Assembly (NCBI GenBank): GCA_964036665.1
Contig: OZ038530.1
Location: 16,204,001 to 16,268,000, forward strand
DNA from: Gordius sp. MW1
Lineage: Eukaryota; Nematomorpha; Gordioida; Gordea; Gordiidae
Length of the DNA stretch: 64,000 nucleotides
Reading direction: 5' to 3'
Shown here: positions 1 to 64,000 of the stretch, in pieces
Layout: each line of letters starts with the position of its first letter
Numbering within the stretch: the first letter of the stretch is position 1
Notes under the pieces: model-generated
What the model was told of the DNA's origin: nothing
The model's database searches: none
What the model saw: only the letters and a program-made list of their open reading frames with translations
Position numbers and translations under genes: made by a program

Positions 1-755
1 TTATTGACAAGGTATATGATGCTAATAGCAACAAACCTAGCAAGGTATAAATATAAATATATTTCACATAAATGCGTTTTTAGTGGTGGATGTGTTTTGC
101 AAAAAGGAAGTTTTTAGATAAAAGTTTGGCTGCTCCAGGCGAATAGAAATTTTAATAACTATTTAGCTAAAATTCCTTTTTATAACATTGTATTTATTTA
201 ACTATATGATTGTATTTTGATCATTTATTCCTGGCTTTTATTTTAATCTTTTTTGACTACTAAATAATTTTTTTTGTATGCTGGATAAATTTGCTATTTG
301 CTTGGCCTATATTTAGTATATATGAAACATTTTATTTTTTATAATGATTTGCTACAACTTGTTTTTTCTCTAATTATTCACATATAATTACTAACAATTT
401 ATATTTATTAAAAATCTTCAACACATAAGCAGTTCTTCTGAGGGTAAAAATTGTCTAAAACACATAAGCTGTTGTTTTCATATCATAAAATACCCTTAGT
501 TTATTGTATATAATACTTTAATATATATCCATTTACTTGATGCATTATGGCATTTATATAATAATTAGTAAATTATTTGTACTTTATTGTCAAACATATT
601 GCCAATAAAAAACTAATTTGTCCATGTCCATGTATTGAAATTATTCTTGGATTTAAAGCCAGATTATTATAACCTAATTATTAACAAAATTTGGATCACA
701 AACATCACATATGCCTGAGTTATTCCCTTAGCAATAAAATATACCCAAACCTAAC
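1..755. other. AT-rich non-coding stretch
   Basis: No coding potential, RNA gene or clear repeat boundary was seen. It ends where the first GC-rich terminal-repeat element begins. Confidence 0.5.
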
Positions 756-756
756 A

Positions 757-1604
757 TAGATACGGGCCTAGGTTTGGACGCGCTTCTGCTTAAAAATAAA
801 ACAATGGACCGGGCCTGGACGGGCCGATATATTACTTAACGGGCTCAGGCCGGTCCTAGATATACTTAAGGCCCGTTAAAAGCCCGTATAAAATGAATTA
901 AATTATGGATAAAAGAAGGTGTTTTATAATGTTCTATTTTATAATTAATCTCAACCCCCATTATAAATGTTAAATAAAACGTGATCTCATGGGCGTAGCC
1001 AATTTAAATTTAATGGGGGGGGGGGAAGTTTAGGTAAGGCAAAAAATGTTTTTTAAATTAAGAACTTCATTTGGGGGGAGGGGCAGCTGGTCATCCTTGC
1101 CTCCCTATTTATACCCTCTAACAATATTGAGTGAATTAATTCAATATCATGTAAGATTTTGTATATAAATACTTATTAACAAATTTGAAAATTATTTTTG
1201 TCAAGTTACTTTTGTAAAATTTGACTGTTTACCTAAAAATTTAAAATGGCGGAAAAGCAAATAAGCCAAATAACTTTATTAAAAACATTATTACCTTAAT
1301 TATTTTTGGCTTATAAAGTTTTGTGTATCCCGAAGTTGCCTCTTAAAAGATAGAAGATCTTGTCTCATCCGGATTTTGTAATTTTTTTACAATATTTTTA
1401 ATAACGTTTTAAACACATACATATTGTTTACCCTATCGGTAAAAAAATTAAAAAAATAAGTACCGGCCCCGGCCGGACTTTGTATAAAATTAGCGGGCTA
1501 GGCCCGGGCTTGTAATTTAATATTTTGGCGAGCCCAGGCCGGGCCGGGCTTTTAAATTTTTATCACTGGCGGGCCGACTGACTTAAACAGGCCCGTTGCA
1601 GGTC
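757..1604 (-). mobile_element. GC-rich terminal-repeat element, copy 1
   Basis: The right end carries tgcaggtctcta next to a run of gggcccg-type words. The left end carries a damaged version (tagatacgggcctagg). The right 160 bp is the reverse complement of the start of the element at 2856-4298, and the central block near 985-1140 is the reverse complement of 3905-4045, so the two are inverted copies of one family. No open reading frame is present, so it is non-autonomous. The transposon superfamily is not clear; I could not find a clean target duplication. Confidence 0.65.
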
Positions 1605-1856
1605 TCTAATAGATAGGGATTTTTAAAATGCAAGATTCAATTAAGGACTCTAAAACGATTTCGGTTTATGTGCGAAGAAACAACCTGATTTACGACGAGT
1701 GTAGCCGCATATCAAATAATAGATTAGAGGCTATAACTTGGCTAAATTTATCCCTATCTTTTTTAGCATGTGACTCGAAAATACAATTATATAACGTTTT
1801 TGCTCTTTGTTAAAATGCTCGTGTGACCACTACTCATTGGTGTTTTGCTAGTGCAC

Positions 1857-2404
1857 GCACACTGAGCTGTATAAGCGCGTATAGCATGATCTGTGTATGC
1901 AGCTCGGTGCACGAGGCAGTACAGTAGCATATAAAATTGCTAGAGAGGCGTAGTCGAAGCAGAAAAATCTGTTCCAGCAATGAGCAGATTGCCAGAGCAG
2001 AAATTTAAGTAAATAGCCGATTAAATAGAAGCAATTGTTACGAGTTAGTAAACTTAAAATTTAAGTACCCTCCTTATCTCTTTGTCCCTTTTACCATCCC
2101 CCAACTTTTTTCCATCTTTGCCCCCTCAAAGGGGGGGGGGTGGGCTAAATCTAAAACAAGGGGGACTAGGAGGGGGGTCGAAGTTGGCAAGTTGGGTACT
2201 GTTCTTAAAAAGTTTTAATGTTACTAACTCGTAGCAATTGCTTTTATTAAAACTGCTATCTGCTCAGACAATCTGCCCCTTGAACAGAAGAAGCTTTGAC
2301 TCCGCCTCTCGAGCAATATTATATGCTACTACTGCCTCTTGCACCCAGTTGCATACAGAGATCATGCTATAACCGCTTATTAAACAACTCAATGCTCGTG
2401 CTTG
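1857..2404. mobile_element. Foldback element with long inverted arms
   Basis: Left arm (about 1857-2135) and right arm (about 2155-2404) are inverted copies of each other. Shared words include tatagcatgatct, gaggcagta, agcaattg and acgagttagtaa. The loop is a G/C homopolymer region near 2130-2175. There is no coding capacity. It lies between the two inverted GC-rich elements. Confidence 0.7.
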
Positions 2405-2405
2405 G

Positions 2406-2855
2406 GTCTGGAGTTGAAGCAAGTAAGCAAATTAATAAGACTAAATATGCCATAATAATTTTCCACGTACTTATGAGGTGACCAAGTTAGATTGAGTTTA
2501 CCTTTTTGGAGGTTAAGGATAAACCCTAGAGCTCAAAAAGTGCCATAATTAATTTTCTAGCCACATACTAATCGAGTATAGTTAATACATTAATATATCT
2601 TTTTAATATTACTTACTCTTGCACTACAAAAGTTTTTATATAAAATGCTAAAAATTAGTCTTGTTTTAAAATATATGGGCATAACCGTAATAAAGATAAT
2701 CATATTAATAGTAGAAACAAGGGTGCAGGCGGGGCAACTGCCCCCTCTCGTCACTCTTCCAAAATATTTTTTTCATTTGCGTAAAATATTAAATTGTCAT
2801 TAGCCCCTCATTAAACTAACACTTAACTTTAAATCATGGATTAGCCTATAAGAAT
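2406..2855. other. Non-coding stretch without recognised feature
   Basis: AT-rich spacer between the foldback element and the second GC-rich element. Nothing supportable was seen apart from a short C/G-rich patch near 2725-2755. Confidence 0.4.
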
Positions 2856-4298
2856 AGAGACCTGCAACGGGCCTGTTTAGGTCAGTCGGCCCGCCCGTCA
2901 TTAAAAATTTTAAAATAAGCCCGGGCCCGACCCGCTATTTTAAAATCCCGGCCCGGGCCCTAAATTTTTTTGTTTAATTTTTTTTATCGATGTGGTAAAC
3001 AATATGTATGTGTTAAAAATGTTAATAAAAATATTGTAAAAATAATAGATTGTTAATTCCCGGTCAGTCGAGTTCTTCTATAACGGCCTACTTGGAAAAA
3101 AATTTCTACAAACGGCACTTCAGGATACATAAAACCATATAGGCCAAATAAACTTTTAAACCCCTTATTTAAGGTTATGATGTTTTTAATAAAGGTACCT
3201 AGCTTCTTTGCTTTTCCACCAATTTAAATATTTAGGTTATTGATATAAAATGAAAAATAATGATAATTTGAAAAAGTAACTTGAAGAATTAAATTTTGAA
3301 TTTGTTTTTAAATTTGTTAATGTTAATGAGTATATAAGTTTTGCCATTTGGCCCCGGTCATATATATAAAAGTTAGCAACGGCAGCATTAATTTGCAAGG
3401 GAGTATTTAGCCAGTTTCGCATTCATCCGTTATGAATAACAACCTCGACAAATTGCCAAAAGAAATACAAAGCAGCAAATATAAATAACAATTAAATAGA
3501 ATTGTGGCCTCTGGCCGGGTCAGACAAATTAGATGTAAGCGACGATCAGCATTAATTTGCAGGGAGTTATAGCCAGTTTCGCAATTATCCGATATATAGC
3601 AACAACCTAGACAAGTTGCTCGAAAAAATTCATTAATAAAAGTAATCAGTCAGACACAAAAACAATAAAAATTTGAGCTTGGGCGAGGTCGAAAAAAGTA
3701 AAGCTAATCAGGGGTCAGTAATATAAAAGTTTTTTCAGAAGCATAAGTCCACAGCCATTAAAACCGCGTATAAGTTTCCACGGCAATTATTGAAAAATTA
3801 CATGTTGGTTAGGACAGATAGGACGAATAATCAAAAGAGAGCCCATAAATTGCATAGCAATTAATATTAATTATCTTAAATACTATTAAATTAATTCACT
3901 CAATATTGCTAGAGGGTATAAATGGGGAGGCAAGGATGGGCAGCTGCCCCCCTCCAAATCCAAAATTTTTTGATAAAAAAACATTTTTTGTTCTATCTAA
4001 ACTGCCCCCCCCCAGTATAAATTGACTCCGCCGATGGTATCACGTGTATATATTATCTTAAACATTTATGATGTGGATTGAGATATTGATGAATTAATGT
4101 AGGATGAATAAAATTCAACTTTCCTTGTTAATTTAATATACATAAAATAATTATAAATTAGAAAATTATAGAAATCCTTCTTTTATACTAAATCTAATTG
4201 ATTTTGTAACGGGCCTTAAGTATAACTAGGCCGGGCCCGTTGTTTTATTTTAAAGGCCGTCCAGGCCCGCGGGTCAGGCCGGGCCATGCAGGTCTCTA
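2856..4298 (+). mobile_element. GC-rich terminal-repeat element, copy 2
   Basis: The ends are inverted repeats: tagagacctgca at the left and tgcaggtctcta at the right. Next to each are GC-rich words of the ggcccgggcc type that stand out from the AT-rich surroundings. Flanks ataagaa and ataagta differ at one base and may be a decayed target duplication. There is no coding ORF. It is an inverted relative of 757-1604, longer by an internal region that includes a tandem duplication. Confidence 0.7.
3390..3635. repeat. Two-copy tandem repeat, period about 155 bp
   Basis: The block gcattaatttgca..gccagtttcgca..caacctcgacaaattgc at about 3390-3460 recurs imperfectly at about 3550-3620. It lies inside the GC-rich element and is absent from the shorter copy at 757-1604. 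Confidence 0.6.
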
Positions 4299-5677
4299 AT
4301 AAGTAGTGCGAAAGAGCACCGTAAATCATGATTTTATGTGCGAATTCTAGCGTAAAAAAATAATTTTTTTTATTACCTATATAAACGTGAAGCTATGTAG
4401 TCGCAAAGTTTACATGAAATATAAATTAAAAACCCGTTTTTAATTTTTCCTCTGTAGGCTATTAAAAAAATTTAGGGCCATTTATACTAACTATGGGCGG
4501 GCAGGCCAGGCCCGCAAGAGGATAACGTAAATTTTTTATAGGTGTAGCTCGAGCATGACATTATTTAGTTGGACGTTTTTCAGCGTCCTTGAAATTATTG
4601 CTTACATTTTAGCCAAACAACAATAAGGGGCGGGAATTTAGGAGATGGAGAGAGTAAGTGTATGCAGCAGATGAGACCCATGTGTTTTAATGCAATCCGG
4701 TTTTAAAGACATAATGGGAGGAATTTTTATAGGGGGAAGGGGTTCGCGTTAACGCTTATAAATATAAAGGTGAAACCAATAATATAATTATAGCCCTGTA
4801 GATCATTTGAAGTCTATAGGAATATATTATTAAAAATGGTGCGGAAACATAGACAAAAGGTCATTTTTTGCACCTTTAACGTCACGTATCTCAAAATTCA
4901 TAGGATTTGGGAAAAATTAAAAACCTATTATTGTTAAGCTAAGCTCTCTATCTCGATGTCATGTCACGGAAAGGAGTCACAAAGTTAATAGTTGTAGACA
5001 TGTGTTATTTGCATTCTACATATTTAAAATGAAATTTGATACAAAAAAATATGTAATTTTTTGTGCAACATGGTAGAAGAAATAAATATAAGCTCGGGAA
5101 TATGATGATATTGTTCTCTGTGATAAAGGCAGAATATTTCTGTTCGGCCACGATAATTTATCATTTATGAAAATTAAATAATTTAAACTACGGGCAATTT
5201 ATTTGAAAATTATATTTAGACTAGCCTGAAATTGTTATTATAAAACTATTTATTGTAGTGCACAAAAATTGGCAAAGTTGTTTGTTATATAGTAAATTTT
5301 GTTAACTAAATTAGTTAAGATCGTATACTCAATAACTTATGTTTTATAAATGTTTGAATATGTCTTAAATAACCAATGGAGGTTTTAACCAATCAAACAT
5401 AGTTGGCATGAACAAAACAAAATCAAACTTTTAAAGAAACCTGGAAGTCAAATGAGTGTTCAATTTTTTTAAATATCAAACTTGTAATCCTAAGTTTTAA
5501 AAATGCCTCTAGTTAGTATATTTAGATAAATTCGGGTAAACCCTGACGCAGAAAAGTCGAGACGATACGAGGTTTTACGGCGAGATCTCGGCTTTTTATT
5601 GATCATTAGGTATTATTTTTATTTGCATGATTAACATTTAGGGTAATATAAATCAATATGATACGATTATATTTGAT
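4299..5677. other. Non-coding stretch
   Basis: No gene is recognised. A short GC-rich fragment at about 4493-4525 (gggcgggcaggccaggcccg) resembles the neighbouring GC-rich elements. Around 5560-5600 there is a cgagacgatacgag-like purine stretch similar to the right end of the repeat ending near 7680. Confidence 0.4.
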
Positions 5678-6120
5678 CATGGGCGTACGCAGGGGGGGGG
5701 GGGGCAGGGGGGGCGGCTGCCCCCCCTAATTTTAAAAATAAGATTTTTTCAATACAAAAACCCTCAAGAATAAAAAAAAATTTGTTTTGCCCCCCCCCCC
5801 CCTAATTTTGCTCTGCCCCACCCTCATTAGGCTCTGCCCCACCCTAATGTGGCTCCCCCCCCCCCCCCCCCTCCAAATAGTCGAGAACTTTTTTTTTTTT
5901 TTTTTTTTTTTTTGCTCTCAGTAAAATTTTTGGTAAGGAAAAATTTTGGATTTGGATAGTCGAGACCTTTTTTTGTTTTTTTTTTGTTTTTTGCTCTCAG
6001 TAAAATTTTTGGTAAGGAAAGTCGAGACCTTTTTTTTTTTTTTTTTTGCTCTCAGGAAAATTTTAGAAAATTTTTTTTTTAATCTGCCCCCCTCTAATTC
6101 AAAACCTGCGTACGCCCATG
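5678..6120. mobile_element. hAT-like MITE, 443 bp, homopolymer-filled
   Basis: Perfect 16-bp terminal inverted repeats (catgggcgtacgcagg and its complement) are flanked by a perfect 8-bp direct duplication, tatttgat (5670-5677 and 6121-6128). An 8-bp duplication is typical of hAT-superfamily insertions. The interior is long G, C and T runs plus a repeated gtcgagacctttttt / ctcagtaaaattttt module. The predicted 78-aa frame across it is not a gene. Confidence 0.9.
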
Positions 6121-7690
6121 TATTTGATATTAAAAAAACACTAAAGTGTAGTAAATATGATATGTTTTTGCAAAAAGTTTAAAATTCGGCAATTACAATT
6201 CATTTAAGTATGGATGGCCCTTAGGGTATGTGAAACTTAATATTATATTTATCACATATTCATCCTTAGCATTATTAAATGTTACAAAATTTAGACTTAG
6301 AATGAGTTCTGATAGAGTACTAGGTATTACTAATAATTTTTAAATTATGCGGTTTCTCATCCTGCATGATGTGGTATTCATAAATTGATGGTCAGTTAGT
6401 TTGTATAATTATACAAGGTGAGGCCAAGGGCTCGAGATTTTTTGAGCACCCTAGCATGATTTGCTGCCAACGAATTCAAAAGTACAATTGAGTATTCGAT
6501 GATACGGTAATTGATTAAATCATCAGTCTTTTAGAAGTTTTAATGCTTACATTTAGAGTGTACCTCCCAAAATTTTAAACTTTAATAAGACATTCTGTGA
6601 ATACATTTGTCATTTGAATCTTTCACATTATAACTAAGGGTTGGCAGGTGCAATGAATTTACTATAATTCCTATGCAATTGGGCAATATATTTAAAATAA
6701 TTATACACCAACTTATACTGTACTAGATAAATAACTATTTAATGGCAGAGTTAGTTAGGGAAGATAATTATTTAGAATAAGAATTTTATTATTATTATTT
6801 GTGCCATAAAATAAAATAGGTGCACTTCTATCTAAAGTTTAAAATCTTAGATTTCTTGATCCTATAATACTGCTGCTTTTATTGTTGTTTTTACAACGTT
6901 TTAATATGTGCAACTAGTTATCAATTCTGTAAATAATAATGTTATCATTTAAAGTCACTCGCACTTTGTGGTATATAACGTTATAGTAAACATGCAATAA
7001 ACTCTATTGGCTATAATTGATGATAGTAATATCAATGTACTAAAACATTTGCCTTAAATATGTTAAGGTCAACTTTGAGGCTTTAACCTGGGTTAATAAG
7101 TGGTCTGGCCCAAATATATAAATAAGTCAAATATAGGTGAACTTTTAAATTTCTAAGTATTTATATTTGACAGACACATTGTATTTAACACAAATGTTAT
7201 AATTTGCTAGAACAATCATAATATGTTAATCTAACAATTAGTTCGTATATTTATTTCATATAAGTTTCAGCTCTAGAACACCCGCAAGAATACTGGTTTA
7301 AACTCAAATCTAAAAAGTGTCAATAGACTCCGCCATTAAATTTAGAATTTAATGCACAAGTATGCTGGTCCTTATTCTTCAAATTTATTTGTTTTATTTT
7401 AACTTGCACTTTTCTCAGAAAATGTTATCTTTATATTGTAAGGGAGATGCCGTGACGCGCTAAATCTTTAAAAAGTTTATGTATAAGGTTTTTCGAAAAA
7501 TATATAGGTTTGCCATTTAGATTTTTTAACATTTGTTTAATATTTGTAATAAAACAGGAGAAATTTAAAAAAAAAGTCGAGGACCGATATTTTTCTAGAC
7601 CGAGATCGAGATTTTCATAATCGTTCCCAAGACGTGACGAGATTTTGTTTTCGAGACCGAGACGATATCGAAACACTAGAAATTCTTTCT
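6121..7690. repeat. Non-coding block duplicated upstream of the second receptor gene
   Basis: This block aligns along its length with 26960-27399 plus 31069-32285. Conserved patches include atggatggcccttagggtatgtgaa, tgagcaccctag, a 40-plus-bp patch around 6709-6757 (tactgtactagataaataac) and gtcactcgcactttgtgg. By eye the best patches are about 80 percent identical. Both copies end in a gagaccgagac..tcgaaacacta motif. It has no long ORF. It could be part of a segmental duplication with the receptor gene or a copy of a dispersed repeat. Confidence 0.75.
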
Positions 7691-9480
7691 AAATATTATG
7701 TGCTTACATACAAACTTACTTATGAATTTTAGTCAACATCTTAAATATTCCACTGCTGATACCTTTATAGATAAGATACAAACATGCAATTGGTGCGTTA
7801 ACGAATCATTCCAGTAATTTAAAAAATTTCATGCAGCCGATTATTAAATTTGCTTAAAAATATTATTGTGAGGGTGTGGATTTGGCAAAGTGGGTTCTGG
7901 GGGAAGCTAGTTCCAAGAATGGGTTAGCTGGGGAAGTGAGATGGGGTGGAAATTGTCAGAAGGGGAAATATGGAGGGTTTGAGGGTGTGGATTTGGAAAA
8001 GTGGGTTTAGGGGAAGCTAGTGGCAGGGGTTGAATTCATTTGTGGTTTTTCATTTCAAGTATTAGGGTGTTCCTGGCATATTGGATCTCCTGAATTTATG
8101 GACCCTGGGAATAATCCTATCCTCCCCGCACTGTAGAGAAACCAGTTAGCATATCTCCATAGAATAATGTTTCCCTTTTCATTGAATTAACATCATAAGT
8201 TCTTATTATCCCTTGAATTCTCATTGAATTAACATCATAAGTTCTTATTATCATCTCTTTTCCTCCTTAGAATTAAGCACTGAATTTTGTATTCTTTCTT
8301 CACTCTTTTTGTTCAATAACCTTGGTTTAATTGAGGCTTGAGTTGTTCAAACACGATCACCATTTATTAGAAATAATAGATAGGAGGGGTGTGGAAACTA
8401 ATGAACAAAGGATTAGAAGGATAAGAATAAAAACATATGGTTATTACCAACTCGGATTTGGCTAACAATATTAAAACATATAATTATAGCAATAATATAA
8501 TCTGTAGCAAATGATATACAAATAAAAGTTATACTAAATTACTATTCTTCTTTCACGTATACACATATACGACAAATTAGAAACAGATTTTTATAGAGTT
8601 AGACATTACTCATTATTAATTAAATTTTTTTATATAAAATTAAACCACCCTCCCATGGAGTAATCTTGAACACGACCTGGTTATATTATGACTTTTAACG
8701 CCTAAATTGGTAGTTGAGTTATGTCAAAATTGATCCAAATATATTAATTTTAATATAATTTCAATCAAAAAGTCACGTATTCCCCGCTAACTAAGAAGAA
8801 AATTCGTGACTTCGCTAATAAGCCATATAATTAAATGGATACTATACACTCGTAAATATCATAGGCAACTTAGTTAAAATTCGAAGGGAAAATTCACGGA
8901 GAAATTAATTTTGTTTTTGCATCTTGATATACTAATGTGAATTTTAAGGGCAGCCTATTTTGACATGTAGGCATAAAGCTTTTAAAAATAATACATTTAT
9001 AAAATGATTAATGATATACTATCAATTTGAAAGCTTTCAACATCAACACATTTTTTGTAAAATCATTATTACATATATACTTTAATGTTACATTTCATAA
9101 AATAAATATTTATTTAAAAAAGTTAATGTTATGATATACTTGTGTTGTGTTATATATTCAAATTTACCCTTTTAATATGACAAATATTGACCCTCATTTT
9201 GCGATATATACTATCTCTCACCTTAACGAACATTCGCTCATCTATCAGCCCAATTAAAATGAACAATTACCACTGATAATTAATGGTCGATCTTTGAGGA
9301 TGAAAAACATTTCACAATGGCCTAACTTGAACGTGATCCAATCGATTCATATAATTACGATTATTGGAAAACCAATATTATAAATAATTGTAGTTCAGAA
9401 TTTTCGAAAAAATATCTTTTATTTGGCAAAGATTCACTTTTTTGTGTTTGTGCCAAAAAAGAAAAGCATTAAATATTTTT
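7691..9480. other. Upstream region of receptor gene 1
   Basis: Non-coding. It holds an imperfect G-rich direct repeat (gagggtgtggatttgg.. at about 7871 and 7982) and a near-perfect short direct repeat of cattgaattaacatcataag at about 8178 and 8219. No convincing core promoter can be assigned by eye. Confidence 0.5.
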
Positions 9481-10707
9481 ATGACTTTACTTAGTCAAAA
9501 GCAGAACACATCCTTATTCGACAATAATTACATATCAAACTGTTCCGAATGGAGTACCCTTCAACTAAGATCTTCAAAAAGTTTAAATACATTAGCCACC
9601 TCTTCTTACGTTATTTTTGCCTTCTCGCTAGTTGGAAATGCTCTAGGATTATACATGGCCTATCGAGAAAAGGGTAGTTATGTCAGAGTTGTCCTGGTAA
9701 GAGCCCTTTATCTCATAAATCTTATTAATTGTGTCTTCATGATCATGTACCCTATAATGGACATTACGGGGGAACTAAGGTTGGCTCCTTTTTGGTTAAC
9801 TTACGCATGGAAGTATTACATGGCAAGCATACATTTTCCATTGGCCAAAGCATTTATAACCGCCTCCTTCTTCATACACTTTTTGTTTGCCCTGAACCAG
9901 TATGTGGCCACCAGATTTCCATTTTCGTACAAGTCTTACTTCACACTCCGAAACGTTAGGCTTATGATAATAGCGGCATACTTATATTCACAAATTTGGT
10001 TCATACCCGCTACTTTATGGTTTATTGTAGATTCGCACGCCATATGTGGCCTGAATATTTCTACCAAAATCTACACTAGGCATCTGATGGAATTTAAAAG
10101 GGACAACATCGAAAGGTCAATGATCGTGTACGGTATTGTCAAGGAATGTGCAACCAAATTTATCCCCGCCTTTATCATAGCGATAATTCAAATTCTAATT
10201 ATTAAGCAACAAAAAATTAAAATGGCTTGGCGACTTTCCACACGCTCAACGTCTCTGAACACTATTAAACCTGATTCCAAATTTTCCGCAAACATTTTGA
10301 GCCTTAGAACGTCTGTAATAAATATAGCTAATCCTGTTATAAATGAAGCAAGAGAAAAGGTGAGGAAGCGAAAGATTCAAGAAATATCTGATAGCATCAA
10401 AATGATGACTGTACTAATGCTGGAATTTATTTTTTTATTATTCCCCGCCTCCTTGTACGTTATCATAATAGATTTTATTAATGATACTTTAACAGCAACT
10501 TACGCTCACTTAGGATTCGATATATTTACTCTTCTAGAGTATCTCTACGTAACTCTTACCTTTTATTTAAATCTAATATTCGTATCTCGATACCGGAGAC
10601 ATTTTATGCACACCTTAAGTAAATGGAAAATCTATAGGAGTTATAAAGATTTATACGATAAGTGTGTAAATAAGAAAATGCCAAAAAATAAAGTGGGACC
10701 AAGGTAG
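9481..10707 (+). CDS. Divergent seven-helix G-protein-coupled receptor, paralogue 1
   Basis: A single-exon 408-aa membrane receptor. An upstream ATG at 9442 would add 13 residues; 9481 is preferred because it gives nearly the same length as the 409-aa paralogue at 34362. Seven hydrophobic segments lie at about residues 39-60, 69-93, 117-142, 153-175, 210-235, 305-331 and 350-372. GPCR landmarks are the GN pair in helix 1, conserved W/P in helix 4, P in helix 5 (FIPA) and P in helix 6 (LLFPASLY). Odd points: the DRY box is replaced by NQY followed by VATRFPF, the helix-7 NPxxY is replaced by LNLIF, and the usual cysteine at the start of helix 3 appears absent although CGL follows helix 4. It probably signals at the plasma membrane. 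The ligand is unknown; peptide-type receptors are one guess. Confidence 0.85.
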   Translation: MTLLSQKQNTSLFDNNYISNCSEWSTLQLRSSKSLNTLATSSYVIFAFSLVGNALGLYMAYREKGSYVRVVLVRALYLINLINCVFMIMYPIMDITGELRLAPFWLTYAWKYYMASIHFPLAKAFITASFFIHFLFALNQYVATRFPFSYKSYFTLRNVRLMIIAAYLYSQIWFIPATLWFIVDSHAICGLNISTKIYTRHLMEFKRDNIERSMIVYGIVKECATKFIPAFIIAIIQILIIKQQKIKMAWRLSTRSTSLNTIKPDSKFSANILSLRTSVINIANPVINEAREKVRKRKIQEISDSIKMMTVLMLEFIFLLFPASLYVIIIDFINDTLTATYAHLGFDIFTLLEYLYVTLTFYLNLIFVSRYRRHFMHTLSKWKIYRSYKDLYDKCVNKKMPKNKVGPR

Positions 10708-11573
10708 TTATACCGTATTATTTAATTCGTAAATTCTTTCATCGCGAGTTTTGGATAATACTCATGAAGTTTTGTATCGTAATATTGTTAAGTGTTAATA
10801 CAATATATGCCAAAAAAGCTGAGAAGTTTACCAAATTTTGCATGTTAGCCATTGTTAAATTAAATTATTTGTACAATAAACTTTTTACATATCAACCCGA
10901 AACTCAGTGTATGTATATTTAAGGTTTTGACTAAATTGTGTTTAAATTCTTTGCTTTGATTTATAATTATGTCATACCATGATTCGTTCTAAGATGACTA
11001 TAACTTTGAGCTTTAAATAAAATTATCAACTCAGGTCATTATTGTTAAATAAATTTATCTTAAATTTTATTATTTTTTTTATTTATTGCACATTTTCAAT
11101 TACAATACCAATTTTAATAAGCATTTAATGTAGATCATGCTTGTGCACAAATCACTATTCAATTTAAATTTTTTTCCTCGTCAAGAATACTTTTAAGAGA
11201 TTTATTAACAAGAGCAAAATCTTTTAACACTATTATAAGGTTTAACTGATTTAATTACCTTTTAATCTTGATAAATAATATAAAACATAAAGTCATATAC
11301 GAAAAAACTAAACATATGACGAATTATGCATAAAGAAAATATGTGGTAGATGAAGCTAGCACATAAAGCATTGCAGACCCAATATATTTATTAATGATAA
11401 TATTTCGCGCTAACTTAGTATAATTTTCACATACCAGGGTAAAAAGTAATTGCAATTTTTGCGAGCCTATAATATAGCTGCCGATGTAAAGTCAAACTGT
11501 CTTGAACTAATTAATTTAAAATGACATAGCAATTAATTTAAAAGTGAGAGTTTGACCTTTTTGACATAAAATA
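10708..11573. other. Intergenic region downstream of receptor 1
   Basis: AT-rich. It probably holds the 3' untranslated region: AATAAA-like words occur near 10870-10880 and 11015-11025. Nothing else was recognised before the Helitron terminus at 11574. Confidence 0.4.
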
Positions 11574-11949
11574 CTAGCTGTGCCCGGCCAAGCGTTGGTT
11601 TGGCTTAGTTCTTATTTGGCTAAATAATTGGTACCTATCAATAGGAAATATATGAAAGTAGTTGGGTCAGTTGAAAGAGAGTTTATGATGTGAAAAATAT
11701 AATTTTGTATTATGCAAATAAATATTAACTTAATAGGAAAAGGCATATTTATTATTAATTAAATAGATTTATAACAGTTTTAAATACTTTTAGGTAGCGA
11801 TAATATGCATAATTGGGTGAAGTGTTTATAAACCACTAATATACAAAAATCAATGATAATGTTTGACAATGCAGAGAAAAAATTTTGTACAGCGTGTATA
11901 GTAGTGTATTGTCATAGCCTAAATTCTACAATAATAAAATGAAGAGATA

Positions 11950-12780
11950 GAAGAAAAGCACCTTCAAATTTGGTTTAATGAAGTCTTTTACGGTCTCATC
12001 AAACCCTGAGGTAAACACTCAAAAGTGTTGGAATGGCCCCCTGTCCGAGTGCCTCTTAAAGTCTCTTATTAAGGACGCTTCGGCAGAGGAACCTCCAGCG
12101 CTTAGGAGTTTAGCTCCACGCTCATGTCACGAATGGCCCGAAGCTTTGCCAAGTCGTAACCTCTGTCTACTCTTATCGAACAACGAAAACCGCATCGCTG
12201 TAGGCCTAAGAATAGGATGAGATATAGTTGCTGAACAAATTTCTTCACTTTGCAATAATTCCCTAAATTCAAATGGCCATCATGGCCTACACTGTAATCG
12301 CAACATAGCCCGGTATCTTTGACATGCCGCGGTTAACAAACTCATACTATTTTACTAAAGCTGGTATCCCCTCTATTCTTGAACCCATAGGCCTCTGTGA
12401 AGATAGCAAACTACCCGATTAACTAACTATAGGCGCTTGGAAAAAAGGGCTCATTTCAGCATGGGACTACACATGTAGTGACGTTTTTGCCCCATCTTAT
12501 CATAACAAAGATCCCCTGTCTTCAGCCGAGTTTCGGAAATTTTCAACTACTCTGAAATTAACAATACTATAATTATTTGTCCCATTGCGACAACCACTCT
12601 AACAACCTTTGGCCCCCAAGCCTTACAAATTATTGAAAAAGAATACAAATCTCTTTACTATCCCATGATAATCGCAAATCGTTTTTTATAAGAGAGAGAA
12701 TCGGCATAACTACCTGTAAATCTAATTCATTAGCCATAGCGGAATGTTATCCAGATATCTATAATTCTTAACTTTTTTAT
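11950..12780 (+). pseudogene. Degenerate C-terminal region of a retroelement polyprotein
   Basis: The open part (11978-12220) ends with the motif RIAVGLRIG. Translation past its stop gives HGLHC, a shifted HAAVN and later fragments reading LTTFGPQALQIIEKE and ANRFL. These words, in this order, resemble a conserved region downstream of reverse transcriptase in many metazoan retroelements. Stops and frame changes are frequent, so it is a relic. I am fairly sure of the class of sequence but not of the retroelement clade. Confidence 0.55.
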
Positions 12781-13039
12781 TTATTTATCGTATCATCACA
12801 AAATATGTATTTTATAAAAAAAATGATTAGTATATTTAGTTGAATTAACTGGAAAAAATAGAAATTTCCGCGAATGAAAGCAAAAAGTTATATATGATAA
12901 TAAAATTAATGGCTTGTCATGCACTGCGGAAAGTGGAATGTGCAACGCTGGTGATCCCTTTTAACTGCTAGAAACACGTTAAGCCAGGGACGTCATGCGA
13001 AGAAAGAAACACTCATCTTGATTGCGATAAATAGTGTAT

Positions 13040-13441
13040 AATCGGTCTATCGCATGCTGCGCGGATTCCATGTGCAAGACGTAGGCACTTCGCAATATTG
13101 CAGCTTTTGGGCAAAATCATCGTGTTGACATAGCTTGAAGAACGCAGTTATCATTGTATCTGGGGAATTTAAGGCTAGTTTGTTGACATTTGCATTTGTA
13201 AAATAAACGCGTTGCCCATTTTCTAGATGTACAGCTAAGGGAACCATAGCAGGACTGCGTACATGTATAGGAAGGGATAAAATATGCCATATAGCTTCAT
13301 TGCTGCTTATATATCTTCCAGCCTGGTACTAAGCCATTTCATCGATGTGAAGACTCGCTATATACGCAGTGATTTCTGGTTGAACGGTAAAAACTGTCAT
13401 ACTACTACCTTTGTTAACCGCATCTGATTTACTCAACACTG
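13040..13441 (-). pseudogene. Helitron protein fragment, region between Rep and helicase
   Basis: Reading leftward from about 13441, the translation gives VNKGSS, then GRYISSNEA, then AVHLENGQRVYF, TAFFKLCQHDDFAQ and YCEVPT..TWN. This is the order found between the Rep and helicase domains of Helitron proteins; the same words occur at 45265-45740. There is one stop near 13332. It abuts, head to head, a plus-strand helicase piece starting about 13450, so an inversion breakpoint lies here. Confidence 0.75.
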
Positions 13442-13449
13442 ATATGAGT

Positions 13450-14825
13450 CTTGAACTGCAATCCAATACTGTAGAAATGGCAGCAATTGTTACTCGCAAT
13501 GTCCCACTACTAACTGATGAACAAAATACCATTTACGACCGAATTATGCTGGCAGTTTCGGCAGGACAAGGTGTTTCTTTTTTTTGGATGCACCAGGTGG
13601 AACTGGCAAAACATTTCTCATTTCGATAATTCTTGCCGAGATACGATCAAAAAATGGCATCGCATTGGCCGTTGCATCATCTGGCATTGCAACAACTATA
13701 TTAGATGGAGGCAAAACAGCTCATTCTGCATTTAAGCTGACACTAAATATCCAATAACCTAGATGCAGTGTGCAACATAAAAAAACAATGGTCCATGGGC
13801 ACATTACTCAAACGGTGTAAAGTTATCATCTGGGATGAATGTACTATGGCACACCATTCCCTTGAGGCATTGGACAGGACATTGAAGGATATAAAAAACA
13901 ATGACAAACTATTTAGTGGCACTCTGTTACTCCTCTCAGGTGATTTCAGACAAACACTTCCCGTCATTCCACGTTTAACGTACGCTGATGAGATCAACGC
14001 TAGCTTGAAATCATTGTCATTGAGGCTTAATGTTAAAAAGTTAAAACTGAAATTAAACAAGCGCGTTCATATGCTTAAAGATCCATCCGCTGAAACATTC
14101 TCAAAACAACTTTTTGATATTGGCAATGGAAAAGTTGCTTTGTACGAAATACTGGATGCATAAAATTACCGTGGGATTTTTGCACAATCGTCGACTCGCA
14201 AATTGCTCTCATCTACCACATGTTTCCAGATCTATATACACAATACAAAAATCTTGCCTGGATGTCCAAAAGAGCAATATTGTCAGCAAAGAATGTAGAT
14301 GTCAATAATTTAAATTCCAAGATACAACAGTTGTTGCCAGGTGACTTGGTGTCATACAAATCTGTAGATACAGTTTGCGATGCTAACGAAGCTGTAAATT
14401 ATTCAATTGAGTTTTTGAATTCATTGCATTTGTCAGACATGCCACCGCACCATTTACAATTGATTGTTGGATCTCCGGTAATTTTGCTTCGTAATTTAAA
14501 CCCACCACGGCTCTGCAATGGCACACGATTAGTCATTAAAAAATGTATGAAGAATCTTCTCGAAGTCACCTATTTGAATGGAAAGTTCCGAGGTAAAAAT
14601 GTATTGCTGCCACGAATTCCTATGATTCCCACAGATGTGCCAATTGAATTCAAACGTATTCAATTTCCAATTAGATTGGCATTCGCAATGACAATTAATA
14701 AGGCTCAAGGTCAAACGATGTCTATTTGTGGCTTAGATTTGGGCACATCATGCTTTTCCCAAGGACAGCTGTACGTGGCATATTTTCGCGTGGGTAAACC
14801 ATCGTGTTATGTTTGTGTTGGCTAA
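13450..14825 (+). pseudogene. Helitron PIF1-like helicase, frameshifted
   Basis: The sequence runs in order through LLTDEQNTIYDRI (about 13507), a Walker A motif GGTGKTF in a shifted frame (about 13600), LAVASSGIA and TAHSAF, IIWDECTMAH (Walker B, about 13830), LLSGDFRQTLPVIPR, RAILSAKNVDVN, then the C-terminal AFAMTINKAQGQTM and GQLYVA near 14690-14780. Most SF1 helicase motifs of the PIF1 family are therefore represented, spread over at least three frames (13411-13629, 13768-14163 and 14220-14825). In a live Helitron this is the C-terminal DNA-unwinding domain. Here it is inactive and lacks its own Rep domain upstream. Confidence 0.8.
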
Positions 14826-14845
14826 AGATGGACTAACAAAAAATA

Positions 14846-15231
14846 TTGTATACTCCATCGCACTTAAAGATTGATGATGAAAAACGAGATCTCCTAACAG
14901 GTACTCTATTCGGTATTAAAAACACGATTACTAATTTTCAATTAATTGGAATACACATTATTACAGGAGCCGAAACAAACAAGAAGGTTAGCTCGAAGGA
15001 TTTTTATGCATTTCGTTTGATGATTAGACGCGGTCAAGACAACGTCATACTACGATGTCGTGAGCTTTGCCAACTGTCCTGTCCAATGCCTTAAGGGAAT
15101 GTTTGTGTGCCATAGTACATTCATCCCAGATGATAACTTTACACCTTTGGATTACAATCAACAGGAACTGCGTGCGGAAGATTACATTTACTTACGAGAT
15201 GCTATTGCGAACAACGCCGACACAGGCTAAA
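14846..15231 (+). pseudogene. Helitron Rep N-terminal fragments, displaced downstream of the helicase
   Basis: The frame 14846-15094 contains KKVSSKDFYAFRLMIRRGQDN and LRCRELC, and 15150-15231 contains QQELRAEDYIYLRDAIA. Both match, in order, the start of the Rep region of the other Helitron in this window (about 46580-46760). Between them, about 15086-15148 is the reverse complement of 13812-13872 (the Walker B region of the helicase piece). Rep should precede helicase; here it follows it. Confidence 0.75.
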
Positions 15232-15514
15232 TTGGTAATTCTATTATTCTACCATCATCGTACTATAAACGCTGTACACAAAAATTGTTTCTACATTGTT
15301 ATTTAGCTAATTAGGGACTAAGCCAAAGCAACGCTTGGCCGGGTACAGCTAACTTACTAGATGATATTGCGAACAACACCGACACAGCCTAAATTGGTAA
15401 CTTTATTTTTCTACCATCATCGTACTATAAACGCTGTACTCAAATATTGTTCCTACATTCTTATTTAGCTAATTAGGGACTAAGCCAAAGCAACGCCTGG
15501 CCGGGTACAGCTAG
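15190..15514 (+). repeat. Tandem duplication of a Helitron 3' terminus
   Basis: About 165 bp (ttgcgaacaac..gccgacacagg to cgggtacagcta) occurs twice in a row, at about 15190-15350 and 15356-15514. Each copy ends in the hairpin-forming gccaaagcaacgc(c/t)tggc and gggtacagct. Only the second ends in the full CTAG followed by T. Confidence 0.8.
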
Positions 15515-15528
15515 TTTATATATATAGA

Positions 15529-15904
15529 CAAGTCCTAGCATAAAAAAGAAGTGCTATTTTCTACCAAAGATAAAATTATACATGCAAAACTTTTGTATTA
15601 AACAATTTTAAAATTTTATTAAATGACTAAGATAAGTGAAAAAAGTTAGTCAATTATATTGGAACGATGATCAACAATAAATGTGAGGTCGGATATTTCA
15701 ATGTGGGCATAACATTATGGTTGCTTAGCAGAGCCGTTGAGTTCACTTTCTTCGTTGAAAACCGCCTATCGCGTCTCTGACCTTGGGAAAGCTAAGATTT
15801 TGAGTTCACTTATGAAGTCGGCCGTATTTTAACTTTAATTTGCGCAATTCATTTTTAAAAACTGCAGAGTTAAATGATTTTGTTTAGACAATAGAGCTGG
15901 CAGG
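15529..15904. other. Non-coding spacer
   Basis: No feature was recognised between the Helitron relic and the MITE at 15905. Confidence 0.4.
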
Positions 15905-16053
15905 CATGGGCGTAGTCATTGGAATTCGAGAGGGGCAATAATGATTTGGGACCGCATGATCATTTTTTAAAATTTTAGCCATAATTTTAATAAATTTAAA
16001 CAAATTTTTGGAGTCAGATGGGGGCAGCCGCCCCTCCTTGCCCTACGCCCATG
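15905..16053. mobile_element. hAT-like MITE, 149 bp
   Basis: The ends are catgggcgtag and ctacgcccatg, flanked by a perfect 8-bp duplication ctggcagg (15897-15904 and 16054-16061). The interior (ggggcaataatgatttggg, aattttagccataattt, caaatttttgga, ccgcccctcc) is shared with the copies at 33230 and 55292. No coding capacity. Confidence 0.9.
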
Positions 16054-16080
16054 CTGGCAGGCATTGTAGCAAGCGACATC

Positions 16081-16400
16081 TGTAGAGGCTCTTTCCCTCG
16101 CTTGTACTTAACCATAACGTGATTTTTATTTTAATAGCCCCTCGCTTGTACTTAACCATCACGTGATTTTTATTTTAATAGCCCCTCGCTTGTACTTAAC
16201 CATCACGTGATTTTTATTTTAATAGCCCCTCGCTTGTACTTAACCATCACGTGATTTTTATTTTAATAGCCCCTCGCTTGTATTCAACCATCGCCTGATT
16301 ATTCAAATGATAATGGGCTCGCGCAGCTACATAAGCACAACCTTTAAAACTACCAAATTATTATTCGTTTTTTCGCTAAATAATGAAATAAACTACTTCA
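16081..16400 (+). repeat. 5' LTR of the Gypsy element
   Basis: 320 bp, TG...CA. It contains tandem copies of a 44-bp unit (cccctcgcttgtacttaacc.. to ..ttttaatag) from about 16097 to 16300, several of which carry the palindromic cacgtg word (E-box-like). It has one unit fewer than the 3' LTR. Confidence 0.93.
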
Positions 16401-16402
16401 TT

Positions 16403-16411
16403 TGGTGACCC
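16403..16411 (+). other. Primer binding site of the Gypsy element
   Basis: tggtgaccc lies two bases inside the 5' LTR and starts with the TGG complementary to a tRNA 3' CCA end. The same word lies beside the LTR of the relic at 57565-57582 (minus strand). The tRNA species cannot be assigned from nine bases. Confidence 0.6.
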
Positions 16412-16415
16412 AAAA

Positions 16416-17213
16416 ATGTCCACGCAACCATCTGATATGGAGGTTAAAAGCGAAAATGCCACATATTTTAAACTGCCACAGTTTAACAATATAAACCCCC
16501 GCTCATGGTTCATCCAAATAGAGGCTCTTTTCTTGGTAAGAAAGATAAAAAGCGAAGCTACCAAAGTTGGGTACTTAATAGAAGCCTTGCCACTGGAAAT
16601 AACCATCGAAATTCAAGACATCCTACAAAATATGCCCGACATTTTACCCTATACAACCATGAAAGCAGCCATCATAGACCGCACTAGCCAATCCGATTCT
16701 GCTAGACTTCGTGCTCTTCTCACAACTGTCGAATTAGGAGATCGCACCCCATCCCAGCTTCTGCGTTTCGTGAAAGTGAAAAATCTTCTGGGAACGAATT
16801 CCATGGATGAACGAGTTTTTAAAGAACTTTGGTTAGAAAAACTTCCAAAAAACATGACCGGCATTTTGGCAATTGTTTCTGACGAGCAGTCCCTCTCCAA
16901 ATTGGCCGAAACTGCGGACAAAATTGTAGAGACCTACCACAACTCCACATGTCCAATTGTAAATGTAGTCACGGAAGATGAATCGACTCGGCTTAGGGAG
17001 ATGATTGCAAAACTCACACAGGAGGTACAAAATTTAAAAATCTCAATCAATAGGCCACGTGATCGTTCCAACTCGAGACGCCGCAATCCCTCTACCGTTC
17101 GCCACCCTAGCGCGCATATTCGACCAAATATACTTTGTTGGTACCATTACCGCTTTAAAGACAAGGCGCTCAAATGCGTGCAACCTTGCGCATTTAACCC
17201 CTCCTCGACATAG
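16416..17213 (+). CDS. gag: Gag protein of the Gypsy element
   Basis: 265 aa, ATG 15 bases after the 5' LTR. It is the structural capsid-type protein that packages element RNA. Visible words include FKLPQFNNINPRSWFIQIEALF near the start, RTPSQLLRF and FKELWLEKLPKNM in the middle, and a C-terminal CWYHYRFKDKALKCVQPC that resembles the zinc-binding end of this group of invertebrate Gag proteins. The minus-strand relic at 56700-57475 has recognisably the same words (RSPSQLLRLV, SKELWLDKLPYEL). Gag ends 14 bases before the pol ATG, and the reading frames differ. Confidence 0.9.
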   Translation: MSTQPSDMEVKSENATYFKLPQFNNINPRSWFIQIEALFLVRKIKSEATKVGYLIEALPLEITIEIQDILQNMPDILPYTTMKAAIIDRTSQSDSARLRALLTTVELGDRTPSQLLRFVKVKNLLGTNSMDERVFKELWLEKLPKNMTGILAIVSDEQSLSKLAETADKIVETYHNSTCPIVNVVTEDESTRLREMIAKLTQEVQNLKISINRPRDRSNSRRRNPSTVRHPSAHIRPNILCWYHYRFKDKALKCVQPCAFNPSST

Positions 17214-17227
17214 TAGACCACCCAGGG

Positions 17228-20200
17228 ATGGCGACGCCTGGACTTGGTCTAAAACTTAGTCGCCTATTTTACATATTCGACAAATCCACGGGTCAGCGAT
17301 TTCTCATTGACACAGGAGCGGAAATTTCCGTTATTCCGCCTTCTCGAGACCATTCCTTGACCCCTTCATATGTGCAACTTCAGGCCGCCAATTCTACCCC
17401 TATCAAAACATATGGCCAAAAGCTTTTCACTTTGGACCTCGGCCTACGCAAAGAATTTAGATGGATTTTTACAATAGCAGACGTTAAACAGCCAATCATC
17501 GGAGCCGATTTTCCTAATCACTACCATCTAGTAGTTGATATAAAAAAGAAGCAGCTCTTCGACACTCAAACGACATTAACATCTGCAGGCAAGGCTACAC
17601 TCGCTACGTCAATCAACATACAAGTTGGGATAATTGGCACCTCCCCCATCAAATCACTACTTCAGAAGTATGCCTCCATAGTGTCCCCTTCTGATTATAA
17701 GGCTCAAGTAACTCATAGCACTCAACACCATATCCACACCAACGGCCCCCCGGTTCGCTCAAAACCAAGGAGACTCTTCCCGGACAAGCTTAAGATTGCC
17801 CGAGACGAATTTACTCACATGCTCGAACTTGGTATAATCCGTCCCTCTAACAGTGACTGGTCCTAACCCCTGCACATGGTACCCAAGAAGGCCGCGGGAG
17901 ATTGGAGACCTTGTGGCGACTATCGCATGCTCAACAGTCGTACAATTCCCGACTGTTATCCACTTCCCCACCTCCATGATTTTGCGCTGACCCTTTGCAA
18001 TAAAACGGTATTCTCAAAGATCGACTTAGTCAGGGCATACCACCAAATTCCAATGGCCCCCGAGGATATTTCTAAAACCGCCATCACAACCCCGTTCGGT
18101 CTTTTTGAATTTCTTCGCATGCCATTTGGCCTTCGCAACGCTGCCCAGACGTTTCAACGCTTTATGGACCAAGTTTTTAGAGAACTTGACTTTGTTTTTG
18201 TTTACCTTGACGACGTACTCATCTCGAGTTCTTCCATTGATGAACACCACAATCATATTAGCCTGGTTTTTGAAAGACTCAAGTCTTTTGGTATTAAAAT
18301 CAGTCAGGATAAATGCGTATGGTGTCAAAACGAAATTAATTTTTTGGGACACAAAATCACCCCTCAAGGTTTGTCACCCCTTCAGAACAAGGTGGAAGCA
18401 ATCCTCAATTTCCCACAGCCTACTTCGATGACTCAGTTGAGACGCTTCTTAGGGATGATTAATTTTTATAGACGGTTTATTCCGATGTGTGCCGATTTAC
18501 TCAAACCTCTCCCCGATTTGCTCGACGGTTCAAAGAAGACAATTTCCTGCACCCCGGAAGCTTCGACTGCTTTTAACAACGCCAAACTCGCTTTAAGCAA
18601 TGTCGTGCCTCTCTCCCATCTTCAAAAAGACACTCAACTCTCAATCACCACCGACGCCTCCAACTCAGCTGTAGGAGCCGTATTACATCAAACATCTAAC
18701 GGTAATACGCTGCCTTTGGCCTTTTTTCCCCAAAAGCTAACAAAAACTCAACAACGATACAGTGCATTCGGTCGCGAATTATTAGCAATATATTTAACAA
18801 TCCGCCATTACCGCCATCTTTTAGAAGGTCATGAATTCACTATTTATACAGACCACAAGCCACTAACTTATGCTTTCAGTACACCTATTGACAAATACTC
18901 CCCGCGGGAGATTAGACAGTTGGACTATATTTCGCAATATACTACCGACCTCCAATATATAGCTGGCAAATCAAATGTAGTCGCTGACACCCTCTCAAGG
19001 TCTGAAATTAATTCCGTTGATTTTAAAGACATGCCCCTAGTAGAAAGGTTAGCTTTGGCTCAGATAGAAGAAAAGTCGGCATTTCAGGACCTAAAGTCCC
19101 TAAAATTAACGCAACTTCCTATACCTGGCTCTGATTTGACCGTGCAATGCGACATGTTCACAACCTCACCTCGACCACTCGTTCCAACTTCACTCAGACG
19201 CGTAATTTTTGATAACTTCCACAACTTATCACACCCTGGTACGCGTGCAACACTTAAGCTGATTTCACGTCGATATGTTTGGCCCTTTATCAATATGGAT
19301 GTAAGGAAATGGACCAAATCATGCGTTGCTTGTCAAAAATCGAAGATTCATCGTCACATAAAAGCCCCTTTAGGCACATTTGCTGAACCTGACGCTCGAT
19401 TTAGCCACATCCACCTCGATCTCGTTGGTCCACTACCACCGTCGAATGGATATACCCACTTACTCACCATTATTGACCGTTTCACACGATGGCCTGTCGC
19501 CATGCCGATCCGTGACACCTCAGCCCAAACGGTTGCAAAAGCTCTGATCAAGTATTGGATAGCTGACCTCGGAGTACCATCAAGCCTCACAACAGATAGA
19601 GGTCCCCAGTTTGAGTCCCAATTATTTCGGAATCTCACGCAACTCCTTGGTGTAAATCACATCACAACCACTGCCTATCATCCACAAGCCAACGGCATGA
19701 TTGAGAGATTCCATCGACAGTTGAAAAGTTCCTTGATGGCACAAGGTGACACAAACAAATGGGATGAGCTCCTACCATTAATTTTGCTTGGCATTCGAAC
19801 CACAATCAAGGAAGACTTAGGTTGCACTCCAGCCGAATTAGTTTATGGCACTACACTTAGACTTCCCGGCGAATTTTTCACGAACTCAAGAACACCTCAT
19901 AACGCCTCCGAATTTATTAAATGCCTAAAACAACATTTTTACCAGTTACCTTTTAAAAAAGTCAGGACACAATTGACAAATGCGAGTACAACTTCACTTC
20001 TTAGGGACTGTAAATACGTTTTTATCCCTAATGATTTCGTTCGAAAAAGTTTAGTGCCACCATATGACGGCCCGTTCAGAGTAAAGTCCAAACATGCTAA
20101 ATATTTCATTATTGAAAAAAACGGAAAAGCTGACTCAGTTTCGATCGAGCGATTGAAACCTGCATATTTAGATACTTCAACTCAGCCGCTTACGGACGAA

Positions 20201-20344
20201 AATGTAAATCCACCCAAAGTTTGTCCCTCCGACGACATCGCCGGACCAGCTAACTCCGACCCAGACCTAACAAAATCAAAAGAAAACCCATACATCACAT
20301 CGAGAGGAAGGCACGTGCATTGGCGCTATAAACTACTACACTAG
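17228..20344 (+). CDS. pol: Pol polyprotein of the Gypsy element, one in-frame stop
   Basis: Two open parts, 17228-17866 and 17876-20344, are in the same frame and separated by a TAA at 17864-17866. Together they would be about 1,038 codons. Order: aspartic protease with [13 protein letters not shown] (about 17308); reverse transcriptase beginning around the stop, with [24 protein letters not shown] and the catalytic YLDD (18203-18214); RNase H with [13 protein letters not shown] and [11 protein letters not shown]; integrase with an HHCC zinc region ([15 protein letters not shown]), DDE residues in [16 protein letters not shown] and [11 protein letters not shown]; and a GPY/F-like end ([12 protein letters not shown]). 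It copies element RNA and integrates the cDNA. The stop falls between protease and RT, where a Gag-Pol of this class is continuous, so it is most likely a mutation. Confidence 0.93.
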
Positions 20345-20377
20345 CCACAACTCTCCGAGTGGAGCCCCGAGGATAGT

Positions 20378-20741
20378 TGTAGAGGCTCTTTCCCTCGCTT
20401 GTACTTAACCATAACGTGATTTTTATTTTAATAGCCCCTCGCTTGTACTTAAACATCACGTGATTTTTATTTTAATAGCCCCTCGCTTGTACTTAACCAT
20501 CACGTGATTTTTATTTTAATAGCCCCTCGCTTGTACTTAACCATCGCGTGATTTTTATTTTAATAGCCCCTCGCTTGTACTTAACCATCACGTTATTTTT
20601 ATTTTAATAGCCCCTCGCTTGTATTCAACCATCGCCTGATTATTCAAATGATAATGGGCTCGCGCAGCTACATAAGCACAACCTTTAAAACTACCAAATT
20701 ATTATTCGTTTTTTCGCTAAATAATGAAATAAACTACTTCA
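20378..20741 (+). repeat. 3' LTR of the Gypsy element
   Basis: 364 bp, TGTAGAGG..CTACTTCA. It is exactly 44 bp longer than the 5' LTR, which equals one internal repeat unit. A weak polypurine tract (gtggagccccgagga) precedes it. The 62-aa frame at its end is an LTR read-through, not a gene. Confidence 0.93.
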
Positions 20742-20745
20742 CATC

Positions 20746-21285
20746 TAATCCAAATAATGGGAAGCACCAATATCTGCCGCGAAAAGATACTTTTGTGGCA
20801 TCAACATTTAATCAGAGCATTTTACCCCGCCCATAAACTTATTACATACTTTTGGGCATTGAAAAATATTCTCCTGGACTTTTAAAGAGGCGTGATTCTA
20901 CCACAGGTAATTTTTAACAAAAGCCTCGTTGTGATTATCGTGCGGAATAAATCCTTTGATTTTGTAGGGATTTTATATCGATCAATAGGCATTTAAAACG
21001 ATTTAAACGCACTGTTTTAGCTCCAGTATTCACCTTTTAAATTCAATAATTAAGCGATTATAAAGGTATTTTTAGAATATACATTAAAAGAGACATAATT
21101 GAAAGGCAGCTAAGTCATTTATGACAACTCCCTAATCCTCTTTCATTTTGCTTGACAACGATAACATGACCTCTTGGTACTGTTCCAAGGTAACAAGATA
21201 GCCGGTTTTAGGGACCTACTATATCTTGAAGCTAAATCTAAAAGGCTTACCTTTAATAAATTTCTTTGCTGTGTGATGTCCTAAT
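20746..21285. other. Non-coding spacer
   Basis: Nothing recognised between the Gypsy element and the MITE at 21286. Confidence 0.4.
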
Positions 21286-21571
21286 GGCATAGACTAATAG
21301 ACTGCTTTCCCTTTTAAAAAATGTACCCCATTTTGGCATCCATTTTAATAAGTGAAACATGAATTTTGGCCAATTTATATGGTTTGATAAATTTTTAAAA
21401 TCGCTATAATAATTAAAATGGGTTGTTTCATGTTGTAAGATCAATGATTTTATTGTTCAATGCAATCCATCGCTATACAAGCTCTACTTCACTTATTAAA
21501 ATGGCGGTCGTTTTTGGCAACACTTTTGATGCGTGAATATATAAGAGATGAGCAGTCTATTAGTCTATGCC
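21286..21571. mobile_element. MITE with perfect 21-bp terminal inverted repeats
   Basis: ggcatagactaatagactgc(t) at the left end is exactly complementary to the right end, and TAAT flanks both sides (21282-21285, 21572-21575). A second inverted pair, attttaataagtgaa and ttcacttattaaaat, lies inside. 286 bp, no coding capacity. The superfamily is not assigned. Confidence 0.85.
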
Positions 21572-22553
21572 TAATAGGCACCATGGATTTATTCATTGAA
21601 ATGGGTTACACTATTTAATTTAACCTATCATTTAAAATATCCATTTGGGAAATTTGTGTGTTGTTTAGAGTTGACTAATTATGTCTTGAAACCGATTTCT
21701 ATACGCATACCATTGGATATTATTTTAAAGAGTAGGATATCTTAAGTTTCAAAACATTTACACATTTTTGAGAGACTAATACCAGTTAAAAAATTATATA
21801 AATTTTAAATTTTCTATCGTTAATTTTAAATTTTATTTTTGTGTTTTTTGCATATAAATTAAAGATCTAAAGCAAAATAATCAAACTTTTATATTATTTG
21901 AATGAAAGTAACGACAGTCATAATTCAATTTTCTATCTCTTTTAACTTTTTATAAGGGCGGACTTATTGCTACAAACCTGAAAATGGGACCAAGTTTTAA
22001 AAAGTATACCATCTACGATTAAAATCATGGCTAAATTTTATAAAAGTATTATAAAATCAGAATGAATTATAGAAATGTAGACCTCTATCTAAGGCCGCTT
22101 TAAAATTATCAAATGTAAGTAATTTTAGCCGTATTTGGCATATTAGGAGGTACAATTTTATCTATAAATGTCATGTATTTGCCATTTTTCCTATTAAAAA
22201 ATCCGAGAAAATTCTAAAATAATGTTTAACCAATACATTTTATAGCTTAAAAACGCAAATTTTTTGATATTCTTGACTATTTTACCCCCACCCCCTTTAT
22301 ACTATGTACTTTTGCAAAAAAAAATAAAAAAAAATCTTAATGGATTAATAGTTTTATAATTAAATCATTAAAAGGGTTGCGCTAAGCACATAAGCTCTGC
22401 TCAGTGTAACCGTTATGTGACGTTCAGCTTTGCAAATTTTAAAGTCCTTAAAGTACTCATATAAATTTTAAATTACTATCAAAATGTTCGAAAAATTATA
22501 GATTTTAAATATGTAAATTAAGTTGCAAAAACTTTTTTTTGATTGTACATAAA
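21572..22553. other. Non-coding AT-rich spacer
   Basis: No feature recognised. It is followed directly by the 5' end of a non-autonomous Helitron. Confidence 0.4.
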
Positions 22554-22570
22554 TCTACATATATAAAGTA

Positions 22571-22731
22571 GTATGTATGTATGTATGTATGTATGTATGT
22601 ATGTATGTATGTATGTATGTATGTATGTATGTATGTATGTATGTATGTATGTATGTATGTATGTATGTATGTATGTATGTATGTATGTATGTATGTATGT
22701 ATGTATGTATGTATGTATGTATGTATGTATG

Positions 22732-22762
<31 letters not shown>

Positions 22763-22780
22763 GTATGTATGTATGTATGT
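22571..22780. repeat. GTAT microsatellite, about 52 units
   Basis: A nearly uninterrupted tetranucleotide tract with a single variant unit near 22761. It lies directly after the Helitron 5' end. Three overlapping open frames of repeated MYVC are artefacts of the repeat. Confidence 0.97.
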
Positions 22781-23332
22781 GAGGGCTAAATTCTGAAACT
22801 ACCCGCCCGATTCGCGCGAAACTTTACCCGTAGGTTCCTAGGGCGGCCAGGGGTAAAATAGATTTGCAGAATCCTAAAATTCCTTTTAGTTTTAAAAAAG
22901 GGCTAAATTCTGAAACTACCGGCCCCGCGCAAAAATTTAGCCGTAGATGCCCAGGGCGGCCAGGGGTAAAATAGCTTTTTAAGATTCCTAATCTACCTTT
23001 TCGTTTTAAAAATATTGGACATTTCCCGGCCAGCAGTTTCTTTTTAGCATCATATACAATACTGACGTGATATGTACAAGGCTGAAGTTTTCTCGAATTA
23101 GATATTTAAAAGTATAATAAAAATGTTACAGCATACGGTCAAAATTATTGGGGTTTAACAAACTATTTAAATTATACAAATATAATTTAAATTATGCAAT
23201 TTTTGCCATTATTATCACGTGGTCGATCATAGAAGCATATTTTTAATAATTATCCATCCTTAAATTAATTATTTTATTATTCATAACCAACCCCTACACT
23301 TATAATATTTTCTAGAAATAATGTATATGGCA

Positions 23333-23350
23333 AAACAACGTTTGCCGGGT
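23333..23350 (+). terminator. Helitron 3' hairpin
   Basis: A stem of six base pairs (ggcaaa / tttgcc) with a six-base loop, just upstream of CTAG. In Helitrons this structure marks the end of rolling-circle transfer. The equivalent hairpin of the larger Helitron is at 43135-43156 (complement). Confidence 0.75.
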
Positions 23351-23540
23351 CAGCTAGTATTAAATATAAGGAGGCAGGTCGGAATTGCGATTTTTACGAT
23401 TTTTGAACGAGTATAATTCAAGAACCAATGAAGAAGAAGTAGTAAAATTGTATCAGATGATTTATCCCAATCCAATCTTTCAAATTTAATTTAGAAAATG
23501 TTTTTATCTTTAGTAGTTTTCGAGAAAGGTTGCTCTAAAG

Positions 23541-23583
23541 TTGCGTCACCTAAAGGTTACACTGGTACCTGTCGAGTTAATTG
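23541..23583. mobile_element. Solitary piggyBac-like terminus at TTAA
   Basis: gtcacctaaaggttacactggtacctgtcgag followed by TTAA closely matches the right terminus of the piggyBac element at 60375-60409. No matching left terminus was found nearby, so this is a remnant or one end of an eroded copy. Confidence 0.6.
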
Positions 23584-23767
23584 ATTTATTAAACGAATAA
23601 CATATCGACAACGTTTTTAGTGCTATCCTCAAGTTCAATAAGGAAATGTGTGAAAGGATCAAATTGAATAAATATAATATGCTTTGCTTATATCAGAAAA
23701 ATGAACACAGAGCGCATCTGTAAATTGATGACTGTGTGCTCAATCCGGTCAGCGAGATTAGACAATA

Positions 23768-24703
23768 ACACTGGTCAACAAAAAAAAATAACCGGGAAAC
23801 GATCAACATATTCCGATAGAGTTTTTTGTGGTGAACACAAATATGTTTTTAGTTTTTTTCCTATACGTCAGGTTTTTTTTAGATATTTCGATTCAAAGTT
23901 GCGAAAATGACCGTTTTTGACCCTTTTCGATGCTCAATAGAGCGATATTGAATGGCTAAAAAAAAATTTTAAACCTCTAAGTGGTAGAACCAACTTAGGG
24001 TAAAACATTTAAAAAATGATTTTTTCCCTATTGTTTTTACTTTTTCCAATATATCGAATTTCAATTAGTCCCTATGCGAAGCGGCATCCTTTGAGCCTCC
24101 CTCCCTCTCTATCTAATTGGATTTAACACTATATTCTTGGTGCATGTGAGTGATTGATGGATGATGTGGGGGTGGGGGTGTGTAAGAGTAGTGGCGTAAT
24201 ACGAGCTATTCCTTAGTAGAGAGGGAGGATGACAGGCGTAGTAGTAGAAATAGTTCGTATTAACCCACTACTCTTGCACCCACCACACTCATCAATCACC
24301 TACATGCACTAAGGGTATAGTGTTATATAAGCATATAAACCAATTAGATAGAGAGAGAGGGAGGCTCAAAGGAAGCCGCGATTTCGCATAGGGACTAATG
24401 GCATTTTTGATATATTAGAAAAAGTAAAAACAATCGGGGAAAAAATCATTTTTCAATGTTTTACCCTAAGTTGGTTCTACCACTTAGAGGTTTATAATTT
24501 TTTTTAGCCGCTCAATATCGCTCTATTGAGCATCGAAAAGGGTCAAAAACGGTCATTTTCGCAACTTTGAATCAGAATATCTAAAAAATTTGACGTATAG
24601 GGAAAAAACGAAAACATGTTTGTGTTCACCACAAAAAACTCTATCGAAATATGTTGACCGTTTCTCGGTTATTTACACAAGACCATTATTTGTTGGCTAG
24701 TGT
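23768..24703. mobile_element. Snapback (long inverted-repeat) element, copy 1
   Basis: Two arms of more than 400 bp are reverse complements: left 23768-24200, right 24290-24703. Shared words include caacttagggtaaaacatt, ctaagtggtagaacc, gcgaaaatgaccgttttt and gtggtgaacacaaa. The termini are acactggtcaacaaa and tttgttggctagtgt. The apex carries G/T-rich and C/A-rich tracts. No coding capacity; the 69-aa frame is part of an arm. A second copy lies at 55954-56679. Confidence 0.85.
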
Positions 24704-24789
24704 AATCAACGATGAATGGCTACAAATGAGGACGATAGGGTGTGTTATATTACAAACATATCATTTATATTAAAATGGCGACAGAATCG

Positions 24790-25090
24790 TTATTGTACCC
24801 GCGATGATGTATTGGGCAGAGACATGGGCATAAGGTAGAAAAAGAGCAATATTTGGTAACGAAACGCGGCTGTTAAGATGCATTTGGAAAAGCAAAAGAT
24901 ACCATATAAAAAATGAAAAGATACGGATATATTAATTGTGGAACCGATACAGAGAGGGTTGATTCCAATAAAATAATGAATAAAAGTCATTTGGCACTGA
25001 GGGAAAGAGGAGAAGGTTAAGCTGACATGAAAACATGAAACCCATATGGATGTATAATGAGCTAAAGCTCTATTGTAAATCGATGTAGGT
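24790..25090 (+). pseudogene. Non-LTR retrotransposon C-terminal fragment
   Basis: Translation gives PAMMYWAETWA, then RLLRCIWKSKRYHIKNEKIR. This arrangement (a MMYGAETW-like motif followed by a basic segment) lies downstream of reverse transcriptase in RTE- and jockey-like elements. Stops are present. The 103-aa minus-strand frame over the same bases is a shadow. Confidence 0.6.
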
Positions 25091-25379
25091 GGAAAAATCA
25101 CATGAAGGCAATTATTATATATTACATACTAATATAGAAAAAACACATAATTTTATTAAAATAATCATAGGTATAACATTGAAAAATGAATGCATGTCTC
25201 TATGGATTGTTTACCATCACTTAAAAATGAAGAATAAAATGGATTTAACCACTTGACTATTCTTCTGGACAAAATTAATCCGCGTGGAAAAAGTGGAGGG
25301 TTAACATTAGGTCAGAAACCGGCTCCAAACGCTCTATTCTAATAATAATTTCTAATCTAACCGAACAATAGGCAATGGT

Positions 25380-25460
25380 GTTCTACGCAGACGACACGTT
25401 CTACATCTTCCACCTGTGCGATGCAAAAAATACATACGAGTTACCGCCTGACTCACAGCA
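25380..25460 (+). pseudogene. Reverse-transcriptase YADD fragment of a non-LTR element
   Basis: A short stretch translates to MVFYADDTFYIFHL. FYADD is the catalytic core of non-LTR reverse transcriptases. It lies downstream of, not upstream of, the C-terminal fragment at 24790, so the two are separate insertions or rearranged. Confidence 0.55.
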
Positions 25461-25773
25461 AAAAATGTAATAATAATTATAATGCGAAAAGCACGCGATT
25501 GAGGGCACGTTGACTAGTAAGAGCAAACGTGGAAAGGCAAAGCTCGAGAGCTAGAAAAACAAGCAATACTTCAGTGGGTCACAAAATCGCAGATACGGGA
25601 TCGGTATCGTGCAAACAAGTGTAAGGAGGTGGAAGTCAAACAATGCCAGGTTGATGTGGGGGTTGTAGATTAAGTAGACCTTCTAACCGTTATGTGTGAG
25701 TATGCTCAACTTGGGCTTATGGAAATCGAAAAATACATGTTTTTTAATTGACGAGGTGTAAAAAATATAAAAG

Positions 25774-25971
25774 GTGGGGAAAGATCGTCAAGATTATGGG
25801 CAAATTAATAGAGGGCCTAGTCATAGCCTTAATAAGGAAGGGGAGAAACTTTTCTTACTATTCCAAGCTTACGACATGCTGATATTTAATAATTATCTCT
25901 ATAAGCGCGAAGATTATATCGTAACTTATAGAATTGATAGGCAATTAAATCAATTAACTATCTTTTTATGA
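25774..25971 (+). pseudogene. Endonuclease-domain fragment of a non-LTR element
   Basis: 65 aa with NKEGEKLFLLFQAYDMLIFNN and a later NQLT. This resembles the NxxGxxLxxFxxxxxLxIxNT and NQIDYI motifs at the end of the apurinic-like endonuclease domain of non-LTR retrotransposons. It is degenerate; the similarity is by eye only. Confidence 0.5.
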
Positions 25972-26959
25972 AGCAAAGGTTTCTAGGAGGAATAAAGATT
26001 GTAATACATTTCCTCACCCCCAAAGTATTAAAAATTAGACAGTATTAAACATTATTTATATATATATATATAGGCCAAGAGAAGGGAGACCAAATGTCTG
26101 GTGATTTTGCAATATGAAATATAAAGAGTAAGTGAATTCTCTAGTTTAATCAAAAACTACATAAGGTAGTGCATGATTTTGGAATAAATTTGGACCGTAA
26201 GTAGTTTTTACAACTTAGGTGGTCTATTTTTAAATTTGATCCTTTTATTCTCTAAACAACTTTAAAAAGCTTAATTTCGTAACCCTGAACCCATTTAATT
26301 CTAAACTAACGTATAGGAAATTATATTCGTGTTCAGCACAAAAAAATCTATAAAAACTGCTACCAATGAGAATCTATTCTCTAAAAATATTAAAGGTTAA
26401 ACATTAAATATCTTCTATATGTTTTAATAAATTTGCAATGAATTTTATGGGAAAACCTATTTAGGGGTGGAAGTGGCATATTATTTGGGTAACTAAAATA
26501 ATGTAGAGAAGGGTCAAAATGTTTGCCTTGAACCTCCAAATAATTGCAAAATAAAAACAATCTATTAGGTTTAACAGCATTATAGTTTTTTAAAGGGCAC
26601 CTTAGATCATACAATTTAAATTTTTTTAAATTATTTCTAGCTTTTTTGAATATATAGTGAACTGTATTTAAATTAACAAAATGTGGTGAACACATACGAT
26701 TTTACAATAATTGTCAGTAATACAAATTCTAGGAAAAAATTAAATAGGACTTATTTATTTTATAAATGTAATATGGATTTAAAAAAAAGCAAACTAGACA
26801 AGTTACATAAATGTTAAAATGTAATATGTTTTAAAATCAATAAGAAAAATTTCCTTATACTATGATTTCAAGGTTTTATGCTATTAAACTAACTAGTTAA
26901 AGAAGTTTAAAAAAGAAACTAGCTCTTAACAACTTTAATCAACAAAGTCATATAAGTGA
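25972..26959. other. Non-coding AT-rich stretch
   Basis: Contains a (TA)n tract near 26060. Words near 26320 (cgtgttcagcacaaaaaaa) and 26680 (tgtggtgaacacata) recall an eroded snapback element. No gene was recognised; the 101-aa minus frame shows no family features. Confidence 0.4.
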
Positions 26960-27399
26960 CAAAAAAATGTTTTAAAGGTGTAGTCGTAATGTAGTAAATA
27001 TAATATATTTTTGGAAAAGTTTAAAATGTGGCACAACCGTTCATTTACCTAAGTATGGATGGCCCTTAGGGTATGTGAATAGTTAAATAATATATTATCA
27101 CATATTTGCATCCTTAGCATTATTAAATAGTACAAAATTTTAGACTTAATGGATTTTGATGAAGTGGTAAATATTACTAAGGTATATTTGAATTTCGCAG
27201 TTTCTCATCCTGCATGATGCGGTAATTATAAATTAGCGGTCAATTAGTTTGAATAATTACACGAGGTTAAACTAAAGTGGCTCGATTTTTTGAGCACCCT
27301 AGCTTTGTGCCTGCCGAACGCTTTTAAGAGTACAATAGAGTATTAGATGAAACGTTAATAGATTAAATTATGAGTTTTCTTTTTTATGGCTCAACAAAT
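26960..27399. repeat. Duplicated non-coding block, second copy, left part
   Basis: Aligns with about 6130-6555 (aagtatggatggcccttaggg, cctgcatgatg, tttttgagcaccctag). The alignment is interrupted by the Gypsy element at 27400 and resumes at 31069. Confidence 0.75.
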
Positions 27400-27608
27400 T
27401 GTTAAGACTGGGAATGGGAATATTATTTAATACACGTTACGAAGGGATACAAAAATAGTAGGGGCTAAATCGTGTATATCGAACAAATATATAAGTTACA
27501 AACAATTAACGGTAATTTGATTGACACTCGAGGCATTACCACTAACTTCTACACTTCGGTAATTAACGCATTCCCGGAGGCACTTCGCACTCCAATTACC
27601 TCTCTACA
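27400..27608 (-). repeat. 3' LTR (minus-strand Gypsy element)
   Basis: 209 bp. It differs in length from the 5' LTR by six bases, from a gggaat duplication near its right terminus in element orientation, plus scattered substitutions. Confidence 0.9.
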
Positions 27609-27820
27609 GTTCCCCCCTTTTCACAGACAAAATCCTTAAGGAATGCTGGCGGTTTCCGACTACGCTGCGGGTATCTAGGTTCTTTTCTAGGCGTTCCTGA
27701 CTGGTTTTGCAGTTGTTCCCTTGGAGCAATTGTTCCCGCTTCCCTTTCTGATGATATCCATTGCGGCCACCCGTCCTCTTGTCCGAGTGTGGTCCAATCC
27801 AGAATTTTCCGTTTCCTTAC

Positions 27821-29762
27821 TTAATCCACGTGTCGGTGGTACTTTCTTCCTTGTGCCCATACATCGTAGGAACGACTACCGTGCTTGGCTTTTATCGTGC
27901 CTTCTACCCATTTGCTTGGTCCCAAAAACATGCGTACCCAAACCATGTCTCCTACATTGAACATCCGCGGGTTCCCGGTGTCTAACCATTGTTGTGGTAC
28001 GGTTTCCATCAATGCCTCCAATTCGGTTCGCATACGCCTTTTTAGCATCACCTCCGTTGGGCTTTTATTGGTTGTGGGATTGTAGATCTGTAGTTTTACA
28101 AAAATCTACTTAGCCCTACTTCCGACTCGTTTCTAATAATGGCTTCTTTAATTAATCGTACATACCTTTCTGACAGACCGTTAGACGCAGGATGGTAAGG
28201 GGCTGTCCATCGCTGATTAATCCCTCTCATCTTGCAAAAATTCTGTAATTCCTGCCCTTTGCATTGCGGGCCGTTGTCTGATATTAAACATGGTGGATTT
28301 CCAAATCTAGCAAACGTTTCGGAGTTTTTTTTATAATGTGGTCGAAGTGGTGTCTTCTAATTTAAACACCTCTATCCATTTCTAGCTATTGTCCACCATC
28401 GCCAGGTATGACTTACCCTTGAGAAGATCCATGTTATCGATATGTACTTGAACCCACGGTCTATGGCTAAGTTGACCTTATCAACGGTGCCTTCTTCGCC
28501 GCCGCGGCAGTGTAATTGCAATTCCAGCACCCTTTCGCTACGCTCAATAAGTCATCGTCGAGAATAGGCCACCATATATACTGCCACGCCACTTCTTGCA
28601 TTCGATTGATACCCAAGTGGCCTCTATGTACTCTTTGGAGTACCGCTCCTCTTAACTTAGCCGGAATTGATATTCGTCGCCCTTTGTAAAATATTATTTT
28701 TTTGCTTCATTTAACTTTGGCAGGTGTTTTTAGTAGGAGCGCCATAAGTGACCATTGTGTTTTGTTTACCTCTAATCCACTCTTAACTGACCTAGCTCCG
28801 GATCGTCCAAGGTGTGTTGTCTCACCACGTCCAATAATATAAACGGATTTGTCGAGTCTTCTGGCATTTCCTCGTTAACATGATACGCGTGTTCGTTCGG
28901 TTTTCTGGACAGGAAATCTGCCGCGTTTTCAGATCCCTTGTTGTACTCAAACTTGGTCATGTGGCCTGATACCATGAGCGCCCACCCAGTTAGACGTGGT
29001 GACCATTGTTCCTTGCCCCTTTCTGATCAAATGTATATACTAGCGGTCTATGATTTGTCATAATAGTAACGCTTCATCCTTGTATATACTTATTGAACTT
29101 TTTTAGTCCATAGACCACCGCCAGCGCCTCCCGTGCGATCGTCGAATATCGGCTTTCACTATCGTTTAACGCTCTTGAAGCATAGGCCACCACTCTCCAA
29201 TTCTCCCCTGGTGCTCGTTGCTGTAAGATAGCCCCTAATCCAGTACCAGAGGTGTCTACGACCAGGCCAGTCTCCAAATCTTCATTAAAGTATGCTAGCA
29301 CGGGGGCCTTCGTAAGCGCGGACTTGATAGCGTCAAATGCGACTTGTTGTTCTCCACCCCAGTGGTACGTGACGTTTTTTCCGAGTTTCTGAATAGGGTG
29401 CACGATTTTGGCATAGTTCTTAATGAACTTTGAAAAATATGCTGTTACTCCAAGAAACGATTTTATTTCATTTTTGTTTGTTAATTTCCATTGCGTGACT
29501 AGTTCGGCTTTATTGTTGTTTATTTGAATCCCCTTGTTACTAATTAAGTCCCAAAAATGTTACTTCCTTAGCCCACAAGATGCTCTTGGATATGTTTGGC
29601 ACGAGCCCCCACTTTTGTAACGTTTCTAGTACCTTGAGTAGCCGCTCGTTGTGGAATTCTTCGTTTCCCCTGCAATTAGTATATCGTCGATGTATACCGC
29701 TACACCCTCCATGCCTCCTAATATTAGGTCATTTTTTGGAAATTAGCCGCGGCACAATTTAA
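27821..29762 (-). pseudogene. Gypsy pol: RT, RNase H and integrase remnants
   Basis: In coding order: RT palm with PLPKIYDLLNKLDNACCF and FGLNCAAANFQKM (near 29730-29930); the catalytic VAVYIDDILIAG just after (about 29665-29700, other frame); RNase H with VVDTSGTGLGAILQ and RYSTIAREALAVVYGLKKF (29074-29403); KGSENAADFLSRKP (about 28900); a decayed integrase core; and the integrase tail RMFNVGDMVWVRMF (about 27900-27960). At least six frame changes or stops are needed to read through. It resembles the Gypsy group common in invertebrates with YIDD-type RT. Confidence 0.85.
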
Positions 29763-30410
29763 GCCAAAAGGCCTACGGTTAGCTTTAAATAAGCCTTTGT
29801 GCGTGGAGATAGTCAATCGTTGGCTCGTATTTGGACCTAATTCTAGCTGTACGTACGCTTTCGTTAGGTACAGCTTAGTAAAACAACACGCGTTATCGAG
29901 TTTATTTAACAAATCATAGATTTTGGGTAAGGGGTACAACAAACCTTCTGCGTATTTATTATCGTAAACCGGTAATCGATGCATAATTATAGACTCCCAT
30001 CGCTTTTTTTTACGGGTACCACTGGACTGGCCCATCTTGAGAAATTGATTGGTTCTATTACCCCGTCTCTGACCCATTTGTTCAGCTCTTCTTCTACTTC
30101 TTTCTTTCAAGCTATCGGCACCCTTCGTGCGGGGATAAATACGGGATCTATGCCTTCTTTTAACGGGAATTCCACCATTATCCCCTTGACTGCTTTTGGG
30201 AATTCGTTTAGCTGGCCATCCTATTGCTTCATAACGTCCTGGATCGCACTTGGTATCCCTCGGTCTTTCCACGTAATTGACCGCGAACCGTTCCGCCGCA
30301 GCTCTCGAGTTCCAACGGATTCGTCGCCAAATTTCGGGCTCAAATTTTTGGATCCAATCGATCCCGCACAATGGCGGCCCACTCTCGTAGGCGGTCCCAT
30401 TTGATGTCAT
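29763..30410 (-). pseudogene. Gypsy pol, N-terminal part of RT and linker
   Basis: The first part of the 228-aa frame (30410-29724) is arginine-rich and apparently out of the original frame. Coding similarity becomes clear only from LPVYDNKYAEGLLYPLPKI. No protease DTG motif was recognised, so the protease is missing or scrambled. Confidence 0.6.
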
Positions 30411-30419
30411 TTTCTGCCA

Positions 30420-30840
30420 ACAGCCTTGCCTGTAAGCTTCTATCGCGTAATCCTATGATGAATTGGTCAACAATTCTGTTCTGCAGTTCTTCGTTCCCGA
30501 AGTTCAGCTGTTAGCTCCGGCCTTGAGTCTATTTGCGTACGCGTCTATCGTCTCTCCCTGGCCTTGTCGAACCTTTGAGAATATATACTTCTTTGCCCTC
30601 GCACATGAATTCCTCTGGAATAATTTTCTTAGCCGATTTTTAGCATCTTCATATGTAATTCCTGTCAAATGTTGAGGTCTATAGTCCTCTAATATTAATT
30701 GGAATGCCTCCTCATCGAGGCTGTTTATTAGTAGAGCCGCTTTTTGCTTGTCTGTCTCAGGCTTATTGCTCCTAGGAATAGCTCAATTGTGTTATAAAAG
30801 CGTCGATGTTCTCCTTTATTTTATACTTCTGCATTTCCGA
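30420..30840 (-). pseudogene. Gypsy gag fragment
   Basis: Translation on the minus strand gives DKQKAALLINSLDEEAFQLI, then GITYEDAKNRL, AKKYIFSKVRQGQGETIDAY and NRLKAGA. This is a capsid-domain pattern typical of Gypsy Gag. It contains stops and is short. A primer-binding-like tggcgacgtgaag sits next to the LTR (about 30850-30863, complement). Confidence 0.75.
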
Positions 30841-30865
30841 GTAGATTTCTACTTCACGTCGCCAC

Positions 30866-31068
30866 TGTTAAGACTGGGAATATTATTCAATACACGTTAC
30901 GATGGGATACAAAAATAGTAAGTGCTAAATCGTGTATATCGAACAAATATGTGAGTTACAAACAATTAATGGTAATTTGATTGATAATCGAGGCATTACC
31001 ACTAACTTCTACACTTCGGTAATTAACGTATCCCCGGAGGCACTTCGCACTCCAATTACCTCTCTACA
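30866..31068 (-). repeat. 5' LTR (minus-strand Gypsy element)
   Basis: 203 bp, highly similar to 27400-27608. Confidence 0.9.
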
Positions 31069-32285
31069 CTAATAGTATCCCTCGCAAATAATGGAACCTT
31101 AATAAGACATCATGTGAATAGATTGTTTTGTCATATTAGTTACTTTTCATATTATAAACTGTGGATGGCAGGTGCATTCGAATTTACTAAAATTTCTACA
31201 ATTGTGCAATATAAAATAAATATACACGAACTTATACTGTACTAGATAAATAACTATTTAATGGCAAAGTTAGTTAGAATTGGAAGGTAATTACTTAGAA
31301 TTCAAATTTGATTATAGTGATCTTTGTCCATAGATTATAGTCGTCTATGTTTTTGTTATAAATAAAATATTTAAAGTTTAAAATCTCACGTTCATCCTAT
31401 AATAATGTTGCTTTTATTGTTGTTTTTACAACATTTTTGTGCAACTAATTATCAATTCTGTATATAATAATATTATCACCAAAGGTCACTCGCACTTTGT
31501 GGTTTATCATGCTATTGTAAACAAATAAACTCTATTGTTTATAATTGATGATGGTAAGGTAATATCAATGGACTAAAACGTTTGCCTTAAATATGTCAAG
31601 TTCAACTTTGAGGGTTTAGCCAGGATTTAAAAGGAATCTCAATTTAATATTTTAACTAAAGTAAATATAGGTGAACTTAAAAATTTATAAGTCTATTTAA
31701 ATTTGACAGACACAGTGAATATGATACAAATGCTATAATTTGCTAGAACTCTAAAATTTAATAAGATCTTTATTTTAACAATCAGTTAGTATATTATTAC
31801 ATAGAAGTTTTAGCTCTAAAGCACTCATAAGAGTACTGATTTAACTCAAATATAAAAAGTGTCAATAAACACCACCATCGAATTATATTTAATGCACTAT
31901 TACTTTACTTTAAAGTCATTTATAATATTTCAAATTTGCACTTTTCTTATAATGATATCTTTTATAAATTAATTCATACCTTTATATTGTCATTAAGATG
32001 TCGTGACGCCCTAAATTCTTAAAAAGTTTGTGATGTTAAGCTTTGTAAAAATATAAAGGCTTGCCATTTGTATTTTTTTTTTAACACTTACTTATTTAAT
32101 ATAACAGGAAAAATTTTTGTTTCGTTAAAAATTTCTTTAAAAGTAGAGACAAGTTGAGTATTCTCGTCGAGACCTAGATTTTTTCAGAGCGAGTCAAGAC
32201 GAGATTGAGATTTTCATAATCGCTCCCGAGACGAGATTTTGCTTTCGAGACCGAGACGTGACGAGATCGAAACACTACAAAGGAA
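31069..32285. repeat. Duplicated non-coding block, second copy, right part
   Basis: Aligns with about 6560-7685, for example actgtactagataaataact, gttgtttttacaac, gtcactcgcactttgtgg and tttgccttaaatatgt. Both copies end in gagaccgagac..atcgaaacacta. Confidence 0.75.
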
Positions 32286-33229
32286 GAGCTGATTATTAAG
32301 CTTGACATTATGGTTTAAAAATTTTTAATCGCCATTGACCCTTTCACACTGGTGTAATAATTAAATTTGGTCCCCACAAGAGCTAGGCCACCAGTGAGCC
32401 GAATATGGCCTGTTAAATTTGCCATTGTATTCTCTAGCACGATGAAAAAGAATTCTCTAAGGTACATGGGAAAATAGTTACCGCTTTTTACCATGTGAGA
32501 TTTAGGGTATAAAAGATTTTGTAAAAAACCATTCAATAAACTAAGTGAGTGGAAACAAGCAAACTAAATCAGTGGCTTTTTTACTTTGACACAGTTAGTA
32601 ACTTTCTAATTTTACGAATTATTGATGGAAGAATCTCTGCAATCAATTACATATTTATATTTTTAAAATGAAAAAAATTAATACACCTTGCTATGCCAAT
32701 TTATTTGATGCCGAAATCAAGATGACAACGAATTTTGTATGTTACTGAACTTTTCATCTAAAAATATGATGAGTTTTATCTTAATGAAACATCAAAACAT
32801 ATCTTTATTACACAATAGGTCAAAAGAAAATGATGACAAATTTAAGCATCTCTGAGGGCCCATAAGTACTTGCTATTTTCTCTAGCTATATTAAGCCTGG
32901 AATATATTTTTTAAATAGCCCTACATGGTATTATAAATTCATTTGCAAAATCGAATTTAAGACGAAGGAACTGCACGTTTCTAAGGACTATAAAATATTG
33001 AAAAGATTAAGTTCTAATAATATATTAGATTTCATTATTATATTTGACCTCACGTTAAAGTTCAATTTTTATTAACATAATAAAAATTTCACCCTTTGGA
33101 AAGCTCATGTTTAAAAGGCTTTAAAATGTTGTCACCGTGATCCTGATATAAATGCGCCTTAAAAATTAATTTTTAAAGAGGATATTTGTTTTGTAGCCTT
33201 AACTTCAGAAATAAAGCAAAAATTAAAGC
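32286..33229. other. Non-coding stretch
   Basis: No feature recognised; the 73-aa minus frame at 32315-32536 has no family motif. Confidence 0.4.
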
Positions 33230-33391
33230 CTTGGACGTACCCAGCATAATTAGAGGTGAGCAATAATGATTATAGGAGGGGAAAATAAACATTTTTTAAA
33301 ATTTTAGCCATAATTGTAATAAATTTGAACAAATTTTTGGATTAAGAGGGGACCGCCGCCTCTCCCTGCCTCTCCCTTGGCTACGCCCATG
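33230..33391. mobile_element. hAT-like MITE, decayed copy
   Basis: The right end ggctacgcccatg is intact and the left end cttggacgtaccc has diverged. The flanks attaaagc and attaaaag differ at one of eight bases. The interior matches the copies at 15905 and 55292 (gcaataatgatt, attttagccataatt, gaacaaatttttgga). Confidence 0.8.
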
Positions 33392-34361
33392 ATTAAAAGC
33401 AATGTCTTTTTTCACATTTGCTAGTTATAATTCAACGCAAAAAAATTTCATAGTAAAAAGAACAATTATTTTTTGTACTTTACATTATATAACCTAATAT
33501 ATATACCTATGCATAATATAACAATTTTTTACATTACGTCATATGCATGTTTTTACATTACAATAAGCATATATCTATTATTTTTTGAATATATCCATAA
33601 AATACTATGAGTCCATATCTATAAGACGAGCAGAATAATATAAAAAGATTCAATTTCTTAACGCGTCTAGCTAATTTTTATTTAAATTTATTAATTGTAC
33701 AAATTTTACACACATTGCTTCATTGAAAATTTTAGATTTTATTTCAAGAATTAAGTTAAATTAATTTTATCAATCTTATTTTATTATTTGACAATCTGGA
33801 TTATTAAGTATTTTAAAGGAAAATTGTGATTTATTTGTATAGATGCATTTTAGAGCTTATAAAGTTTTAGTCACGTATTTATATCTCGTCTTCAATAATA
33901 AATATTATTAGTCTTTAAGGGATTATTTCTTGGTAATATAAAGCCGATAAAGGATTTGATCAAATGGATATTTATGAAAAGCTTTTAGTTTAATTGTTAT
34001 AAAAACGCTTTATATGATTTATTTTACCTAAATAATCAATAAGCAATAAAAAGGTTAATTTTTGTTTCGATTTTTAAAGAGGCCATAAGACTCAAATTAA
34101 TAATTAGACGGCTTTCACTAAGTCTATACAATGCCGCACCTTTCGTTTTTGATTAAATCATGACAAGTATCATATAATTGATCCACAAATATTTACCTAA
34201 AGTTTCTACCCCCCAAAATAAATGAAGTTAAAATAATCTATTAACAAATTAATAACATTGATTTATCTGTACCATTTTGAAAGGATACCATTAATTGAAT
34301 TAGAGAAAGAACTGCTTTTCATATATGCAATAAATATAAACAATAACGTTTAAACAATTAA
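33392..34361. other. Upstream region of receptor gene 2
   Basis: AT-rich, non-coding. No reliable promoter element can be assigned by eye. Confidence 0.4.
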
Positions 34362-35591
34362 ATGAATTATTTACCAAATAATTATTCACTTATCGCCCAT
34401 TCTCAGGGCTTAAATTGTGTTGAATGGAGCACATATGAACGAAGATCGTCAAAAAGTTTGCTTTCACTATTGATATTATCGTACGTTATCTTCGCATTTG
34501 CTCTAGTTGGAAATTTTCTCGGTTTTTACATGGCATGTAAGGAGAAACCTATTTTGATACGAGTTATTCTTATGAGAGCTCTGTTCTTCATAAATCTTAT
34601 AAATTGTGTTTTTATGTTGATGTACCCTATCATCGACATTACAGGCGAGTTAAGGATGCAAACCTTTTGGTTAAACTATGCATGGAAACATTACATGTCA
34701 AAAATACATTTTCCGTTAGCCAAATCCTTCATCAACGCGTCTTTTTTCATATATTTTTTGTTTGCGGTCAATCAGTTTGTGGCTACCAGGTTTCCCTTTT
34801 TATACAAGAGCCATTTTAATATTCGAAAGGTTAAATTCATGATAATAGCTGCCTACGCATATGTTCAAATATGGTTTATACCCGCTGCTTTCTGGTTTAC
34901 CGTCGCCTTTTACAACAACAAGTGTGGTCTCAAAAAGACCTCCGGAATCTACACTAGACAACTACTCATATACAAAAACGATCGCATCAAACGTTCGTGG
35001 ATTATGTACGGGGTTGTCAAAGAGTTTGCAACCAAATTTATACCTGTCGTCATCATAGCTATTTTTCAGATAATGATAATTAAGCAACAAAAAGTAAAAA
35101 TGGCTTGGAGACTATCTAGTATATCTGATAGCACACATACTAGTCCCAAAACTACCTATCGAGTTCATTCAATCAACTGGAAACATAAGGCTCCAGTGAT
35201 TAATTTAACTACTCCCGTTATTAATCAGGCGAGACAAAGAGCCAGGGACAGAAAGGCTCAAGAGATTGCCGAAACCATAAAAATGATGACTGTTCTAATG
35301 TTGGAATTTATTTTATTACTGTTTCCAGCTTCATTGTATATCATGATCATAGATTTAATCGATAACCCTTTCACAAATACCGACAATGACTTGGCATATG
35401 ATTTATGTGCTTTATTGGAATATCTTTACGTGACTCTTACTTTTTATCTAAAATTAATGTTTATAAAGGGGTATAGAAAAAATTTTATGCTTGAGATGAA
35501 GAAATGCAAATTGTATTTAATCTGCAAAAGGTTATACGAAAAGTTTGTTTTACATAAAACGCATAATAATAGAATTTGGCCATTTAAATAA
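34362..35591 (+). CDS. Divergent seven-helix G-protein-coupled receptor, paralogue 2
   Basis: 409 aa, single exon, same orientation as the receptor at 9481 and co-linear with it throughout (WSTYERRSSKSL, SYVIFAFALVGN, FINLINCVFMLMYPIIDITGEL, IHFPLAKSFINASFF, KMMTVLMLEFILLLFPASLY). Identity in helices 1-3 is around 70 percent by eye, while intracellular loop 3 and the C-terminus differ more. It shares the odd motif set: NQF-VATRFPF instead of DRY, LKLMF instead of NPxxY, and no obvious helix-3 cysteine. The basic stretch KQQKVKMAWR after helix 5 and RQRARDRKAQEIAETIK before helix 6 suit G-protein contact. Function and ligand are unknown. The overlapping 71-, 65- and 62-aa frames are shadows. 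Confidence 0.85.
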   Translation: MNYLPNNYSLIAHSQGLNCVEWSTYERRSSKSLLSLLILSYVIFAFALVGNFLGFYMACKEKPILIRVILMRALFFINLINCVFMLMYPIIDITGELRMQTFWLNYAWKHYMSKIHFPLAKSFINASFFIYFLFAVNQFVATRFPFLYKSHFNIRKVKFMIIAAYAYVQIWFIPAAFWFTVAFYNNKCGLKKTSGIYTRQLLIYKNDRIKRSWIMYGVVKEFATKFIPVVIIAIFQIMIIKQQKVKMAWRLSSISDSTHTSPKTTYRVHSINWKHKAPVINLTTPVINQARQRARDRKAQEIAETIKMMTVLMLEFILLLFPASLYIMIIDLIDNPFTNTDNDLAYDLCALLEYLYVTLTFYLKLMFIKGYRKNFMLEMKKCKLYLICKRLYEKFVLHKTHNNRIWPFK

Positions 35592-38500
35592 AATTGTTGT
35601 AAAATGTCGCATATTGTAATTCTCACGAACATGTTAATAACCTAAGGAATAAAATGAGTAGGTATGAAAATGATAATCTGGTAATCTTATATCAATTTTA
35701 AACTTTGCTACTCCTATAAAAAGGCTAAAGTTAAGGCTCAGCTATCGCAATGCCATAGAATGTATTATTCTGACTTTTTTCTATGACTAATGGTAAATCT
35801 TATCATACTTTGGTAGATAGGCCGCCCGCAATTTAAAACGGCATCAAAAAAAAGAGAACAAAAATAAATATTTAGCTTAAGATTTTAAATTCATAATTAT
35901 CATACAAACATTTTAAACCAATCATCAAACTTTATTCTTTAAATTTACCCAAAATTTTAGTGTTTGACATTGCTTTTAATATCTAATTAACAATTATATT
36001 ATGTCATATTTCCTACTCCTAAAAATGTAAAAAATAATAGTTTTAACCAACGCTCAATGGCACATATGATGTCTCTGCCACTGCCTTTTATTAATTAAAT
36101 TATTGTATTTATAATGGAGCATTAGAATGAGATATATAATGTAAACGCATTTATGCATGCACATTACACTCACAAATAACACCACTTTTGCCGGTATTTT
36201 ATTTTGTAGGTAAAAGTAAATTTAAAATACAATAAGTTGCAAATGTTAAAATTGTAAAAAAATTTTAAAAAAAGTGGGTTATATTTGTAATATTTCTTCA
36301 TCTTCCGCTTCTAAAAGAAGCCAGGAATCCAAAAAAGGTCTGAATTTAAATTTGGCAATTAAGATTGCGACTTCTTGTTTTAATAAAAAGGTGGGGGAAT
36401 AATTGGCAGAGGGGGGGGGGGAATAGTCTGCTCATTTCTTAAATAATACCAAAGCTATACATGATCCTTAACAAGAGGAAAGTATTGGGATAAAATTACT
36501 TCCAGAAGGCTTTGTTTTTTTTATGCTTGCGATCTTCGGCGAGGGCCATTAGGCGATAATTAAAATTTGAGAGAGCAAACAAGTCGATGCACGTGAACAC
36601 CCATTTTATAAAGAGTTCATTTTCGCATGGGACTAGTGAGGAGCCGTCAGGACGCATTCAACCTTCAAGGGAAGGGTAAGCGTCTGAATGTTCAATTATA
36701 GAGGGAATTTGAGACTTTTAAAGGCCTGACTGGATTATAGCATTGATTTTAAAGTGTCGCAAATATCTGAATTTATTTAACCTGTAGTGTAACGAGTGCC
36801 TTAACTCTTTATTTTACAGCGCTGGATAATAAGTTTTATGCTTGAAATCCGCTAATCTTGCGGCGCTTTACTTTTTCCATTAGAAAAAATCTTTATCTGA
36901 CATTTTTTTTCTGTCCAATAATTGCAAAAGGTAGTGATCAAATCTTATTCCTATACACATGACCGTTATATTGTATTTTATAGAATCAAATAAATCGAAC
37001 CATGTTATTTGAATAATATTTTCAGATTTATTTCAAAATTAAAAATATTTTATTCTGTCATTAAGTAAATTCAAATAGACCGATTGCACTTCAGATTTAA
37101 ATTTAAATTTTCTTACCAATAATTTATATATCTCTTTTTATAATTTTATGCAATTTAGCATATTTTGATATTCATCATTAATTTAAGTGCGTTACTAATT
37201 ACCTTGCAAAAGATGGTAGCCAAATCCATTAGACTAAAATTTGCCGTATTATAGGCACTCAAGGTAATTAATTTCTTAAGCAAGTAATCTTCTATATCTA
37301 TAATACATTTAGCATCGGATAAATTTTCATGTATAAATATTAAATTTACGAAACTCCCTAGAATGTCGGGCATTTAATCAGGAGGGCTTATTTGCTTGTT
37401 CATAGTAACGTACTTCTTAAATTAAAAGGCACGATTCCTTGAAATTTTAAAGTATATAACACATATTCACAACCTATGTATTTTATAACTAGTAATAAAC
37501 TTTTATATAAAAGAAATATAAATCAGTTATAAAGCTTATTCGCAAACACCTTTCTTCAAGTAATTTTCAAAATTTAATTTTAAAATAATTAATTAATTAA
37601 TTCAAGGAAAAGTTTTTTTCTATTTTAAAAAATTTAACGTGGATAATCCTTTTCGTAAAGTTTGTAATATTGGGCTCGTGTAGAGGAAGATAGTTTACTG
37701 TAAGATGCGTAATACCATTTTTACAATTAATTTTATAAACAAATAGGCCGTCATAGTGTAAACGTATAAATAATTTCTTTTTTTTATGGTTAAAAAGTTT
37801 ATTTACGAAACAAAGTTACATAAATAAGCGAAATACAAAAAAAAGACATATTGGTTAAATACAAAGATCTATATCATTACCTTCTAAAATGGGCCATGAG
37901 TCGGCAAAGGATTTAAAGTTGTATCGTACAACAAGAATCCCTAGTTGCTGCCTGAGTAAAAGAACGCAGAAATTTTAAATTTCGGCTTTTTCCGATTTCT
38001 TTAAAAAAACCATTGCCTGTTTACAAAAGGAACCGGAGCACGAGGCAACGACAGGGATAAAAATATTGGCTGCCAAAAGGGTAGAGTACTTTGTAGTTTT
38101 ACGCCCTTTGTTTAAATGGCCCATTTTTAAAAACGAAATATGTTATAATTCCAGTTCCTTTGATGGTACTTTTTAAAATTTTTTATTCCTATTGTGTAAT
38201 TTGTTGAAGGAACCAATTTCAAGTATGTGTTCCTAAAAATTGGTATCTTTTTAGGTACTGAGCTATTACTTTTAAAAATGAATAACAAGGATTGGAGATA
38301 GATACTTTTAAGTCTGATAAGAGGCCAAAGTATCTCTTTAAAATTTAAATTCTGTTTTGCCTCTAAATTTAAAATATCATGAAAAACATTTTTGTATTAA
38401 TGCGGCGTCATCATTTAATTAGGGCCAAAATGGAATAAATTTAACCTATAGTCATTAAATCTTAATAGTCATTTTAGTAAATGTCATTTTATTTATAAGA

Positions 38501-39468
38501 TTTCCCTGTATTGCATATTGTGTATCTCAATGTACATACCACAAATTATATAATAAATATTTTATAAATAAATTTTAAATCAATTGCAAGGTGTGTATTT
38601 GAAGCCACAACCCATATTTTCGATTTGAATGTTAATATGGCCCACGTGATCTATCATATATTTTTAATTTCGCATTTTATTAATTCCCTTTTTTAAAAAT
38701 GGCGATTTTGTTAAAAAAATTTTCTTCTCAATTTTTTACACATCGTAAAAGTATAAAAAATATATTTGACAAATTTCAAAACATTAAAATTAGATAAATA
38801 AAAGGTAAAAATTAATGTTTATGAAATTATTTTATATATATAATATTATTTTTGATAATTATATTTTGTAATAATCATACGTTGCTTTGTATTTTATTTG
38901 AGTTATATTTTTAGAATTATAAATTGTGGTACCATACCTAATGACAGTGAATCGTCTGATAAGGAGTTTCTGTCAACCCAAAATAATGATTTAGGTATAA
39001 TTAAAAGGGTGTTATTTAACTCCTAAGTAAAAAATTACAAATTGCTAATAATTTATGCTAAATATATTAATTAATGTGCTAAATATTTTATTAAAAAATG
39101 CTAAGTATTTTATGCTAAGTTTTTTAATCTAAAGGCTATGTATTTTAAAGGAAATGCTAAGTTTTTATTTTAAAATGCTAAGTTTTTTTTATTAAATTGC
39201 TAATATTTATGTTTTACTCCCACAAATAATTGTTTTATAGATTTTCATGAAAATTAAAATGTTCAAACATTTAATATTTGTTATATTTATATAAAATTAT
39301 ATATAATTATAGTTTAGAGTATAATAAAAATTATTGTGACATGTGGATTAATATTATCTGAAATATTATTTATTAGTTTTTTTTTGAATAGCCGTTCTCA
39401 TCACTCACTGAGTATTTTTAAGTTAAGCTTAATAAATGTGATACATAATAATGCAGTTATATAATTAA
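35592..39468. other. Long intergenic region
   Basis: AT-rich and without recognisable genes. A G run lies at about 36412-36421. The 72-aa minus frame at 37155-37373 has no family features. This is the longest stretch in the window in which I see neither a gene nor a classifiable transposon, apart from the short repeat at 39035-39210. Confidence 0.4.
39035..39210. repeat. Degenerate short tandem motif (tgctaag/aatttt)
   Basis: The words atgctaaatat, tgctaagtattt, atgctaagtttttt recur about seven times at irregular spacing of 15-35 bases. Confidence 0.5.
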
Positions 39469-39651
39469 CTAGCTGACCCGGTGTGGTACGACAGAAGCAA
39501 GCCATGTTTTTTAAGAGCTGTCAATCAATCATTTTGACTGACATATTTTTTACTAAAGGTCCATTTTCGCTATTTTTACGTGTTATGTTTATCGTTTATA
39601 ATAAATTAAGTTTAGACTAGCATATTATTTACTATTTTGGTTTGTAAATTT

Positions 39652-39758
39652 TGATAAAGCTGGAAATAATTTAGGTTGGTTTCTCAAGTAAAATATTATT
39701 TATTTTTATAAATTTTGATAAAACTGGAATCTACTTTAGGTTGGTTTCTCCCCCCTTC
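39652..39758. repeat. Two-copy direct repeat near the left end of the Ginger element
   Basis: gataaagctggaa..tttaggttggtttctc (39652-39685) recurs 66 bp later as gataaaactggaa..tttaggttggtttctc (39718-39751). It may be subterminal repeats used by the transposase; that role is inference. Confidence 0.6.
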
Positions 39759-39813
39759 CCCATAAAAATTAATATTTTTTAAATAGACTAATCATTATAA
39801 GTTTTATTCAAAA

Positions 39814-40777
39814 TTATGCTAAAAGACAATCATTAATGTATTCAAAATGGTTGGCATAATGCGTAATGTAAATACCAAATTTTGAAGTATTATATAAACG
39901 TGGGGAATATAAGGCCCAACATTTTAGTTCAAGATTATATACATAAATTGTAACATCAAAAATGGTCGCGACTAAAACATGTCGATTTCCGATGACCATG
40001 TTCCAAAAATTTCTTTGTTGGTACCAACAAAATGATCGAATACATTACGATATGGATAAACGAATGGCAACGTGTCAATAAAATTTAAACGATGAAAAAC
40101 AAATTGTCGAATCACAAAATGGTGATCTTGATCCTTGTAAATTGCCTGACTTACGCACCGATAAAAACAATTTCCATCAGGATTAATGTTTTTTATATCA
40201 AATGGCGGACATAATCTTTTAGAAATCGGTGTAGATTCTGACATTTTTTTGAGAACTCCAATCCTTAAAGAAATTAATTAGTATATACAAAAGTTAATTT
40301 AATCATACATTTTAATTTGAGAGCACTGCCATTTGTAATCTCCAGGTGTAAAAAACAATTCGCTTTGAACTTGATGGGTAAGAACAATAGAATCTTGAAA
40401 TATTAGCAAATTTAAAATTATGAAATACCGTCATCCTTAATATGTTCTTGCGACAAAGACTTTGGATTAAGGCTCATAATATCAATGTCTTGACCTAGAG
40501 TGCTAGTAAAGTTATTCACTATTTTTATACTTGTATCATCAATGCCTGAAAGTGCTTTATTATCACTGATATCAGGGGGGCACTGATCGTCATATGTATC
40601 AATATTTTCATCTGCTACAATAAATATAATTATTTAATTAATATTTTTGTCCTGTTATTCGATTTTTATTACTATTCGTGCCATTATCTTCATCTAATTT
40701 GGCCTCGTACTCATTAATAATAGGGTTTATGTGTATGCCGCTACCTGTCATGTCTCCACACATATTAACAACGTCTC
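39814..40777 (-). CDS. C-terminal exons of the Ginger gene: acidic linker plus OTU cysteine protease
   Basis: Exons in coding order are 40777-40673, 40614-40429, 40393-40309 and 40263-39814. All junctions are GT-AG and keep phase with the integrase exons. The linker is rich in D, E and N (for example DENIDTYDDQCPPDI). The last exon encodes an OTU-like deubiquitinase fold: NPDGNCFYRCVSQAIYKDQD holds the catalytic Asp and Cys, GTWSSEIDM the central motif, FDVTIYVYN a core strand and ITHYANHFEYI the catalytic His. A frameshift in a run of four T (about 39974-39977) interrupts the reading between GTWSSEIDM and VATIFD. OTU proteases cleave ubiquitin-like conjugates. A role in protecting the transposase is conjecture. 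Confidence 0.75.
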
Positions 40778-40911
40778 CTGTTGAAAAAATGGTATTAGTA
40801 CGAAAATTATAGTACCTATAGAATCTCTTTATTTCTCAGCCAGATTTTCTGGGGAAGTTTATTAAATTTATCTTTTAATAATATAAAATTAGAGAAAAGG
40901 TAATTATATAC

Positions 40912-42731
40912 CTCTTTCGTTAAATTTTTTCAGGTTACCCCCGTAACACTTTTTCTTTAAGACTTTCCCATCCAAGGTTTTTAAAGTATAGGTTCCTTGG
41001 AAATTTACAATTAAACATATAAAGTCACCTTTAAATCCTTCATCGGCTATTCTATTAGGCCCAATCCAGCTTGATGCCATCTTGTCACCCTTACGTGTGG
41101 CCCGTTTCATATTAAATGCCAACACTATATCATCCTTTTGAAATAAGTAGGCCTTTTTATGTCTTCTAGCATACTCATCTTTTTGCCTCTCTTGAGCTTG
41201 GATAATGTTTTTTATGGCACATGTGTTTATTGCCTCAACCCTAGATTTAAGGGCCTGTTCATCCCATATATCGTCATCGGATTCATCAATGTGATTGCCA
41301 CCGTCCTCTGCGCTAGTAGCAAACGGAACATTAGGTTCACATTTATACATTAGCATCCAAGGCGTGAACTTTGTGGATCTTTGTACGCTGGTTCGCAGAG
41401 CGTACAACACTCCAGGAAGTGCCACATCCCATTTTATGTTTTCCCCATCAAGTGTCTTTGTCAGTGTAGACACAAATGTTCTATTCGCCCTTTCCACAAG
41501 GCCATTTGCTTGGGGATGGTAGGCGGATGTTATGTTATGATGTATCTTTGTCAGCTTGAACAATTCGTCAGATAGGGAATTAACGAATTCCCTACCTTGA
41601 TCCGATATAACCACCTAATTATAAACTAAAAAATCATACTTTATAATTAATTACTTTAGGAAAGCCCCAGTTGCAAAACATTTCCCATAGTTTTGTGGCA
41701 GTTTCTTTCGCAGTGTGGGATGTCAAGGGTTTTGCATCAACCCATTTACTAAAATAATCCATTGCCACAAGCATGCAACAATGTCCCTGACTTGAGGTGG
41801 GCATGTTACATAAGTCAATTCCTATCTTGGCCCATGCACTTTTTGGGACCTTAATAGGGTGCAACACTAGGGTTGATTTATCTAGCTTTGTTGCCCCCTG
41901 TTGACATTGTCTGCAGGTTCGAACAAACACAGCCACATCTTTCCATAGTCTTGGCCACCAATACCTAAATACTTTATATAAATTATTTTATTATTAACTT
42001 TTCTTCAATCCGTATCGAAGTTCTATTCATCCCACAATGGGCACCTATGCTTTTCCCCACAGTCGATTCGGAAGTTCCATTGTGGAATATTTAAAATTTC
42101 CCGTTTTTCGCCTTCGTCCACAATGACCCTTAAAAACTTTTCTATAATATAAACAAAGATTTTGTAGATTTTAGTCATTTAAAATATTTTAGTTCTAATA
42201 ATATAATAGAAGCTAATAATTTAAAAAGAAAATGCCTCCTAACTAATATAAACAAAGATTTTTTTTGATTTTTATTCATTTAAAATTTTTTAGTTCTAAT
42301 AATATAATAGAAGCTAATAATTTAAAAAGAAAATGACGCTTAACTTTTCTATAATATAAACAAGGATTTTGTAGATTTTAGTCATTTAAAATATTTTAGT
42401 TTAGTTCTAATAATATAATGGAGCTAATAATTTACAAAGAAAATGACGCTTAACTTTTCTATAATATAAACAAAGATTTTGTAGATTTTAGTCATTTAAA
42501 ATATTTTAGTTCTAATAATATAATAGAAGCTAAATTTAAAAATAAAAAATTTGTTTTTTTACCTGTCACTTCAGAACCATGCCTTATGATTTTCTTATAA
42601 TACAAACGATTCTCCAAATTGAATGATTTGGCTTTTTTCCTAAGATGAAAGCGATTGTTTTTGTCAAAACTTTCTGGAATATATCCGCTTTTTAAATATT
42701 CAATTATAGTTTGGAAATCGTATTTGGACAT
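40912..42731 (-). CDS. Ginger-type integrase (transposase), four exons
   Basis: Exons are 42731-42563, 42141-41999, 41964-41655 and 41614-40912. The introns are GT-AG; two are only 34 and 40 nt. The start MSKYDFQTIIEYLKSGYIPE, followed by FRKKAK-like and LYYKK words, is typical of KRBA2/Ginger-related proteins. An HHCC zinc region spans the next two exons (FHNGTSE, IGAHCG, EEKYWWPRLW, RTCRQC). The DDE catalytic residues lie in IGIDLCNMP, VVISDQGREFVN and YHPQANGLVERANR. A GPY/F-like module (SSWIGPNRIADE..TLKTLDGKVLKK) ends the exon. One frameshift sits in exon 2 between REILNI and the first zinc His. It would catalyse cut-and-paste transposition. Absence of RT argues against a Gypsy retrotransposon. 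Confidence 0.82.
42138..42545 (-). repeat. Intronic minisatellite, four units of about 100-110 bp
   Basis: Units anchored on aatataaacaa at about 42146, 42245, 42353 and 42463 (spacing 99, 108, 110) share gattttgtagattttagtc, ttctaataatataat and gaagctaataattt. The unit overlaps the intron's 3' splice site, so the other units carry the same polypyrimidine/ATAG|AAAAG acceptor-like sequence or a variant. Confidence 0.85.
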
Positions 42732-43016
42732 TTAATGTGGTAGAAAAATTTTAATCGTCTAAAAAATTAATAAAGTTTTTTGGGGGATTTAAAGTTTAAT
42801 TTATAAAGAAATTATTCAATAGTTTAAGAGAGGGATTGGATATGAAGAGAACAATACAAATTTTAGTATGCAAAAAACTAATAATGTGTTTTTTGGGTAG
42901 TTAAAGTTTAGTATAAGGGAGGAATGATTTATTGCCTACTTAAGAACAATGTCTTATTAATAACACGATTAACGCTGGGTGTTAGCACGAGCTAAAATTC
43001 TCTCAAAAAATATCAT

Positions 43017-43090
43017 TAATCACGCCTCTACCCAATCCCATTGGAGGGAGAGAGTGTGTAAAACCAATTAATCACCCCTTTACCCAATCA
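43017..43090. repeat. Subterminal direct repeats near the right end of the Ginger element
   Basis: taatcacgcctctacccaatc (43017-43037) and taatcacccctttacccaatc (43070-43090), 53 bp apart, within 120 bp of the transposon end. They are candidate transposase binding sites by position only. Confidence 0.55.
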
Positions 43091-43138
43091 AAAGGGGTGT
43101 TTGTAAAAAATACGCTGTTAGTTCACACCCTACACCGG

Positions 43139-43962
43139 CAAACGTTGTTTTGCTATATACATTATATCTAGAAAATACTATAAGTGATGTGCATGCTCAT
43201 CGTTATGCCTCGATCATATAATATGGGAAATAATTCACGAACTTAATGTAGGAAGAATTAACACGCTAAATACAAAATATAAACAAATAATTAAGCCCGG
43301 CAAACGTTGTTTTGCCATATACATTATGTCTGGCAAATTAACTAACTTACTATAAGTGTGTGGGGATAATTTTTGCAGAAGGTTTATCTAAATTGTAGTG
43401 TTATTTTTACAATCAATGGAAGTAAACGTAAATAACTAATCTCAGGTAAAGAGTTTGTCGGGGAATGCAGGGGAGAGAAAACTTTTTATTTATTGTTTCC
43501 TGGGGGAGTTGTCGGTCTACCGGTTATATTTTCTTATCCACTTTTAAATAATACCTATATTATCATTCGCATCACTTTGTTATATATCGAATCTGTACAT
43601 ACTATAAAATTTTTTAAAAATAAATTAAAAAATTTAAATAAGAAAATTTAAAACTACCAACAAAAAAATTTAAAAACTCAACTATTAAAACTGGCAACAA
43701 AATTAATGAGCTGCCATTATTATCTCATGGCCATAGAAGCATGTAATTTATTTGGGAACACGACCTTGCATAAGTTATGTAATAACAATGTACATTATAA
43801 GAACGTATTATATAAAAAGATACAAATGTCAAACGTATGAGGGCGATGTGGGATCCATATTTCGGGTAATCAGTGATGGGAAGGCGTGGAGGTAAAACGT
43901 AGCCTAGGCTAGTGACGGTTTTTCCCGGAGGACCGTGTGAGTGGAAGCTGGGTTAAAATATT
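43139..43962 (-). other. Helitron 3' non-coding region with a second terminal hairpin
   Basis: From 43139 the sequence is the 3' subterminal part of the Helitron. At 43298-43345, cccggcaaacgttgttttgccatatacattat repeats the terminal hairpin segment, so the 3' end is duplicated about 160 bp inward, without its CTAG. The rest (to 43962) is AT-rich; nothing coding was recognised. Confidence 0.7.
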
Positions 43963-44804
43963 TTAGTGGATTGGAGCTGGAATGTGCACTTGAATACGAT
44001 CATTCATACGGCTGACAGCTGCATTTGTTGGCGCTAATATTGCGCGTTCCCGGAGCCATGTGTGATCGGTGTAGTGCGTTGCAATGTCGGGGAACACCAT
44101 AGTTTCAACAGCCTCAGGAGATGGCAGTAGGTGACAAAAGGTTGCTGGAAAGGTACTTTCCCTTGGAGACGGGGTAAATGGAAAGGTACCGTTCCCCAAA
44201 GCGGAGTTGTTGTGCAAATAAGGACGTATCCGGGAGTAAATGCACGCGCATGTTCGTAGTAAGCGTGAGGATCGTAAACTTCCACCAAAGATGGGACGCC
44301 TTCAGGCACATCCAGCTTATCAGCCGGTGTTGCTCTTGGGATAACAGGTAGTGTTTGTCGAAAATCACCGGCTAGCAACAATATGGCCCCCCCCCCATAG
44401 GGAAGTCAATTTTCCGCAAATCTCTGAGAGTACGATCTAGTGCCTCGAGCGCTTTTTTATGCGCCATCGTACATTCATCCCAAATTGATTGAGCATGTCT
44501 TTAGAACTGTCCCAATTTGCGAGTTACGACTGATATTCCAGGAAGATTTTTCAATCTGATGCAAATTTAGGGGGAGCTGGAAAGTAGAATGCGCCGTGCG
44601 GCCTCCATCGAGTAACGTCGCCGCTATACCCGATGATGCGACGGCTAAGGCTAGCTCGTTATTGGCCCGAAATTTTGCCAGTAAATGATTAAGGAGAAAA
44701 GTTTTACCAGTGCCGCTTGGAGCATCAAGGAAAAGCAGACCGCCTTTACCGGTTAAGGCGTACTGCAGTACGGTATCGTACTCGGTTTTCTGGTCGACGG
44801 TCAA
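43963..44804 (-). pseudogene. Helitron PIF1-like helicase domain, truncated
   Basis: It starts TVDQKTEYDTVLQYAL and holds Walker A in LDAPSGTGKTFLLNHLLAKF, then ALAVASSGIAATLLDGGRTAH, a frame change through the Walker B region (DECTMAHKKALEALDRT visible around 44410-44470), LLAGDFRQTLPVIPRATPADKLD, and RAILAPTNAAVSRMND near the end. Motifs beyond this point (the TINKAQGQT block seen in the other Helitron at about 14695) are absent. The domain would unwind DNA during rolling-circle transposition. At least three frame changes; inactive. Confidence 0.85.
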
Positions 44805-44806
44805 AT

Positions 44807-45720
44807 TTACTTCGCGTTCCTGTATAATGCTGCACTGATGGGTAACATCGTATTGCAGTTCGAGCCATACGTCTTTCGGTTGTACATCATGGCTGGTGCG
44901 GAGGGTTCAGGTAAACCAAATTGACATAGCATTTTATTGCTTATGGACATACATTGGTCCTCCAATAATATAAGAGCACGGTTGAAGATGTCATCGGAAT
45001 AGGAAATATCTAATGCCGGATTTGCTCTCCGAATGCGCAAAAGAACGTCCTCACTGAGGCTTTCCTTGTGCCGGTGCCACAGGTCTGTTGGATTTGACGG
45101 GACGCAGGTGGTCACAATGAACGCAAATAAATTACGGAGTTGGTGGGGGAGACATATGAGCGACGCTTCCTTTAAGATCGTATCCCAATGCTGGTCATTT
45201 TCCAGCAGCTGAAGTTCAAGACAGGCTTGTCTATACGTGGCGCACACGGTGCCTGAGATCGTTTTCAGAGCCTGAAATGATGTCGGGCCTCGGACATTGG
45301 AAGAAGCATGCGCAAATTAAAACATTCGGCCTGATTGGGATGGACTGTATACATACGTCCCAAAGCATCTGCCATATGGACGTCCGGATAGCCTGCAACC
45401 ACAGGTCCCTGTTTTCTCCGGTGAAACACCTTCCGTGCCGCGTTCCAAGTGTAATACCTCGGAACCTCGTGGTATAGCAGGGTTTGCGCGAAAGCGTCCG
45501 TTTGACACAGCTGAAAATAGGCTGTCAACGTGGCATTAGGGGGGTGTGCCACTTTGTGTACGGCGGTCGCCGGAGTGAAGTAGACACGCTGGCCGTTTTA
45601 TAAATGAACCGCGAGATGTACTACGGGCGGGTTATGTTCGTGAATGGGGAATGCGAGGATTCGCCAAACAGCCTCATTGCTGCTGATATATCGACCCATT
45701 TGAAATTAAGTAATTTCATC
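44807..45720 (-). pseudogene. Helitron protein, Rep-helicase linker region
   Basis: Ordered words are VWRILAFPIHEHNP and AVHL..NGQRVYFTP (45560-45690, with a stop), TAYFQLCQTDAFAQTLLYHEVPRYYTWN (about 45460-45540), HRRKQG, ALGRMYTVHP and FNLRMLLP, then (45247-44807) TYRQACLELQLLENDQHWD and PTDLWHRHKESLSEDVL. This is the conserved connection between Rep and helicase in animal Helitrons. A frameshift lies at about 45250-45265. Confidence 0.85.
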
Positions 45721-45733
45721 CGGGTTAGGAAAT

Positions 45734-46762
45734 TTAATTCTCTACAAATTGGTTGAAAATTTTTTCAATTTTTTTGTTCCTAGGCCAAAAACTGCCATAT
45801 CGCTGCCTTTGTTGACGTATTTGATACTTGATGGACTTTACGGAATTGCAGTACTCTACGTTTATGTGAGCCGTGAACATTTTTGCGAGTAGGGGAGAGT
45901 AAGGGACTATCCAGCTGCTGTCAATTTTGACTGGGGCATTTTTTACTATTGTGCAGGTGTGACCTCCTTCGCCGGGTGCACGCCGTCTATATAGTGGGTA
46001 GCCGTCGACGCCAGTTTTTGTTTCTTGAATCAGGCGTTTCGGATAACGTTTAGAACATTTACCTTCTTTCATGCACGGGGACGCGTTATTTATACCGCCG
46101 CAAGGTCCGTGAATCATATGCCGAGTAACAGTGGTAAACAAAACGGGATCGGCTAGCAAATCGGGTAGTTCTGCATAAATAATGCTATCTATTTGCGACG
46201 GGTAAATGGTGTCTCGGAGCCAATTTAGAATATGAGCATGGGGTAGCCCTCTTTTCTGCCATTCGATCGAGTACATCCAATAGGTAGTTTGCCCGAATAT
46301 ATGAGATTTAGCTATAAGATCAATAAGGCAACGAAGTTTTTGGCGAAAAACACGGGCGGGCAGATCGTGACGATGCGATGGTTTCTGGCCCGCCAACAGT
46401 AAATCCGCAATTTCGGGCCAGGCAGGATTGCAGGTGAAAGTTATAAACAGAGTAGGGCCGCCGAATTTACGTACATATGACATCGCGTCCTGCGTATATT
46501 CATGCATGTGACAGGGACCTCTCGTATACGTAGCAGGCATTCGACCAAGATCGGACATGTTACCATCCTTCGCAATGGCATCGCGCAGGTGAATATATTG
46601 CTCGGCCCGAAGTAATCCCTGATTAAGGCGGATGTAAAGGAGGCGTTCGCTCTCGATCTTGGCATACATGTCGACAACATATTGGTGAAATAGTTGCCGG
46701 CACCTCAAGATGTGGTTAGGTTGGTTTGCGCGTACCATTAGCCGATACGTGTAAAAATTCAT
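45734..46762 (-). pseudogene. Helitron HUH Rep endonuclease, C-terminal half
   Basis: 342-aa frame beginning MNFYTYRLMVRANQPNHILRCRQLF. It continues with RAEQYIHLRDAIAKDGN, HMHEYTQDAMSYV, LFITFTCNPAWPEI, and the metal-binding HUH motif in KRGLPHAHIL, then HGPCGG..SPCMKEGKCSKRYPK. The segment SVKSIKY near the end marks the catalytic-tyrosine region, after which the frame shifts (the other frame gives VNKGSDMAVF). Rep nicks and joins DNA at the Helitron ends. A gap of about 115 bases to the preceding block contains a possible GTAAG..AAG intron, but joining it does not keep frame. Confidence 0.88.
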
Positions 46763-46877
46763 CGCCGATACTTAGTAGACAAATACACGGATCATATAGG
46801 GGCACAAAATATGATACGCTTACCTTTTTTTGTGTAGGAGCTCGCCTAGCGGAATCTAGGCGCATTAGATTCAGTTG

Positions 46878-47655
46878 CTAGCCATCCTCTCCTTGGCAAA
46901 ACAATATGGGGTATTGCGGGGCATCGTATGATCTGTGCGTGGCATCGATGTTCTTGAGGGTTTCATCTCTTCGGCTTATTATAATATCGCCACGCTCAAA
47001 TTCGCTTCCAACCATGACGATCGCTACTTCGTCTATCGTAGACGCGTTAAAGCGTCTTTCATGTTCGCCAGGTGGCGTCCTATCAGCCTTGATAACGACC
47101 TTGTAATCGTCAGTGGGCATGCGCTCCAACGCGATTTTGAACAGGGTAACCAGATGATTTTTAGTGTGGAATAACTGCTGCAACGCGGTGACGGCGGATA
47201 ACGGTATGCATCCCGCACCGTTGATCAATTTCAGCGTCGCCCATGAAATAAATTTGAAGAAAGCCGTGGGCAGCATCAGGTACGGGGAGGAGGGGCCCGA
47301 TTAGGTGGTAAATTTGCCCTTGTACTCTAAACGTGGGCATGAAACCACCATCATTAATAATGCGCGTTGCTCCAAACGATGTCATTTGAAAGCAAGCGTT
47401 GTATTGGCGAATGTGTTCGCGAAAGTATTTGGACACAGGAGTAGCCCCAGAAACATTTAACAGCGGTTCCGGTGGCTCTTTTAAAGGTAGTAAATTGACC
47501 TTCCCATTCAAACAACACATTCCATCCGCTTCTATGCGGAACCTTAGAGCCTGACAATGTATATACAGTGTATCCATTCTGCAAATTGTGACGGAGGTAT
47601 GAAGTCTGTAATCATACGCCGAATCATACGCGAAACTAAGGTTAAATTGGCTCAC
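46878..47655 (-). pseudogene. Helitron Rep N-terminal region, frameshifted
   Basis: Frames 47655-47161 and 47276-46878 overlap and together give NLSFAYDSAYDYRLHTSVTI, HCQALRF..EADGMCCLNGKVNL (zinc-finger-like), LKEPPEPLLN, FGATRI, QIYHLIGPLLP, LQIYFMGDAE, then LQQLFHTKNHLVTLFKIALE and APTIDEVAIVM-like words, ending in FCQGEDG. This is the standard N-terminal order in animal Helitron proteins. The switch between frames occurs near 47165-47270. The shadow frames on the plus strand are not genes. Confidence 0.85.
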
Positions 47656-47662
47656 GAGCTAT

Positions 47663-48210
47663 TTCGTGTAAGCCTGGCTCGCTTCCGAAGGTCGGCCACC
47701 CGAGCGTTGCGCTTTCCGCCAGTTTCAGTTGCTCTCGACGTGGAGGCTAGGTTCCAAAGGTCGGCTAGCCGGGCGTTGCGCTTTCCGCCATTTTCAGCTG
47801 CTCTCGACGTGGAGGCTCGGTTTCAAAGGGCGGCAAGACGTGCGTTGCGTTTTTCGCCAGTTTCAGGTGCTCTCGCCGTGGAGGATCAATTTCGCTTTTT
47901 GGCCAGCCGGGCGTCGCGCTTTCCGGCAGTTTCAGCTGCTCTCGACGTGGAGGCTCGGTTCCGAAGGTCGGCCAGCCGGTTGCGCATTCCGCCAGTTTCA
48001 GTTGCTCTCGACGTGGAGGCTCGGTTCCGAAGGGCGGCAAGCCGGGCGTTGCGCTTTTTGCCAGTTTCAGCTTTTCTCGACGTGGGGGCTCGGTTCCAAA
48101 GGGCGGCAAGCCGGGCGTTGCTTTCGCCAGTTTCAGCTGCTCTGGTCTTCTTTGCGGTCTTTGTAGTACGTAGAATTTTTTTTAAGGTTTTTTTCCTCCG
48201 GGGCATATGG
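47663..48210 (-). pseudogene. Repetitive N-terminus of the Helitron protein
   Basis: From about 48207 the minus strand reads MPRRKKTLKK, followed by about six repeats of roughly 26-30 residues of the form RASTSRAAETGGKRNARLAALRN. Such R/A/E repeats precede the SFAYD region in many animal Helitron proteins and probably form helices; their role is unknown. A TGA stop at about 47888 follows KKRN, and another occurs near 47652, so the frame is broken. The plus-strand 222- and 145-aa frames over the same bases (repeating DVEARFQRSASRALRFPP) are shadows of this repeat. Confidence 0.75.
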
Positions 48211-48639
48211 GGCTGTTGGTTATAATAGGGTAAAGCAAAAGTAAAATAAAGATTGTTTAGCGTTTGGGGGGGGGGCTTAAAACAAAACAGTAGTAAAGTA
48301 GGCACCCGATTTTAGACTTAGAACCATTGTAACGACAAAATTAGTTAAGTAAGCTATTAAACTAAGCTACCATAGAGATGTTTCTTTTCGAATGTGTGTC
48401 GTACCGTTGTATTACATGTCAAAGCTTCCACAAACTGGCATTAACATGTAGATGAGATGGCGAATGTCAGTAAGAAATGAAGGTCGATTTGATATAAGCG
48501 TGTTTCTACCTCTCATTATGGTGATAGGAAACAAAAACGTTAAAGTAAATGTGTAACGATATACATTTAAAACAGTACTGAAAATAATCATTCGAGAATA
48601 CTTCAGCTTTGTATGTATGACGTCATTATTGTATATAAT

Positions 48640-48840
48640 GCTATAAATGAAACTGTCCGGGAAATGTCCGATGTTTTTAAAACGAAAAGGAATTTTAGGA
48701 ATCTGAAAAAGCTATTTTACCCTTGGCCGCCCTGGGCATCTACGGCTAAATTTTCGCGCGAATCGGGCCGGTAGTTTCAGATAGCCCTTACATACATACA
48801 CACACACATACATACATACACTTTACTTTATATATATAGA
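48640..48840 (-). repeat. Helitron 5' terminal block with TATG-type microsatellite
   Basis: In minus-strand sense: tctatatatataaagtaaag, a short tatg/tgtg tract (complement at 48787-48823), then agggctatctgaaactacc, gattcgcgcgaaaattt, gggcggccaagggtaaaatag and gacatttcccgg. The same order is at 22554-23035 in the non-autonomous copy, where the microsatellite has expanded to about 210 bp. Confidence 0.9.
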
Positions 48841-51255
48841 TTTAAAAATTTGTTTTTAATTTATGCCTCTATATTTTTGCTCCAAAGACACTCATCCCAT
48901 ATCGTTTACAGTAAAATGAACGTTATAATTTTGTGGTTGGTTTATTCCCACTCTTCCCCTCTCTTCTCTTTCTGTAAAATTCCGCTTGGCAGCGCAAATG
49001 GTCCTAACAAGCGAACATTGGCCGTTTCTCGTACACAACTAAAATACTGGTTTTCTTCATAATGTGGCCCCCTTCCTGTTAAGGGTTACATATTAGTTAT
49101 TTTTACCTTCGCCTTATGAGTACGAACGTAATCCACAAGGGGATATAACAATCAAACTTTATATATTTTTACGTAATTCCACGTTAATCAGTTGTATTTT
49201 TGCTTTTCCCCACAGCTTTGTATCCCCCATTCACACAATTCCCACCGCGTGAAACTATTCTTTCGTACTATAGTCTCCTCCCCGTTAATCGCGGATTGCA
49301 TATTAGTTAGACCAACGCATTTTGAGTCCGAACGAAAACTGATGGGGATAAAATAATCGAACATTATATATATTTCTGCATCCCCGATTTGTGACTTTTA
49401 TTAATGCTTCGCACGCTTTAATCTCATGCCGTGGTAAAATTATATATGGAATATTTTTAGTTTTGGGAATTATAATTGAGAATTATTGCAAGTAAATCAT
49501 TGGGTAATATCCCTTTAAAGATCTTTCTCTGTTAACATTTATAATAATTATAGTTTTTCTAGATTTAATCTTTCTCTCATTTTTTAACCTCTAATAAATA
49601 ATATTATAGCTACGCGGCACGCTGCAGGCAAAAAATAGGGGAGCAAATAAAATTATAATTATAGCATTTTTGCACTAACCTAAAAGCGGCTTTAACACTC
49701 CTTTGGTTAATTGGGTCGTTCTATAATGTATTTTTATTAAAAATTTAAATGAACCTAAAAATTTATTATAAAAAAAAACATAGATTAAAAACAATAAAAA
49801 CTTTTTTATCTAAAAAAATACGATAAGGTTTACAAGATACGCATATAACACACACCCTCACACATCATACACTACAGTGCTATGCTGCCAGCCTAGTATA
49901 TGCATGCAATGCATTCCAACGTTTTATAAAAATTTGTTAAAATATAGATGATGCTTTCACCAAATATACATGTTAAATATTTAAATCATTTGTATATTAG
50001 TAATTTCTCAATTTTTTTTTTAATAATAACAACAAATTCTTTTCCCATCAATTGTGAATATTTAGAAAATTTAATGCATCTTGAAAAATTAAAATATTTA
50101 AAATAAAATACAAAATTTATACTTAAGAACGCAGAATGCCGAAGCTACGATAATGCTACTGCTACGATTTTCAAATTTCCATATGTTTTTTTAGTTTTAA
50201 TGTTTATCACATCCCAAAAATTTTATGTACTTTCATTCCATTAATTCAAGAGCCAGATTTGGGTGCAACGTTTAATATATACTTGTATATGAATAATATT
50301 TAAATTGTTAAAATTTATAAAATCTGGAACAAATTTATACATATTGTTAGCTTTATAAAATAAAACATTTAATATTATAGTTTTAATTTTTTATAAGGCA
50401 TTGTATGCATTATGATTGATTGACAATCTTTTAAAGATTGGTTATATTTTTAAAAAGTTAATTTAGATTCTGTTGTCTAACATTAGTGTATTAAGAAATT
50501 TAATATTAATTAAGGTAGTCAAAATTCATTTAATTAGTAAGAGGAGATTGTACTTTATAGTTAATCTTGTTTTTTATGATCACGGATGTGTTTGGCAAAT
50601 CTATTCTGGTGAATATATCTTTCTGATGATTGATGTTAGAATCTGTCTAACATTAATTGTATTAAGAATTTCAATATTATTTAGGTAATCAAAATTTATT
50701 TAATTAGTTTGAGGAGTTTGTACTTTATAGTAAAAATTATTAATGCTTTGCAATTTGATACACTAAAAAATTATAAAATATATACTTATTATACTAATGT
50801 GTGTTTATAAAGTAACTTTAATCTTAATTACACTTATAATATCTACAAACATATTAATGCAATCATAATATTTATTGCATTATCATTCACCCAAACATTT
50901 TTAACGTATCTTAAAAATCTTTTCAGATTGACATTATTGAGATTTTCTGAGGAAGTCATACATTTGTTATAAACTATATCAACATCTGTTTTCCTGAGAT
51001 ATGGTGTATTGCATATTTGCTTGATAACTGTTATGATTGTTTTGTCGATTCAGTTGCAATTGACCAAAGAGCAAATAACAAATAAATGTCTACGAAAATG
51101 CATTTGTCGATTAAAATGTGTGCATCTAATCCTAACCCAAACCCTAACCTAAAACCCCGACCTAAAACACTAACCTTAACGTTTTCGTCTCAGTAAACCC
51201 CTCTCAAGGAGCATTTTCGTTAAATATTCATAGACATTCGTAGATATTTGGTCAG
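48841..51255. other. Non-coding region with two old tandem duplications
   Basis: Imperfect direct repeats lie at about 49069-49190 versus 49276-49395 (catattagtta, gagtccgaacg, ggggataaaataatcgaac) and at about 50474-50570 versus 50644-50745 (tgtctaacattag..tgtattaagaa, tttgtactttatag). A telomere-like cctaacccaaaccctaacc tract lies at 51130-51180. No gene recognised. Confidence 0.5.
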
Positions 51256-51730
51256 TTAAACTTTGGTCGAATGCACCGATACGGTTTTGTCTTCAATGTA
51301 TATTTTAGCAAGGCCCAATTTCTTAGCTTTGCCAATTACAGCCTGGGAGAAGTGGAAGTAGCAACCTAGTAAGAGCATGTGGATATTGCCATATATCTTC
51401 CACTTATTAACGTCTTTGGTAAAGTACATCATTGAATACATAATATAATTAATGATTCCCTAATTTTAAATACGTGCCTTAAATATTGATTCCAAAGGAT
51501 TAATATTAATGCCATCCTTTAATTTATGCCTTGTCACTAAATATTGATACTGATCAGTTTCAGGTTCATGGTTGTGATTATTTCTTAATTTAGTAGGTTG
51601 TGATCTGAGTAGTTTTGTCAACGACATATAGATAATCATTGAGCATCAAGATAGCTTTTCCTTTTTGGGATGGCAAAAATTTTATATCTAAATTATTTGG
51701 GGGTTATACTAATTAAAACTAAACAAATCT
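51256..51730 (-). pseudogene. MULE-type transposase with FLYWCH finger, relic
   Basis: Reading leftward from about 51700: KFLPSQKGKAILMLNDYLYVVDKTTQ (start of a FLYWCH zinc finger), then NHNHEPETDQYQYLVTRHKLKDGININPLESIFKA (end of the finger and linker). The 61-aa frame then carries GCYFHFSQAVIGKAKKLGLAKIYIED, a conserved segment of MULE transposases near the catalytic Asp/Glu. Stops and deletions separate the pieces, and the central transposase domain is missing. FLYWCH-MULE genes are found in animal transposons. The remainder of the element was not identified. Confidence 0.65.
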
Positions 51731-52641
51731 ACTTTGTGAATTTTCAGCTAGTGCAGGGGTTAGTTGATCATCACCCTGTGTAGAGGTCTTCTCATTAGCT
51801 TCCAGTAAGCAATTCTTAGTTTAGGAATAATATTAAATGTTGTTACTTGGTTGACCCCTTATAATTGTAGAGATATTTTTAACAAGAGTGATATTTGTTC
51901 CATTGAAAATATTAAGTTTTTCATTTCTAAAATTTTATAAATGAAGCTATATAATGTTACCTTGAATACAATTTTCAGAATGCTCAGTTGTGACTATGCA
52001 ATTACTATTCTTCAATATAGCCTTTCCTGGGCAATGACATATAGTACATTGCCTGCACTTGTAATACACCTGTCCAAGTTTTACATATTTAATTTAGGTA
52101 TAATCAAAGTCCTTATGGGTCAGAATCAAATTTTTTCTCTTCGATTTCTTAAATTCTAAAGATAATTTATAAATATTTAGATAATTAAGCTTACTTATAT
52201 TTTCTGTATTATCTTGATTTGTTCTCTCAACCACATATTCAGTAAAAGCTATGATTGCATATTTTTTACATTATGTTAATTGGCGCCAAGTGTAGCATTA
52301 AATTTCGGGATTATGCGCTTTCGGGATTCAGCCTAGGAACCAAATATATCATATAAAAAACAAGATTTTTTCAGGTTAACCTATGGTCAGCCTGGGGTTT
52401 CAGGTTGGGTGTAAAATTGACCTGAAGGATTTTCAGGTTGATTTTTGGGATCAACCTCAGGTTAAGGTTTGGGTGTTAAAACCTTATAAGGTTTTTTGCA
52501 ACCTTAACCTGATCCCTCAGGTTGGGGATGCAAAACCTAGATTTTGATCATCACTCATACTCAGATTTAATTTATATGTTTTATAATTGTTTTGTATCCA
52601 ATTGTCAAAATAGAATTATATTGCGCCTATTCAGGTATTTT
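51731..52641. other. Non-coding region including an AGGTT-rich repeat
   Basis: About 52372-52545 is dense in caggttaacct, tcaggttgg, caacctcaggttaagg and ccttaacctga words that can pair with each other (imperfect palindromes). No gene was recognised; the 72-aa frame at 51941-52159 has no family features. Confidence 0.45.
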
Positions 52642-52972
52642 CCCAAAATACCAGTGGACAAAATCCTAGTGGTTTCAAAATCTTGAAACCGTTTCAAAAT
52701 CTATAATGCGCATGCGTATGCATTTAACAGACCAATCAAATAGCTGCGAACTTTAACAATGCGCATGCGCTTGAAACGGTAAGATCTTGAAACCGTTTCA
52801 AGATCTATAATGGGTTAAGGTTCAGGGTAGTGTTTTAGGTCAGCGTTTTAGGTTAGGGTTAGGATTAGATGCACATCAAATTCCCTCCCCATGAAAGTGT
52901 CGGAAAAGTTAATACTATAAATGTACCTGCATGCATGCATATTCGTTTTATTTTGTCCACTAGTATTTTGGG
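52642..52972. mobile_element. TIR element A with telomere-like tract
   Basis: The ends cccaaaataccagtggacaaa and tttgtccactagtattttggg are 23-bp inverted repeats with one mismatch. Inside are an aatgcgcatgcgtatgcattt block, ttgaaaccgtttcaa palindromes and a ttaggttagggttaggattag tract. No coding capacity. Confidence 0.75.
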
Positions 52973-53009
52973 CATGAATCCCTAATCATAATAAAATAAG
53001 AATTGGGTT

Positions 53010-53555
53010 CAAAATGCCACAGTCCGAAATGCCACACTGAATATCACGAAAAATTAAATCTCAAATGGGGAGGGAATTTGATGTGCATCTAATCCTAACC
53101 TTAACTTAAAACGCTGACCTAAAACACTACCCTGTACCTTAACCCAGTCCCTTAAAGTTTTATAGTCCAGCAATAATTGTTAAATTTTTTTTTTGTATCT
53201 ACATCATCGTTGTAATCACTTTACTTCATTTTTATTTTTTGAGACTTCATCTTCTCATTTTTTTTTTTACTGAAGATGGACCATAAGTGTCCGAAATATT
53301 GCGTTCCATTTCCCTCTACCTACGCTATCAATCCAAATCCACCGTATTTATACAATGACATTTATATAAACGGATTGAAAATAATTGACTATATGCATAC
53401 GCATGCGCATTATTAATGCGCAGCTATCTGATTGGTCTGTTAAATGCATACGCATGCGCATTTTAAAAATAAAAAATATGCGCTTGCGCATTGAGTAATT
53501 TGATTTACGAATCTCACACGTGAGGTTCAGTGGTATTTCGGACTGTGGTATTTTG
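53010..53555. mobile_element. TIR element B with telomere-like tract
   Basis: The 26-bp inverted repeats (caaaatgccacagtccgaaa.. and its near complement ending at 53555) have two mismatches. The interior shares with element A, in opposite orientation, the ctaatcctaaccttaac tract and the aatgcgcatgcgtatgcatttaacag block. The 85-aa minus frame at 53348-53605 is repeat-derived. Confidence 0.75.
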
Positions 53556-53969
53556 AAATAATACCATAAAATAAATGAGGTGAATTTGAAATTATAGATT
53601 TTCAATTACAAAATCAGTAAGATTTTTGAAGTAAACATTAAATTTTTTATTTTTGAATATCACTTCTTTTAAAGATGAAGATGATGTTCGGTATATTGAC
53701 AGAATAATAAGCACAAATTAAAACAGCAATAATTTTTGGGAATTGAAACATGGGATTGTTGTCATTTTATATGCCTACATGATGAGATTATATCAATGTT
53801 AAGACATGATGATTCTCCATCCTTAATCACTGCAGTTCAACTAAGCAGTTTTTTCTCTTGGCTAAATATTTTTACTTCACATGATAGGTAAATAATAAAT
53901 TCTTATTAATATTAATAGAAAGCAAAATATTAACTACTACATTTATTATGCTTTTATAAAATTTAGGTT

Positions 53970-54600
53970 AAAAGATGTTTTAATTTTAAACATCAGACGT
54001 AGCCCTTGCTTTCCATTCTATCGTAATTGGCAACTCTCTGTGGTTACTTTAAAATATCTATGTAATACCATATAAAAGGGCCCTGACAAAATTGTTGATT
54101 TATTGACAAAAATATCAACATTACTTGAAAATGTAGATGAAGATTAGCCTATTTGGAATGACTATGAAAATGTGTTAAAAGATTACTTAACTTTAAATAT
54201 GTTTATGTCAGACCTTTAATCAATTTTTTAAATGGAAATTGTGATTGCAGCAAAAGTATTAACCTCAACCTTTTTTGTGCACTAGCTAAATCTCTAAATG
54301 AAGTATTCAAATTTATAAAAATTTGATTTTAAAGTGGTTTACATATACTCAATTTAATAATTTTTTGTCAAGGTAGCTATAGAAAAATCTGAAGTAGGAT
54401 TTGACTTGGAGCTTTTAGAAATGTCTGCTAATTTAGTTTTAGAAGAAGCAAAGACATGATTCAAACAAGATGACATTTCTCAACCTGAAAATGTAGCAAA
54501 TCTGTGTAACTTAAATATTAATGCATCTTCATGCCTTAATATACCACAAGAAACCATTAAAGGTGCAGGCATAGTTATTTTGCTATTAATAATGAATTGA
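53970..54600 (+). pseudogene. Unrecognised coding relic, possibly spliced
   Basis: Shifting frames give protein-like text: PCFPFYRNWQLSVVTLKYL, KGPDKIVDLLTKISTLLENVDED, IWNDYENVLKDYLTLNMF, then NGNCDCSKSINLNLFCALAKSLNEVFKF, then (after a ttttttgtcaag that could be a splice acceptor) VAIEKSEVGFDLELLEMSANLVLEEAKT and ISQPENVANLCNLNINASSCLNI. The amino-acid composition is unlike random AT-rich sequence, but stops interrupt it. I do not recognise the family. It may be an old gene or a transposon protein. Confidence 0.35.
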
Positions 54601-54929
54601 TATTTTTTAAATTAAAACCTATACATTGGAGGGTAAAAATACCATTAGTTATAGATTATATGCTTTATATCACATCACATAGCAAGTTAGGAATTTTTTT
54701 TATTAAAACTATGCAATAAACACAACGTTGAAAGCCCCATAGTGAATTGGTTATAAATTGATTTGATTACGACAAGGAAAACGCGTATATTATATAGGTA
54801 AGTGCTGTTAGAACAATAAACATTCAAATTTCAGGTAACTCACAAGATTTTTTATCTCTTAACCATCTGCGTTTCCCTACCAATTAACTTTCGAATTAAA
54901 TTAACTCTACGTTTATTTTCTCCACTACA

Positions 54930-55230
54930 GATACTCCCCCTCTAAATAAAGAAAAAAATGTAATAATCTGTAGAATAAAACCTTTTGTGGAGTAGTTATG
55001 GTACTTCCAAATCTAGTAGTACGTTGTTGGACAAATGTTACTTCTTTCTACTTTTGTTTTGACCCACCCCGGTTTGAGGCTGCCAATTGATATAGTTTCC
55101 TCCTTGTTACCTCTTCATTTTGAAATCTTTCTCTTACTTTAAAAGGTCCATCATGGGGGTTGTAATTATTTTCTGACAATGTCATTTTGCACAAAAACAT
55201 AATCTGACGTTTTTAATCTCTGTTAATATA
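54930..55230 (-). pseudogene. C-terminal end of Gypsy pol
   Basis: Minus-strand translation gives NNYNPHDGPFKVRERF (GPY/F-like motif, compare [12 protein letters not shown] in the intact element) and later a TTRFGSTITTPQKV end similar to SRGRHVHWR-type tails. It is broken by stops. Confidence 0.6.
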
Positions 55231-55291
55231 TGCCTTCTTATCCTGCCTCCTAGTAGGACAAAATTTGGAATTGTGCATTATCTCTAAGCCT

Positions 55292-55451
55292 CTGGCGTAG
55301 CCAGCATGGGGATTAGAGTGGGGCAATAATGATTTGGGGAGGGGCAAAATGATTTTTTTATGAAAGTTTAGCCATAAATTTAACAAATTTTTGGATTTAA
55401 AGGGGGAGCAGTCGCCCCTCCCTGCCCCCCCCCCCCCTTGTAACGCCCATG
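55292..55451. mobile_element. hAT-like MITE, 160 bp
   Basis: Left end ctggcgtagcc (one deletion relative to catgggcgtagcc), right end acgcccatg. Perfect 8-bp duplication ctaagcct at 55284-55291 and 55452-55459. The interior matches 15905-16053. Confidence 0.88.
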
Positions 55452-55658
55452 CTAAGCCTTATTAAACAAGCTGATTTTGACGAGTCAATTAGAGATTTTC
55501 TGAGCTAGATGGAAGATTTCGATTGCCTATGAAAACGCCTAATTAAGCCATTAGAACACGGATGGTAGGCTGTGTAGTCTTTATATGGTCAAATTTTAGC
55601 GTGGATGACAATTCTCGAAATAGACTGGATGTAAAGGCCAGGACCAGGGATTTTTTAA

Positions 55659-55940
55659 TTAAATTTCCTCTATTGCAATAAGGTGATAAAAAGTGCGGGG
55701 ATTGTGAATGAGGAAGAAAATAATCAGACTAAAATATGCTATAACTGAGCCTAAAATTTGTGAATGAACATCTGCTATCAAAAAAATTCTTCTTAGTCCT
55801 ATATCCAATGTTGAAGATATATGATCGTAGGAATTTATATCGCTCATATTAGTTGCTTGTAAACAAATTTATTTACTCTTGCCTAAGTTTTGTCGTTGGA
55901 GGAATTACACTAATTTGAGCTCCGGTATCAATTAAATATC
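55659..55940 (-). pseudogene. Gypsy aspartic protease fragment
   Basis: GLRYLIDTGAQISVIPPTTK (about 55873-55935) is the protease active-site segment, followed leftward by NMSDINSYD, TLDIGLRRIF, FLIADVHSQILGS and AYFSLII in shifting frames. These align in order with the protease of the intact element ([38 protein letters not shown]). Confidence 0.8.
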
Positions 55941-55953
55941 TTAGGCCTGATAT

Positions 55954-56679
55954 CACTGGTCTACAAAAAAAATCAATCGGGAAACGGTCAACATATTCTG
56001 ATAGAATTTTTGTGGTGAACACAAATATGTTTTTCGTTTTTTTCCTATAGGTCAAGTTTTTTAGATATTTTGATTCAAAGTTGCGAAAATGACCGTTTTT
56101 GGCTCATTGAGGCGAAATTGAATAGTTAAAATTTTTTAAACCTTTAAGTGGTAGAATCAACTTAGGGTAAAACATTAAAAAATGATTTTTTTCCCCTATT
56201 GTTTTTACTTTTGCCAATATATCGAATATTTAATTGTCCCTATTATATTACACTATACCATTAGTGCATGTAAGTGATTGATGGTGTGTGGTGGGTGGTA
56301 ATGGCTTAAAACGAGCTATTCCTACCTACTACTACGCCTGTCATCAAAGGATGCCGCGATTTCGCATAGGGACTAATTGAATATTCGATATATTTGCAAA
56401 AGTAAAAACAATAAGGAAAAAAAATCATTTTTCAATGTTTTACCTAAGTTGGTTCTACCACTTAGAGGTCTAAAAAAATTTATCGACTTATTATCGCTCT
56501 CTTGAGCGTCGAAAAGGGTCAAAAACGGTCATTTTCGCAACTTTGAATCGAAATATCTTAAAAACTTGACGTATAGGAAAAAAACGAAAAATATATTTGT
56601 GTTCACCACAAAAAACTCTATCAGAATATGTTGACGGTTTCCCGTTTGATTACACAAGACCACTATTTATTGACTAGTG
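55954..56679. mobile_element. Snapback element, copy 2
   Basis: Same family as 23768-24703: arms share gcgaaaatgaccgtttttg, gtggtgaacacaaatatg, caacttagggtaaaacatt; the ends are cactggtctacaaa and tgactagtg. It is shorter at the apex. It sits between the gag and protease parts of a Gypsy relic. The 60-aa minus frame fuses arm sequence to the protease and is not a gene. Confidence 0.85.
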
Positions 56680-56699
56680 TTTTTTGTCATATAAGTTAA

Positions 56700-57475
56700 A
56701 ATGGCGATTATAGTTTATTTTGTCAAGTCCAGTTATAGCCTTTACTGGTTGGCCTGTCTTTTTAAAGTTTGCTCAAAATAACAGGGTTGTACACATTTTC
56801 TCGCATTTGCGCCATGGTACCAGTACCATGATTTATTGTTAGAAATTATCGATGGTTGAAAATGGGTTATGCTGGTCTGGGGTTGACCTATCTTTTCTAA
56901 AGTCCAATTTAGATCGGAAAACGTCTGTTAGTTCCTTAGGATATTCATTAGCGGGGGCTTTTTGTGGGCTATGTATGTTAGTGCAAAAATTTGGTTTTTT
57001 AACCACAACGATGCTGTTTGTCAAATGAATTATCCTCGGCAAAAGAAGCTAATATGGGGGTGAGTTCATATGGTAATTTGTCGAGCCAAAGCTCCTTTGA
57101 AATTTTGTGATCGAGAATGTATGTCACTAACCTTAAAAGTTGTGATGGACTTCTATCTCTTAAGTCAACCGCTGTTAGAAATTCTATTAATCTTGATTTG
57201 TCTGACTTCCCGACCCTCTGAATAAGTGCATGATTGAGTTTTTGGATTGGTTGAGCCGGTGGTAGGTTAATAATTAAGTCCTTCACTTCTTCGGCGATTT
57301 CGGGGGGTAACGCTTTAAGGATGTATCGAATTTTGACTTTTCAGAGAATTTTTCTTGCTTGGAATACGGCCTCTGTCTAAGCCTGCCAGATTCTAACATT
57401 CCTGCGATAAAACGTGGGTATCTTCACCTGAATAGCTGTTTCGAATTCCTGTTTATCCATAAGATCTTCCATTTT
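56700..57475 (-). pseudogene. Gypsy gag relic
   Basis: Frames on the minus strand give KLNHALIQRVGKSDKSRLIEF, LRDRSPSQLLRLVTYILD, KISKELWLDKLPYELTPILASF, then KPNFCTNIHS, and finally YWYHGANARKCVQPCYFE near 56760. The order and motifs match the gag of the intact element. Several frame breaks. Confidence 0.8.
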
Positions 57476-57780
57476 GAAACCAATTTATGAACGAAAAAAT
57501 TTAAATACAAAATGATTGTCAGGCGAGATAACTAACTAATTCAGAGGATTGTTCTGTTAAAAATTCGGGGTCACCATTTTATATTAAAAAGAGTTGATAG
57601 TGTATTTTATTATATCGAAATCATAACGATAGTAAGGAATACATAAATCGCGCATATCAGTAAGTGTTTTGTAAATAACGATAAACATTCAACTTCAAGT
57701 TAAATATCCTCACTTATTCTTTCTCTTTTAACCTTGTGCGTATCCCTACCAAAAATCTTTCGAGGTAAATGAACGCAGAG

Positions 57781-58245
57781 CTTATTAGGAACATATATTT
57801 TTGATCCAATGATTTTAAAGAAGATTGGTTCGACAAATTACCATGTGAACTGAGTCCCATATTAGCTTCTCTTACCGAGGACTTCACTAACAAATTGGCG
57901 GAAACGGTAGATCGCATCACTCTGGCTAAAAAGCCTAATTTTCTCACTAATTTACATAAAAAAAGGCCTCATCTAATGAATATCACAAAGAGCTCACGGA
58001 CAATTTATTTGCTCTTATAATAATTGATATCAGAGCACTTTAGTGTAATCCCTCCAACAACAAAAACGAAGGTAATTGTAAATAAATTTAGTTTACAAGC
58101 AGCTAATATGAGTGATATTAATACATACGGTTAAATTTTTTAATATTATTTAGATAATTGAAGTGGTCTTTTCTTATTGCAGATGTTCATTCACTAATTT
58201 TAGGATCAGAATAGCACATTTTATTTGATTATTGACGTTTAGAAA
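57781..58245 (+). pseudogene. Second Gypsy relic, plus strand, gag and protease remnants
   Basis: Plus-strand translation near 57820-57960 gives FKEDWFDKLPCELSPILASLTED, NKLAETVDRITLAKKPNFL (gag). 58040-58240 gives IPPTTK, FSLQAANMSDINTYG and MFIH..LGSE-like words (protease). It lies back to back with the minus-strand relic and shares its words, so the two are inverted relatives of one family. Heavily decayed. Confidence 0.6.
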
Positions 58246-58324
58246 TCGCAAATATAAAAGTAGGTGTTGTTAGAATAATAAAGATATATTACACCTAACT
58301 CTCATCACGTGATTTTTATACTAA

Positions 58325-60405
58325 CCCGACAGGTACCAGACCCAGTTCGGCCAAAAAAATTTTATGAAATTTTTTTCTGGGCTTTCTTACATGCTAAATA
58401 AAGCTAAACAATTGAAAAATTTTGAAAAAATTATTTACTTTGAGAAAAAAAGGGGTGTCACCTACAGGTTACACTGGGCAGCACAAATGTACTCACGTAT
58501 AAAGAAAATTTATTAAATTTTACAATTATGTATACAATAATGATGATTTTTTTTATAAAAACATAAAAATGTATTAACTAACATCAATGAGTATAAAATA
58601 TGTTAATTATTATGAAATATTGACCAACAATTTATAGGAAGGCCTACTTTATAATATGCACAAACAATTCTAATAGCTTTATGACAGACGACACAATGCC
58701 TCTGAGTACACGATACCTTTTGTTGTATGTTATATTATTCTTAATATTAGTTAATTTAGGGCTTAAAGTCCGTTTACGCGGTTGTCCGTATTTTTTAAAA
58801 TAATTTTGCGCTATCTCTTGAAATTACATAATGTAATTTTTCCCTAATGAAGCATATAATGCCATGCATTTTGGCATGCAGCATCCAGCCCGAATGCAAA
58901 TATAGGAAAATACCACTTTTCTGTCGCGAAATTATAATCTAGTTGCATATTTTGCTCAAAGCGTTCGACACCGCCCATAAAACAATTAGACATTTTGATC
59001 ATATGAGGATATTGAATTAAATTTTTTTCTATTTTTTCGCTTTAGTGATTCTCCAATAGAGGTTATAGGCTTGACCCTATGACAATTTGACAACATTGTA
59101 CCAATATTATTATCATTCCATCGGACAGCCATCAAATAAGTGTTTTTTGATAGAAACCCGCGTTCTTTTACATCGATGATCAGGCATTTTTCCTGTGCCC
59201 CCAATATTCATCTTTGAAAGACATATCATTAAATTGTGGCTCGTAAAAAAATTATCGAAATAAATATTGTATGGACCAAATTCTGGTGGTAGTTGATTTA
59301 CTAAGTCTAATATGACCGCTCCTCCTAAACCTATTTCGTTTTGTCGATTTACGGAAAATTTAGCCCCCTGGTAAGGTTGAAATGTGACAAGGTAGCCATT
59401 TTTTGTTGAGCACACCACATATTATAGCCGAAACGAAAAGGCTTGCCTTTTATAAATTGTTTTGCATTGTGGTCCCGAAATAAAAAACCATATATTCATC
59501 TATGGATATCTGAGAAGAGCTACGCTGTTTAAAGTTGCTTTTGAACTTTTCATTTAAAAGATCCATATAATCTCGAACTTTGAAAAAAGTGTCAACCCTT
59601 ACCAATTTTGTCGGCCAAATGTAAATATTCAGTTATTTCTTGGAAGCGTTTCTACGCATTCGACTAAAAACCATTATGTTAAAACAGTCAGGTCAGAGCT
59701 CCCAAAACATTTTAATATACTTAGGAAACAAGTAGTTAGTTAAAAAAAGAATTGAGATTTAGATTTTAAATTCATTAACAGTTAAATTTATTCATATTAA
59801 CCACATACAAAATAACATCATTTGAAAGAAATTGTTTCAAGTAATCTTCAGGATTTTCCAAGTGGATGGGGTCAAAGGTTAAATTAATCATATAGTTTTT
59901 GCCTCAAAGCGATATTAACTTTGTAATAAAGATATTTTTATACGAAATTACTTATAAAAAATCAAATTAAAGCAAATAAAAAAGTAGCATTTTTCGTTTA
60001 AATAAGCTTATACGTATGGACCTCTGCCCAGTGTAACCTACAGGTTACACCAAACTTTGGGCCAACATTATTCCAATTTTAATTAACCAAAAACAATTAA
60101 ATTTCATATCAAAATAATTGTGAAAGTGTCAAGATTTTAATGATATAAATTAAAATAAGATTTCATATGGTTGAGTCTCCATTTATAGTGAATATATGAG
60201 AAGCAGTCGAACTTTCAAAATTAGCGATATTTGAGACCTTATCATTAATGAAAGAAGGAAGAGGAAGGGGAATAAAACATATCAGCTGATTCGCCTAAGT
60301 GTGCTCTTTCATATTCAATTTAAAACTTAATATTTCATCCAATAGTTTAAAAATTATAAGCGTTCAAAGTGGTGTCACCTACAGGTTACACTGGTACCTC
60401 TCGGG
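58325..60405 (-). mobile_element. piggyBac-like transposon
   Basis: The ends cccgacaggtaccag and ctggtacctctcggg are 15-bp inverted repeats with one mismatch, flanked by CTAA on both sides (58321-58324, 60406-60409). piggyBac normally duplicates TTAA. Inner palindromic cctacaggttacac motifs occur near 58460-58475, 60030-60050 and 60375-60390. It carries a broken transposase gene on the minus strand. Confidence 0.8.
58620..59650 (-). pseudogene. piggyBac transposase, frameshifted
   Basis: In order: YMDLLNEKFKSNF and SSQISIDEYMVFYFG (about 59510-59570), FIKGKPFRFGYNMWC, FQPYQGAKFSVNRQNEIGLGGAVILDLVNQLPP and YNIYFDNFFTS (59200-59380; holds a catalytic Asp region), KERGFLSKNTYLMAVRWNDNN and TMLSNCHRVKPI (about 59045-59150), then MGGVERFEQN-like and KWYFPIFAFGLDAACQNAWHYM in another frame (58850-58980), and a degenerate C-terminal cysteine cluster (HCVVCHKA). 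The DDE transposase of the PGBD family is recognisable over most of its length but needs several frame changes. The N-terminal third was not found. Confidence 0.85.
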
Positions 60406-60409
60406 CTAA

Positions 60410-60981
60410 TCTGCTTTCGTGGTACATGAACTCTAAGTTTATTATTACCACTACCGTCCTAAATAGTTGAGTTTTAAACATGCTATCTTCAATTAACTTA
60501 TAAATAATCAAATCTTTAAAGTATTATGTTAGGGATTGTTTTTTGTAAAGAATGCCATAAAATTACATAATTTGACATCTCTTTTTGATGGTTTCGTCTT
60601 TTATTTTGGCAATTGTTTATACATTAACCTTTGTAATATTTTGCACTTTTTGTGTGAGAAATAATTTTCCCAGACCACAAAACAGCAATTAATCTCTTAA
60701 TCGTTTAGCAGCATAATCTATGTTTATTTATTACATTATTTTAAGTTCATTTAAATTAAGAGCTTTTAGCGTATTTCATCTTAGTAGAAAACGGGGTGGG
60801 GGTGGAAGGGAAATCCCCCCTTAGGCCAAAATTTATATTTTTTATTAGAGAATAAATTGTTTTAATTTAAATTCAAAGTTTTAAAGTTGTGTAATAGACT
60901 AAGTAACACACTTATAAATACCTATATTTACTTTTTCTTTTTCGAATTAAATTTCGATAAATAGCATATATACTTTTTAAT

Positions 60982-60983
<2 letters not shown>
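60410..60983. other. Non-coding stretch
   Basis: AT-rich; nothing recognised. Confidence 0.4.
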
Positions 60984-61014
<31 letters not shown>

Positions 61015-61117
61015 GATATCTTTTATTAAATGAAAAAAATAAATTTGTCCCCTCCCTGACTTGAACCTCACACCTCCAGTTTACAAGCCGGCGCTATAAC
61101 CACTATACCATGGTGAT
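60984..61117 (-). mobile_element. tRNA-Thr-derived SINE with poly(A) tail
   Basis: The minus strand starting about 61117 reads atcaccatggtatagtgg (A-box tggtatagtgg), gcgccggcttgtaaactgg (anticodon arm, TGT, threonine-like with one base missing), and ggttcaagtc (B-box-like). The acceptor stem no longer pairs, so it is not a functional tRNA. After a short AT-rich body the element ends in 28 A (T run at 60984-61011). That arrangement is a minimal tRNA-derived SINE. Confidence 0.7.
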
Positions 61118-61614
61118 ATTAACCATTATTTTTGCCCACTTGCTATGAAAAGAAATTTGATTTGCCACTTTATCCGTCCCTTCCACACTTAGTATATTGA
61201 TATTTAATAATTATAGTGATTACATTTTTTTATATGAAGTGATATTAATAATTTATTTACCAGAATCATGAGCATGTTTGTTTTGATTAAATTTGATATA
61301 TTTTTATATCTATTCTACACAATTTACCTATTTGGCAATTTTATAGATGATACCCCAAATTTATCAAATAATAATGAACATGAAGAGGATTTAATAATTG
61401 TTATAAAGGCAAACGGCATAAGCTCTAATTTACATATATTTTAAGTTTATAAATAATAATATATCATTTAAATTTAAGTTATTATTTCCACACCTAAAAA
61501 ACTATAAATTATTTATATGACAAATTTATAGAAGCTACCCATTCAAATAATGTAGATGAAGAGGCATTACCAATTTTTATAAAGCCAAACATTATAAATT
61601 ACAATTTATATATA
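61118..61614. other. Non-coding stretch
   Basis: AT-rich; contains imperfect repeats of caaatttatagaa/gataccccaaatttatc-like words, for example near 61345-61390 and 61520-61560, but no gene. Confidence 0.4.
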
Positions 61615-61742
61615 CAGTCGAAACTTCTTAATCGGATTATCGCGAAAATGTTTTAATCGCGAAGTTAACCGCCATTTTGTTATTTTAAACGATAATATTA
61701 ACAAAAACATCGTTTATTGACATATCGCTTAATAGTACAATA

Positions 61743-62345
61743 GGGACATTCCATGTCAAATCGATCATAAAAAGGCGTTTTTCGGCCGACCCCCTCAGAA
61801 TTTTATAAAATTTGGTGGAAATGTTAAAACTAGTAAAATTATTAATTTTCGAAAATTTTAGCTCATTTGGGCCACTACTTTTCGAGTTATGGGCGCTCAA
61901 AGGTCGAAAATCGGTCATTTAAAAAATCGGGTTGTGACGCTATATTCAATAAAATTCATAAGTTATTGGCCCCCAAATCATAGAATCTTGTTGTAGTAAT
62001 AGGTAAGACCTATCTCCATAGGGAAAAAATCCAAAAAATTTTTTTTGTCGATTGGTCATCTCATAATGGCCAATATGGCATAACTACTGTTGAACCCTCT
62101 CAAACCGTTTCAAATTTGAGACAAATGATTTATACTACCTATTAATCATATTAAATAAAAGAGAAAGTTGGGCGGCCATCTTGAAGTGGTCATAAATTGC
62201 TAGAAACGGTATTTTATTTATTTGGCGCCAAAATGACCCTCCAAAATTGGTTTTTTTACTCATTTAGCCATCTTATAATATTATTATATCTATTATACAA
62301 ATATTTTTGCTATAAATTAACACCCCAACCCCCCCCCCCCCCCTT
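61743..62345. repeat. Left arm of a 600-bp inverted repeat
   Basis: Nearly identical to the complement of 63041-63651. It begins gggacattccatgtcaaatcg and ends in an aacaccccaacccccc C-run. AATA flanks both outer ends, which may be a target duplication. The spacer of about 695 bp holds a 61-aa frame without family features. Confidence 0.9.
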
Positions 62346-63040
62346 TAATCTTAAATCAAAATAGCGAGTAATTTTTTCCCACAAATTATTTTATTGTAAT
62401 TTGGAAACAGGCTCGTGAAATAGATAATAAAATCGTCAGGATTATTGAATATAGGCTTTAAAATTGCCTTATCAACACAGATTGATTTCTTTTTTGGCGC
62501 GTATGAATTAATTTGTATGACCTCTAGCGCGAATTTTAAATGATGTCGAATTCTTTTAATAAAATCACTTTATCGTTTAATTTTACTATCAACTAATTAT
62601 CCCCTAGACGTTCGAAATTTTGAATCTAATTTATAATAAAAATTATGACGATGAAAAAATAATAGTTAGTTTGCTTAACCCATGCGAACCCTTTCGCTTA
62701 GATAAATTTCACAAAATATCTCTAAAGAAATGGGATATATTAAAAATTGTATCACCTTTAACCTCAACCGGAGAACTTATACCTTATTTAAAACGAAATG
62801 CTTGATGCGACACTAAAACATATTGCCTTACCTAAAATATACTTCAGATATGTTAAATTAATTTTTTATATGCGCTTGAAGACATGCCCTCCGTCATACT
62901 TTTTTTTAATACTTTTACATATCAGATAACAAACAATGAATATATACTTTGAAATAAATTATTATTTAAGGTGATTTTTCAAAGCTGTTTCTATTTCAAA
63001 ATTCGAAGAAAAACCACTCCCTATTTTGATTGTAATTTAT

Positions 63041-63651
63041 AGGAAATATGGGGGGGGGGGGGGGGGGGTTGGGGTGTTAATTTATAGCAAAAATATTTGT
63101 ATAATAGATATAATAATATTATAAGATGGCTAAATGAGTAAAAAAACCAATTTTGGAGGGTCATTTTGGCGCCAAATAAATAAAATACCGTTTCTAGCAA
63201 TTTATGACCACTTCAAGATGGCCGCCCAACTTTCTCTTTTATTTAATTTGATTAATAGGTAGTATAAAACATTTGTCTCAAATTTGAAACGGTTTGAGAG
63301 GGTTCAACAGTAGTTATGCCATATTGGCCATTTCGGCCATTATGAGATGACCAATCGACAAAAAAAATTTTTTGGATTTTTTCCCTATGGAGATAGGTCT
63401 TACCTATTACTACAACAAGATTCTATGATTTGGGGGCCAATAACTTATGAATTTTATTGAATATAGCGTCACAACCCGATTTTTTAAATGACCGATTTTC
63501 GACCTTTGCGCGCCCATAACTCGAAAAGTAGTGGCCCAAATGAGCTAAAATTTTCGGAAATTAATAATTTTACTAGTTTTAACATTTCCACCAAATTTTA
63601 TAAAATTCTGAGGGGGTCGGCCGAAAACGTGGCGATTTGACATGGAATGTC
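63041..63651. repeat. Right arm of the 600-bp inverted repeat
   Basis: Complement of 61743-62345 with few differences by eye, for example at cgaaaacgtggcgatttgac versus the left end and in the length of the G/C run at the inner end. Confidence 0.9.
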
Positions 63652-63838
63652 CCAATATCGGATATTCACAAACATTTTCGAGTCCTTAAATTAACAAGAT
63701 AATTATATAAAATATCGTTTTATTGCGAAGCGTAAGAAATGAATATTTAATATAATGTACATCTACTTTTATTTCCATCGTTTAATCGCGAAAAAAAATT
63801 CAGGCCCAAGGCTTTGCAATTAAACGGTTTTGACTGTA

Positions 63839-64000
63839 TTTTAAATTAATGAAGAGTTAAATAATAATTGTAATTGTAAAACATTTAAATTTGATTTCTC
63901 ATTTCACTCTTAAAATTTATTCATATGTCAATTTTATTTTTTAGAATAAAAATTATCAATAAAGGTGATGAAGGGGTTTTACCAATAAATTATTAAGGCA
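63839..64000. other. Non-coding right edge
   Basis: Nothing recognised. Confidence 0.3.

Follow-up and report, generated by a model that had tools for sequence, protein, structure and literature searches.

The minus strand of the window (the whole 64,000-nucleotide stretch of contig OZ038530.1 of Gordius sp. MW1 analysed here) carries what is very probably, at a probability of roughly 0.92, a decayed copy of a cut-and-paste DNA transposon of Ginger1 type, belonging to a gordiid hairworm and encoding a transposase with a C-terminal OTU domain that likely removes ubiquitin. The element occupies 39482-43134 and is 3,653 bp long, with its 5' end (TGTAGGG) at 43134 and its 3' end (...ACCACA) at 39482. 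The placement given in an initial annotation of this DNA was exact, and the TGT..ACA ends and the CCGG duplication that it reported were read again in the sequence. The anatomy, ends and target site duplications, as seen directly, and the predicted exons are as follows (window positions).

39478..39481, unstranded: CCGG target site duplication, 3' side, from the sequence and the empty site
39482..43134, minus: Ginger1-type element, 3653 bp; its two ends, each read towards the inside, are TGTAG and TGTGG
39537..39567, plus: 3' arm, 55 bases inside the 3' end, of a weak and imperfect inverted repeat
39814..40263, minus: exon 8, OTU domain (DGNC, NHFEY) up to the stop codon; mid-domain frame break in the window copy
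40309..40369, minus: exon 7, linker; FTPGDYKW aligns with F.P....W of the homologues
40429..40614, minus: exon 6, acidic linker
40673..40777, minus: exon 5, acidic linker
40912..41614, minus: exon 4, second D and the E (D58D35E), GPY/F-like region (WIGPNRI)
41655..41964, minus: exon 3, H2C2 cysteines and first catalytic D
41999..42141, minus: exon 2, with the H2C2 histidines, the first of which is preceded by a frame break also present in sibling L010
42142..42562, minus: intron 1, 421 nt, four tandem repeats of about 105 nt, also in the siblings
42563..42731, minus: exon 1, N-terminal region, alignable with the part of homologues that precedes the zinc finger
43090..43122, minus: 5' arm of that inverted repeat, 12 bases inside the 5' end
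43135..43138, unstranded: CCGG target site duplication, 5' side, from the sequence and the empty site

COX1 from the 14.8-kb contig of the genome has 95% identity to that of Gordius sp. VVA-2019 and 87% to that of Gordionus alpestris, on which the host is taken as a gordiid hairworm. The genome (211.8 Mb in 12 contigs) was searched for further copies, and seven sibling loci were compared. In five of them (L009-L012 and L014) the alignment reaches both element ends or stops no more than 5 bases short. The sequence of L013 as fetched stopped short at one end, which was read separately, and L015 is a partial copy of about 90% identity with neither element end. Copies with common ends, most of them with target duplications, diverge by 0.71-1.22%; the window copy and L010 differ by 0.71% (26 of 3,637 sites). 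Identical 4-bp flanks were found in five of the seven copies with both ends read, namely CCGG in the window, CCCC in L010, CCGG in L011, TCGG in L012 and CCGG in L014, and the flanks differ at L009 (CCTG/CCGG) and L013 (TTTA/CCGG). Ginger1 elements have TGTNR termini, here TGTAG and TGTGG, and a 4-bp duplication of CCGG or CCGT, which in the window copy is CCGG. Exact matches to the 5' end motif of the element numbered eight in the genome and four in the reversed control, and one of the eight (on C8) is by eye unrelated past the motif.

The terminal inverted repeats of about 40-270 bp that belong to Ginger1 were not found in the element, the very ends of which are inverted over TGT only. When the ends compared were 120 nt long, a weak inverted repeat about 31-33 bp in length emerged, displaced inwards and with a score of 14, equalled in 1 of 300 and 4 of 300 shuffles in two runs; the same test with ends of 60 nt and 300 nt gave no signal. 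Because long terminal inverted repeats are absent, the element is not filed as a strict member of Ginger1, and its transposase is of the Ginger1 type.

When the two flanks in the window are joined, they give a 29-base sequence that occurs 1,116 times in the genome (542 + 574) with up to two mismatches, and not at all in a reversed control. This sequence contains a hairpin, GCAAA/TTTGC, followed by CTAG, which we take to be features of a Helitron 3' end. Hence the insertion site looks like a Helitron-like 3' end, the empty form of which is repeated through the genome. The Helitron-like 3' end around the element comprises 39450-39481 and 43135-43180, and a second similar stretch lies at 43297-43338. 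Pieces of Helitrons with PIF1 and Helitron_like_N are present upstream of the insertion site on the same strand (44475-44906 and 45734-46771, minus).

The gene is modelled as eight exons on the minus strand joined at predicted splice sites, with introns 1-7 of 421, 34, 40, 134, 58, 59 and 45 nt. All seven introns start with GT and end with AG in each of the six aligned copies. The acceptors chosen first for introns 1 and 6 did not fit the siblings or the homologues; both were dropped and revised. The claim of eight exons with GT-AG junctions, integrase first and OTU domain last, therefore stands as a model with putative splicing. The claim of a frame unbroken from the start does not. In the window copy the frame of the joined exons stays open over 95 codons up to a break in exon 2 just ahead of an H2C2 histidine, and then for 582 codons from H2C2 to the middle of the OTU domain, where a second break lies in exon 8. 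The integrase and the OTU domain could instead be two separate products of one element, with the OTU protein started from its own ATG (MSESTP...), as the OTU exon has an ATG in frame, preceded by a run of A, and the splice sites between the two parts are predicted ones. However, the 582-codon stretch passes from H2C2 into the OTU domain across six predicted introns, and both domains occur in one protein (rve and OTU) in at least 18 of the 120 homologues listed, out of 262 found, which makes separate products improbable. Single proteins joining an integrase and an OTU domain occur in other genomes and metagenomes, and these fused proteins, together with the siblings, support the reading of a Ginger-type transposase joined to an OTU domain.

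A premature stop is present in all six translated copies, i.e. the window copy and five siblings, and thus a search for other copies with intact frames, as the initial annotation had proposed, gave only early stops among the siblings translated. These stops are a point against the preferred reading, as they leave splicing and function here putative. As predicted from its sequence, the window copy cannot make the whole protein. The exon-2 frame break is common to the window copy and L010 and absent from L014, as is a 9-nt difference in exon 8, and the exon-8 frame break is confined to the window copy among the seven copies read there. Since L010, which lies at another genomic site, has the same exon-2 break, the transposase that moved the window copy probably came from elsewhere, and the broken lineage has in this way probably transposed. 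The multi-exon gene, and the record of a domesticated Ginger1 gene, Imagin, in PMC12863088, would fit a domesticated host gene in place of a transposon. This was rejected as extremely improbable, given multiple copies diverged by about 1% with common ends and mostly with target duplications, and the breaks in all six translated copies.

The initial annotation had regarded copies without the OTU exons as telling against a joined element. None was found among the six siblings L009-L014, all of which keep the OTU exon, but the partial copy L015 has no match beyond about 41145 and hence lacks it, and a few OTU-only pieces are present in the genome.

Several copies have individual features. Intron 7 of L013 is enlarged by an insertion of 1.7 kb, and L009 has a 282-nt insertion in exon 8 at the place of the 9-nt difference between copies. 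Immediately beyond L014, across a common CCGG, comes a short Ginger-like element, about 0.6 kb long, with related ends and no space for a transposase. As judged by eye from its 5' flank, L009 is inserted at the 3' end of a member of another Ginger1-OTU family, that of L037-L040.

All the protein modules named in the initial annotation, i.e. the HHCC-DDE integrase, GPY/F module, acidic linker, and OTU domain with DGNC and an NHFEY-type histidine, were located. In the window copy, Pfam matches above the cut-off were obtained for Integrase_H2C2 (PF17921, 45.3 bits, E=9.4e-12) and rve (PF00665, 43.1 bits, E=5.3e-11), in agreement with the H2C2 zinc finger and DDE integrase-like core of Ginger1. 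The integrase residues D155, D213 and E249 (D58D35E), which would carry out the predicted DDE chemistry, are the same in all 14 aligned proteins. The GPY/F motif of Ginger1 is recognised by alignment with the GPY of homologues and not by a profile; the site reads GPY in siblings L010, L011 and L013 and GPN in the window copy. Ahead of the zinc finger, where Ginger1 has a YPYY motif, the alignable homologues read YP and the window copy reads YIP. Of the two C-terminal domains known in Ginger1, OTU or Ulp1, the element has OTU. The proposed check of the spliced protein against Pfam did give an OTU match, but for the window copy alone it is weak and under the curated cut-off (19.9 bits against 23.3, E=0.0011). 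At E<=0.01, PF02338 identifies an OTU domain in 12 of the 14 aligned proteins, the window protein among them. The OTU catalytic positions are kept as Asp in 14, Cys in 13 and His in 12 of the 14, the exceptions being P0001 (neither Cys nor His) and P0008 (no His). Among PDB chains, the OTU exon matches OTUD1 (4bop_A, 7.1e-5) and OTUD5 (3tmo_A, 5.5e-4). Its best match is 6dwx_A (3.6e-6), labelled RNA-dependent RNA polymerase, which is presumably a viral OTU domain.

The H2C2, rve and GPY/F parts are Gypsy-like, and RT-bearing proteins are among the weaker homologues listed, so the element was also considered as the remnant of a Gypsy LTR retrotransposon that keeps only the integrase. As the initial annotation had stated, the element has no reverse transcriptase among its open frames or its Pfam matches, and a 3.65-kb unit with constant ends and 4-bp duplications in the siblings is not what such a remnant would give. 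The integrase tree (42 rows) points the same way, with forks below firm support. Of the 18 listed rve and OTU proteins, 17 were submitted for it; P0073 was left out as short, and the tree contained no published Ginger1 sequences. The focal row groups with 14 OTU-bearing rows and five others (fork support 87/90, below the firm mark of the program), and 12 of the 13 RT-bearing rows stand apart (84/95, likewise below that mark), the remaining one being on the Ginger side. Taken together, these data led to rejection of a Gypsy origin, the likelihood of which is close to nil. The OTU label requires seven changes on the tree, and hence the OTU-bearing rows are not one clade.

The pairing of the two domains was further evident across the genome. 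A scan gave 91 OTU matches at 85 places and 150 listed integrase matches at 93 places; as 150 of 2,017 integrase candidates were scored, the integrase counts are lower bounds. An OTU domain lies within 5 kb downstream on the same strand at at least 64 of the 93 integrase places, compared with two in a reversed control, and at least 29 integrase and 22 OTU places are unlinked. From 30 of the 85 OTU places, two being left out as too short, 28 OTU pieces of other families were taken, of which 27 retain D.NC and 24 retain NHF. The dN/dS values for OTU, from 44 non-independent pairs, are all <1 and mildly so (median 0.495), with one odd row, L057, involved in 10 of the 12 pairs printed; the integrase gave no usable pairs, and the comparison was of little informative value.

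Three other Ginger1-OTU families (L037-L040, L041-L043 and L044-L046) were found in the genome. Their copies are 97.4-99.8% alike in the main blocks (seven pairs compared), and for this reason these families look recently active; their OTU frames are open. Inverted repeats, measured in four copies, are end-anchored in two families (score 25-27 over 57 bases and 15 over 40 bases) and start 17-18 bases in on both sides in the third (score 15). It is conceivable, if rather doubtful, that a hairworm lineage of Ginger1 type uses asymmetric ends for its movement, its inverted repeats having become shorter and shifted inwards, in a genome in which several Ginger1-OTU families have lately multiplied. 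If so, the lineage would be a natural system for testing what a deubiquitinase borne by a transposase does. The three other families, with near-identical copies and open OTU frames, would be better material for OTU activity than the broken window copy.

Elsewhere in the window, two similar long open frames with 7tm_1 matches, the first below the Pfam cut-off, lie at 9394-10707 and 34362-35591 (plus). A Gypsy-like element at 16392-20344 (plus) has DUF7041 (Pfam) in its first frame and, in its third, a reverse transcriptase recognised by eye and an alignable integrase. An open frame of repeated units at 47548-48225 (plus) is by eye a tandem repeat and not an evident gene. Rfam and tRNA scans of the window and a near-identity search of a phage collection gave no matches.

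In the proposed mechanism, a transposase translated from the spliced transcript would bind both ends of the element, its integrase-like DDE core would do the cutting, and insertion into CCGG-like sites would leave the 4-bp duplications. The OTU domain would most likely strip ubiquitin during transposition, its substrate being, at about even odds, the transposase itself or repair or chromatin proteins at the site. A ubiquitin/SUMO role via DNA repair was proposed in PMC2836005, and deubiquitinases borne by Helitrons were proposed in PMC9741609 (2022) to spare transposition proteins from proteasomal degradation; the latter describes transposon OTU domains as untested for activity as of 2022.

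The initial annotation had left it open whether the joining of integrase and OTU domain had been described. It is part of the paper that defines Ginger1 (Bao, Kapitonov and Jurka 2010, PMC2836005), where the definition includes C-terminal OTU or Ulp1, CCGG duplications, TGTNR ends and introns. Table 1 of that paper gives seven OTU-bearing families (Ginger1-1, -2, -3 and -11_HM, Ginger1-1_AC, Ginger1-1-AP and -2-AP), the aphid Ginger1-1-AP having four introns. No report of a hairworm Ginger was found among the titles and abstract openings of literature on Nematomorpha transposable elements, and one may still exist. The hairworm element resembles the families of PMC2836005 in its H2C2/DDE/GPY/F transposase, C-terminal OTU domain, CCGG duplications, TGTNR ends, introns, and a length within their 2.6-7 kb. 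It differs in having seven predicted introns, compared with 0-4 in the table of that paper, in lacking the 40-270 bp terminal inverted repeats given there, and in its gordiid hairworm host. The three other families of the same genome likewise have integrase then OTU, with TGTAA or TGTAG starts by CCGG or similar flanks; unlike the element, they have near-identical copies and open OTU frames, and imperfect inverted repeats that are end-anchored over about 40-57 bp in two families and displaced by 17-18 bases in the third. OTU- and VTD-bearing Helitrons, as described in PMC9741609, also join a transposon protein to a deubiquitinase-type domain, but that protein is the rolling-circle RepHel, whereas here it is an integrase. 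The striking feature of the element, integrase with OTU, is already known, and the departures in ends, intron number and host are minor; the element extends Ginger1-OTU transposons to a hairworm, in which they are numerous.
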